Shown here piece by piece: positions 1 through 64,000 of a DNA stretch of 64,000 nucleotides. Position 1 is the stretch's first letter; each line of letters begins with the position of its first letter. A program made the position numbers and the translations under genes. The notes below the pieces were generated by a model, which saw nothing but the letters and a program-made list of their open reading frames with translations, was not told where the DNA came from and ran no database searches. The stretch lies in contig CM049307.1 of assembly GCA_026874595.1 (NCBI GenBank), positions 46,125,678-46,189,677 of the forward strand. Reading direction: 5' to 3'. The DNA is from Sipunculus nudus (taxonomy: Eukaryota > Annelida > Sipuncula > Golfingiida > Sipunculidae).

Positions 1-805
1 AACAGAATTCAAAACAGAATCTTGAGCAATGGAAGAAAAAGTTTCAATAACACTGCCACATCCTGAAGGTTTGGAAATGATAAACAAGGGACCCATGGGT
101 CACAGTGCTTAGCTGAAGTTGACCCTGAAGGTAAAAATCTAAAATAATATCAAATGGAGAAAAAGTCTGATAAGAAGAGGTAATATAGGCCATGGTTGAT
201 TGATATGATTGAAGAAAATATTGCAAATAATATTTTGTGATCTGACCATGTGTTTCTGACCATGTTGAAACTAAAGTTATAGCTAACACTGGTTATACCT
301 GACCTATCTAATAATAACACCTTTGTATCAAGACCACTTTTTGCCAGTCCCATGCTTAGTTTTATTACCCAGGTTTGACTGTATTTTTTGGATCATTTAA
401 AGCATCTGTAGCCATTCTGGCTAAGCAGTTGTCATCATCAGTAAGCATGTCAAGACTAGATTAATCATGCTATTATTAACCAATAATTCACTGTACATAA
501 TTATACTTTTTAGATGTTGTTCAATTGGTCCCTGTATGGTGTCCTGCCTTCCTCATGTGTCAGACATAATTAATTAAAAGATTTTTTTAAATGTTACTTT
601 TTTACATATGCACACATGACCAGCTGTGATTGATTACATGAAGATACACACAATCATCAACCATTCATTGATAAAATTAGTTAATCTGACATCAATACAA
701 AGTAATACAGAGTAGCTGTGATCACATGGCTGACCTCACACATAAGTGAAGGTTAGGGGATCAGTCTGGACCCGATTTCATGCCTCAGTAAGCAATAACA
801 GCTGG

Positions 806-992
806 CTACATGCTGTGTTTCTGGGGGGAGTCCTTGGCTGTCCTTATTAGTCCACTGGCCAGTGCTGGACCAGCTGTGTTTGGTTTGTTTATTGGGGATG
901 GTTTGCCCCCCTCAGGCTTTGCTTTGACTTTACCAGGAGTCTCTCTGGCTGAGATTACAAAAGTCCAGTCATCCAAGCTGATAGAAGTGAAC
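806..992 (-). CDS. Candidate 3'-terminal coding exon, unknown protein
   Basis: On the minus strand a possible splice acceptor (CTGTAG) precedes an open frame of about 61 codons ending in TAG at 806-808. The translation begins FTSISLDDWTFVISA and continues as a Lys/Pro/Gly-rich tail (KVKAKPEGGKPSPINKP) ending KHSM. It reads like a plausible C-terminal tail and lies on the same strand as the calcium channel, but I recognise no family and cannot link it to that gene. A possible AATAAA on the minus strand lies at 361-366. The opposite strand is also open here, which weakens the coding call. Confidence 0.25.
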
Positions 993-3900
993 CTACAGCT
1001 GAACAAATCAGACAGGACATACCTCTACCATGAGCGAAACATGATAGACAGATAAAGAAGAGATAGATGGTACCCAAGCTGCTCAAGACTGGGCACAGCT
1101 AATTCCCTTGGCAATATAAAAGTTGATACATAAGGGGTTGGTTAAATATTATGACCAATTTGAGAAATTTTGAAAAGATGGAGCTGAGATAGTTAAATCT
1201 AAAGGTAAAATTTTGTAGATGCCACACCAAATCTATTGCAAGAATATCCACAAAACCCAAACATGGCCAGAGATTGTCCAAAAGAGAAGTTGGCTAAAAT
1301 TCAAACTATGGATAACGTCTTAGATAATTTAGTAAACCAAGTTCCCCCAACATCTACCTTTCCACAGGTTTTATAGAAGATCTAAAATTAGCCTGCCCTG
1401 CAGAAGAATAAATCTTGCTGAATTTGTATTGAACTTCAGTGATAAATGTTTATGATATTTTGCATAATTTCAATAAAAAGTAACATGACAGACAGAGCTG
1501 ATTTGGGGGCTAGGCAGTTTGGGGGGTGGAGGGGGATTATTAAATTACTCTTTTAAGAAACAATCATAAAACCAATATAAACGTACTAAATGTACCTTTT
1601 TATCATACAAACAAACAATTAAACAAAACAAAGTACCATAAGTAATAAGAGGCTCATTAAGTGGTAATTATGACGCTGTTACAGGTTCATTTCGCTAGGC
1701 AGGTGGGTCGTCACTGCAGGCAGTCTTCCTAGCACTGGGTGGCTGAGTGAATAACTGTGTCAGCACTGACAGATATATTAAGGCCTTCCAGGTGGACGTT
1801 CCTGATCTGTCAATCAAACAGCCAGAGGGAAGTTGATAGAGGTGCTGAAACTGCTGAGTTCTGCATATTCTTCAAGAACATTCCATTTCAGTCCAATATT
1901 TTTTAAAAACATGAGCTCAAGGAAGTCAAAATGTAGCACGCCTTTTCAATAAGCATATGCACTAAGCATGGTGATTCTGCTGTTTCCAACCATGTGATCC
2001 AGTATCATTTCTTTCAATGTAAAATTAAATACCAGCCTGACAAAGGCTCCAGCAGAAACTTACAGCCACAAAGTGTAAATTTAAATGTTAGAAATCATAG
2101 TTGTCAAATCAGGTTTGATGACTGTAAGACAAAAAATTAACCAATGATAAACTTCAAAGCTATTATTTAATTATTAAGCATATTCTATTTATTGAAGGAC
2201 TAATCTCCATTCTGGCAGCACAGCTGACAGAAATTCCTTATTTACAATCCCAAAGCTTTCGGCAAATACTCATCAGCAGATGACAGAACTGGTGGTCATT
2301 CATCATGTCCAGACCTGAAACATCATGCTTTTATGGTAATGATGACAAGCATCATACTCATCAACAGATGTAGCTCTAGGTGTTACTACTTTGAATACAA
2401 CTTCTGACAACAATTTATGACATATTTTCCCCTGTTACATTACTTACATGTACAAATATAACCATTTATGATCGATCAAACTGAAACTGCAACCATTTTC
2501 ATAAGCTATACAAAAAAATAACCCATAATCAGTGAAAAAATTGACACAACACTAGTACCTTTTTTTTGGGGGGGGGTAAAATTTGTGTCTTCCTTGTTGA
2601 CGTACCAGACTCTAAACTAGTCTCTGTTGGTGCTGAAAGGTGTTGCCAGTTCAAGAAAAATATTTTATAACATTAAATAGTTACAATAACATATAACCTA
2701 TGCTGCAGAATATCTTACAAATGCTGTGTCACCTGTGTAAGTATTCATCATACAGAGTTTTTGCATGACATCTAGAACTAATAAATGTATACCTACACCT
2801 GCATAAAGTGCACAGCAAATCCAAATTCTTTTTATAAGGTAGATCGGTGGAGATGATTTCCATGTAACATTTCCTTAATATATGTTATTTGTTCTGGCCC
2901 CTCAAATTTCCTCCTACATGTGTAAACCTATCCTATCTTAAATATATGTTTAATATCTGAAGAAATTCTGTTAGTTCCATACACCTACATCAGTAATCTT
3001 TCAAAAGAATTGCCAAATATTTAAAATTCATAGAATATTGGACACTGTCAATGTGACCTCACTCTTCCAAACTTTTAATCTTTTAAGGTTTTACACTTCA
3101 AGAATTTCCAACAGTTTACTCTAACTCTGTGTTGAAAGAAAATACCAGAATCTGAGGTAAGCAGGTGAAGAAATTCAAGCACCTGAAGAAATATGAGGGG
3201 CTGAAGGAAACTCCTACAGTTGCAAAAAACTTCCCTCAAGAAACTCTCATATTTCAATTTTACTTTGGTAAGAATGTAGTACTGCCCTGGAATGCTCTAC
3301 TGCCCTAGAATGTAAAATATGCCTGACTGGTTTAATCAGGTATATATTATTGATATTTGATGAAAAAACCTTGTAAGACTGTAACACATCTGGATAACAC
3401 TGGATAGAGATCAAATGTTTATACTCACACCATTGTGTTCAATGAGTAAAATAGTATTGCAAATTGACAGCTTTCATTTACATGTACTTGTTTATAGCAC
3501 ACTTTGCCATTCAAATTGTATATGAAGTTAGTTTCAGATATATTTGGATTAACCAAATACTGTGGGTTACACTGAGATGGTTAATACAGAATGCTCATTT
3601 TGATATAATATGTTTGTGCAATGTTTAGGGATTGGCATATGGTATCAAAATGATCACATATTATGTCACACTTAATGATAAACCCTCAAAAAAGGCAACA
3701 ATGAAACCATATGAGTGACTAAAACTGACATACAGCAAGACAATAAACCAGACATGTTCTTCAGAGATGTGTGTTAAAATCCCACTGATGCAACCACAAA
3801 TTAAACTGCTCTTATAAGTGATGCATGTTAGGTCTCAAGTTCTCCCCACTTTCTCCTGCACAAATAACTGATTCCTTGAGCCTTAAATGCACCTGTTATC

Positions 3901-4251
3901 CATAAATGTGCTACTTGGATGATTAATGAGTTATCATTACACTGCCCACATGAGAACAGACCAATTTATATACTGATCAATGAAGCCAGTTGTATACATA
4001 GTACTCTGTCTGTGAAACATACTTCTGCCATCATCTCTGCATATGTAGTATTATGTGTATTATGCTGAGATAATACTTAAACAGCATGCTGACAAGAACT
4101 ACTTGTCCTGTCAGTAATTTCATAACATGCTCTAATTTTAGGGAGTGTTATTTCTCATTTAAAATTAAAGTTTTGATGGCATTGCAAATGCAGTTGCCTA
4201 ATAACACAGGTTTTACACAGATGTATCGTAGACATAACATTATGTGCACAC

Positions 4252-4342
4252 CCAGCTGAAAGCTGCCAGTCTTTGAAGCTTGGGAGTTGGATCAGGCTGA
4301 ACCTGGCCCTGGAAATGCTGGTCTGGGGAAGCATGCTGCCAG
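4252..4342 (-). CDS. Candidate internal exon with strong polypyrimidine acceptor
   Basis: The minus strand has an unusually good 3' splice site: a long pyrimidine tract ending CCTGTCTGTAG just before 4342. It is followed by 91 bases open in two frames and a possible GTGTGC donor at 4251. One frame gives a Gln/Pro-rich peptide containing HFQGQVQPDPTPKLQRLAAF; the other contains TSISRARFSLIQLPSFKDW. I recognise neither. The sequence lies inside the presumed channel intron on the same strand, so an alternative or non-coding exon is possible. The donor is weak. Confidence 0.22.
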
Positions 4343-6569
4343 CTACAGACAGGAAAAAGAAACAAACATTTGACAAAGAGGCACAGCAAACAATAAAGTG
4401 GACAGGCTTTCACAACCTGTTTGTTCTGGGAAGGAGCCTAGAAGTCCTCTAAGAATTACAGTAAAGGGAAATTGGGAGTTTGGGCTCCTTTTCATGATGG
4501 GGATGCACAGAAAATACATCAGTCGATCTGATGGATAAACATTGTGCTTCTGGGTAGAGTCCAAGTGACTTAAGTTAATTTAAGGTGTCACATATGATCT
4601 GAATTACTGGTGTTCTTTCTTCTCATCGCAAGACTATATTTTGGCAATAGTAACATTGTGCAGAAAACCCTCTACACATGAATAGTATTAAATTACATCC
4701 ATGAGGTTAATGAGCTGCCTTGGTTATGGTTTCTTTATTATGATTCATATGTTCCCTGCTCCAAGCTTCATTGATGATTGGAAAAAAAACATTAAGAAAA
4801 TCCAATTGAATCTTTTATATTAAATAGATAAAGAAATTATTACACATTTTATGAATATATACATTAAAATTATCATACATCCTAATAGAATTAATTGTTA
4901 AGTGAATTTTGTTCAGTTATCCTTCTGAGTAACCTTTATAGTTATAAAAGCACAATTAATCCATGGAAAATTTTCACTGTCATCCAAACTGACATTTTAT
5001 ATAACAGGCAATTAATACATCCAATCTGCATTACATATTAATATAACTGTGCACATAAAACATATCTAAAGTTAATATGTGGCAGTGCTGACCCATACCT
5101 TGCTGACAGTGTATGCCTCCATCTGTTTACAAAGAACTGACCAACGTATCAGGAAAATGGGCCAACCCAAGGTTCTTATTCCATTTAAGAAACCAATTTC
5201 GGGGTAATCTACGTGTGAATAACAAATAATTGCCAATCACAAACAGATTGCTCACAAACAGAATAAATTGAAGCTCTAATGGTCTGACAGTTCATTCACA
5301 AAAACATTTCAAATTATAACGCTTCTTAATTCCTAGATAGAAATTCTGGAAGATCAACACTGAACCATCTTGTCAAATTAGCTCCAAGTCATGGGTCATA
5401 TTTGTGTCAAAAATGAATGCCAGCGCGAAGCTTCATTGGGTTCCAAAGAGGTCACATGATGACTGTTGTCATGGTGATGTGAATGTTTTTGACCCAGTAA
5501 ATCATCCCGGCAATTTCCTGTACTCAACCATGTGGCTTTCCACTACACAGCTCATAATTAGTGAAAGTAAGCCCAGAAATAAATGAACAGGTTTTTGCAG
5601 TTGCATTTGTTTTGCATCTGTCTCCGCTGTGTCACTTTTGAACTCATTTTAGAAACAGCAATGTAATTTAAGCAAAATTACCCCCATAATGAGAAAGAAA
5701 CTAATGTCAAAATAAAAACTATAATCTCCTTGCGTATCATCCAGAAAGTTATGTCACCATTACAAGAAGGTAAAAACAAATTTCCTCAAAAAGACCTGCT
5801 CAGTACTGGGTTTAACATTTAAGGGTACTGTAATATTTTCCTTGATGATGTGTTTGACAATAAAACTATGGATTCACCCAGAAGTCTACTTGAGTAATGC
5901 ATAAAGCAGAATGGTGAACGGAGGATAAAGACCCATCCTTTGCTTGGCTTTGTGGTTCAGCTGAAAAGTATAATCAGTACTGCTTGGCATAGTCCAACAC
6001 ACTGGGGCTATACCGCAATACAAGCTGCACACAGTGGATGGCATCTCCTAATGATTCTGCCATTATCTTTTATCTCTTTCACTTATTTTTCTTTTAGTGC
6101 ACAACAAAGTGGTCACTTGTCAGACCTCTTGCCCTATCCTCACTATGTGGTATTAGGTGGTAGTCTATACACAAAGAAATCTTCCCAGAACCTACATGTA
6201 GTAAGTGCAGTCGGGACACACAGTCTGGGTGGAATGCATGTCATGTTTATAAAGTATATCCCATGATGGGGGTAACAGCCCATTTTGGAACATCAAGTTA
6301 CCAATTGGCAACAGATTGCAACATTATGAAAAACTCATATTTTAGATGAAAACTGCTTATTTTTGCTACAGCCTGTCTGAAATGGTTATGGAGGTCATTT
6401 TCCAGTTAACACACATCAAACAAATATTGAATTTCACAAAGCTAGAAAGTCTCACTTGACTGTTAAGATAATAGACTACCATTTGGGGAATTATTTCCAA
6501 ACTACCATATACCACCTATTCAGGCATTAGGACAGATAAATCATCAGGACATCAGCTAGGTTTAGATGG

Positions 6570-6768
6570 GCCATTTTTTTAAGGATAGGTCCATGGCCTG
6601 TTGATGTTAATCCAGAAGTCATAACCTGTCATCAAGACTTTAGGGCGAACCTCTGAGGTTCTATAACAAGATTTCACCATTATGCCACTGAGGCAACGGC
6701 AGGGTTTGAACCTAGGACCTTCAGCTCCGAAGTCCAACGCCTTAACCACAAGGCTACGTCCTACCTAT
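6570..6768 (-). repeat. tRNA-derived SINE
   Basis: Read on the minus strand, the head (about 6768-6695) resembles a tRNA. It has a box-A-like segment (TAGCCTTGTGGTTAAGGCG) and a near-consensus box B, GGTTCAAACCC, on the complement of 6702-6712. The flanking sequence does not fold into a full acceptor stem and continues into an unrelated body toward 6570. This points to a SINE rather than a functional tRNA gene. The distal boundary is approximate. Confidence 0.6.
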
Positions 6769-7215
6769 GGGCCAAGTTCACTTGCATAGTTCCTGATAGA
6801 TGGTGCTGTGACAGACCATGAAATAATGTCAAATTCCTCAGGATTCTGACTGAAATATGGAAAATTACCTACGCATAACTCACTGGGCATTGCTACCAAC
6901 AATTCATGACCAAAACAGGCATTTCCTAAGAATGCATCAAGGCAATAGAGAAGTCGAGTGACAACAATTTATGGCACCATTGTAAATAATAATATAGATA
7001 ACTGCTGATTTTGAAAACATAGAACAAAGATGGCTCATTATTAAGGACTGATTTGTTTATAGTATGTTTATCTTCAAGCTCATTCAATGTGCAGTACTTG
7101 CCATCCACAGGCCTTAGTATTTCCATTAAGAAACACTTGATTATATAGACACATCCTTCATACCAATTGTGAGGGATAAGATATATTTTCCAATAGCTTT
7201 ATAATAACTCTTTGT

Positions 7216-7830
7216 TCACAACCTTATGTTTATCCTCAACTGAATACACCATGGGCTCAACCTTCCCACTTTTTCAGGTGCCACACCCTTCACCCAACAT
7301 CTGTACAGATCACAGATTTTTACCACTGGACATTTTCTGTCCAATGTGAAACCACAAGGCAGGATTGAGATACATATTTGTGGGTGGCCACCGTATGGAT
7401 ACCATTGCCTGCAGGGGCAAGAATCTGGCTTTTTTGATAAAGAGTGTTTGCACTGGTTGACTAAAAGTATATTTATAGATGCTCTGTACCCATGCCAGTA
7501 CACTACCGGAAGATCCTGCCAGAAGCTCAACCTACCAAAGCCATGAGATAAGACACCGCACCTGCAGAACGTTCGCAAATCCAGGAAGCTGAATCCCTGC
7601 AAACTAGTCAGCAAGGATTTATCCAGAAACCACAAAATGAGTAAGCCAAAGCTGTTGCAGAAGTTCCATACTGGAAAACCAGCAGACTCTGTTTTCTTTC
7701 TTCAACATGAAAGAGAGTCTACATCTGTGCATCTTATGTTTCCCTTATGGGCCAATTTTGGTTTCTGGTTTTCATTTTACAAGATAGCAAAGTTGATGGT
7801 GCAACTAATCACTTTTTGTTTGGTTTGAGG
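7216..7830. other. Region with long overlapping frames on both strands, unassigned
   Basis: A 139-codon frame on the minus strand (7216-7635) and frames on the plus strand (7346-7546, 7637-7828) overlap. Base composition is a little less AT-rich than the surroundings. None of the translations contains a domain I recognise. Possible explanations are a decayed transposon open reading frame or ordinary non-coding sequence. I see no convincing splice sites or start context. Confidence 0.2.
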
Positions 7831-8649
7831 TTTCACAATTACCTACTAAAAGGTCTGCTCTTCATTTTGAAGACAAAATGGTTACATTGATGATATTTGA
7901 TATGATTTTATGTTTCCTGTACATGTGCTGATTTGTGTTTCTGGTCTTCATTTAGTAAAAAAAGGTCACTGGATATGTCTAATTTATTCCAATGTTTCAC
8001 ACATGCCATTTCAGATTTTATTTCACCACATGGTATACTGATCTACCAGTTCATTTGATTTATTCAATTGGTTTCCCTTGTCTTTGTCTGCAGTTGTAAA
8101 AAAAGTAGTACATGAAAATACCATTAATATTTAGTACACTAAGTATGATTCTCTTTGAAGTAAATACTTTATGTTTAAAGTTGAATGTTTAAAATGCTGA
8201 ATTCCCTACATTTTCTTGATAATATTTTAACATTATACACATGGCAGTAATGTAGCTATGGTGTCATGTTTACAAGGTCCAGTAATCTTGGTTCTCAGTC
8301 TTCTGTTACTATTCATAACATCCACTTGGCCCGAAACAGATGGTACATTTACATTTCTCTTCTCTTAATATAAACAGTAAAGTAAAATACAAAAATGTCA
8401 TTTTCATTCATCATTAAGGTCAATACGCCATTCTGTTGGACCATATCTTAGGTGGAAGGGCCAGTTTAAGTTGTCACTGAACCACCCCAATATCAACATG
8501 AAGGCACCACAGACCTGACAGATCATTAACACTAGCATTTAACCAAAGCATTCAGCCATAAATCAATCATGATGTTAATTGGAAGCAACATAATAAAAGA
8601 AACACTAAGACAGATGAAATCAGTCTCTAACTAGTAAAGCCCCCGTCTG

Positions 8650-8662
8650 GTAACCTAGCAAC
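8650..8662. promoter_or_regulatory. RFX X-box-like motif
   Basis: GTAACCTAGCAAC matches the RFX consensus (GTNRCC, 0-3 bases, RGYAAC) with a one-base spacer. One of four such motifs in the window. No adjacent gene start is visible, so function is unknown. Confidence 0.35.
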
Positions 8663-9359
8663 CCTCACTTTTGTCAAAGACAAGTCCACTTAGGATGCCG
8701 GTATATAAATATAAACACTATTCATGCAGATTTAGCATGATTTAGGAACATCAGAGTCCTGGGATCCGACAGAACCACAGCATCCAATTCAACTGAATAG
8801 GCCCAATAGGATGGCTTTTTTTTTACCATACTACTTTCTGTTTCAAATTTCTTGTATGTTAATTAACTCATCAAATGTTTCTATGTCTGTTATACTTGGA
8901 TACTGAGATTTCTTATTTCCTTTATTGTTTTTTTCCCGAATGTTATTAAATTAAACTTGGCCAATGAGAGCAAAAAAATATTTAATATTTATTTTGCTGC
9001 ATTTTTTATTTCATTCAATTTGCAACTCTATGTTTGATCATTTTTATGTGTTAGGTCTGATATGATTAATTTGAAACTTTAAATGTTAAACTCGGAGTAA
9101 GATTTTTTGTCACTTCATCTGTAGACTGGAATATGCATAGAGAATAAAATTTTAATGTTAAAAGTAAATTTTAATGTTGACTTTTAAATTTGGCGAACTC
9201 AATGTCCTTAACAGGATTACAAGCAGGCATAACAACAAAGAGCAAAATTTTTAAAGCTATTTTTTTTTTCAAACAAAAGTAACAGATTATTTCATGTATA
9301 TATTTAATGTTTTTAAAAAAAAATGTGAAAATATACAGCCATATTCATCAGCATCTTTA

Positions 9360-9870
9360 TTATTAAGTGTGATGCTATTCACTGTTATCTCAGAGATCAG
9401 GTGACAGGGCTGAAAGCACAAGTCCTGATTTTTACAGCGCACTGCATCACAAAGCTCATCACCAGTCTAGTGTGACTGCTCAGATCTCCAATAATTACTG
9501 TCGCAGCTCAGTGGCAGAAGTGTTTGTGAACATCCCACATGAGGAGTGGTTAGCGAACACCGCTGATTTAATGTGCTCCCCCGATCACTGCAAAGGATGC
9601 CCTGCTCCTGTCAACAAGGAGGATACTTGACTAGCCGTGAAACTTGTTGCCATAGCAACCACTATTTTATGATGCAAAAATTGATTTGATGGCTATGACC
9701 CCATGAAGCAGCTTGGTGCGTGGATTGATAAACCTTACAGAACCCGAGACTCAGGTAGGACTGGTTTCTGTGTACCTGTCTGAGAGACGCTGCCAGCTTT
9801 AACCTGTTTCTGCACCAGGAACTGTGTTGCTGCTGCTCAATGTAGCAGCAAAGAAGAAGAAATCTCACTT
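9360..9870. promoter_or_regulatory. Less AT-rich block with X-box, possible intronic enhancer
   Basis: This segment retains more CpG than its neighbours and contains GTTGCCATAGCAAC at 9646-9659, an excellent imperfect-palindrome RFX X-box. Coding capacity is poor. The retained CpGs and the motif suggest an unmethylated regulatory element, but this is inference. Confidence 0.3.
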
Positions 9871-10250
9871 CAGCATATGTTAGAGAAGAAAGTGACCAGC
9901 ATTTTATAATATTGTCTCAATAAGGCAATATCAAAATATCTTGTTTACAAATCAACATTTCACCAATATATAAGAAAATACCAAGAAACTGTCATATAAT
10001 ATTTATCCATGGCCCTGATCAATTTCTGGCAGAGAAATAAGATAATTCCTATGACCATTCAGATATTATAGGCAGGTCATTTGGCTCCAAAATCAAGTAT
10101 AACAAGTGACCCATGGGTCATGACGCTCAGCTGACTGGGAAGAGATTCGCAAAAGGAAATTTTATCATCTCAATGGTAGTATATACCCATTCAACTGAAA
10201 CATCAAACAGATTAACCAACAGGCTAAGATTGTGTCTGTATTTATATATC

Positions 10251-11330
10251 TCAAAAATAGAGAAAAAAATTTGTAAACTTTAAAAAAAATACAGGTGGCT
10301 CCACCAGTCTGCAGAAACTAATAAAAACACTTAATGGTCAATATCCATGCAAAGAATCATGGTGATCTCTGCATTAGTTGTTTAGATACTTCAGCTTTTG
10401 AATCAAATTTTCCATTATTCTGAGGTATACTTTGGAGTCCTATAGCTTGAATGATATGGGTAACAGAGGCCTAATTTCAGGTTTCCACAGGCACTTTTCA
10501 TGAGCCTCCTTGCATGACAAGAATGAAGATTCTAGGTGAAGTTGTTACAATTTGTGCCATGTTAACAGATGACAGCATCCTTAAAGGTCTCAAAAATAGA
10601 GACAAAAATTCGAAAAAAAAGAATAAAATATAGGTGGCACCACCAGTCTGCAGAAACTGATGAAACACTCCATATTCAATATCCATGCAAAGAATCATGG
10701 TGATCTCTGCATTAGCTGTTCAGATACTTCAGCTTTTGTATCAAATTGTCCATTATTCTGAGGGATACTTCGGAGTCCTATAGCTTGAAGGATATGGGAA
10801 ACAGAGACCTAATTTCAGGTTTCCACAGACACTTTTCATGGGCCTCCTTGCATGACAAGGATGAAGATTCTAGGTCCAGTTGTTACGATTTGTACACTGT
10901 TGACAGATAACCACATCTTTAATAGTCTCAAAAATAAAGAAAAAAAATTCGAAAAAATCGAAAAATACAGGTGGCCCCACCAGTCTGCAGGAACTGATGG
11001 AATATCTCATGATCAATATGTATGCCAAAAATCATGACCATCAGTGATGTAGTTAATGAGATATTGAAGTTTTTGTATGAAATTTTTTACTATTCTGGGG
11101 GGTACTTTGGGGCCCCATAGCTCGAAGGATATGGGTACTACAGAGACCTAATTTCTGGCTTAAAAAGGAGATTTTTCATGGACCTCTCAGAATGCCAAGT
11201 TACAAGATTCTAGGTCCAGCGGTTGAGATTTGTGCCTGATTAACGAACGGACAGACGGACAGACAGACGATGGACAAAGAGTGATCGCTATAGCTCAGAT
11301 GACTTTCAGTCAGCTTAGCTAAAAATGCTG
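10251..11330 (+). repeat. Trimeric tandem array of a ~338-bp repeat with a GACAGACG-type tail
   Basis: Three diverged copies begin near 10251, 10589 and 10927. Each opens with CTCAAAAATA, an A-rich run, then a conserved CCACCAGTCTGCAG block. They continue through a shared CCTATAGCTTGAA/GGATATGGG segment and an AGATTCTAGGT segment. The third copy is followed by a GACGGACAGACAGACG-like 4-bp periodic stretch and GATCGCTATAGCTCAG. This resembles a dispersed molluscan repeat family with internal tandem duplication. Overlapping open frames here are shadows of the repeat. Confidence 0.7.
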
Positions 11331-11610
11331 ATCCTACTACTTTTTAATTGCTTATGAAATCCATTTATTATTTTGAAGTTTTTAAAAACAGTTGAATAAT
11401 CATGTCTTCAGTAAGAGCTTTGTAGCCTTATTTGAACATGTAGAAAAAAATGTTAAATCTGTAAACATGTTGGTTGTTCTTCACCTTGTGTATAGTCAAA
11501 CAATTTAAATGTGATTTCCTTAAAAAGGAAATAATGTCAGAAACCCAGAACAAGATCACTTACTCCATTCTAGAAGAACAAATATGGTGATCAGCTAGAT
11601 ATAAAATACA

Positions 11611-12769
11611 ACTAGAATACGGGTAGTCGACAAGGGACTACGTGTATCCGCCTAAATCAGAGTGGAACGGGTGACGTGAGGCATAGATTGAGTGGCAAGG
11701 GGAAATAGAGTGAAGTGTTGCATATTAGCATGGATGTCTGCAGCCAAATTGTGTATGTAGGTTGCGCCACCTACTACAAAATCCAGAAAGCCGTCCAAGT
11801 TGTATACATATGCAAAATGTAAGGCAGTTAAGTCAAACCACTACATGTATATGAATGATTTTTGCCCTTGGCAGACAAACAGATGGACGCTGTGCAAAAA
11901 TGGTTGCAGGTGGTGCCACCAGTTTTGCATATGATAAAGAGCTATGTGAGAACTATACACAAGCAAAACTTTGGCCCAATCGGTCAAATGGTTCCCAAGA
12001 TATGAGCTTGGATATCTGCATAAACTAGAATGTAGGTGGCGCCACCTGTCATAAAATCAAGAAAGCTATCGGGGATGTATAAACCTGCAAAATTTTAGGC
12101 AGATATGTCAAACCACTGCCGAGATATGAGCGATTTTATCCCATGGCAGACAAATAGACGGGAGCTGTGCAAAAATGGCTGCAGGTGGCACCACCAGTTT
12201 TGCGTATGATAAAGAGCTATGTGAGATCTATACACATGCAAAATTTTGGCCCAATCGGTCAAACGGTTCTCGAGATATGAGCTTGGATGCCTGTAGCATA
12301 AACGTGAATGTAGGTGGCGCCACCTGTCATAAAATCAGAAAAGCTATCCAGGATGCATACGCATGCCAAATTTCAGGTGAATTAGTCATACCACTGCAGA
12401 GATATGAGTGATTTTAACCCAAGGCAGAAGAACAGATGGACACTGTGCAAACATGGTTGCAGGTGGTGCCACCATTTTTTGTGTATGTTATAAAGCTTTC
12501 CAAGGGCTGCATTTGTGCAAAAAAAATTTCCTGATCTGTCAAACAGTTCCCAAGATATGTGGGTTTATGTGTGAAAACAGACGCACAAATGGACGCAGAG
12601 CGCAGAGGAAAGGTCAGAGGTCAAAACAAAATCGGGCCACAGCAGTTCACATGTGACCCGAACATAATCCAGGGTTTCGTAAAATTCCGCCCCGCGGTTA
12701 AGGAGGAGTTCTCCGGACACCTACGTGGCCGCGGCGGCGGTGGGCTGAAAACATAGTATCCGCAAAACT
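11611..12769 (+). repeat. Long dispersed repeat, copy A (internal tandem units)
   Basis: The element begins AACTAGAATACGGGTAGTCG and ends near AACATAGTATCCGCAAAAC. The same ends bound copy B at 23941. The interior consists of degenerate units of roughly 250 bases containing GGTTGCAGGTGG, GCCACCAGTTTTGC, GATAAAGAGCTATGTGAGA and AATCGGTCAAA. A GC-rich segment lies near the 3' end (12690-12745). No transposase or reverse transcriptase is visible, so it is non-autonomous. Copy A is longer than copy B, apparently by one internal unit. Confidence 0.75.
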
Positions 12770-14995
12770 CTGTTTTGGATACAATTACTTAAACACTAAG
12801 ATAAAGATTAAAATGCAGTTAAACAGCTCCCTTGACCAATATAACTACAATACAAAGTACCTATCACTCTAGTATCAGTATTTAAATTCAGCTAGTTTAA
12901 AGATATCTCCTTCAAATCCCTCACTGAAGTCCAGGGTTGCCAAAATGTCAGCAAATCAGTTAGATCTTAAACTATATAAATTTATGTCAGTATGACAAAG
13001 TGCAAAAGTACATTCATGGTATCTCTGACTTTTTATGTTTTCATGATTGTAAACTTGCATTGTTAAGGGAAAGAAATAATGCAAGTCACTGTGTTTTAAT
13101 CTTGAGTATGCACATACACAACCAAGACATTTATAATCATTAACAATAGGTAATCCTTCTTACTTTGACTGCCCCAGATAATGAAACCATCAGAGACTGG
13201 CAGGAAATATCATAAATATGACATGTGAAATATTTATGGTACTCCTGCTTCAGAGTAAATGACAGAGCATCATGCGAACATTTGTTAGGTTCTGCCATCC
13301 ACAAAGCCCAAGAGATTTTCCAGGAGATCTGCTGGGAATTCATATCTGCTGTGACATCCTCCCCTGGGACAAGCTGCATTGCCAACTCATTTGTGCTGTC
13401 CATGATCTGCTACACATTAACTTATTGTACTTAAATTTTTTGTTCACTAGCAATGGCTTAATGATGAGAAAAAACAAAGGAAATTTTGATTTACCTTTAG
13501 TTGAAAATAATCAAAAGCATGGGTTTAATATTAATTATTTAAAAGGAGAAATGTAAAAATAAAATAGAAATTGTAACAATAGTTTAACAACTTGAAATTT
13601 ATGTGAGCACCTTTAAACCTTCAATCACAAAAAATAACTTTAAAAAGAAAAAAAGAACATATTTTAATAAAAATATAATCAAAATGAAATTTAAAATAAA
13701 TTTGTCTTTACCTTGTATATTTTGCAAAGTTTATTGATAGCCCTTAAAGACTTAAAAGGGTAAAACTTCAAAAAGAAACACCTGAATTGATTTCTTTATA
13801 CTACATGAGAAAGGAAGATTTAAATTGGAAAGAACTAGTTTTATCCAAATACATAAAATATATAAATTTTTATAGTTAGGGTAAAATATATGAACTTTTG
13901 TTTTGAAAGAGGTTTATTTTTCCATTAGCAATTAAATCTCAAAACATATATGCATTTCTATTTCATCTGTTATCATAACCTGAATATTTACAGGATGGAC
14001 GGCAGTTTGAAAAAGAGCAAGTCTGACAACAAAGATGCCCAGTAAAAATTAAGTTTCTGTGTTTTTGATTAGATCCTTGTAATAATCTATATTCCTCTTT
14101 AAGGCACAGAGTGTATTGCAATCTCATGTCTATTATAGCTCCAGAAATGAAATCACACTGAGCATGTGGCACTGAACATGCCATCTTATTTAAAATGATT
14201 CTGACCATCTGCACTGTCAGCTGAACCAGGTGTTAAACTTCCTGGATTCACATCAGTGATGTTTGTGTCAGTTGATATATGTTGCTACCAGATCCTGTAT
14301 TTGCATGTTTGCCTGAAAAGCACACTACTGGCTTCATATCTGACTGAGAGCTGATGGACAGTTCAAAATCATCAATCAGTGGTTTACTGCAGAGGCTTCT
14401 AAGGAATTGGAGTTCTATTCAGAGCTAAGTTATTCAAAGTTGATACAAAATAACATTTCTGCATTTTATAAATATGATACAGTATAATAAATAATTTGAC
14501 ATTATAAAGAAGTTCCAATATCAGTATTGATAATACTCCAGCAGAGCTCAGAATAGATTCAAATGAGGATTAAACCTAGACTCTTTGGAATATACATCTA
14601 AAAAAGGGTAAATGGCCTCTAATGCACAAAGAAAAACTGTGTGAGAGTAAATTGGAAAAAGGTATCTTAACAATATATATATGAAATGACACTGATTACA
14701 GTTTGGATGATGCCTTTGTCCAATGTGTGTATGACTCAGGTATGGATGGCATAGAGTTTTTAATATAGTGGTAAAAAGTAGCTGGTATATAGACAGAGAC
14801 TTGGACTGGCTTCAAAATTAGATGGCATTTACAGCATGCTCATGTAAGAGGGCAAAATGTTTAAAAACAGACTGGATGTCAAAGAAAACCAGACTTTGTT
14901 CAGACAACCTTGTCAGTAAAAGACTGTACTGGGATACAAAGGCTGGGATCTAAACTTGCTAAAGGTAAAAGGCACCCATGTAGGAGCTAGAAGGT

Positions 14996-15290
14996 AATGG
15001 TGATGGCTTAATGGTTAGGGCGCTGGACTTGTAACAGCAAGGTCATGGGTTTACATGATCCTGTTCTGACCAAGCCAGAAGAGTGAACTCTCTCAATCCA
15101 GGAATGAATAGGTTCTTGTCATGGGCAGAAGGCAAATACAGAATGAATATAACCTCCTTGCACCTATTATGGCTGCTTTGGTTGTGTGCTCCCCAGGGGA
15201 CGAGATATGCTTCAAGAATGAACACACCCAAAAGACCAGGATGGCAAAGAGTAAAGTCAGATGTGGCTGACATCTTTGGTGATATCAGAC
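14996..15290 (+). repeat. tRNA-derived SINE
   Basis: GATGGCTTAATGGTTAGGGC followed by GCTGGACTTGTAACAGCAAGG is a box-A/anticodon-arm-like head. A degenerate box B (GGTTTACATGATCC) follows. The downstream body has no tRNA structure. Its head differs from the SINE at 6.6 kb, so a second SINE family is likely. Ends are approximate. Confidence 0.5.
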
Positions 15291-15974
15291 TATAAATCAC
15301 TATACCTTTAAATATATCCTGTTAAGGCTTCACAGGCATATATACACGTACACCCTTTGGCAGGTGAATTCCCTAAATTGAGATAATGTTCTGGCAGAAA
15401 TCAGTTTAAATTACAACCATATTTGGAGTGCTACAACTGTTTTAAGCTAAATGGTACCCAACTGGGTTTGGACTTGCTTCAATGTGGGCAGCAGCTGAAA
15501 TATGTTAGCAGGACAGCAACTTGTTTAAGTAACAGACACAGTTCCATAAATCTGAAACCAAGTTGTCTTATGAAGTACTGCGCAGCAAGTGCAAGTAATA
15601 GAAGTTAATAATATATGTCAGCTTGACATTACAAACAGCCAAGGTCTGGTAGAGCTTGCTATGATTTGCCAGACAGGAAAGTGCTGGCTAGTCCAGTACT
15701 TCCAGATGTAAATGTCTAGCTCACAAGACTGGCCACGTGCAGTCTGTATTCCCAATCCATATGGTCAAGCATCAGCAGACAAAGCTCCCACTACATCTAC
15801 AAACCTATTGGTCACAGGAGCCAAACACCTGATGGGCTGAGTAACCCTAAACTAAAGACTCACAGCAGCTTTCAAGTACTCAATCCTCAACAAACTGACC
15901 TGCATAGATCACACTACATAATGGTTATTGCCTTCACCACTACAAGAGGGTATGCTATGCATACCTTTTTGTGT

Positions 15975-16115
15975 CTGTGTAGGTATGTGTTTGTTCACAA
16001 CACAACTAACATGAGCATAAACAGAATTCTCATTTTGGGAATGGGCCAATGAGGAATTAATCAGAATTTGGTGTGGATCCACCATATGGTCCAGATCCAG
16101 GAACATCAACAAGGA
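15975..16115 (+). repeat. Dispersed repeat with TTGTTCACAAC and GTGGATCC blocks, copy 1
   Basis: Shared blocks TGTTTGTTCACAACA, GGAATGGG, GTGGATCCA and CAGGAAC recur in the same order at 25020-25165, and in inverse orientation at 43884-43965. The copies are diverged. No coding capacity is seen. Confidence 0.55.
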
Positions 16116-19100
16116 ACATTCTCAAATATACAGTCACTTTTAGACTAGTGAAGCTAGGAAAATGGGCTGAATAAGTGAATGGCAGGTGTTTTAATTCATT
16201 GGAATGCAGATTTGTGGTTGATACATACATGATAGACTCTTGATCTAAATAACAGATATACAATTAAAATGTAAGGTTATATATCTGACTCTAACACACC
16301 AAACTGAAAAAGGTACATTCCACAGAATTATTCATCATTCATTCAGATAAATCATCTGGCTGCCTAGCACAGATTTAATCAGCTATCATTTGTTAGCCAG
16401 TTGTTTGGAAAATCCAAAACAACATAATTTTATTACGATTCATTGGAAATTCCCTAGGCCTCCTTTTCCCCGCGGGAGTGTGATAAACACACAATTATTG
16501 AAATGATAAGATTACCAAAATAACATAAATGGAAGGATAAATGAAGTTGCCACTTTTATATCACCATCCCCTTTTAATCATACTATGAAGTACAAATGAA
16601 CTGTATTTTCTGAATTTCTGCTATATAACAAAATAACAGATTCAAATTACAAGACACATATATGATAAACACTTCTGCAGAAAACAAGCCTACTGTCATC
16701 AACAAATCTGTTACAGACAAACACCTTTTTTCCTCAAAGAGTTTATGCCACAGTTAAGTATAATAACACAACCTGAATTTCAGAAGTCAACAAATGATAC
16801 ATTTTTATAGTCCTTGTCCACTATATTCTTTTTTCAAAGGATGGCTTACACATTCAATGAATTTCTAATTTACATTCAAATGACCACACCAGAATGTCTG
16901 CTAGAAAATATGTTTGCAAACCTCATTGAAAGTAAACCAGTGGCAGCCATTTGCAACTCTGTGTTAAAGAAAGTCAGCAGGCGTGAGTGCATGGTTTGCT
17001 GCAATACAAGCTGTTTCAACCTTACCAGAACCCTACCAAACACAAGTCATGAAACAATTATTTTCTTGAAGAGATTGATAATCTTTCACAATTTTGCACA
17101 AACAATACATTAAATTTCTTTGCTAAATTTTCTTTTGCTACGTATACTGATGAAGTTCATCTGTAACTTTGGCATTAACCATAATCGATGTCTAAATTCC
17201 AAGCCAGAACTATACACATTTTTTTCTTAAGCCAACTTTGTGACTGCTCTTTTTTAAGCCATTGTACCCGACAAGTTTCTTTGGAATCTATGGCTCTGTT
17301 TCCTGGTTGTACTGTAGTATTCACCACTTAGTACACTTCATATATTACTTACAAACATGAAACACATGAGGTTACGATCCTGTTGTCCCATAATTAGGGA
17401 ATGTACGGCAGAATATTAACTTGCCCACGAACAAATTCACCTCAGCTCATAACTACAAAGGGGTTCCCACAAACGGAGCATCTCTGAGTGTATATAATGT
17501 CTAAGTATTCATACAGAGCCTCGCATCAATCAGAGATACATGTATGGAGCAGCTGAGAGAGGTGATAAACTCGTTAGCAGCTGACACCAACACCTGTGCA
17601 GGTAAGCCTGCCAGTCTGTGCAGCTGACATGGAAGGCATGCCTCACTGTACAAGGACAGCCTCAACATGTAGCGCTGATGTTTCCATCTGATCTTGAGAT
17701 GTACATCACTTGGATACTGTCCAGGTGAGGCCTCAGATGTGGTTGTCAATGGAAAAGTACCTTCAGTATATATTTGCATACCTGTCTCTCTTTAGGTACT
17801 ACAGACATGCAATATACTATCATGTTTAAGAATTTTCTCTTCAAAGGCATTTCAAAGAGGACAATTTATCTGTGAACTATTCATCCTCAGAATTCTGATG
17901 TATTTATATTTTTTTATTAAATATAAAAAGAATAAATGTCCTTCATTTGATCATCTGCCACTAAATATATTATGGATGGTAACCAGTTGTTTCTTTTTTT
18001 TTGCCAATTCTGAGACATAACAGAGAAAACATATGGGCTTACATAATAGTACAGAAGATGTAAAAATGAAAAAGAAATCATATTATAAATGCAATTGGAT
18101 ATGTAAATGTAAAAATGTAAAATATGCCAAGTTCACTTCTTCTGTATTAAATACTTACTCATTTTTTTATGTTTTGACAAAGAATCCAAAATCATTACAA
18201 ACGTAATACCTAAGTTTTCTCTTCACTTATTTGAAATATCTCATTAATTAAAGCAGCATCCGCATATTCCAAGTAGATAAAGATTTGTTCCCACATCTTC
18301 AACTGATTTAAACTTCCTCTTCTCACTGTTACAAGAGCAAAATTAATTAATTAATGGCTTTGTTGTTTTCTAGAACCCTGCAGTATGATATAAAAAAGAA
18401 ATCAGACATATTGAACTAGACCTGTTATGATAACAATCCTCATTTAAAAACTAAACACTCCAGATCTGCTGAATATATTTACCACAGATTACCCCTCTAT
18501 AAATATGAAGGAAGAAAGAAAGCCTGCTTCAGCCAAACACATGATATTTATAGCACCCGATAATGGTGCAGCATCATGGCATGGATTGTTCAAGGACCCA
18601 AATAACTCTTGTGTCTAATAACAGACTGTATCCTGTTTCAGGTGTAATGGTACTGCATTTAAAGGAACTGACCAGTAATTGTCACAATGTGTATTAAGGT
18701 TGCATCCCTGGAAAAAAACCTTTCATGTATCTTTCATGTGTAAAAATGGAATTTTAAATTTTTTTACTGAATCAAAATTTAAAAATTTAATTTTTAAGTT
18801 AAAAAGAAACATGATACAAGAAAACAAAAAAAAACATATTTTTCATCGGGTCATGTAGTTTGATATTAGTTAAATACAAAGTTGTATGCTGTAACTGATT
18901 GCTTAAAATAGTGTACTAATAAAAGATTTAAAATTTGTAAAAATGTAAAAATTTCACATGAAAATGAATGTGAATTTCGTAAAGACATATATCATTAGAA
19001 AGAGCACTATGCAAGGTTTGAAATGATATATACTTTATGGGGTCTTATATGCATCTCAAGCAGCATTTTGATTGATTTAAAAATTAGGGGATTTTGCCAG

Positions 19101-19654
19101 CTATGTTACCTTAACTTCAGCTATCAGTTCATTTTGGCTGAATATAAAAGATTCCCTGCAAAACCTAACTGGTTAATAGACTCAGTGTCTTTTTTTTTGC
19201 CTGTTTTTTATATTGTTTTGGTTCTGCGTGTTGATAAACACATATCATATGCATGTGTTTACTATCATGTGACTGAATGGCCAAATCTAAGGTACATTTT
19301 TGTGCATGCATAAAAACTTAGAATCAAGGAAGGAAGACTTCATGAATCACAAATTAGATTTTTTCCTGTTGGTCAGAAACTTGGATTCATGATAATAATG
19401 CATGACACTATGTTTATGTTACCTTTTGCACTACTGTTTGCGCCAAGTGAAAGTTTATTTCAACTATGTATAGGCATAAGAATTCATAGACATAAGAATA
19501 CAAAGGCAAAAAGAATGAAATCTTGGCAGATACTAGCTAGTATAGTCTATCAAATATCTATAAATGTGTTTTGCCTAAATATGTGATACCACATTGCACA
19601 AATAAAAAAAGGGTAATAGAGGTCTTGTTGTATCAACATGCCCGTACATTCATA

Positions 19655-20087
19655 CTGTGGTTGGCTTCATATTCGCGAGGCTGAAATTTCGCGATTTTTC
19701 CATTTTTAATGTTTTGCGAGGGTTTCATTTTCGCTATCTCACAAGAACCTTTATCAAATCTTTGGCAAAGCCATATACCTGTGTGTATTATAAAATGAGA
19801 ATAAGTCATGAGTTTGTGACATTTCCTTATATAATGATAGGCCCGCACACACAGCATAGGTGGTTTAGTTCAAATTTAAGGCTTACATTTCCCTATACCT
19901 GCAAGGATGTAATTTATTAAAAAAAATTCTCTCTGTTTTAACCTATTACCATACAAGTATTGATTACACTATAAAAGAAGGACATTCTCAATTTGCCGAT
20001 TATTCCCGAGGGTTTCATTTTCGCGATTATTTCCCATTCGCGAATATCGCGAAATTAAAACCCTCGCGAACATAAAGGCAACCACAG
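19655..20087 (+). mobile_element. 433-bp MITE with TA target duplication (copy 1)
   Basis: Terminal inverted repeats start CTGTGGTTGGCTTCATATTC and end, on the complement, CTGTGGTTGCCTTTATGTTC. Both ends are flanked by TA (19653-19654 and 20088-20089). The arms are rich in TTCGCGA-type words, unusual in this CpG-poor region. There is no transposase. A TA duplication is typical of Tc1/mariner-mobilised elements. A sister copy lies at 27900-28331 in the opposite orientation. Confidence 0.85.
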
Positions 20088-23000
20088 TATTCACATCTAT
20101 GTGAACTCAGCTTGAGGCTCAATATTATTTACTGTATTATTAAGTATACAATATCAATTATAATTAATTCCGATGCTTTAGAACAAGGCAGATCTAAAGA
20201 ATATGGTCTTCATGTGACAGAACCATTAATTTACTTCACCTGTAAAAACCTTGCTTTTTGTCAGGTGAAACAGGCTGTTCAAAGCAATTCTAACTAATGC
20301 GAGCAAAATCTAACACTGGCCCCTGACACACCAGTAGTTCTATTACCTTAACCTGGCAACAGCTAGTGGCTCTTAAATGAATTAGCACAGGCCAGATGGG
20401 GACTGAGGCAGACAAAACGTGTACTGCTGCAGCTCTTAGCAGGCTGAAAACATGAAGGCCTTGTTCATATCCTTCCTGCCATTTGTTGATTAGCTTCTGG
20501 TTCATCCTACCCAGAAAATCAAAACTCGTGACGTGCAGTAATAAAATTCATGGAAGCCACAAAAAATAAAATTTGTGTTTTCTGTCCATGCACATGGCTA
20601 TACCTGCCCCCTTATGCCATTTCAGCAATAGTTTCTGACAGGTGACCATGTAATCAATTTAAACCAGTCATGTGTGGAAGACGTGGTACATATATTTCTT
20701 AGCTGTTCTGATAGAGTAATATATGTTGAAGAGGAATCAGAGACTGTCGGTTAAAGCACAACTGAAAGATCTACCTGAATTTTTTTTATAGATTAATATC
20801 ACCTTTCAGATACAGACACACTGTTTTCTCACGCAAACTATTTCTGTAGTTCACATGTAATTTCCCTGACTGACAGATTTATGATAAATGAATGTATGAT
20901 TCATCTCACATCCACTGATGAAGAGTGTGATATTTAAATTACTGATAACATTTTGCTGAAGAATCAGCAGTTTATTGATGGCTGATCCAGAGAGTTAAAC
21001 CCACAAGGATAATTTGGTCACAGATCTGTTTGCACCCAACACAAGTTTTTATAAGTTACCTCCAATTTCATTAACTTTCCTAAATGATTAAATTATCCAT
21101 ACAAATCTAAACAAACTCAGTAACAAACCATAATGTCACCAAGTTAAAGAGTGGTCAATATGTCTCCATCTAAAAATACTTGCAAACAATCAAATCTTAG
21201 GATATAAAATGAATATTGAAATTTATTGACAGCATCCACTGACAATACTTTAATCATTTACTAAATTAATAAATATTTATTACATTAGATCAATTTACGA
21301 TGTATATTTTAAACATCTATACGGGAAAATGATTAAATTATTTAGAACTGTTAACTAATTTATAACCTGATGAAAGAAGTACCACTTCATATATTTTCAC
21401 ATGTGACTGCATACTGCATATGAATGAGGTATGAATCATTCACTCCATAAAGCATTATATACAACACTGGCGAAGGATCTGTGACTTAGTGTGTTAATGC
21501 ACAGATTAAATGCCAAGGTAAAGTGTAAAAGAACCCTGGGGCTTTCTGCAACAGTAAAAACAAGAACTGTATGTGTCTGTGCATTTACAGAGGCAGCCCA
21601 GCCCTCTAGTCACTGACTCCAGTGCAGCCACAAGTTCCTGTCTGTATGCTTTCCCTGACTGCAGCAGACAGGTGTAGACATTGCTTCAGTTTCTTGGCTG
21701 GATGAAGGCTGGAGGGTTTCTTCTCAACATCTTAAGCGGGCTCAAAATCACATTTTGTATTGACTATCAGCAGATTACCTGGGTTCCGTGACTACCTGCC
21801 CAGAAGCCATCATGTTCTCCTAAATACCATCATTCCAGCATTCAATACCTCAAAGTCTGGCAGTAAATGCAAGACTGCAGTCTGTCGTACCTCCCAATTT
21901 CCAATATATTTTTGGCAATTTTATTTAAAAAAAACAGTCTGCATCCATAAAAAGTCTGTTCAGGCATGTTTTTATTTACATATTTCTTCAAACAGCATTT
22001 ATTATGAAGTACCTGAAATATGAAAAGGAGTAATATGAATTCCAAATGTATAGTTTTGTATTAGGTTTTATGAAGATGAAAATTCAAAATTATATGTGAT
22101 ATTGACAAAATCATGTTATTTTATATGGGTTAGATCAAATGTAAATAAATTTCTTCATAAGTTTTTTTTTCTTCTCAAATACAAATAATACAATACATAA
22201 AATATGAACATGAATGAAAGGATTATTTAAACTGCCTAACATTTTAAAATTTCAAAAATCCTTTTTGATTTTTGTTTTTTATTTAAATTCCTTAACTGTT
22301 TAAGACCTTAGGTTTCACTTATAAGGCTCTCTAAAAGGTTTTTGTGGTAGTATGAATGAATGAATTTTACATATATACTCATTTAAAAAACAATGACAAA
22401 AGATGACAGAAACCAAAAACAGAAGTATTTCAATAATTTATTATCCATTTATGTTTTAATTGAAAGGCTTTCCATACAAATGATTTACCAATGGTACAAA
22501 CTTTCTTCATCAAGTACCATTCATTTTACCTTTTTTTCACAAAAGATAAGAAGCTTAATTTTTTCCCTTATGTGAATTGAATAATTAAATAAACACAAAT
22601 GTGGAATAATTCCAACTGAATTTCTATCATTTATGCATGACGTTGCATATCAGTATAGATGACAAAGACATCTGTAACCATTTCTATAAAATTACACAGT
22701 GACATTTGCAATGTGGTAACTGGAGCAAATTTTCCATTTTCCTAGAAAACAATGCTGATGACATCTTGATTATGTTTTTTTTTTATAAAGCCATTTCATT
22801 CCTGATGTATAACATGATACCACATGAACAAAACATTGTCAATTGCAAAATGTGACAGAAAAAAATTCTGAAAAAAATAATGCAACCCCCTACCTTCTGA
22901 AGCAATACTTTGAAAAAGTCACTGTGACTTTTACAGCGTATCCAAATCAGGATGAATACACTGTCAGTCCCTCAGAAACAAGCTGTCAACCACAAATCAA

Positions 23001-23940
23001 TGAGAGTTTTACAAGTAGATTTGTCTATGGGACCCTTAGGCTGAAGCAGAAATCAGTTTACTGTGTACTCTGGTTTGTTTGATGCTGCTTCTTCAATAAT
23101 GGTCAGCTAGAACTGGTTTGTGTTTATAGATTTATTTTTACAATAAGGTGCTACTTCTAATGTAATCTGCTGTGGCAAAATCATTTTTATGGCCTTGTGT
23201 AAAGGTTAGAGTTCTGGTTTTTATTTGAGGCTGTCGATAAGATGTCCTTTGCAATACCTGTATCACCATGAGGGAGTTTGCTTTTGTTCACATGCTGGCA
23301 TTTTTATCGCTCCGCAATGAGTTATTATGTTTTTGTCTAAGTTGTTATGATTGAATTTTTATGTAATTTGTGGAAAGTGAGAGTAACGGACACAGAACAA
23401 ATGAAGCATTACAATTTTTGAGGAATCCGAAGCAGTTCTCTAAATATCCATTCATCAGTTTTCTAATATACATCATACAGTTAACTTCTGATCACCCCAT
23501 CACAACTAGATTCAGGTTAAAACATCATCTGAGGATAAAAGACAACAGCTATAATCTGTTTTATCCAAAGGTAGGCCTAGATATATTTTTACAAAGACAG
23601 TTGATATTGAAAAATCATCATATGATTATAGAATAAATCAGGTACTGCAAAAGAAGGAAAATAGACACTACTTCTTACAAAGAATTAGCGTAATTACTAA
23701 TTCTGATAAGACACTTTTTCTTGCTGTCAGAAAATGATATCTCATGGCAAGAAATAATATCACGCATCTATCTATATAGTGCTTGCACTTGCACATAACA
23801 AAAATAAATTTCTTTTTAAAAGAAAAAAATCTTATGACAAAAAATTTTTTTGGGAGTAAGTAAGAATTTTTTGTCTTACACTGGTCAAGCAAATATCTCT
23901 CTTGCCAAGATAATAATCTTGTCTTAAGAAAATTAAGGAA

Positions 23941-24749
23941 AACTAGAATACGGGTAGTCGACAAGGGACTGCGTGTATCCGCCAATATCAGAGTGGGACG
24001 GGTGAAGTGAGGCATGGGTTGAGTGGCAAGGGGAAATGGAGTGAGGTGTGTTGCATATTAGCATGCATGTCTGCAGCCGAAATATGTATGTAGGGCCATC
24101 TGCCACAAAATCTAGAAAGTTATCCAAGTTGTATACAATTGCAAAATTTTGCGCAGATAAGACAAACCACTGCCGAGATATGAGTGATATTATCCCATGG
24201 CAGACAATCAGACCAACGCCTGGCCAAAATGGTTGCAGGTGGTGCCACCAGTTTTGCGCATGATAAGGAGCTATGTGAGATCTATACACATGCAATATTT
24301 CAGGATGATACGTCATACCAGTCCTGAGATATAAGCCTGAATGTCTACAGCCTGAACGTGAATATAGGTGACACCACCTGTAATAAAATCAAGAAAGCTA
24401 TCCAGGATGAATACACATGCACGCTGGGCAAAAATGGTTGCAGGTGGCCCACCATTTTTATGCATGTTATAAAGCTATCCAAGGGCTACATTTGTGCAAA
24501 ATTTTTGGCCTGATTGGTCTAAAGAGTCCGAAGATATATGGGCTAATGTGTCAAAACAGATGCACAGATGGATGCACTGGAGAGAGGAAAGGTCATAGGT
24601 CAACGCAAAATATTTTGGCACTAGTTCACATGTGACCCGATAATGGTGTAAAGTTTCGGAAAAATCTGTCCAGTGGTCTCAGAGTTCTAGTCCGTAAACA
24701 AACATGGCGGCAGCACAACCTGGTCAAAAACATAGTATCTGCAAAACTT
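23941..24749 (+). repeat. Long dispersed repeat, copy B
   Basis: Same start (AACTAGAATACGGGTAGTCG) and end (AACATAGTATCTGCAAAAC) as copy A at 11611-12769, and the same internal blocks, but shorter. The 127-codon frame on the complement is a by-product of the repeat. Confidence 0.75.
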
Positions 24750-25019
24750 TGAAGATTTCTTGTCAGAAGAAAATTTTTCTTGTCAAGAAATTTTATCTTA
24801 ACAGGAAAAAAAATTTGGCACTGTGGCACTAGCCACAAGGAGATGCCATAAATATTAGTATATATGAAACACTCAGCAGCTGAAGAAGAAAGAATAGGGC
24901 ACTGACCTTAAACAGCACACGATTGAAAGTTCTAACATAGTTATACAGAACAAACATGGTGAATCGTTCATCTGGCCTATAAGAACCACTCAGTCTCTAT
25001 ATATGTAAATGACTCATTG

Positions 25020-25165
25020 CTTCATGTGTGTTTGTGTTTGTTCACAACATAACTAACGCAATCATGAACAAATCTCATGACATTTTCAGGTCAATTCAGG
25101 AATGGGAAAATGAACAAACAATTACCAGTAGTTTTTTGAGTGGATCCAAATTCAGGAACGTCATC
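25020..25165 (+). repeat. Dispersed repeat with TTGTTCACAAC and GTGGATCC blocks, copy 2
   Basis: Blocks TTTGTTCACAACATAACTAA, GGAATGGG, AGTGGATCCAAA and CAGGAACGTCATCAAG occur in the same order as at 15975-16115. Overlapping short frames are not supported as genes. Confidence 0.55.
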
Positions 25166-25797
25166 AAGAATATGCACAAATGTAAAGTTAACTTATATGC
25201 ACAAATAAACATGGTTTTTGGAGCATCCCACAATAAGAAGCCCCCATATGGCAGAGGTTTGCATTCCATAGAATTCAGATTTCTGGTTTTAGGATATTTT
25301 GATTGAAAAGTCTTTTCAAATGATGCAGATAATTTCATAAAATTTCAAAGAACTTGAAATTTACAAAATCTGTACAGGTACATGCATTAATTTGTGATAC
25401 AAATCTTGCCATTACCATAATTTTCCAAGACAAATGTTTCTGAAATGCATGTTCCTTATAGTTCATCAGGAATAAGAGTTTGAGTTTGGTTATGTGGGAT
25501 TGTGTCCATGAAGATTTCTTTTAATGTAATTTTTCTCTTGATGGACAATAGTTTAGGGATTTTTAGGGAGATTTGGGAATGGGATTTAGTATACCATCGT
25601 TGTCATGCAAACATGTGTGCAGAGCACTTCTGCAAGAATCTTTCTCCGTCACCTAAGACACGGTTCTAGGTCGGCTTGATCTATATAGCCATGCCCATCA
25701 TTACACCCGGCAGAACCAGGCTGCCAAGCCTTTAGTGCAAGGGCCAAGCAGTTAAAGCTGTGTATTTACGGCCACGTCATTATTGATACTCTGGAGA

Positions 25798-25805
25798 TGA
25801 CGTCA
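25798..25805. promoter_or_regulatory. Consensus CRE (TGACGTCA)
   Basis: An exact palindromic CREB/ATF site lies in a locally CpG-richer block (about 25640-25860) inside the otherwise CpG-poor first third. A 149-codon frame starts here but its translation looks non-biological and ends in a TA repeat. Confidence 0.35.
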
Positions 25806-27899
25806 ATGTGCGTTGTTTCTCTCCTGGACAAACCCGTTCTTACTGGAGACACAAGACCCCCCTTGGCCCCTGCTGTATTATTTGCTGTGATACCATCAAT
25901 AATGCCACACAGCATGACATGTGAGTACCTCCACTGGAGCTTGGTTACAATGAGGCAAACCTTGGTTGAGCTATTCTTCCCGAATAAAACCTTGTATCTC
26001 CGTCAACAATGGTCAGCCATCTTGATGATGGCACTGAGACCATGTTGTCCCCATGAAAAAAACACACACTGCAATTTTTGTTATTCACAGATACCCTTTG
26101 ACATTTGTACTTCTTTAATCCTCTTATATGACAACCCTACATTGTGCCCTTTTTCCCCTTTTCCCTTGACAATGACTTTTATCAAAATTTGTCAAACATT
26201 AGATGTTCTATGTTCCATGTCCTTATATATTTATATATATATATAATTAAAGTTAAACTAAAACTTGAATGCTTAAATTACTGTATGGAAATTTTATTGA
26301 ATTTAGTTGATTTTATTAATCAATTTTAATCTTAAGACATTATGATGGATAAAGTATCCAGGTTTGATGATTTCTTAAGAACTTAGTAAACTTAATTTAA
26401 TTGATTTTTTAAACATTATTGCATGGATCTTCTAAAATATGATTCAAAACACAGAGCACTGTAGAAGTGAGGCTGTGCTCTTCCACTGAACCAGGCCTGT
26501 GAAGAACCAGTATTAATAAGGGACAGATGACAGACAACAATGATATCCATCATTAATGATAATGATAACCATCGCAATGATAGCATAAGCTAACAGGTTC
26601 ACTAAAAAGAAAGGTGTGAAAGACAATTCTGTCTACAGACACACACAAAAATCTAAAGTCCATATATTGCTGATTATTTCCATGTCAATATGCAAAGACA
26701 AAATCCAGCACAGGATGTAGAAATCCAATAAACAATTCTCGCCAACCAAAAGGGCAAATACATTACCTTTTTCAAATTTACATAAGTAATATATTTGGAT
26801 AAAAATGGTCTCTGAACTTCTGAAAGATAATTCTCAAGAACTTTCAAGCAGCTCAACAAGTCTAATATCCCCTCACCAGAGGCAGATATTAGGTATATAA
26901 ATAATATAGAAAAGTAATGTCCCAAATTTTTTTTATAATGATAAAATATAACATATTTGGGGCAAAGAAAGTTCCCTGACATTTCCCTGACTCCAAAAGG
27001 GATACTCATTTTCCAGTTGTTTTTCCCTAATTTCCCAGAGCCCTGGGAAGCCTGTATTTACAATAACATCTTAAATATCATCAAATAACTACCTACTTCC
27101 ATGCTTTTAAAGGCTTTTGGTGCCCTGGATCAAATTAACGGCAAGAGATTACCAGCAAATCAGGGAAACCTGAAACATTATTTAACAAGCCACGTAAAAA
27201 TTGCAGTGAACTGATCACAGAATGGCAGATCACAGGGAAATCTGCAGATTTTTTCCACGAAATATTATTATAATATATCAGGTGGGGGTAGGATCTATAA
27301 TTTGTATTTTTTTTCAATAAACATGTTTTGTATAGATGGGTGTTGTTTCATCACCCTTTGCTTTAGACAATTATTCCTTTCTTTTTATTAGAGGCTCAGG
27401 TAAGAACTTGATTTCTTTACTGAATTTTATTTTCAGTTTGATCCATGCCAAAGCTATAATAATGAAAGATGAAAGTGGACTAAGAAAATACGTTTAACTG
27501 TCAGAGACAATTTAAAGCAAGTACCTCCAATGCCTCAGCAACACATTTAAGACTTCTTAAATCAGGGTTGGCAAACTTCCAGGAAGATAGGTATTTCTTC
27601 TCTTCCCAGAGAAGAAAAGGAAGTTTCTGGGAAGAAAAGGAAGTTAAGGAAAATGATATTTAGGTGCCTGTCTTTGAGCGTACCAGTATTGTTTTGCACT
27701 CTGGGGTAAAATATTGAATATAATGTATCAACACTGTATTTTACATGGCAACCACTGATAATTTGATCAAAATATATATAAATGTAAAATTATTTCAAGA
27801 TTGTCTTTAAAAGTATGAAAGGTGTGAACAAATATGCTAAAGCACAATACACAAAGGGGAGCTTACTAATTCAGCCCTCAAACCTTGGGAAATCCAATA

Positions 27900-28331
27900 C
27901 TGTGGGTGCCGTTTTATTTGCGATGGTTTTAATTTCGCGATATTCGTGAATATGAAATAATCGCGAATATAAAAGTCTGGGAATAAAACTACCTCATCAA
28001 CTAAGAGGAACAAGAGGGGATGATACATTTGCAAAAACAGATTAGTTATCACACCTCTGGAAACAACATAATCAGAAAACTAATCGGTGCGGGTATCGAA
28101 ACATGCGGTAATCACACAAGATATATAAACTGTGACACAGGTAATAATGAATGACTGAACTAGAAATGAGTGAGATATTGTAGGATTTGTTCTAAATTTA
28201 AAATCAATAGAAATACTGTTGTACTTAGATTGCACTGGTTCAGGTGCAGTCGTGAAAGAGAAACCTTCGCAAAATGCTAAAAATGAAGAAATCGCGAAAT
28301 CTCAGCCTCGTGAATATAAAGCCAACCACAG
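27900..28331 (-). mobile_element. 432-bp MITE with TA target duplication (copy 2)
   Basis: The complement of the right end (CTGTGGTTGGCTTTATATTC, then a GAGGCTGA block) aligns with the left end of the 19655 copy, and the left end aligns with that copy's right end. The insertion is therefore the same family in reverse orientation. TA flanks both ends (27898-27899 and 28332-28333). The lengths differ by only one base, implying a homogeneous, fairly recent family. Confidence 0.85.
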
Positions 28332-28440
28332 TATGCTGCTGATATGTTCACTGGAACCATGGCTTAAAAGTTAAGCCAAATTTCAAAACACATAGTTGAT
28401 AAAACCTATAGCTCGAACATCATGATTATCATACACATAT

Positions 28441-28824
28441 ACCCCTTTCACATGGCAAATGTTTTAAAACCAAAGCAGTTTGACCAAATCGGTTTAGTGT
28501 GTTCACACTGGCATCTCCCACCAATACGTAGTGTACATTTCACATGTGGAGCAATGTTACAACATGCTGACACAAGCATACACCCTTGCGCTGTGACCAA
28601 GTTGTTGCTTGAAAGCTGGGTCCAAACTGTTCTAGAGCCTTCAAATGACACTTTAGCAAAGCGGGTAAAATTATTCACATTCAAAACGGTTTGTAACCAC
28701 CTCCTGAACTTGATCCAAACACTTTGGCCAAAATGGTTTGAAAACTCTCTGGATTGCCGTGTGAATGCTCTAAAACGCATCAAAACAATTTGAAACCAGT
28801 TTGCATTTGCTGTGTGAAAGGGGT
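28441..28824. mobile_element. 384-bp MITE with ACCCCTTTCACA termini
   Basis: The left terminus ACCCCTTTCACATGGCAAAT mirrors the right terminus, whose complement reads ACCCCTTTCACACAGCAAAT. The direct 3-base flank TAT is present on both sides (28438-28440, 28825-28827). A 3-bp duplication suggests a PIF/Harbinger-type mobiliser, but 3 bp is weak evidence. The 123- and 111-codon frames inside are incidental. Confidence 0.7.
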
Positions 28825-28975
28825 TATTGACAAATGGTTCACTGGCTAAATAAACAAAGTTGAACTCCAGTTCAGTATCAACAGCTCTGGATTGTTATGA
28901 TTCATCAGACATATGTAAATGGAGTTGTAGCTTAAAACACAATCATCAACTAAAAGGAGCTTTGGGACAGTAAAC

Positions 28976-29050
28976 AAAGCTGAACTCTAGTTCAATACTC
29001 AAAGCTGAACTCTAGTTCAATACTCAAAGCTGAACTCTAGTTCAATACTC
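28976..29050. repeat. Three exact copies of a 25-bp tandem repeat
   Basis: The unit AAAGCTGAACTCTAGTTCA plus ATACTC is repeated three times without change. A diverged related segment lies just upstream near 28856. Each unit contains the inverted pair TGAACT/AGTTCA. Confidence 0.9.
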
Positions 29051-30702
29051 AAAGTTGAGAATACCCATGACTCAGCAGACCTGGTTAATTTGAGCTCCAG
29101 CACAAAGCTGAGATTAGTAAACATTGCTGAACAGAGCTACATAGCTAACTACACTCAGTTTCAGCTGGATAGACATGTAAATATACTTGGATAATTTAAT
29201 ATACTGATGATGTCCACTGGAGCCGTATGGCTCAGCTAAAGCAGGTTAAAGAAATAGTTAAGATGTCTGGATAAGCTAAAAAGGTGAGCAGAGTAATGGC
29301 TCACCTGTCAGGGCTATGTGGAGTTATTTCTTAGCAGACACCTGAAAGGATCGTTCGAGTCTGTGACCAGCCAGTAATGTACTTGTACTTATGACTAATC
29401 CACCCGACCATCTGGGAGTCCTGGCTGATCAAAAAGAGCCAGCTAATCATATAGAAACACACTGGATGACACATTTACTGTAAAGAACACTTCCTGAAGG
29501 AGTTTGTATGTATTGGCACACCTTGATCACTCCCCTGGCTCGTTTCACGTAAGGCACACCTTCTGAATCCCAGGAATCTTGTCCAATATTAGGATCCAGG
29601 ATGGGCAAAATACCACGCATCTAATATTCCCGGAAGTACACAGCAGTGATGAGTCTGACATTTGTGAAAAACTCAGGTTGAGTCTGGGCCATACAACAAA
29701 AATCCTACACAACTATGCAAAGAATAATGTGTATTTACCTCTCTGAGGTTTCTGATAATGTAATCATAAGACTGCCAGTCCTGCTAGAAATTCCTGAGAT
29801 TTCTTATCAATTTAAGGATAATATATAATATACATGGGGTATTATGCTTTTAAAAATACACTTTGTTTTCACAGGTATTTGCTATTGAATACACAGTTTT
29901 TTACAAATGGTTTAGAGATACGGAAGATAAATATATATCAACTGATGTCCTGGAATAAACTTTGCCTCTCTGGTGGATGGTTTGAACTTTTCTTGTTAGA
30001 ACAGGTAAGGAAACACTATGGCTGTCTAAACTGTACCCACTGTTCATTTAGGACCTCCATCATCTTTGCTGCCTGCTAAAAGGCTGGAATGTAAGTTCTA
30101 TGCAATTCATAATTGTTACCATTAAAGTTAATTAATTTTGCAGTGACTAAGGCAACCTCTGCTACATTGGCATAAGCAAGTCAGGTATCACTATATATTT
30201 ATATATCATGTCACAAAACTCAAAAGTCATGATCCATTAGCTTATGCCTGGTCCAATTTAACTTTTCTTGTTATTTATTAAATATTATTTAATGAATAAT
30301 AAATAATATTTTGGATGTCTGTAAGCATCAATAACGATTGTAATGATCCACCCATTTCTCATGTTCTAAAAGATGCTGAAAGTTTCAAGAAAAAAATCCT
30401 GGTAATCTCCAAGCAGAGTGATCTGTTATCAAACCATAAGCAGATTAGGACAGACATATGATGGGAGACTAACTGGATAATAGGTCTGATGTTTGACCAC
30501 AGCCAAATCTGTTCACCTGAGTTGATTGACCAGGTCCAACCCAAACAAGACCTTGTGTGCTTCTGATTACACAGCGCTCATCAATGCAGCATCCACTGCA
30601 GGGCTGTGTCAGCGGCTGTCCTGCTGGATGTCCAAGCAGAAGCCGGGCACAAACATCAATAAAGGACCTACAAGCACTGGCACTGGCTTTGCACACACCA
30701 AC

Positions 30703-30824
30703 CTTGGCTGGTCATCCACTGTGAAATCCTCCATTAAACTGACCGCTTCCCAGCAGATATTATCAAGCACCGGATTCTCCCTCGACACCGCCTGCTGGGG
30801 AATCGCATCAATCGGTAGATTCAT
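30703..30824 (-). CDS. Candidate coding exon in a CpG-retaining island
   Basis: On the minus strand an ATG at 30824 opens a frame beginning MNLPIDAIPQQAVSREN and containing VLDNICWEAVSLMEDF and TVDDQPR. A possible donor (AAG/GTTGGT) lies at 30702. The frame stays open for 71 codons if unspliced. The surrounding 30.53-30.84 kb is GC-richer and keeps CpGs, unlike its neighbourhood. The complementary strand is also open for 101 codons, so the true strand is uncertain. No family is recognised. It could be an alternative upstream exon or a fossil gene fragment. Confidence 0.28.
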
Positions 30825-32951
30825 GACTTGAATTATTCCCCGAAGTGTGGTTTATTTCATGTGAACTGATTTATTTTTGCATGCTACAATACCCAAGGCT
30901 GGTTATCATGGCTAGTATCTACATCTGATATGCTATGCCCCTAATTTGATATTGCCTGCCATGAAACCATGATAGCTACACCAATTTCTTGATATCTCTG
31001 CTAGTTTCCAGGCCACTGATGACACAGGTTTTAAACCCACGTGAAGGCTGCAGAGACATGATTCTCTTCATACCAATTACTTGTAAAAGTTCATGGTAGT
31101 TGCACAGAATCTGAATTGCACATATTAAATTATATGTCCACTTATTTTATGGGTATTAAGCTAGTGATTTCAACATAACTACACCGATTCCACTCTTTCC
31201 AATAACTAGAGTAGTTTCAAGAGAACTACTCAGTCTCTGCAGATGTAAAATTTTTATCATTTTATGGAAACGTTTTTGCTTTAATAATATTGTAATAATG
31301 ATGTGATCAATACACTGATTTCATTTAAACTGTTATTTTCTTCATTCCATTACACCCAAAGGTAGAGCCTGGTGTCACCGCCATTTTGCGCTGCCAATAC
31401 AAGTAGTGCATGATATAAGGATTCATATTATAATACTTAATTGCATAGGTTTCATTACCTGAATTTAGCCACATCACGGTAAACATGCTTATTTTTTTAT
31501 GGTTTAATAACAACTCCTTACAGTTACCCTTTAATTAATATTGCTAAAAGAGGGTACTGAATAAGAATTGTGTTAACTATGCAGGAGACCATCCCCCCAG
31601 TCCCCCACCCTTCCTTACCAGGATAAATTACCTTATTCTGCACTGTTGTTTTTTTCATATATCTTTTAGATAACGAACCCCCTCCCCCTTCCGGAAATGG
31701 TTCTTGTTGGAATGGTAACTCTCCACGCACCCCCTCCTCCACCAGAAAATCATTGACTGACAAGACAATCAAATAGAGCTCCCATAATTTCCTGTTTATC
31801 ACGCTGACAAAAGAGTGAACATATACATGTACTCCCAAATGTAATCTAATATGACGCAGTTGATGTGTATAAACAAGAATGCTGTTTTACTATGACTAGA
31901 TGTTAATCTCCTCCAGTTCACTGACATAGTGTCAATAATTGTGAAAAAGCAGGCTCTAAATTACAAATAGCTGGGGAGTGTACACTACAAGCTCATCAGG
32001 AGTGCCTGGAAAACTTGGTATTGATCCATTTGCTAATAGCCTTTACTTCACAATACATCAAGTTATCTCAGCTGTTAAAAACAGTTTGCCTTAGTAAAAT
32101 AAATTTAACTACAGTTGTAAATTCTGGGGGAGAACCAATTGTCAGTAACATGATGATAAATTTGAAAAGAGCATTTTATCTTATGTGTGCTGAATGAAAA
32201 AAAGGGTTGTAAAATTAATTTATAAATTAAAAAAAATAGAATACATTTTATTTTTATTCATAGTGCTCCATTAAGGTAAAGGATATATACATTTGTGACA
32301 TGGTTATTTTTTACTGTTATCCTTTAGTACCTTTATTGGCCATCAAATACTTGATAAATGGACACTGATAGTTTTCATAGATAAATTATATCACTGTTAT
32401 TTCTTAAAATCAATGCAAAAAAAACATGAAAAATTAATAAAAAAATTAAATATATTTGATATATTTTCAAAAAATATATCATGTGCTTTGTAATTTGACG
32501 TAAACTTACAACAAATTTAAAATACTGAATATTCACATTTAGCACGTTCTCAAAGGGAAACCACACACTAATCCTCCAATCTGTTGAGGGGCACCTGAGA
32601 GTGTGTACTTAGGTCTGTTTCAATAAGAGATGATTATAAACATAAGAACACAGACTCAGCCATCTCTTCTTGTCCCTGTGTTAACATGTTTGCATACTTC
32701 ATTAGAGGTATACTTGTGAATAACATGAAAATATACATAAAAACTCTTTTTCCATGCCAAATTATTGCCTTTCCTCACTGAACCAATCTTCAGTCAAATC
32801 TCTGTTTTAGTGAACTTTACATTGGTCTTTGTTTACATTCTGTTTCTTTAGCTACAGAGATTAATATCTTAAGTTAATAAAGTCAAGACCAAGTCAGAAA
32901 ATGTTATGTATTTTGCATCAGTAAATATATGACCATTAATATCAATATAAT

Positions 32952-32965
32952 GTTGCTATGGCAAC
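32952..32965. promoter_or_regulatory. RFX X-box motif
   Basis: GTTGCTATGGCAAC is a near-perfect X-box palindrome about 1.3 kb downstream (minus strand) of the calcium channel start codon, in the presumed first intron. No other context supports function. Confidence 0.35.
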
Positions 32966-34004
32966 AAATACTCCAGTCTGGGTTGGGTAAAGCCTATCAA
33001 GTTTTGGATTCCAAAAGTTGGTACCTGTTTCAGCCAGAGCTATATTAATGCACTAGTACTACAGGTGACATATACAAAATCTCTTCCCTTCTGGGTCGTT
33101 ATTAGAATACTAGGATCTGAATCTAATATTCTTTAATCTTTTTTTTAATCATATATTACAGATCATCTTCCATATCATCATCCCATTACATTTTAAATGA
33201 ACTTTGTTAGCTTTAAAATCTCTGCTCTGGTCTACTTTCATCCTTTAATTGGATTTATATCTTATTTGCATGTACATGTCACAGATCTTCATAAAAGTAG
33301 CTTTCTGCTATTCTTAAGACAAATTACCCATTTCTTTCCAAATTTGTAATATCTATCTTGCATAATATACTACTGGTTCCTATTACAATGCCTTTGCAGT
33401 TCAGGCACAATTTTAATTCAACAAGTTCATTGGGTATACATCTAATTACTAGCTTTGTTTCAATTGGATAAAGTGTTCATGTCATTATACACATTATACC
33501 CATTCTGAAAGACAACCCGACCCATTTTTTCATTAATCTTTATTGTTTACTGAAATTATTTCTTCTCTTCAACTTCAATTGTGGTTAATAAGGTAGTACT
33601 CTCATAAATAAAACTTATATTAAATAACTATTGGATGAGATTTACAGGCATGTCTGAGAATTGTAATGTACTAATATTTTATCACTTTCTATCATTTAAC
33701 ATTTAACTGGAACTTGTGTAATCATAAATATCAACATTAAAGAAGGCTACAGTAGTCAAATATAACTCAAGACACTCATTTTATTTATTTTACAAGTAGT
33801 AAATGAATATAAGCAATTATATGATGCATGGTACATACCAAGATAACAGAAAAAGATGGAAACACACTTACCTTAAAGATGATCCATATTTGCTGAAAAA
33901 AAAACTGAAAAATACAATGAAACCAAAAAAAATATGCAGTGGCAATGTAATACCGGATAGTGATGCATTGCATAGGTCATGTGAAATATGTACTTTTTGT
34001 GGAA

Positions 34005-34013
34005 AAAGGATAT
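34005..34013 (-). other. U12-type (AT-AC) 5' splice site of the calcium channel gene
   Basis: Immediately after the codons for ITW and the first two bases of a Pro codon, the minus strand reads ATATCCTTT. This is the exact 9-base consensus for the donor of AT-AC minor-class introns. Homology to T-type channels also breaks off here: the family continues Pro-Trp-Phe, whereas read-through would give Pro-Tyr-Pro-Phe and no GT donor occurs at this point. Minor-class introns are known in voltage-gated sodium and calcium channel genes. The matching acceptor and branch site were not found in the window. Confidence 0.75.
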
Positions 34014-34276
34014 GGCCATGTTATGATTTTCAGACACCAGTTCCGGGGAAAGGTATCCTGTGGGAAAAATCGCAGCGCTTTGGGTATAAATCCAGGGAAT
34101 GGTAAATCTTCATACTCCTCGTCATCATCATTATCACTATCGCTCGATGAGGACTCCGACTCCGAGTTTTCATAGGGGTCAACCTGGTCATGGTCTGGGC
34201 TCTGACATATGCCTGTGTTTTGCTGTGCTGTGCTACTTTCTTGCAGACCCAGAACTTGTAAAGGCTGATCTGCCAT
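34014..34276 (-). CDS. First coding exon, T-type (Cav3-like) voltage-gated calcium channel alpha-1
   Basis: The exon encodes about 87 residues of the cytoplasmic N-terminus of a four-domain low-voltage-activated calcium channel, the pore subunit for calcium entry in excitable cells. The start ATG at 34276 is the first after an in-frame TAG about nine codons upstream. Residues 1-35 are unremarkable. They are followed by an acidic Ser/Glu/Asp tract (NSESESSSSDSDNDDDEE). The conserved block is LPFPGFIPKALRFF, then a Gln and PRNWCLKIITWP. It aligns without gaps to the segment just before transmembrane helix IS1 in vertebrate CACNA1G/H/I proteins (LPYP..., PRNWC..., NP before WFE). The exon ends in phase 2 at a U12-type donor. 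Domains I-IV are not in the window. The family call is firm; the exact paralogue name is inferred. Confidence 0.85.
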
Positions 34277-35705
34277 TGTTACAGCACTGTCATAATGCTT
34301 CTACAGGCGCTAGATATCCGGATAGCCATGCCAGCAGGTCGCTGGGCTAACACACACAACCTCTCCCCGACGATAACTACATAACGCACGCGGCATCAAA
34401 CCATCGCTTATCAATAGAGACATAAGTGCAAGATATCCAAGCTTAAACCAACCGCTCCGCACACACCCAACTAACTGTGCATGTCTGCCCATTCATACTC
34501 GGGTACACGGGCACGAGCCACGTCTGCTGCAAATATAACAGCCTTACCAGGGTCTGTACTGTGCTTGCAGCCCACCAGAAATGAAGCAGTTAGCGCTCAC
34601 TGGCCCCCATTAGGCTTCCTGGAGTCACTCGAGGTATTCCAGCACCATCTAGCTTAGCCCAGTCAACAAAGAAGCCTATAGCAGTTCTTGCCAGTCCTAG
34701 ATGCAGCATCAACCAGCACTGTTACCGAGGCCGGTACTGATTGCGCAGACAAATCGTCATGAACTTTTGTCTCTTTTCACGTCATTTTTATCTGCCGGAT
34801 TCCTCGATATCCAGCAATATTTGTTTATATTACCTGCGTTGAGCTATCTTCTCCAGTAAGATCAGGCTCATTCACAGAACTGCGCTCCTTCAGTGTCAGG
34901 TCATGTGATCGTGCACAGGTGAACATTTGAATACAGGGGGCGCTCACTTCGGGGAACGTCATACCCACCTCGCTTCTTGGAATCAATACGTTTATTGACC
35001 AGACCCCTCCAATATGCTGCTTGTGATCAGTATGCGGCAGTGCTTAATATTTCACAGCGGCTAAGCTGACATGGCAGCGGGGATTTAAACCTGTCCAACA
35101 AACACAACGGCAGCGCGCTATAGTTACTCACTGGACATTGTGTCTCCGATACTGAACATGGTTAAAATCGCAATGGTTTATTTTCTAACGATCGCTTTTC
35201 CCCAGATCCTTGCTATTGCGTCAAAGCTGGCTTTGTTTAGCAGGCCCGGTTGTTCATCAGTGTTCGGTAAATGACACTGTTGACACTCGCAAAGCTAGAC
35301 TCTATAAATAATAGATGATACAAGTGCGTAATTGGTTAGTGTCTTTTGAATTAGTATTAATATTACAAAGCTCTCTACACAGTTTATGGCAGTTCAGTGA
35401 TATATGGACATTTTATTTACTGCACAAACGTCATAGGTTGTCCAAATACCCCTGATATATAAACCTAACATATTATGCTTCCGAAAATAGACGAGCTGAG
35501 TTACTATATATACACGCGCATGTTTATAGCACTTTTGTACCGTACATCATTTTTTAAGGAACAAAAGGTATAGACCTAAATATGTGATAGACCATACAAG
35601 ACAAAATAGGAACAATATTTGGTACGACTCTTAAACTGAATGAAAGGACTTCATTTCTATACGTACTTGACCACAAAAACTTGAAGTAGATAATCAATCA
35701 CATAA

Positions 35706-35709
<4 letters not shown>

Positions 35710-35757
<48 letters not shown>
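35710..35757. repeat. (TA)n microsatellite, 48 bp
   Basis: Uninterrupted AT dinucleotides in the 5' flank of the channel gene. Confidence 0.95.
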
Positions 35758-35761
<4 letters not shown>

Positions 35762-36090
35762 CAATTATTGTATCTATTTTCTTTTCTTTGTATCCCTGCA
35801 TGGTTTTATCTGTGCACTCAAGGTAAATGATTTATTATTGTTATAGCAGAAGACAGGACGAATAGATACAAGGGTATGGTATACATAAAATCACAAATGT
35901 ACCAGAAACTGACACAAAATTTTCATTAAAAAATGTACATGCAAGAAGACACACATAGCCTATATAATATCACGTTCGCATATAACATTTTAATTTTTCC
36001 GTTCAAAATTCTACATGCATTTCCTAAACCTTGTACCTGTGATTCCGTCACTGTGTATGGGCCAATCTTACAGAATAATGATTTTGCTTA

Positions 36091-36121
<31 letters not shown>

Positions 36122-36200
36122 GTAAATATTGCATGCGTATGAAACAATTAATGTAACTGTTTAGAACGTGGGCGGCCCTTGACCTATTTTGTCGAATGCG

Positions 36201-36208
36201 TGACGTCA
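36201..36208. promoter_or_regulatory. Consensus CRE (TGACGTCA) upstream of the channel gene
   Basis: An exact CREB/ATF palindrome about 1.9 kb upstream of the channel start codon, inside the CpG-rich flank. It would be a plausible activity-responsive site for a channel gene. Function is inferred from sequence only. Confidence 0.4.
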
Positions 36209-37288
36209 TAGAAGCTTGGATGACGACACTGTGGAAAATGATACATACAAAGTACACCTGGGTGCGCTCAAAACGAGATGAGATTGCCATGACGTATTTA
36301 GATAATTATCTAGTAACCTGATTTTTTAAAGATATGAATGTGCTGAGATAAGTATATGTGTCCTATCCATTATATGGAACAAATTTTACAAAATGGAATT
36401 ATGTATGAAAGAAAGAAAAAACTTAGTGCTACAATTATGTATTTTACGGACAAAAGTATAAAAACCTTACGAGAAAAAAAAACTTTCAAGTTGTCTTTAA
36501 AAAGTATTTAAACAGAGTTTTAAAGAATAAATCAATGCTTAATTGCTCAGTTTTCGTTCAATTTTACAGCATGTGACATTTTTTAAAGAAGCCTCAGGTA
36601 ATACGCTTGCTTACAAGGTGGTATGTTATATATACAGCACGACTCCTCATTTTTCAACAAATGCATTGATTTTGTCAAACATTGGCAAGATAACAGATAA
36701 AAATAAAATGCAATTGACTATTATGAAATACTGACAGAGCATGTCAGTCATTTCATTATAACAGCTTTTATATCACCATTTTAAGAAGATGATTTGAGAA
36801 TATTGAATAAAAAAAATAAAATAAAAAGAGAAGTCTTTCCTGTAAAAAGGATGTGACTTTTTTTTAAAGGAATAGATGGGCAGCACTTCATATCGCCATA
36901 TACTATTATTTTTTTAATAAGTAACTATTTTAAATTGCTTTGTGGATCTTAGGCCTACATTATATGTACGTTTATTAACTAAATTGTAATAATTTTACTA
37001 TAACAGGTAAGGTATTTAAGAGAGTATATCAATACATCAAGTAATAAGGCAGAGTATACCTAAAATGATAGCTCTCAATTTATCAACTATATGATATGCA
37101 TGTATAACACTCCGTTTTCTAAAGTATATACATGGGGCTCACTGAATTGTATAAAACAAAACACAAAAAACACTAACATGTCCAAACAGTGCTATTATTA
37201 ATTATAAATTAACATTTGGCAAATGAGTCCTTTGAAACGGGAAGGAGCTCTGATGTCTTTTCTCATGGCGGGAATTCTATAACCTTAA

Positions 37289-37822
37289 AGCTGCGTGTCC
37301 ACTTATGCGGTACGGATACGGATGCGGATGCGGACGCGTTTTAAATCGCGCATATGGAATAAAGAAGGAGTGTGTCCACTTATGCGGTGTGGAGTGCGTG
37401 CGGCATGCGGAAACGGATACGTTTTTTGACAACCGGACTATGTAGCCGCGGGTACGGAAACGCATGTGGAAACGCATGCGGAGAGTGCCATTTTGTAGAG
37501 GTGAAAGAGGGGGAAAGACCTAAAAACGCACTGAAAAACGTATTTAATTGACACACACGCACAAAATATCCGCATACGTATCCGCACCGCACACGCACCG
37601 CATCCGTACAAGTGGACACGCTTAAAATGGCACTTTCCGCAAGCGGAAACGCATGCGTTTCCGTACCCGCGGCTACATGGTCCGGTTTTCAAAAAAAGTA
37701 TCCGTTTCCGCACGCCGCACGCACTCCGCACCGCATAAGTAGACACATTCCTTCTTTATTCCATATGCGCGATTTAAAACGCGTCCGCATCCGTATCCGT
37801 ACCGCATAAGTGGACGCGCAGC
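37289..37822. mobile_element. 534-bp fold-back DNA transposon flanked by TTAA
   Basis: Two arms of roughly 200 bases (37289-about 37500 and about 37618-37822) are near-perfect inverted copies. They are built from words such as GTGTCCACTTATGCGG, ACGGATGCGG and CCGCGGGTACGG. The outer ends are AGCTGCGTGTCC and, on the complement, GCTGCGCGTCC. TTAA flanks both sides (37285-37288, 37823-37826), as for piggyBac-type insertion, although the termini do not look like typical piggyBac ends. There is no transposase. All frames inside are repeat by-products. Confidence 0.85.
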
Positions 37823-38199
37823 TTAAGCCTATTAAGCCATCGACTACACCAAGCTCAGTAAAAGTTCTAGTCTGATACAAAATACTATGGAGTTTTTTGT
37901 TACACCTTGCAAAGGATACAAACATGTGCGACCAAAGGCATCAATTTATATATCTTCAAAGGTGGGGGGGGGGATAATTCGAAGGCCTGGGAGGGTAATC
38001 AAATTTTTAAGGTAGCAGGACTGGTCAAAATCCTAAAAATTGGTGTTTTTTCAATAAAAGGTATACGTAATAATGAATACTGGGCGGATCTAATGCAGCT
38101 GAGCACATTTTGGGTCGCTGGTTGCATTTTGTGGAAAGGGGGATTTCTACTCAGTAAACACCAAGATGTGTTGACAGGGTGTTTGTAAACTAACTCCAG

Positions 38200-38431
38200 C
38201 CCTGCCACAGGCCTGTCAATCACTTTGTCCCCAGCCCTCACCTGGGTCATTCAGCCAATCGCGAGGTGCAAGAGTTTAATTAATGCATGGGCCAAGTACC
38301 TCCGTGCAGGAGGTGGCAAGTACTGACGATCAACGTTTGTTTGCCCAATCTAATTAGCTGAGCATACAACTGATAAGCGTTGGAGAGCAACCCTATCTCT
38401 AGCTAATTAGTGTGCAAACAAACCCGTCCTT
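38200..38431. promoter_or_regulatory. Non-coding block rich in homeobox-type and hairpin motifs
   Basis: The block contains several TAATTA cores (TTTAATTAATGCA, CTAATTAGCTGAGC, CTAGCTAATTAG). It also has a short stem-loop, CCTCC/GGAGG separated by GTGCA, near 38310. It is less AT-rich than its surroundings and immediately precedes an open frame. It looks like a candidate enhancer or promoter element; conservation has not been tested. Confidence 0.3.
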
Positions 38432-38920
38432 GTGAATGATCTGTTAGTGTCATTAGCCTTTCTGTCTCGTGTCGGGTATGTTACGCCGAAACACAAATTT
38501 TCACTTGACATCATGTTATTTCTGCTATATACCGAGCCTATCGATAGACACGTAAAATTACTTTATAATAAGCTGCTTCATATCCCAACCATAACGTCTA
38601 TGATATTCATACTGTCAACACCACAACAAATAAATATTACGCCAATAATTTACGAAACTACGAGGGGCCGACGACGCAAATCCCGAATGCCACTTAAAAA
38701 ACTGCAGCAGTTGAATGATATCAAGAAGTCCCAGCGGGCCGAACCTACTTCCGTGATCAAACTGATGGCCAGCGACGATGAATCGTCAAATGACGGCATC
38801 TCTACGTTTACGCATGAAGGAAAACCGGACGCCGACACCTATCGACTTTGGAAGTGTTATCAACTAAACGCGCTATTGTACTTCCCTCCAATAAACAATA
38901 AGTCCAGATTTCACATATGA
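38432..38920 (+). CDS. Unassigned 162-codon open frame, possibly an exon
   Basis: The frame is long for this AT-rich region, and its second half looks protein-like. An internal ATG at 38687 gives a peptide beginning MPLKKLQQLNDIKKSQRAEP. This is followed by VIKLMASDDESSNDGISTF and THEGKPDADTYRLW. The first 85 residues look less constrained. The stop is TGA at 38918-38920. I see no good donor within the frame (only GTGTTA near the end) and recognise no domain. It is divergently oriented to the channel gene about 4.2 kb away. Alternatives are a 3'-terminal exon, a young gene, or chance. Confidence 0.35.
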   Translation: MNDLLVSLAFLSRVGYVTPKHKFSLDIMLFLLYTEPIDRHVKLLYNKLLHIPTITSMIFILSTPQQINITPIIYETTRGRRRKSRMPLKKLQQLNDIKKSQRAEPTSVIKLMASDDESSNDGISTFTHEGKPDADTYRLWKCYQLNALLYFPPINNKSRFHI

Positions 38921-39360
38921 CTTGTATGTGTAAGCGAGATTTAAATATAAACTTTATTTATTTTACATGGATTGTACAACTATTTATAATAACTAATACG
39001 AGGCGCTCTCCATGACACGGATGTTGGCACTCGGTAGTCGGTATATATATAATTTATTTTATACGAGATTTGTATGATCGTTATAAACTCGTCTCTATTG
39101 TCAACTCCCAAATACCTATAATGTATGTAAACCGTACTAAGGAAATCAATCTTCGTTCTCCTTGAATGGCCATAGATCCCGCTCCCCTTGTTCCTGTGTA
39201 AACACGCGGTTACCTATTAGGCCCGGCTACGCACCTGTTCAGCCGCGGGTCCCGGTTGTCGAGTGCTCAGCGCACCTTGGCACTCAGCCAAAACTGTAAA
39301 CTCCGCCTACTAAAGTCCATGCACTTGGTGTTTGACAAGTCGCTGGTGTGACAGGACAAA

Positions 39361-40099
39361 CTTTTATCGTTTTAATACGTTTTTAAAGCAACATAGTCAA
39401 TTAATCCATGTTATTATAGCATGGTTTGATAAGAACCACCGTCTTGACCAAATTCATGTGACTGTTAACATGTAGTTGTGGTTAGTTACGTGTGTAGGAC
39501 GAATAATTTCTACGAATATAGTTTTTGGCCATTTTCTCGAAACATCATTTTACCTTTACACCTTATCTTTAGAGCGTTATTTCTCAGTAATCACTTGTCC
39601 GAAACATACCATCTTTGAAATATATAATTGTTCATATGTCTTCTAAAAAGCGTTTTTTTTTTTATTTTACGCCTATACTAAATTTGAAGGATTTTATTAA
39701 GGTAAAAGTAAAAAATGAAATGATTTGTGAAGATTTCAAAATTAAATACTCTGTAAAATCGTAATTTTTAAACTTAACTCACTAAACAAAAAAACGCCTG
39801 GGGATTATTATCTAAATTCTCGATTTATTTAAGAAGATTTTCTGTATCTGCTTTAGTTGTGCTGGAATAAACGATTTTTTGTTAAAAATTAAGTTTAAAT
39901 TAAAATTCATACAAATAAAAACCTGTTCCTTGGAAACAAAGTTTATTATCACCAAACTATAGAGAATTTTCTTAGCTTTCAGAAAATGTATACTTTAGCG
40001 GGTTTTAAAGCATTTGATTGTTCCGTGCAAAGAAAAAACTGAAACAAAGTCAGGTCAGGTGACGGACCAGTCCTGCCACCTTAACAACTTTTTTTATAA

Positions 40100-40101
<2 letters not shown>
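39361..40101. other. AT-rich intergenic DNA, nothing identified
   Basis: Homopolymer-rich AT sequence with no coding, RNA or transposon signature that I can support. Just before it (39170-39360) is a GC-richer, CpG-rich patch without an open frame of note. Confidence 0.6.

Positions 40102-40159
<58 letters not shown>
40102..40159. repeat. (TA)n microsatellite, 58 bp
   Basis: An uninterrupted TA run, followed directly by a hairpin-forming GGGGATGGT...ACCATCCCATCCCC segment. It explains the long low-complexity frames on both strands here. Confidence 0.95.
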
Positions 40160-40161
<2 letters not shown>

Positions 40162-40194
40162 GGATGGTTATATTGACCATCCCATCCCCTTGCT

Positions 40195-40255
40195 AGAATG
40201 GGGGATATATACCCCCATCTCACACACCCCTCTATTAACGCCCCTTTGGGCGAAA
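40195..40255 (-). mobile_element. hAT-like terminal fragment (GGGGCGTTAATA end)
   Basis: On the minus strand the segment reads AGGGGCGTTAATAGAGGGG, followed by a GGGGGTATATATCCCCC palindrome. The same end occurs on the plus strand at 52042-52100. Only one terminus is recognisable in each case. Confidence 0.45.
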
Positions 40256-40792
40256 TTCTTAAAATTGTTGTACTTATATATATAACACACAACCATTTGA
40301 AAGTAATTCTATTAACAAAAAATATGCAAAACACATTTGATTTAATTAAGGGATTGAAGCGAGAGCAGCTAGCTGATTGACAAAACAAATTTTGTGAAAA
40401 TCTATGAAAAATAGGTTTGAGTAGAACGATTATGTTTTTGGGTAGATGAAGGCAGGTTCTAGGCTGAGAAGTATGTATGTATGTCCTACGATGGCTGATT
40501 AAGGACACAGGAAATGTTTTATTGATCTCATTTTCTCCGAAATTTTTATTTATCTCGAGATAATAAAACGGCTCCAGCGTCCTAAACCAGCCACCGTAGA
40601 TACAGACCTGATTTAAAATAATACGGTAGCTTATATACTAAAGGGTCTATGTACGTATGTATGTGTCCTTGGATCTGTAATTAAAAAATAATACATCATA
40701 TTTCCGCTTGAAATTTGTTCATATCATATACGTTTCTACAAGATCGCGGTCCTCCTCTATGATCACCAGGATCTGGAATCTGACAGATAATA

Positions 40793-42335
40793 AAACTAGA
40801 CGACCATAGGTCGAGCGCTTTCAGGAATTAGAAATGGGACGGACAGACGAACAGACGGACATACGGACAGTCTGACACAATATGTTTGACACAACAACTT
40901 ATGGGGAATGCAGAGAGTTACAAAATGAACTACAATTTGTGTAGACAATTTATGATGACGTTATGAAGAAAATAAGATCATGAGATTTTCGGTGACCTTG
41001 ACCTTTGACCGATCTTGACAAAATAAAAACATAGACTGGTAGGAGTTTTGGTTATCAATCAACTTAATAACTTCCAGAGCGATTGCTCGAGAGTTGTGGC
41101 ATGTAGAGCGAGAGCAGTAAAATCTCGTTTTACAAGAAACGGTACAAGATTTTGCGAGACCTAGCATAAAGTGGAATAAAACTGATCCAATGCTGTCTAC
41201 ACCTCTCTAGCTTTAAAAGTGACAAAGTCAGAAAAACGACCTCATATTTTGGAATATCATGAATTTTCACCAAAAATGCGTTACCATGGTGATAGCAGAT
41301 TCAGGAAAATACGCAACACAAGAAAGGTCATGGATTGTCAAATAAAATGAGCGTTTTGGAGATATTAGTGTAAAAAATAATTTATGTCAGTTTCAAAACG
41401 ATTCTTGTAAACTTGTGGCCTCTGGGGCATCCTTAAATGAAATTTCGTAAAGTCTCGATTTACTAGATAGGCACAAGATATTTCAAGACTTGAATTTAAC
41501 CTTGCAATTTTTATTTAACGCTAAATGATGCCAAAACTAGACCTCTCGAACTTTAAGACTGACAATAAAAATAAGACCAAATATCTCGAATATCATGACT
41601 TTCCCCGAAATGCGTAACAATGGTGTTACATCAGCTTGAACCAGCAACATACCAGAAGGTCATGGAATGTCAAATTAAATGAGTTATAGTATGTAGCTAA
41701 GATTTATAGTTTTTGAGATATGGCAAAAAAATATAATATGTTGTAGTCTTTATAGTGCAGCGCCCCCTAGCAGTCATATTCCAAAAATGAATAAAATCAT
41801 TCTCGAGCCATTAGTGTAGGAGATAAGTTATTTCAGTTTCGAAAAGATTCCCTCAAATTTACGGCCTCTAGGGCATCCTTAAGTAAAATCACGAAAAATC
41901 TCGTTTTACGAGATATTGTGCGAGATATTACGAGACTTGAAATAAAATGTAATACTAATCAAATGCTACCTGATGAAAAAACTAGACCCCTTTAGCTTTA
42001 AAACTGACAAAGAAAAATAAGACCCATTCTTTTCGAATATCATGTCTTTTCCCCAAAAATGCGTTACCATGGTTACAACAGATTTGAGGCAGTTACACAT
42101 AAGAAAAAAAGGTCAAGGAATGACGAATCAAATGAGCTACAGTTTATGTGGCTGCGAGGAATCTGGACGATGAAATGAAGAAGAAACAATTTTGTATTTT
42201 TTATGAGCTTGACCTTTGACCTATATTGACCAAAAACAATAGGCTTCCAGGACTTTTGATTCTCAATCAGCTGTGTAAGTTTGAAAGCGATTACTGTTAA
42301 AAGTGGCCTGTAGAGTGCAGGCAGACAGGTAAACA
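40793..42335 (-). repeat. Long non-coding repeat element with degenerate internal units
   Basis: The left edge AAACTAGACGACCATAGGTCG resembles in style the start of the repeats at 11.6 and 23.9 kb (AACTAGA plus a small palindrome). It is followed by a GACGGACAGACG-type 4-bp periodic stretch at 40836-40870. The interior repeats blocks such as GACCTTTGACC, AATGCGTTACCATGGT, CTCGTTTTACGAGA-like words and AAAACTAGACC at roughly 400-base spacing. No transposition protein is visible. Right boundary and orientation are approximate. Confidence 0.6.
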
Positions 42336-43300
42336 TCCAAACTGATCAACAGGCTCTTTGATTCCGGCAAGCAATGAATGGATTAAATTGTAGTTCACGC
42401 TTCACTCCCCAGATGGCAACAGAAGCAAGACAAGAGTCTGTAGTCTCTGTCTTGTTGAGCTCTAGTTTTAAGTCATGCACGGCTGTTCCTGAATGATAGC
42501 CGGCACAAAACCCAGGGGAATAGTCGTAAATGAACAAGGAACAACATTTTGTTTTTATTTAAAAAACAATGTATTTAACACAATTTTTTGAGTATATTAT
42601 GTATGATATATAAATTTCATATTCAAATGAACGAATTTGATCTGCAAATAATGATGAAAACCATGGCAAGACAAAGATCCTTGTTCTGTATACTTGAGTG
42701 TTTCGCAATGTGAGACAAGGTTTGACTAATAAATATGTTGTATATTGGTTAACCGTGAACAAAAAAATAAAGGAAATCTTCACCCTGTATTAACGTCATG
42801 AATGGCCGAACATTAAGAAATTTTATTACAGATTTGAACAACGACAATGCGACAAGAGGACAGAGCAGACCAGGAAACATCTATAAAAAGTTAACATATT
42901 TTACAATATTGATCATAGTTAAATAGTCAATGTCTTGCACTCTGATTTACGGTGTTTTTTTTTATATCTGGACGAAATCGCTTCTTTTGAGGGTTAATCG
43001 ATCATGGTTTTATTAAGAATCCGTTTTTTTTTTAAACGACCAGATGAAAACCCAAATGGGCGTCTGTATAAATCATTGAGGAAATTTGAAGATAAGACTA
43101 CTATCAACACTAAAAAAATGTTTTACAACTTGAAAAAAAGTTTGTAAACAGTGATTCTTTGTTTGATTATAAACATATATAACCCTCAAAGAAGAAAAGC
43201 AGAACAAGATATTTTTTGTAACGATGCACGATAAGATCATTTTCAGGCCCAGGTCAAGGGAAACCTCAACTGCTCCCTTACTGCCCGGCTGTCACACATA
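42336..43300. other. Intergenic DNA, nothing identified
   Basis: AT-rich sequence with T-runs and short frames only. Nothing supports a gene. Confidence 0.6.
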
Positions 43301-43308
43301 AAAGTTAC

Positions 43309-43475
43309 CCTCCTTTGATACTCTCTTTGATACCCTGCTGGTCATACGTGTGGCATTAGTGTTTCAGAATGATCAAAGGGGGCGTTCACGTGACAACAGC
43401 ACTTCAGGTAGCCAGCGTATCCACATTAACCATGCAAGTGCCATTTTCATTCTAGACACGTTGCCATGGCGACCT
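43309..43475. promoter_or_regulatory. Cluster of TCF/LEF, E-box and X-box motifs
   Basis: Three CTTTGAT-type cores (43313-43319, 43325-43331, and the complement at 43372-43378) lie within 170 bases. The same span holds a CACGTG E-box at 43387-43392 and GTTGCCATGGCGAC, an RFX X-box, at 43460-43473. The block is GC-richer than the flanks. No transcription start is visible nearby, so a distal element is the best guess. Confidence 0.3.
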
Positions 43476-43883
43476 TACGACAACCATAACAAATAGGTTC
43501 GGATTGTACACTGTGATTTGTTAGTGAAAATACAAAATATACGGATGGACATCAACTATTCCATCAGGTCACGGGCCATGTTTCGCTAAAAAAAACCGTA
43601 TGAACCTTGCCTTAATAACACATCTTTCCGCGGGCCATTTTAGGACTGTGATATTACGATTAACCCACATTGTAAGATTTGATGCAGGGCAATTTATGTC
43701 TGAAACATTGGATCGAATAATCGATGCATTTCATCGCATCCAATTATTAATCGATAACTGAAGTGTAAACGAAATAATTGAATGCAAGCCTCTTCCATGT
43801 GTTTGTAGTCCCTTATTCGACCCATATTCCCAGGTTTATTCGAGCTAAAGTGACTCTACATTTTTGAATATTCCTTCATTGAC

Positions 43884-43965
43884 GTTCCTGAATCAGGGTC
43901 ATGTTCCGGATCCACACCTAAATACGTTCAAGATTGCGTGAGCTATGTTGTGAACAAACATACAC
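43884..43965 (-). repeat. Dispersed repeat with GTGGATCC and TTGTTCACAAC blocks, inverse copy 3
   Basis: On the minus strand the order is TGTTTGTTCACAACATAGCT, then GTGTGGATCCGGAAC, then CAGGAACGTC, as in the plus-strand copies at 15975 and 25020. It is followed on the plus strand by an ACACAC-rich stretch. Confidence 0.55.
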
Positions 43966-43989
43966 ACACACTCACACAAAACACACAAA

Positions 43990-45515
43990 CACACACGTCT
44001 ACAAGGATGAACGTACACTGCTGGGTGCAATGTCTTCCGCACGATGAAACACCATTGTTTTACCGGGAATGTCACTTTTTACTATTGGTTTGCACGAGCT
44101 GTAATCACCCAGCAGATAAGTACAAATATGGCCGGAATACTTCAGATGGTGATACAAGCACTAAAGTTTGCACGTGTGTTCGTTTAAGACCACTTGACAA
44201 GAAAAAAACCGTTAACCAGTCAAAAAATTAAGTTGGCCGCCATTTGCTCAAGATGGCCACCATTTATCCCCTTCTTATAAGAATTTCGATGCAACTTTTT
44301 TAAAAGTGGTAAGATGTCAGTTATCTTTACATCAATTAGTAGGTTTTGAGGTATGAAGATTCTAATTATGCCACGTTCAAAGTTCTACGATGCATATTTT
44401 AGCCATTATGATATATTTCAAAGGCGTTATTTGAGTTTCTTAATGGGCGCCATTTTCCCTTCTTTTTGTGCTTTGCAAGTAAAAAGTGTCATGCATCTTC
44501 TGTAAAGGGGCAATGGAGGGGGTGATACGGGGCACTTATACCGATTTGTCTATCCTTTGACCTTTATGTGAATCGGCCTGTCATTCGGTTTATATTCCTT
44601 GTTAACGTGACCACTAAATAATACTGTTTACCCTCGGTATTTTTTAAAAATTTTCTTGAGAGGTAACAATATATTACGAGTGTTAAATGTCCAAACATGT
44701 ATTTTATATTTTATGATACAACTTCGCTTTTAATTGCTCCCTCTTTATAAAGAATGCGAAAAGCAGTTATAACAAGAATTGCAACAATTGCTTGAACATA
44801 TGACAGTTGAAGTCTTTATTGGACATTAATGAGATATGCCGCGAATGAAATCATGTAAGTCGTAAAGTATAGGGTTATCATATGTCTTCACTCTGCGTGA
44901 CCTCCTGGATGTTCCCTCGGTGTTTTACGTTAGACATGTTACAAAGATGTGTAACTGCATTTTTCCAGGTTTCGATATTTTTTTTTTGTTTCTGTAGAAG
45001 CAACTTAGTGTCAGGCAAGTTTTGTCAGTCGGCATTTACCGTTGTACAAGAATTTGGCATCCGGAACATTAATATTTATTATGACAAGACATATATAGAA
45101 TCTACTAACATACAATAAATTTGTAAAGAATATCATTAAAGATATTAGATCGATCTTTTTTTAATTTAACCCCTTGACAGAATAAAAACTCTTCCTATAT
45201 TGGACTTGTGCACTTTGCTGTCGTCATCTTTAATACTCTTCTTTCCTTTGCAAGTAGACTTAACTAAGGTTACCTTTTGTAAGTTTTGGAGTTATAATTA
45301 ACAAACAGTGTACCGATAATTAAGAATTGATTCTCGGGCTCGCTCCATTCACCTATAGAGGTACAAAAAGATGCAGAATTGAACTTGATATATTATATAT
45401 GAGCTGGACTCAGGTAATTTTTTTTATTCCGAGAGGTTCATTTACAAGCAAAAAGTGACAAAAATGTAGTATTTATTTTCATAGTGCATGTTAAAACAAA
45501 TGTCGTTAACCCGAC

Positions 45516-45517
<2 letters not shown>
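43990..45517. other. Intergenic DNA, nothing identified
   Basis: Contains YY1-like GATGGCCACC/GGCGCCATTTT words near 44235-44460 and otherwise AT-rich sequence. Short frames (43938-44231, 44882-45118) show no recognisable domain. Confidence 0.55.

Positions 45518-45580
<63 letters not shown>
45518..45580. repeat. (TA)n microsatellite, 63 bp
   Basis: Uninterrupted AT dinucleotide run. Confidence 0.95.
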
Positions 45581-45582
<2 letters not shown>

Positions 45583-46453
45583 AGGGAATGTGAGCTACGA
45601 CATGTGCAGATTTCCAGATTTTTTTAACTCAGGAAAGCTGAAAAACGTTTCATACTAATTCTATTACTATCTAGCATTAACAGATTCAGAAAAAAAAAGA
45701 GTAACAGCAAATTTCTTTTTGCCATTTTGAAATAGACTGTTTATAACTGTTTAATGCTTTTAATTTGAACAAGATAAGTATGGACGGAGTTTTATTACCA
45801 TATACTTGTGTCGTTATTTAACATAACAGATAAAGATCTCATAGGCTATACTGACCCAAATTGGGCGATGTGCAGCGCTGTGAAGAGAAAAGATTGATGA
45901 ACAAGCGGATGGTTGAATTATTAAATGCATGGTAATTTTATTAGTTAACAAAACATATAAACGAAACGATTATTTTTAGCTTAGTTGGATATCCTTTTTA
46001 GAAATAAAATTAAATGTGCTCTGCTAGAACTACATTTCTAACTCCTAAATGAGAATAATTATTCAGCCTTTAGTGTATAAGGGTTCATGCATGCAAATAC
46101 TGAAACTGAAAAAATTTAAAACACTATGTGCGGTCATTGCTTTATATCTTGTATGTAGACAATTGTTTTATGAAAGGTACGTTTTTATTGTTATAATTTA
46201 ACAATAAAAGATGCAATAGACACTGCATATGAAAAGATTATTTAAAATAAGTTTCTATTAAAATCCTGTGAGCATTTTTCTATACTTTATTCAATTAAAT
46301 TCTTTTAAATGACTAGCAGTATTCCCATTCTTTCGACATCAAACCTGTAAGTTACATCTGGGATTAAGTATGTATGATAATATATTAAAAACTGGGAGAA
46401 ATGAGGGCGAGGTTTCGATAAGGGACACGAGAATCTATCTGCGGTGAGGAATT

Positions 46454-46670
46454 CAGGGGCGGGTCCAGGGCTTAGGAAAAGGGGGGGGGGGTCCAACCCA
46501 GGAGGACTTATGAAAATCTAAAAAAAAAGGTCATCAGGTCGGGGAAAAAAGGGGGAGGGTCCAGGACGCAATATATCGTCTAAAACCCTTCAAAAAAGGT
46601 TGCTTCGGGTGAAAAAGGAGGGGGGGGGGGGTCCGGACCCCCTGGACCCCCCCCCCCGGATCCGCTTCTG
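46454..46670. mobile_element. Short hAT-like non-autonomous element with G/C-run arms
   Basis: Ends CAGGGGCGGGTCCAG and, on the complement, CAGAAGCGGATCCGG are hAT-style termini. Interior arms are dominated by G and C homopolymers with GTCCGGACCCCCTGGAC palindromes. Flanks AGGAATTC and GGAAATTC are only an imperfect 8-bp match, so the target duplication is uncertain. Frames across it are low-complexity artefacts. Confidence 0.6.
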
Positions 46671-48227
46671 GAAATTCGGTGGCAAGGAACTTCTATCGAC
46701 ATAGTTTCGAGCAGAATAACGCTTTCTTTGGACCACGCCCAAATTCTCAACACATAGCAGGATGCATTTATTATCAAATAAATAATATTCAAACAACAGA
46801 TGGAATATTAAGCGAACAACGAAGCAACATGTTGAAGGTATAATGGCTATGTGGTCTAACATTACGTTGAGTATGACCAAAATGGTAAAAGCAGACATGC
46901 TTGAGATTTTGTTCGGTTGAATTGGATTCAGCATGGCCTAAATCCTAGGAATCGATATTAAAATTACTGAAATCGGACAAATGAGTTAGTGACCTAAAGC
47001 CTGGTCTCATAGTGGTCAATGGCGGCCATATTGAAATTTGTGTTGGCTAACGTCTTTTAGGAAATTGATAGGCCCTGGGAATTACACATAACAAATTTGG
47101 TGCTTGTATCACAAACAGAAGTATTTTGCACTTATCTGTCGAACTATAATGCGCGCCAGATAATATTATTGTTATTTGATCCACACAAACGCTCTGCTTT
47201 GAGACTTTATCATTTTCTTCTCATTACTACCTGGAAGAAAAGTCTATTAGATATACCTTTCCTGAAGTTTATTACAATTGGATATAGATCGATATTCGAA
47301 CTGAACTGGATGCCACTTAGCAACATAGTTGTAAAAACTGAACTTTATGTAAAGTTGAAATTCATATGTATAGATAGTACATCTGTATCATCCTTGTTTG
47401 AAAAAAATGGTAATCCCATTAGTTATCAGGGACCATTCTCTGATCCATCTGTTTTTTAAAGATCATTTCTTTAAAAGTTTATTTTTCCTTAAAAGTATAT
47501 CTTCCTTTAGTTTTATAAAAAAAGCTGCATTTTGCTAACAGACAAACCAACCAACCACTGCCAATTGATAAATACATAATACATTTTTTCGGAGGAACAC
47601 CTCAGAGCAAATAAGACTTCTCTGTAGGCAGAGGGTAGATACAATGTTCATGGGAATGGAACAAAATTGTATAGATTTTTTGGCAACTTTTTAGAAGTAA
47701 ATATAAGAATTGGATATATAATGATCGTTTGTTATGATATCACATAAGGATGAACATGAGAAATGAGCACAAAGGCTCAGCTATCTAATCATTTCTTTTA
47801 TTATGTCCTATAAAGTAAATGCCGGCAATAAAATAAAGACACCCACACATTGAAAACTATCAAACAACAATACCAAAAGAATGTAATTACTGATACCCCA
47901 CTCTGCTGAATTTTCAAGTTGAATTTACTCACCCGCTTTTATTTGGAATTACCTGTAGTTTAAATTACTCTTACCTGCTTGCTGCTACTATATAATTGTC
48001 CGGCTTATGGAAAGTCCGATCTCTGCATGTCCGTCTGGACATTTATGCACCGTTGGTCAATTCATTTGAAATCGATAATAAATGATCATAAAACGAAGTT
48101 TTGGATATATATCTATAATTTTCCTGTCAATCAACTAATTTCTTATACCGCAAAGGGGACATGTATGTTTAATCCCTGTGGGGTTAAACTTTCCTAGATC
48201 CCCAAGTGTGCAAAACCATAGCTTAAA
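46671..48227. other. Intergenic DNA with an unassigned 120-codon frame
   Basis: A plus-strand frame at 47097-47459 translates to a Leu/Ile/Phe-rich peptide typical of AT-rich random sequence. I recognise no domain and do not support it as a gene. Nothing else identified. Confidence 0.5.
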
Positions 48228-49570
48228 TTCTTTCTTCCTCTAATTATTTTCAAAACCATCCATTACATTTTTTCTCCTTCTTCCTTTTCAAAACCATCGA
48301 TAACATTTTTTCTTTGCCATGAGCTTCCCTGGACTGGATGCCCTGAAGACCATCTACAGCAGCATCCTGACTCAGCATCTACAAATGGGTAGCTTCCAAC
48401 AGAGCTGCATCAAACTGGCAGCAGGAATAGTGGACGCAGGGCTGGTCCTCCACAACAAGATTGCCAGTATCTTCCTCCCTACAGCCGTCAAGTTCCACTA
48501 CATCTTCTTCTTCCTTATCAAAACCATCGATTAAATTTGGTTTTCTCCTTCTTCTTTTTCAAAATAATCGATCACATTTTTGTTTTCTCCTTCTTCTTTT
48601 TAAAAATAATTGATAACATTTTCTTTCTCCTTCTTCTTTTTCAAAATAATCGGTTAATTTTGTTTTCAACTTCTCCCTTTTCAAACCATCGATTAAATTT
48701 TGTTTTCTCCTTCTCCTTTTTTTCTAAACTATCGATTAAATTTTGTTTTCTCCTTTTTCTTTAAAAAAAATCGATAATTTTTTTCTCCTTCTTTTTCAAA
48801 AGCATCGATTAAATTTTGTTTTCTCCTTCTTATTTTTTTCAAAACCATCGATTAAATTTTGTTTTCTCCTTCTTATTTTTTCAAAACCACCGATTAAATT
48901 TTGGTTTCTCCTTCTTCTTTAAAAAAAAATCGATAACATTTTTTTCTCCTTCTTCTTTTTCAAAATAGTCGGTTAATTTTGTTTTCTACTTCTCCCTTTT
49001 CAAACCATCGATTAAATTTTGTTTTCTCCTTCTTTTTCAAAAGCATCGATTTGATTTCGTTTTCTCCTTCTTCTTTTTCAAAGCCATCAAAAACAATTTT
49101 CTTTTCTCCCCCTTTTTTTTCAAAAGAATCGATTAGTTTTGTTTTCAACTTCCACCCTTTCATCCCATCGATCAAATTTTGTTTTCTCCTTCTTCTTTTT
49201 CAAAGCCATCGATATCATTTTTCTTTGCTCTCCCTTCTTTTTCAAAAGAATCGATTAGTTTTGTTTTCTACTTCCACCCTTTCAAACCATCGATTAAATT
49301 TTGTTTTCTCCTTCTTCTTCTTCAAAGCCATCGGTTACATTTTTCTTTTCTCCCCCTTCTTTTTCAAAAGAATCGATTGGTTTTGTTTTCTACTTCCACC
49401 CTTTCAAACCATCGATTAAATTTTGTTTTCTACTTCTTCTTTTTCAAAACCATCGATTAAATTTTGTTTTCTCCTTCTTCTTTTTTCCAAACCATCGATT
49501 TTATTTTATTTTTTTTCACCGTCTTCCTTTTCTAAATTAAACATCGATTAAATTTTGTTTTCTCTTTCTC
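48228..49570 (+). repeat. Pyrimidine-rich minisatellite with ~40-bp units and a ~121-bp higher-order unit
   Basis: The basic unit is of the form CAAAACCATCGATTAAATTT followed by TGTTTTCTCCTTCTTCTTTTT, repeated roughly 30 times. Nearly every unit carries ATCGAT or a close variant. Between about 49079 and 49440 a three-unit higher-order repeat recurs, with CAAAGCCATC at 49079, 49201 and 49322 (spacings 122 and 121). The plus strand is almost pure pyrimidine between the ATCGAT islands. Long frames here (up to 146 codons on the plus strand) are repeat artefacts. A dynein fragment interrupts the array near its start. Confidence 0.9.
48313..48507 (+). pseudogene. Axonemal dynein heavy chain fragment embedded in the minisatellite
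   Basis: About 65 codons are open and read FAMSFPGLDALKTIYSSIL, then TQHLQMGSF, then LHNKIASIFLPTAVKFHYIF. This matches the AAA3-region signature of axonemal dynein heavy chains (DNAH9/11/17 type: FPG-DAL-IY-IL-QHL ... LH-KIA-FLPTA-KFHY-F). In the family it is followed by NLRDL; here it runs directly into CTTCTTCCTT of the minisatellite with no GT donor. A TAA lies four codons upstream of the homology. Codons are GC-rich, unlike the surroundings. It is most likely a gene fragment captured at CTTCTT microhomology and not expressed as dynein. No frame breaks are visible inside the fragment. Confidence 0.8.
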
Positions 49571-49742
49571 CATCTATTGTAGTTGAAAATTATATATAGT
49601 TTGAGTTCTTTTATTATAAAAAGTAGAAAACTGTATTGATTGGCATGTTTTTTTTTATTTGGTACAATATAAGGTAATTTTGTTTTACCGGAAAAAGTGT
49701 TTGAATACTCTGATGAGCCTTGGTTCTTGGATTAGTTGGGTT

Positions 49743-49760
49743 GGGGGGGGGGGGGGGGGG
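49743..49760 (+). repeat. Poly-G run (18 bp)
   Basis: A homopolymer within a hAT-like CATGTACCCCTCACTTTTC context. The length is likely unreliable in assembly. Confidence 0.9.
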
Positions 49761-49826
49761 CATGTACCCCTCACTTTTCAGGGCTGGGGGACAAAGTACC
49801 CCTTTCACATTTTTGACCTGAAGTAA

Positions 49827-50027
49827 TGGAAAGATGCCAAGTGTGTCCTAAGGTGGCAATTTCCATATTTTCCCACCAAAATTGAGGAATTCGACATGAT
49901 TCCATCGCGACGCAATATCAGAAACTATACAGTGTTTATCCAGGAGGCCCATGGTCAACCCCGGCCCCGGCGTGTAGCTATGGACCTGTCCGAGCACAAG
50001 AAGGAGCAGTTTGCTAAAATTTCATAA
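49827..50027 (+). CDS. Protein-like open segment, possible terminal exon or gene fossil
   Basis: Sixty-six codons from WKDAKCVLRWQFPYFP through KIEEFDMIPSRRNIRNYTVF and IQEAHGQPRPRRVAMD to LSEHKKEQFAKIS and a TAA stop. Amino-acid usage is balanced and codons are GC-richer than the flanks, unlike chance frames in this genome. An in-frame TAA sits directly upstream. A pyrimidine-rich stretch ending GAAG precedes it and could be an acceptor. AATAAA lies shortly after the stop. An internal ATG (FDM) would give 43 residues. I do not recognise the family. Confidence 0.35.
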   Translation, partial: WKDAKCVLRWQFPYFPTKIEEFDMIPSRRNIRNYTVFIQEAHGQPRPRRVAMDLSEHKKEQFAKIS

Positions 50028-50969
50028 TATGAAGCAAAAATAAATATGAGATCCTGACTGAGGGATTTTTTTTTCTGGCTGTCATAATTTTGGTGGGGGT
50101 CCGGAGAATTTAAGAGTATGTGCAAATTATTGCAGGGGCCCCCCACTCTGTACGTCTTTGGACTGTCCCCCTCACATGTTCCTAGCACACTAGGCCCATG
50201 AATTTTCATTATCCAGGGAGAATCTGAAGTTCCAGGCACCAGATACCTTCAACCAAATGCAGGTATAGAAAAATCAAGGTAAAGTATTATTCAGGGCATA
50301 CCTTCGGTACGGCTATTTCTAGATTGTGTAACGATGCGTTACGTAAGAGTAACCATCGCTTTAGATGTATCATGTTCGCTTCGTATATTTCAACACCACA
50401 GGTGCCAGCTGCCGGAAAACGTGTAGCAGACGACAGCCGACATGAGGAAAGCGCGCGCCTGTTCACGTGACCATCAAACAATCACTTCATTTGGCCGCGT
50501 CTGGCAATGTATACGCAAGTCATGCAAACACATTCCAGATCTGATCATGTTATTATAAACCACGTGTGTGTAGAAATCATCCTGTATTTACCAAGCTTGT
50601 TTACCTAAACATACGATGTAATCTAAGATATGTTTATTGAAACGTGATCTTTCTGCGTTTTGTTTCGTATATAAAATAGTTCAGTGTTTAGTCTCCAGGT
50701 GGCAGTGTGACCAATACTTGAGGCTTGTTTGAACCAAATTCTATGACATAAACACAAAAGCATCTTTTGTAGCGAGATTTGATATTAATAAGATCCATAC
50801 ATCTGATAATCTACTGTCCATCAAATAAGCACGCGATCTGGTGTAGTACTTTTTAGATTTTACAGAAATTGCGCCCACTAATATATTAGGCCTATAATTA
50901 CATAATAAAGGAGCATGTTCATATTTTGTTACTTTATATGAACCGGTCATATTTTACCAAGCGTAAGTC

Positions 50970-51024
<55 letters not shown>

Positions 51025-52041
51025 TGTATATTTTTGTTTATTAACTTGCATGGTGATATCTTGTAAATACGTTTAAGCGTTATACATGCATGATATGTCA
51101 CTATACGGAAAGGCGTCAGAGATAAAGCTGTATTATAATAAAATAATATTATTATTTATATACATTGCATATATATCCATACAAACATACTCATTATATG
51201 CAGGGAGCGTATTACTTTGAAATTGTCACCTTTCAATCGGAAAGACATTAAATCAGGTTTGCGCCTCTCCGCAGAAAATATTGCCTTTCCGCGAAAATTG
51301 GATCCTACCACCATAACAAACTTTCAGTCACACTTCACTCTGTCTTAACCTGATTCTGTCATCTTACAGGCAATCCTAAATGGACATTTACATGCAAAAA
51401 GAAAACTAAGTTTTATAAATAATAAGACTGTTATATAAGAAACGCTACGCAAAGGAAAAGTAAAGAAAATATAGGAGAATGCCGGAAAGTAAAGAAATTA
51501 TAGACCAATGTTAAAGGATAATGTAGGAAATATTTAACCACTTGTAAAATATTTCATTTTTGTGTCATGTTTGTAACTATTTTCAGCTACTAGTGAAAAG
51601 GCCACGGATTTCTTTAAGGGGGGGGGGCAAGTTTACAAATTACAAATTTTTGACAGAAAAAAAACTTTCTGAGAAAAAAAAATAAAATACCTTAAATGCG
51701 AAAATCGTGAAAGAAAAGCCATCGGACCTGGTGAAACCTTTAGAGAGATTTAATCAGAATATAACGATGTGGCGTCATCTGTCGGCTTTAACAGAGACTA
51801 TTAATCAGAAGTCATAATTACTCGTCCACCAGGCAGCGAGAAGAATTATGTTTGACCTTTGGTTATTTGTTCTGTCTGTCAGCAAAATTTACGTTCCTAA
51901 CAGATTTTGCTAACATTTATTGCTGGTAAGGATAACACACAAAGACCCACTGATTTAAATTTTGGAGGTGGTTGTTTCAACCATCATTTGTTTTGCTTTG
52001 TTTTCCTGTTCAAAGGCTCCCTTTCTATCTTGGTATACGGC
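50028..52041. other. Intergenic DNA, nothing identified apart from a (TA)n tract
   Basis: Contains a (TA)n tract at 50973-51022, a CpG-rich patch near 50400-50480 without an open frame of note, and a short G-run at 51619-51628. No gene, RNA or transposon can be supported. Confidence 0.55.
50973..51022. repeat. (TA)n microsatellite, 50 bp
   Basis: Uninterrupted AT dinucleotide run. Confidence 0.95.
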
Positions 52042-52130
52042 TATTTGACCAGGGGCGTTAATACAGGGGGAATGGGGGTATATACCCCCCACACTTTTTA
52101 GCAAGGGGAGATGGTCAATTTAATCCCCCC
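52042..52130 (+). mobile_element. hAT-like terminal fragment (GGGGCGTTAATA end), plus orientation
   Basis: CAGGGGCGTTAATACAGGGG followed by GGGGGTATATACCCCCC matches the inverse fragment at 40195-40255. The opposite terminus was not found, so it is a truncated or solo end. Confidence 0.45.
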
Positions 52131-52352
52131 TGATATTCAGAGAATATATTGGAATATTTTAAATGAAATATATTATTAATTAGAAATATAGACTTTGGTT
52201 TATTTCTGAGTTTACTATAAAATATCATATATCTAAACATTAAAAAAAATTGGGGAAACATAATACATTATTTTTTAAAATTTACTTATATGTTTGAAAT
52301 GTGTGACACAGTCAATAAAATATAAAGTAATACATCATATATAATAATACTA

Positions 52353-52383
<31 letters not shown>

Positions 52384-55300
52384 AATATATGTTTACATAA
52401 GAAGTTGTCCAAACTTTGATTACCCTCTAACGCTTGCGAGTCATCCCCCTGGATATTTCCTTATTCATATCGAAAGCCATTTATATAGCTAACCAGTGAG
52501 TAGATCTCTTATGAAAAAGCCTTTCTCATGTAATTGTACAGTTTGATTAAGATGCTGACGACTGACGTAGGTTATGGCCTTTAACCACTTTCTTGTTTCT
52601 GCAATACAGTGTTGTTAGAGTTAGACCCGACGAGACATATAAGGTACAAATCTGTCTGAACTTCCTGCATGAACGTTTTGACTTTTGTTCTCATTGGACA
52701 TGGTGTCACTGGACATAATCATTAGTTAAATGTTTGATAATAAATTCTGAACTGTTCCGTTACGTGCATTTAGTATAAACTTACATAAGGAAAAATGTTT
52801 TAATCTTTTTAAGATGAAAGTATTGGCTTTTTTTCAGTATTCCCGGAGCCATATTTTCAGGCCATCCGATGTCTTACCCAAAATAAAGATCAAGTCCATA
52901 TTCCATCTAGATGTTGTTTGTCATCTCCATCAAGAAAATCAATAAATGCTATGTTTGAGCCAACTCAGTTTTTAACTGTTTATCAGTTCTGTGTAAGCAA
53001 GGCATTTTATACGCCAAGGATACAGAAATACAGGTTTGCTTTTAATGGTGTCGAAACATTATTTGTTTTAAAGTAAGGAAGAGATATTCTGTCACATCTC
53101 ATAGTAGTGAATGTCTTTTTCCATGCGATCTCCTTTATACGTTATGTGTTTCCATAGCTACGACTACATATTTAAAAAAAGTGTTGTGCTTTTGTGCTAG
53201 TGAAAGAACGGTTTGTTTACTTATTAAGTATAATTTCATAATTTTATGTATTTGTTGTGCCATAGTAATCACTTTTGAATAATTTTTAAGATTTTAATAA
53301 TTGCCAATATAGTATGAAAACTAAGAGCCCAGCTGTTGTTTTCCTTTTAACAATCAGATAATATCACCCTTGGCCCTTACACAGTGGTCATATTACACTC
53401 GTTAAAACAGGGCCAAGATCCTTATTTTCAGAGCCTTGGCTGTTGGGTAAGGAGGTTGTTGCAGACAGTGGCTAGTTGGTACGAATGTTATGTTACCACC
53501 GCGTAAGGGTGGTACCCAAACCCTTACACCCTAAAACACAAGGAAATATGTGAACAACATATATAATCAAAATGGCGGGGGGGGGGGGGGGGGGGGGGTC
53601 GGGGACCTAAAGGAGAACGCAGAGGTAGTTTATATTCTTGGCATTATTGTAAATATTAACACAGACAAAAATGAATCAAACAATCAATAACTAGGACAAT
53701 CTTAAATGCAGATACCAGTATTTATGACGTTTTCACAAAACGTCTGCATGACGTGCAGATTTACAGTATTTTATTTATAATACTATAATTTCTGGACAGT
53801 AATGTGTCAGAAGGATCAATCTTATACATCTTGATCAGAAGAAACGACAAGCAGTATCAAAGATCAAACCCCCACATCTCCTTTACATGGCTCTATGAGA
53901 TGGAAAACATTATTTTGGTGTGAAATGTGTAGAAATTGTTTTGGGTTTCCAATTTCTTTTACATGCAGTTTTTATCAAACAAAGATTGTATGGCATTCAA
54001 AAATAAACTAACTTTACTTTGAAATGTGAAGTATGGATTTTTTTTTCAAATATGTATATAATATCGTTTTATCGTGTTATATGATAGAAACATTATTGGC
54101 GGCTGAAAAGCAGTATGTACAAAGCTTGAAACTCGCGTTCGCGTGCAAACCAGAACCGTTAATACGGAATTGGCCTCCCTTCTTAGATTTTTTAAGCCTG
54201 CATATTATTTTATCGACCGTAGAATGCCAACACAGTTAAAAAACATAGCGATAAAAAAAGCTCATCAAAAGTTGTTTCCGAGCGAATAGGTCATGACTGA
54301 TTTCGTTTCCAAAGTTTGCTATTATCGGCAAGGCGGCGACTTTGTCTACCGTTCCGTCTTAACATCTACCGATTTTCGGGCCGGAAAGAATTCGAGCCGG
54401 CAGCAATCTTACTTCTACCATACCTTCCGATTCTGACTGGGAAATATCGGAAGGTGGGAGGTCGGGTTGAGTTTTTAATTGTTTAAGACGCTTTGTCCAT
54501 TATAGCATTAATGCATGTAAATCGGCGCAATAGAATTTTGATCTGAAGATTCACTCATCCGCAACTGTTTAAAAGCTATATTGCAGTAGCTGTGTATGTA
54601 TGACGGATTTAGTCATGAGTTGGTTAGCATAGGTCCGAGACTGTTTGGACACAATCAGAGCGGAATATATCGCTTTGTATACATCCAAGACAGAAACCCG
54701 CAATACTCCACTCTAGTTGGTCCGCTGTCATTCTTGGCCATGTGCCAACCGCCTGGTGGCGTAACCCAGCAAAACCTGCTTTGTCAAACAATAGTTAAGT
54801 GGTAGGAGTTACAAAATGATTGCAGTGGATAACCACTGCTAAATACGTGTACTCTAAAGTGTACGGGTTATTGATATACTCCTTTATGTTTTCAGCGAAG
54901 GGTTCTTACCTCTGTAATGTAGAAAAAAAAAGAATACTTCTCTGTATATTCATATCACACACCCATTACCCTCTGTGACTGTCCTTTACAGGTAATCAGT
55001 AGCATTATACCCACCGTCCTATATGTCCATTTCCTTGGTTATAATGGATAACCTTTCTCAAGCGGAAATTAGTTCCTGCTGTCTCGCCGGTTTCCTCTGC
55101 CTAAGGTCATTATATAATGGCGGCAAATATTTAATGGTGAGTTTTAACGCGTACACCCACGTAACACATATTAGTTGATTTTAAGGGTTAGAAAGACAGA
55201 GTAACACTTGAATGTAACATATCTATATCACGTCTTTAAGCATCAAAATTTGAAAAGCCTATATATAGAGTGTTTCTACCAGTGAGTGTACATGTAATTT

Positions 55301-57163
55301 TATTATTATTATCTAAAACTTAAATATAATACCACATTTTGACATCCAAAGTGAACGAGTTATTAAATTCCTGATATGAAATGAAAAATTCACGACACAA
55401 AACAATTTTTTTATTTGCAGTCTTCTGGTAGTGACACGGCGTCTGTCGTGTGTTGTCAACCTCATTTCGATATTTATTTTTATTTTTATATTTATGACAC
55501 TTAACTACCAATCAGAGCTTCTGAATATTTCTTTTTGTATATGACTAATCACCTGCATATGAGAAAATGAGATGTGAAAAATAGAATGGTTTCTCAAAAA
55601 GGGACTTTATAATATTGTATAACAATACATGGGTTTGCTGCCATTTTGATTAAATAAACCAGTGTCTTATTTCTTCATTTGAGCTCGTTTAATTGTTTTC
55701 AAATTTAACTGCAAATTTGTAAAAGAAAATGCTACCCAATCTAAATGAGTATCACTCTGCTAAACAGACTATAAATGATGTCCCTTTTTTTGCGGAGATA
55801 TTTTTTTTGGCGTCTAGCATCTTTAATGATGGCGACATATATAGTTGTTGAGCCTTTTCCCCCGGATAAAAATAAGCAGCATGTGTTTTGGCATTAGTCT
55901 TTTTAAGTCACAAGTAGGCCATGTGTTATATGCCCAGTTCACAGTTATTCGATATCCAGTTCCTAGTTCACAACATGTGCTGTATACAGTCTAATATTAT
56001 TTTGTCAGATTATATAAATGGCCATCGAAATCAGATGACGATTTGTATATCTGTTTACACGTTCTAACAATAGAAAAATTAAGTGGACGACATATGTTTC
56101 AGAATGAAAAGTTGAGAAATCTTTTTCTTGTCCACTGAATGAAATATTTTGAAACATGACGCGGTCACACAGAAGGATCTCAATTAAGGGGATTTTAATA
56201 CAAATTTATTATAAATCTTCTTGATCAAATGAACAGTTCGGAGTATGAGAAATAATCTTTATTTATTTGACTACGTCACCATCTTCAGCAATATATTATA
56301 TAACTGGACATAGAGGAAAACCAAAGGTGCATGTAACATATAATAATTTCGCATGGAAATTTCTTTTTCGGAAAATTACCTGCTCGCTTTAGTATGTGAG
56401 ATTTCCAATTTGAATGCTGAACCTGTCGAATATTTGTTGAATTTCAGTTAAGCTTATTGGGCTATTAAAGTAAAGAGGTTTCATGTAGTAATCAGTCTTT
56501 GGGTGTATTTTGTAGAGATTTGTAAATACATGCATCGTTAAAATATTTGAAATTTGTGTTTGGATTTAACCACTGAATTTCAAAAATAATATTTTTTTAA
56601 AATGAAAGATTTTAGAAACTCGCTTAAATTACATGCTCTTATTCAAATGTGGCCAAAGCATTTAGTCAAATTTAAATGCACCTTGGTTCCGATGAATAAT
56701 ATTTATACACTAGACACACATATATATCGACGTTAAAACATGAAATGGTTTTTGAGCGGATTTTTTAAATGCACAAAATTAATGCATCATGTCAAAAACA
56801 TTACAAGGGCAAAGTTTGTACATCGCCAAAACATTGGGTGTTATGATTGATCCAGTTTCGGACGTTTTGTTGGCTCAACACTAATTCAGTAATTTATACC
56901 GTCATCTTTCGCTGGTATAATGGATACATGATCACTCATCAAAAACGGGACCTGTCAAGACGGCTAATCACTTATTTGCGCGTTTCTCTAAATGCCAATA
57001 TATTTGTTGAAGGCTAGCAACTCATTGCCCCAGTATCTGTCCCTTCAATCAAGATTATTGTCCATTATTGTTGTTCTCCATGAACCAATGTTTTACCTTG
57101 TTGGGTCATGTTTTAGTAACTGTATAAGAACTCTTGGGCAAATAAAGGTAATTTATGTAGGGG

Positions 57164-57165
<2 letters not shown>
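52131..57165. other. Intergenic DNA, no supported genes
   Basis: AT-rich with a (TA)n at 52352-52378, a 22-base G-run at 53577-53598, and a perfect 10-bp inverted repeat ACCTTCCGAT/ATCGGAAGGT near 54421-54456. Plus-strand frames at 54033-54239 and 54596-54805 have no recognisable domain or splice context. Nothing else identified. Confidence 0.55.
53577..53598 (+). repeat. Poly-G run (22 bp)
   Basis: An uninterrupted G homopolymer able to form a G-quadruplex. The exact length is uncertain in any assembly. Confidence 0.9.
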
Positions 57166-57233
<68 letters not shown>

Positions 57234-57237
57234 TATG
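57166..57237. repeat. (TA)n microsatellite, ~70 bp
   Basis: A TA run with one phase slip near its end. It creates a spurious Ile/Tyr-repeat frame on the plus strand. Confidence 0.95.
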
Positions 57238-57910
57238 GCTACTGTCCTTCTCATTTAAAGTTATATTTTAATATACGGTAAATTGTATACATTTTTCGTG
57301 GATACAATAACATGGATATATATTATTTAAGAAACTCGGATCTGGCTGGTTGCCAACGGCAAGTGGCGACATCTGCAGATGGAGCCGTGAGTAAACGTTC
57401 TCTGCTGCTTGACACATCCATTATTCGGTTCTTCTGATTCTTGCATTAGACCAACTAAGAAACTTTTATATTGCAGTCTACGATATCAGCAACTGTTACC
57501 TATTCTTAATATTTTACGTTACATTTTCATATTAAACTGAAAAAGACTTTGTAACGATTCCTAGCTCTTTTCCGGAGCCGCGTAATTTTCATCACATATA
57601 TTAATTGGAAAGTATTCATAATTTCACAAGATACAAATCTATAAAACGAATAAAATATGTTATAAAGTAAAGAAATTTTGAGGGGAAATATATGTGATCA
57701 GGTGGGTAACATATTGGTCCAAGTGGCTTTGATGTGTATATTCATAAAAAAATTGAAGAAATTGTTTCAAACGTCCTCGACAGAAACCTTATGCAGAGTA
57801 CCTGCACATTAGTAAAGTTACGATCTTGTGGTGTCACATATATAATAGATAGCATTTTAGCTAAGCCAAAGATAAGCCAATTGTCAATTGACCTTTGCCT
57901 CAGGCCATTA

Positions 57911-57958
57911 AGGTCGGGTTAGGTCAGAGGTCACTGAGGTCACTTGGGTCAAAGGTCA
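57911..57958 (+). promoter_or_regulatory. Cluster of six nuclear-receptor half-sites
   Basis: AGGTCG (57911), AGGTCA (57921, 57928, 57937), GGGTCA (57946) and AGGTCA (57953) are tandem. The last two form GGGTCAAAGGTCA, a consensus DR1 (RXR/HNF4/PPAR-type). 57921/57928 form another DR1, and 57928/57937 and 57937/57946 are DR3. An inverse TGACCTTT lies just upstream near 57889. It could be a response element or a decayed hexamer repeat. Confidence 0.45.
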
Positions 57959-57959
57959 A

Positions 57960-59484
57960 CAAAGTCAGACAAAGTCCGAAGATCAATACAACAGCTGTAC
58001 ATAATACAGTGGCCACACATATGCACAATGTGTACAAAGACACAGCAATGTTCCCAAAAGAATCTTTGTGACAGAAAAATAAACGCTTAATAAGAAAAAA
58101 AAAATAATAAAATAACATCGCCGGATTTTTCCCTTTGCATCTGTAGCGGTTATGTATAAAGTCTTCTGAAGTCCGTTTCACCATCCGCCTGCTTTTTTTG
58201 TAGATAATTTTCTTTTACGTTTATATTTTCAATAGTTTCCAAGAAAACTTCATATGGAAGTGACAATCTAATATAGCAATTAAGAATTTTACAATAAATC
58301 CCCAGTTTATGTTTTACATTTTTTTACAATCTCTTCACAATGATCTGGCAGATATGATGTGTCCTTGCATGCATGAGTAGCCATCTTTGTTTTAGCTGGT
58401 TATGTTTTTTAGAGTGTTAAAATGGCATCATCCAATCAGCAACTGTCAATTGAGACTGTTTTTGCATGTGACCAATGTTCTTGACCGCCATAAATGGGTC
58501 TGATATTACAAAAAATGTACACTGTTTTTTTTTCATATCTTTAAATAAATATTTTTCTAAAAAAGGTGTAAGGAAGGTAATTATTTACCTTTTTGAATAT
58601 AAGGTCTTTTAATCCTCTACTCTAAACTATTACTGTTTCCCTTGAAAACTAACAGATAAAAATTTTCTTAGCCAAAAACGATGGACATGACGGGATGAAA
58701 CGGACTATTATTCCGGCACACTCGGTTACCTGTGCCAGGATACAGTCTCCGTTTGTCTTAGGTCCTGTATCCAAAAAGATATGTCCTAAACTGAAGGGAC
58801 AGTCATTGGAATTATCTGCTTATGGTCAGTTTATAAGTTTAATCAACTCTCTGAAGGACAAAAGGGTTATGTTTTCAGGTTTCACGCGCGCGTCAATTTT
58901 GGGCTCAAGCCGCTTGAACATTCAACAAAATAAAATTATGTTTTTATCACGTTTTCCCCTAATTATATAAAACATTTATTAAAAAATATATAATTAGAAG
59001 TTTAAAAAAACCGGCCTTCCGCACTGATTTATGAAAAAAAAGTGCCTGAATCCCAAATCTCTTTTTAGCCTAACCTATATTTAAGAGTCACGCGATCATC
59101 ATCCTTTAGTTAAGTTGTAGTATGATGGCTTTGAACTAATTGACTAATATTGTTACAAAGTGGAGCTTATTCTGTCAAATGGGCGTAAAAAAAGACGCCC
59201 ATATGTTGAGTTCAAACTGTTTTTAATACTGGAAACGAGGGCCTGTGGCCGAAGTGTATTTTACATATCTTTTCTATGAAAAAAAAAATATTCCATTTAT
59301 TCTGAATAGGCCTACGACATTTTTCAGTTGAAATATCATAATGTTATCATTAAGTTTAATGTTTCTGGTTTTCTCAAAGGATCTCCGATGGCCCTCGCTA
59401 AGTGTATGAATTACCATGATTTTCAATATATATATATATATATGGGTCTCCCAGCCCAGTAAGCTATGACAAGTCGGAAGGTAT
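57960..59484. other. Intergenic DNA, nothing identified
   Basis: AT-rich sequence with a short (TA)n near 59427-59443. A plus-strand frame at 58695-58970 (91 codons) shows no recognised domain. Confidence 0.55.
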
Positions 59485-61248
59485 GCTAATCTACAGGCGA
59501 ATCCCTATTTATAATAATGTCTTTTTTTATCTCCAATGTTCTTAGAGATACTACAAAGAAACCAGGTCAAACGACCCAATAATAAACGGGAATACCGTGA
59601 TACCACTTGTAACATGACAAGGTAGGACACTCACACAAAACCTTTCGACGACGGCCATTCCAGTTCAGCAACGTGAGGTCATGCCACTGCGCATCACTTA
59701 ACTGTCAACGAAGGTCGGTCCCGCCACCGTTTGGAATGGACGACATCGAAAATCAGACAACACCACGAAAGGTTATCCAGGTATTTTGTTTTGATGGTTG
59801 AAAACAATGGAAATTGGATGAATTTGATCCTGTAACTCCCGTAGTATTGAGCGATTTTACGGATTACGCATAAAAGGAAGATAAAGCGAGTTTAGGCGGG
59901 TCAAGAACGTAACTTCCCTCAATATCGCACGAATGGTTTTGTCCGAGCAGCGGCGTACCTAGCCTAATTGCCGCCCGGGGCGGTCTTAGATATTGCCGCC
60001 CCTCTAACAAAACATTACAAAACTGGATAACATATTGAAATATATCGTTTCAAATGTCCTTGTTACAGGCTTGTATTTGACAACAACGCAATTATATGGA
60101 TTCACTGGCAGGGAATTCTTCCGCCACATATTAAAGGGCAGAAATCTCTTTGCTAATGTAAATCAAAAGATCGCTCGAAGCTCAAACAAGTATATTTAAT
60201 TATGAAGTGAACAGAAAGGAACAAAACGAATAAATTGTAACTATTAACAGATTACACTGCAGGATACACATATAATGTGGGAAATTGATCTTTCATCATT
60301 CATGTAAACACGATTCATGATTACTTTATACTCAACTTGGGAAAAAGAACTTTATTTGGTGAGTGTTATTCCATTCTCGACGCACACAAATACTTTGTCA
60401 CATCTATAATTCCACCTCTTGTTATCGCATATGACAGCAGGTACACCTAATAGAGCTACTGAGATATGCATGGTACTGCTGCATGCAAGTCATTTAGTCT
60501 TTACTAAAACAGCGTAATTCATGAGTTAAGCATATATATGTAGGCAGGGCATGTTTATTTTTTTTTCACATAAAAATCCAATGTTTGGATAAACTGACTT
60601 TTTTTAATTAAAATATCCTCAAAGTTAAAAGAATACTTTAATTCAAGGCTACATCAAAATCATTTTAGAATTATAGTGATTATGCACTTTGCGAGGTTTT
60701 ATTTATAAACTTATGACTATTTGTTATTCAATAAAGTATTTAAATAAATTTCAAGTAATGATATGATTTAAATATATGTTATAATTTAATTTCAAATGAT
60801 TTGTCACAATATACAACAGTTGTCTGTAGGTAGTAGATAATGAAACTGTTAATAACAGAATTAACAGTACAGGTAAATATATCTTTAATTTAAGTTTTGA
60901 AAGTTAAAACTGATACTTGATACGTATATTAAAAATGTGGCTAAGCGGCCAGGGGGATTCATCCCGCCGGAGAGTTATAATAGAATTATATTTTAAAGTT
61001 AAAATAATTCCTATATAAGTCTGGGTGTTTATTGGTTTTATTCACGTTACATAAAAGATCATGCAGGTCATATTGGTTAATCAAAAGACACAGGCATTTA
61101 GGTAGTACTCATTATATACACGATAGTGTAAACGTCTGTATTTTAACGAGACTGATGTTAGAGTATGAAGAATCATGGAAAAAGGGCATTTCAGGTTGTT
61201 TAATACTGTTTAAATATCCTTGAATTTCGGGAATTCAAGGGTTCAAAA

Positions 61249-61506
61249 ATGGAAATTCTTAATACTTTCCAAGGAAAGAGCAACACAATTCTTCAAAATA
61301 TTTTTCGCACAATATGTACGACAGACACCCCACCCCGACTACCTGGTGCCATTGGTCTTCTGGCAGGATTTTTCCCTGGTGATTATCAGATGCTGCTAGG
61401 GATTTCTGTAAACGACGACCGCCCTGAAATGCAGGCTTTTTGCATGATTGGTCAGTTTATCGATGGCGTTCTGACATTGCAAGACCACAGATCTAACAAA
61501 GAATAA
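61249..61506 (+). CDS. Small open frame carried inside the hAT element
   Basis: The frame has 85 codons and begins MEILNTFQGKSNTILQNIF. It contains PRLPGAIGLLAGFFPGDYQM, then GISVNDDRPEMQAFCMIGQF, and ends KE at a TAA. Composition is protein-like and GC-richer than the rest of the element. It matches no transposase segment I know. It could be a captured host exon, a remnant of an ancestral coding region, or chance. A small inverted repeat (CTTGAATT/AATTCAAG) lies just upstream at 61220-61241. Confidence 0.3.
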   Translation: MEILNTFQGKSNTILQNIFRTICTTDTPPRLPGAIGLLAGFFPGDYQMLLGISVNDDRPEMQAFCMIGQFIDGVLTLQDHRSNKE

Positions 61507-61564
61507 CTACAGATATGTATTTCTTGCCTCTATAGAGATCGTCCGCAAATAATTTTGTTGGTTT

Positions 61565-62165
61565 CACCGCCAAATGTTTAATCTCTGAAATTCTTAAAAA
61601 GGGACAAAAAAAGGCCAAATTTTAACTTTTTGAGGAACCCCCTCTGCCACTGATTATACTAAATCCCAGAAATGCCGCCCCCACAAATGTACAATTCGTT
61701 CGCTAATCATTCTGTAGGTTCTACTGTCCAGTTTATAATCCCTGGAATACTTGAACATGGGACAAAAAGGCCAAATTTGTACTTTTTGTGGAACTCCTTA
61801 TGCCACTGATTAAACTAAATCCCAGAAATACCGCCCCTAAAAATGTGCAAATCGTTCGCTAATCATTTGATAGGTTCAAAGTTTATAATCCCGGGAATCC
61901 TTGAACATTGGACAAAAAGGTCAAATTTGTACGTTTTGTGGAACTCCTTATGCCACTGATTAAACTAAATCCCAGAAATAACGTCCCCCCCCCCCCATCC
62001 AAAAATGTGCAAATTGTTCGCTAATCATTTGGTAGGTTCCTCTCTCCAGTTTTTAATCCCTGGAATACTTGAACATGGCACAAAAAGATCGAATTTGTAC
62101 TTTTTGTGGAACTCCTTGTGCCACTCATCATACTAATTCCCCGAAATGCCGCCCCCCAGAATGTG
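61565..62165 (+). repeat. Four-copy tandem array inside the hAT element
   Basis: Copies are keyed to the ACAAAAAGGCCAAATTTGTA-like block at about 61603, 61761, 61911 and 62078 (spacings 158, 150, 167). Each continues with CCACTGATTA, CTAAATCCCAGAAAT and a CCGCCCC run. A C-run at 61983-61997 and another at 62191-62206 flank the last copy. Confidence 0.85.
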
Positions 62166-62549
62166 CCGCCCGGGGCGGACCGCCCCTGCCGCCCCCCCCC
62201 CCCCCCTTAGGTACGCCACTGTGTCCGAGTTGCCTCCCTTGTCATATTACAAGTGGTAACACGGTATTACCGTTTCATTATTGGGTTGTTTGACCTAAAA
62301 TTTCATCGTAGTATCTCTAAGATCATTGGAGATATGAAGACTTTATTATAAATAGGGATTCAAGCGCTTGTAGCTAATCAAAACAAACCGCGTGTATCCG
62401 TTATTTTAAAACTGTCATGCAAGTTGACTTGCATCACCCCTAGCTGTAATGCAAGAGAATTTGAACGTTCAGTCAGTACAAAGAAAATACGCCGAACTTG
62501 GGACATTAATAATAGAGAAACATACATTTAATTAAAGAGACAGGTTTTT

Positions 62550-63910
62550 TTATTCGGTGTAAAACAGAAACCCGGAGAAGGTAACCAGTGGAAAGTCCGG
62601 GTAACTGTTGATAACACCTTTCATCAGACGAGTGAAGATTTCATCACCAACTTCCAGGCGGAGTACTACGGAATTCCCTCCGGTTGCCCACCCAGGGTCG
62701 CCGAACGTCGCACTCGCCATGGTCTCTGTATTCCTCCGCAGGTCAACCCTGACGTCTTCTTCGTTTGCACCTTCCACGCTGAAGGTGAAAAAGTAGACCC
62801 CTCTTGTTGGTGCGCGGAAGGCGCCGGTTGAGCCCGAAAAGGCCAATCCGTCGTTGATACGTACTTTGTCGTAGACGATGTTTATTCCTACACCAGTGAG
62901 TCCCGTGTCCCGGTATGCCGAAAATGCCACATTTTGTGCTGCCTGAAGCCCTTCAAAATGAAGAAAATGTAAAAGAATATTACATTTCCCTCGCAAACAC
63001 GCAACGATACATACCTTCAGTGATTCTTGACCAACGACAGGTCATAGGCCAAAACCACTATCCCGGATAAACAACAAAATTGTAAGAGTTATATAGTATA
63101 TCAAAAAGTATATATAAAGCATTTATTGTACAGACCTAATGACAGTTATTTATCCTTCACTTGCCTGTCTCTCTGAGCAAACCAGAAAACGTTCGCCTTA
63201 AGTTAAACCATAAAGTATTATGATATTACCTCAGTTTTCTGCTATGTAATATTCTACAGATATTTGTTATAGAGATTATATTAATTAATAAATTTCTATT
63301 TCGTAAAATGGATATTGCAGATTTTTTCAACTGTATCAGGCTTTATCTCGATTAAAGATAGGATGGAATTTTAATGTTATATAATTTGGAATTCATCAAA
63401 TTAAATTTAATTGTTAAAAAAAAAAAAACCCGAAAAGTATCAGATTAAGTCCTCGGCGATAGGGGTCGCTAGTGTGGGAAAGACTTATTCCTCACCAACT
63501 CTCCTCTCCAGCGCTTCCAGCCTTTGTTTCAGTAAGCGGATTTCCTGTTTATCAGTGTCGTCTGCTAAGCACAGTTGGGTGAAACACAACTACAAGACAC
63601 CAAGATATATTGGTGACTTCTGCACATATGTATGTTGTTTCTATGAATTGAAGACTAAGAAAAAACAAAAGAGTCACATTTAATTTTAATCAGTAATTTA
63701 TCTCAAATTTGTATTTCAGTTCTTTAGGTATTTTTATGAAAGGTAAAACGTCGTTATAATGAAGTTTAAATAAAAACGAAGACAAGTCGATGTCACTGTT
63801 TTGTTTACCTCTCTACAAGGTTCCAGCATGAATATATGTGAAATAAGATGAACAATAAAATAAATGACAAGCGAACTTACCAAGATTGATATTCTTGCTA
63901 AAAATATCAT
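62550..63910 (-). CDS. Secreted C1q-domain-containing protein (3 exons, 174 aa)
   Basis: Exons, read on the minus strand, are 63910-63881, 63589-63496 and 62950-62550. Both introns are canonical: GTAAGT...AG (63880-63590, phase 0) and GTGAGG...AG (63495-62951, phase 1). The joined frame is 525 bases with one stop. Residues 1-19 are a signal peptide (MIFLARISILL start, cleavage after CLA). Residues 23-41 form a short coiled coil (EIRLLKQRLEALERRV) for trimerisation. From about 46 onward is a C1q head with VAFSAYR, IVYDKVRINDG, GAFRAPTRGVYFFTF, GGNSVVLRLEVGDEIF and a terminal FSGFLFYTE. There is no collagen stretch, as usual for molluscan C1q-domain lectins, which bind microbial or self ligands in haemolymph. 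The start is supported by an in-frame TGA nine codons upstream. AATAAA overlaps the stop, and ATTAAA lies at 62532-62527. Confidence 0.93.
62950..63496 (-). other. Intron 2 of the C1q gene
   Basis: The intron proper is 63495-62951. GTGAGG donor, AG acceptor after a pyrimidine-rich TTTTCTTCATTTTGAAG. AT-rich with an A/T homopolymer near 63417. No other feature seen. Confidence 0.85.
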
Positions 63911-64000
63911 CACGACTGAGTTAATGCGCGCTTGTCAAACAGACGAACTCCGAGCGACTTCTGTAACAGGTTTCTAAAACGTAAAACGCCACATGTGTAG
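63911..64000 (-). promoter_or_regulatory. 5' UTR or proximal promoter of the C1q gene
   Basis: Only 90 bases lie between the start codon and the window edge. An in-frame TGA occurs nine codons upstream of the ATG. No TATA box is visible, so this is probably leader sequence, with the promoter beyond the window. Confidence 0.5.

Follow-up and report, generated by a model that had tools for sequence, protein, structure and literature searches.

The minor spliceosome recognizes its introns through U11/U12, and U4atac/U6atac then act together with U5. In humans, every sodium and calcium channel alpha subunit gene is stated to have at least one minor intron (PMC6865273), and the same is given for the CACNA1 genes as a count of ten out of ten (PMC8767276). 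According to the latter source, rat cardiomyocytes in which U6atac is knocked down retain minor introns of Scn5a and Cacna1c. One such case is the D1S1 intron, a U12 intron that PMC6259924 places in Nav1, Nav2, Cav1, Cav2, and Cav3, and for which it gives ATATCCTTT / TTCCTTRACYCY as the consensus; the pond snail is among the genes in the Figure 5 alignment of that paper. The D1S1 U12 intron is stated more briefly for Nav/Cav genes in PMC10120453, and likewise for L-type Cav and Nav channels in PMC3634016. For the T-type channel, PMC2831892 gives intron 1 of 23 in the fly as AT-AC and as U12 in both fly and human. The same source describes U12 introns that switch subtype (AT-AC and GT-AG), and reports that loss of U12 introns is more common than conversion.

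The locus described here lies in a 64-kb stretch of DNA (the window; C2:46125678-46189677), and is almost certainly where the conserved D1S1 minor intron begins (its 5' end) in a T-type calcium channel gene, Cav3. Compared with the Cav3 intron as presented in PMC2831892 and PMC6259924, it has the same gene, the same first-intron position before IS1, AT-AC termini, the ATATCCTTT donor and the TTCCTTRAC branch; it belongs to another genome and is 61.6 kb long. Since the position and class of the D1S1 intron in animal calcium channel genes are already published, the feature is a known one, and only the copy of this species is additional. The features within the window are as follows.

34014 to 34276, minus strand: the exon with which the coding sequence of a Cav3 (T-type) calcium channel alpha-1 gene begins, with the ATG at 34276 and the CC of a Pro codon ending at 34014 (phase 2).
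34005 to 34013, minus strand: U12-type 5' splice site ATATCCTTT, directly at the end of exon 1, with its 3' partner found.
1 to 34013, minus strand: the first 34,013 nt of the AT-AC intron, which is 61,559 nt long and continues to C2:46098132.

The first coding exon is 263 nt long, made up of 87 whole codons plus CC, and has an in-frame stop upstream of its ATG. We call it exon 1 in the coding sense, as a non-coding exon may lie further upstream. Its product reads MADQPLQVLGL...LPFPGFIPKALRFFPQDTFPRNWCLKIITWP, with CLKIITWP at the C-terminal end. A Pfam scan of the exon gave no family. In a phmmer search of the PDB (177,635 distinct sequences), four entries were listed at E <=10: the Cav3.1 structures 6kzp and 6kzo (E ~2e-4), the Cav3.2 structure 9ayg (E 0.07), and an unrelated splicing factor (E 2.3). 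The Cav3 matches extend as far as the last Pro (query residue 88), which corresponds to residue 100 of the 6kzp chain.

Seven exons, the last one partial, join into a single open frame that begins at the N-terminus, covers domain I and reaches into the I-II linker. From exon 2 through domain I, this frame scores 715 bits with Cav3.1, 702 with Cav3.3 and 697 with Cav3.2, against 267 bits for Cav1.1, the best non-T-type channel. Comparison of the domain I portion thus identifies the gene as Cav3. The linker contains APRASPEVSD, and APRASPE is given as a conserved motif of snail and mammal Cav3 (PMC3376122). The initial annotation had called the gene molluscan; a search of the assembly for the molluscan haemocyanin domain PF14830 gave no match, but as none of 14 control genomes matched either, this result carries no weight for or against a mollusc.

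The 9-mer ATATCCTTT at 34013-34005 of the minus strand begins at +1 and contains the U12-type donor motif ATATCCTT. The initial annotation had proposed a Cav3-like gene whose exon ends at an AT-AC minor-class donor, and both proposals agree with the sequence; its coordinates, 34005..34276, are correct and comprise the exon plus the nine bases of the donor. It had also claimed that reading through the donor would yield a spurious end to the product, and the frame indeed runs on as PYPFSTKSTYFT before a stop. The donor motif by itself has no significance. The window has 7 copies of ATATCCTT where 3.86 are expected, a count reached in 9 of 100 shuffles, and the genome has 44,397 copies of ATATCCTTT on its two strands, or 1.6e-5 per position. 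The donor is nevertheless more than a chance match, because it is placed exactly where the homology ends and because a branch site and an AC acceptor in the right phase are present at the other end of the intron.

That other end lies outside the window. Within the window, tblastn with Cav3 queries at E <=1 returned exon 1 and, besides it, a single weak match elsewhere (E 0.35), and a very permissive tblastn gave no convincing exon 2 among the matches listed. In the assembly (1.43 Gb in 153 contigs), a Cav3.1 domain I query identified exon 2 (WFERISMGVILLNC...) at C2:46097870-46098130 on the minus strand (E 7e-34). Its first base is C2:46098131, 61.6 kb downstream of exon 1 and 27.5 kb past the window edge. 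The minus strand reads ...CTCGTTATG TTCCTTAAC ATTTCTCAC up to the splice point, and A TGG TTT GAA CGT ATC AGC ATG beyond it. Exon 2 is thus preceded by TTCCTTAACATTTCTCAC, in which the branch site TTCCTTAAC is a full U12 consensus (TTCCTTRAY) and the acceptor is AC, with 10 nt from the branch A to the splice point.

The predicted junction between exons 1 and 2 is TGGCC joined to ATGGTTTGAA. The joined codon, CC plus A, encodes Pro in phase 2, and the protein would continue as ...CLKIITWP-WFERISMGVILLNC. In the 6kzp alignment, the Pro is residue 100 and the Trp that follows is residue 101; as the two adjoin in the same chain, the junction matches Cav3.1 without a gap. What the initial annotation had foreseen for this end of the intron is found there: its WFERISM-like next exon reads literally WFERISM, a branch site (TTCCTTAAC) and an AC acceptor stand upstream of it, and the intron falls immediately before IS1 in phase 2 of the Pro codon, as CC and A are followed by TGG TTT GAA. 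Its reading of the intron as minor agrees with the elements at both ends, namely the donor ATATCCTTT, the branch TTCCTTAAC and the AC acceptor. We infer that in the cell the minor spliceosome removes the 61,559-nt AT-AC intron, which would join ...KIITWP to WFERISM... inside the Pro codon, immediately ahead of transmembrane helix IS1.

An alternative is that a cryptic GT donor further downstream marks the end of the exon and the gene is spliced by the major spliceosome, the AT-AC match being due to chance. GT-type sites (patterns GTRAGT, GTATGT, and GTACAT) are present 20, 142, and 175 nt into the intron, the first being GTACAT preceded by AAAAA, and the lack of enrichment of the bare donor 8-mer in the window would fit a chance match. 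Use of the donor at +20 would, however, add YPFSTK, to which nothing corresponds in Cav3.1, and the sites at +142 and +175 lie past an in-frame stop. Nor would a cryptic GT donor account for the phase, the complete branch site or the AC acceptor, or for the presence of the same elements in the Cav1 and Cav2 genes described below. We regard this alternative as very improbable. Still more improbable is an AT-AC intron of the rare U2-dependent kind, removed by the major spliceosome: such introns are known in sodium channel genes, for example SCN4A intron 21, in a class with G at +5 (PMC2831892), but +5 is C in the Cav3 intron, which matches the U12 consensus in full at both the donor and the branch site.

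Removal by the minor spliceosome at the AT-AC termini is thus the preferred reading, and it bears on annotation. A pipeline restricted to GT-AG introns would misplace the end of exon 1, and could lose the N-terminus of the channel across the 61.6-kb gap. The intron also contains one strict branch-plus-AG decoy, near window position 27,650 on the minus strand (TTCCTTAAC...CCCAG). It is likely due to chance, and tblastn of the window gave no channel match there. Given this decoy and the three GT-type sites, alternative splicing of the Cav3 D1S1 intron may occur.

The length of the intron is not special in this gene, as intron 2 is 59,973 nt long. The six introns crossed in domain I measure 61,559, 59,973, 14,024, 9,990, 2,849, and 6,380 nt; intron 1 alone is AT-AC, and the other five are GT-AG.

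The genome has genes for RNAs of the minor spliceosome. Hits above the Rfam cut-off were obtained for U6atac (at least two, 100.5 and 97.8 bits), U4atac (at least one, 88.4 bits) and U12 (at least two, 118.6 and 117.2 bits). These copy numbers are lower bounds because few first-look candidates were scored, 44 to 49 of 64,055 to 112,270 in each search. The same searches matched none of 14 control genomes, so that these give no measure of their sensitivity. The two U6atac hits contain AAGGAGAGA, whose AAGGA is complementary to TCCTT of the donor. The U12 hits have GTAAGGA near their 5' end, and TAAGGA in this segment is complementary to TCCTTA of the branch site.

The D1S1 intron is also present in the Cav1 and Cav2 genes of the same genome. 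In Cav1, it is an AT-AC intron of 2,221 nt with donor ATATCCTTT, branch TTCCTTAAT and acceptor AC; the upstream exon ends in ...ACAGAATGGAA and the intron begins with ATATCCTTTTTCTG, while at the far end TTCCTTAATTCAGCTGTTTAC is followed by GCCATTTGAA. In Cav2 (on C5), it is 25,322 nt long and belongs to the GT-AG subtype of U12 introns (GTATCCTTT...TTCCTTAAC...AG), with ...AGAATGGGG followed by GTATCCTTTCAAAT at the first boundary and TTCCTTAACCAGATATCAG by ACCATTTGAG at the second. The assignments follow from the joined pieces. For the Cav1 piece the best match is Cav1.3, whose residues 105-159 align with query 1-55 at 84.3 bits, while Cav2 reaches <=51.8. The Cav2 piece aligns over all of its 59 residues with its best matches, Cav2.3, Cav2.2, and Cav2.1 (99.6 to 96.8 bits), while Cav1.3 scores 42.4 bits. 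In both genes the intron interrupts the residue homologous to that in Cav3, between W-X and [P/W]-F-E, in phase 2, and the donor and branch elements are shared. The differences are in subtype and size: Cav3 is AT-AC like Cav1 but, at 61,559 nt, far longer, and it differs from Cav2 in both respects. Each of the three Cav genes seen thus retains a U12-type intron at D1S1, two of them AT-AC and one GT-AG. The intron was almost certainly inherited from a time before animal Cav genes diverged into Cav1, Cav2, and Cav3.

The situation is different in the sodium channels. Three Nav-like loci were seen, at C3:6.28 Mb, C3:87.73 Mb, and C8:45.98 Mb; in each of them the D1S1 intron is absent and the exon is unbroken through the position. 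Against the PDB, the three exons match sodium channels best, near the chain start where domain I begins, with scores for the sodium and the best calcium channel of 79.9 vs 30.1, 69.2 vs 26.8, and 62.1 vs 32.2 bits. Given its absence from these loci, not every gene of the channel family in this genome has the intron. In the titles and opening abstract lines of the papers listed, no report of loss of the D1S1 intron from Nav genes was found. It is conceivable, if rather unlikely, that in this lineage the ancient minor intron persists in the three Cav genes seen, as AT-AC in Cav1 and Cav3 and as GT-AG in Cav2, and has been lost from all three Nav loci seen, in which case expression of Cav but not of Nav would depend on the minor spliceosome here. 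The contrast between Cav and Nav in one genome offers a small test case of intron loss versus retention.

Several other loci came up in the search for D1S1 exons. Those at C9:13.87 Mb and C13:66.58 Mb were dropped because a stop lies inside the matched stretch. Matches at C3:6.24 Mb, C3:87.69 Mb, and C5:43.37 Mb span the D1S1 position, and their translations look like later domains of the same channels. A further match across the position, at C15:17.75 Mb, is weak (E 0.55). At C2:40.26 Mb, an ion-channel-like open frame (SSSFNILILITIFANAIFMAIE...) runs through the D1S1 position and matches the Nav query.

The window has a few features of its own. Rfam scans at gathering thresholds and tRNA scans of its 64 kb gave no hits. 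The places of ATATCCTTT listed on C1 are in many cases paired, ~340 bp apart, and window positions 10249-11155 hold a 338-bp tandem repeat with two of the seven ATATCCTT matches, 337 bp apart; a repeat family may therefore carry the 9-mer. Within the intron, at 33892-33872 on the minus strand, 21 nt resemble a micro-exon, TTTTTTTTTCAG being followed by CAAATATGGATCATCTTTAAG and GTAAGTG, which is probably due to chance. A tandem array with a 40/122-bp unit occupies 48503-49569, with 26.2 copies of the 40-bp unit, and leaves long frames open on the plus strand. Finally, an open frame at 62550-63041 on the minus strand encodes a C1q domain (PF00386, E 5.5e-20).
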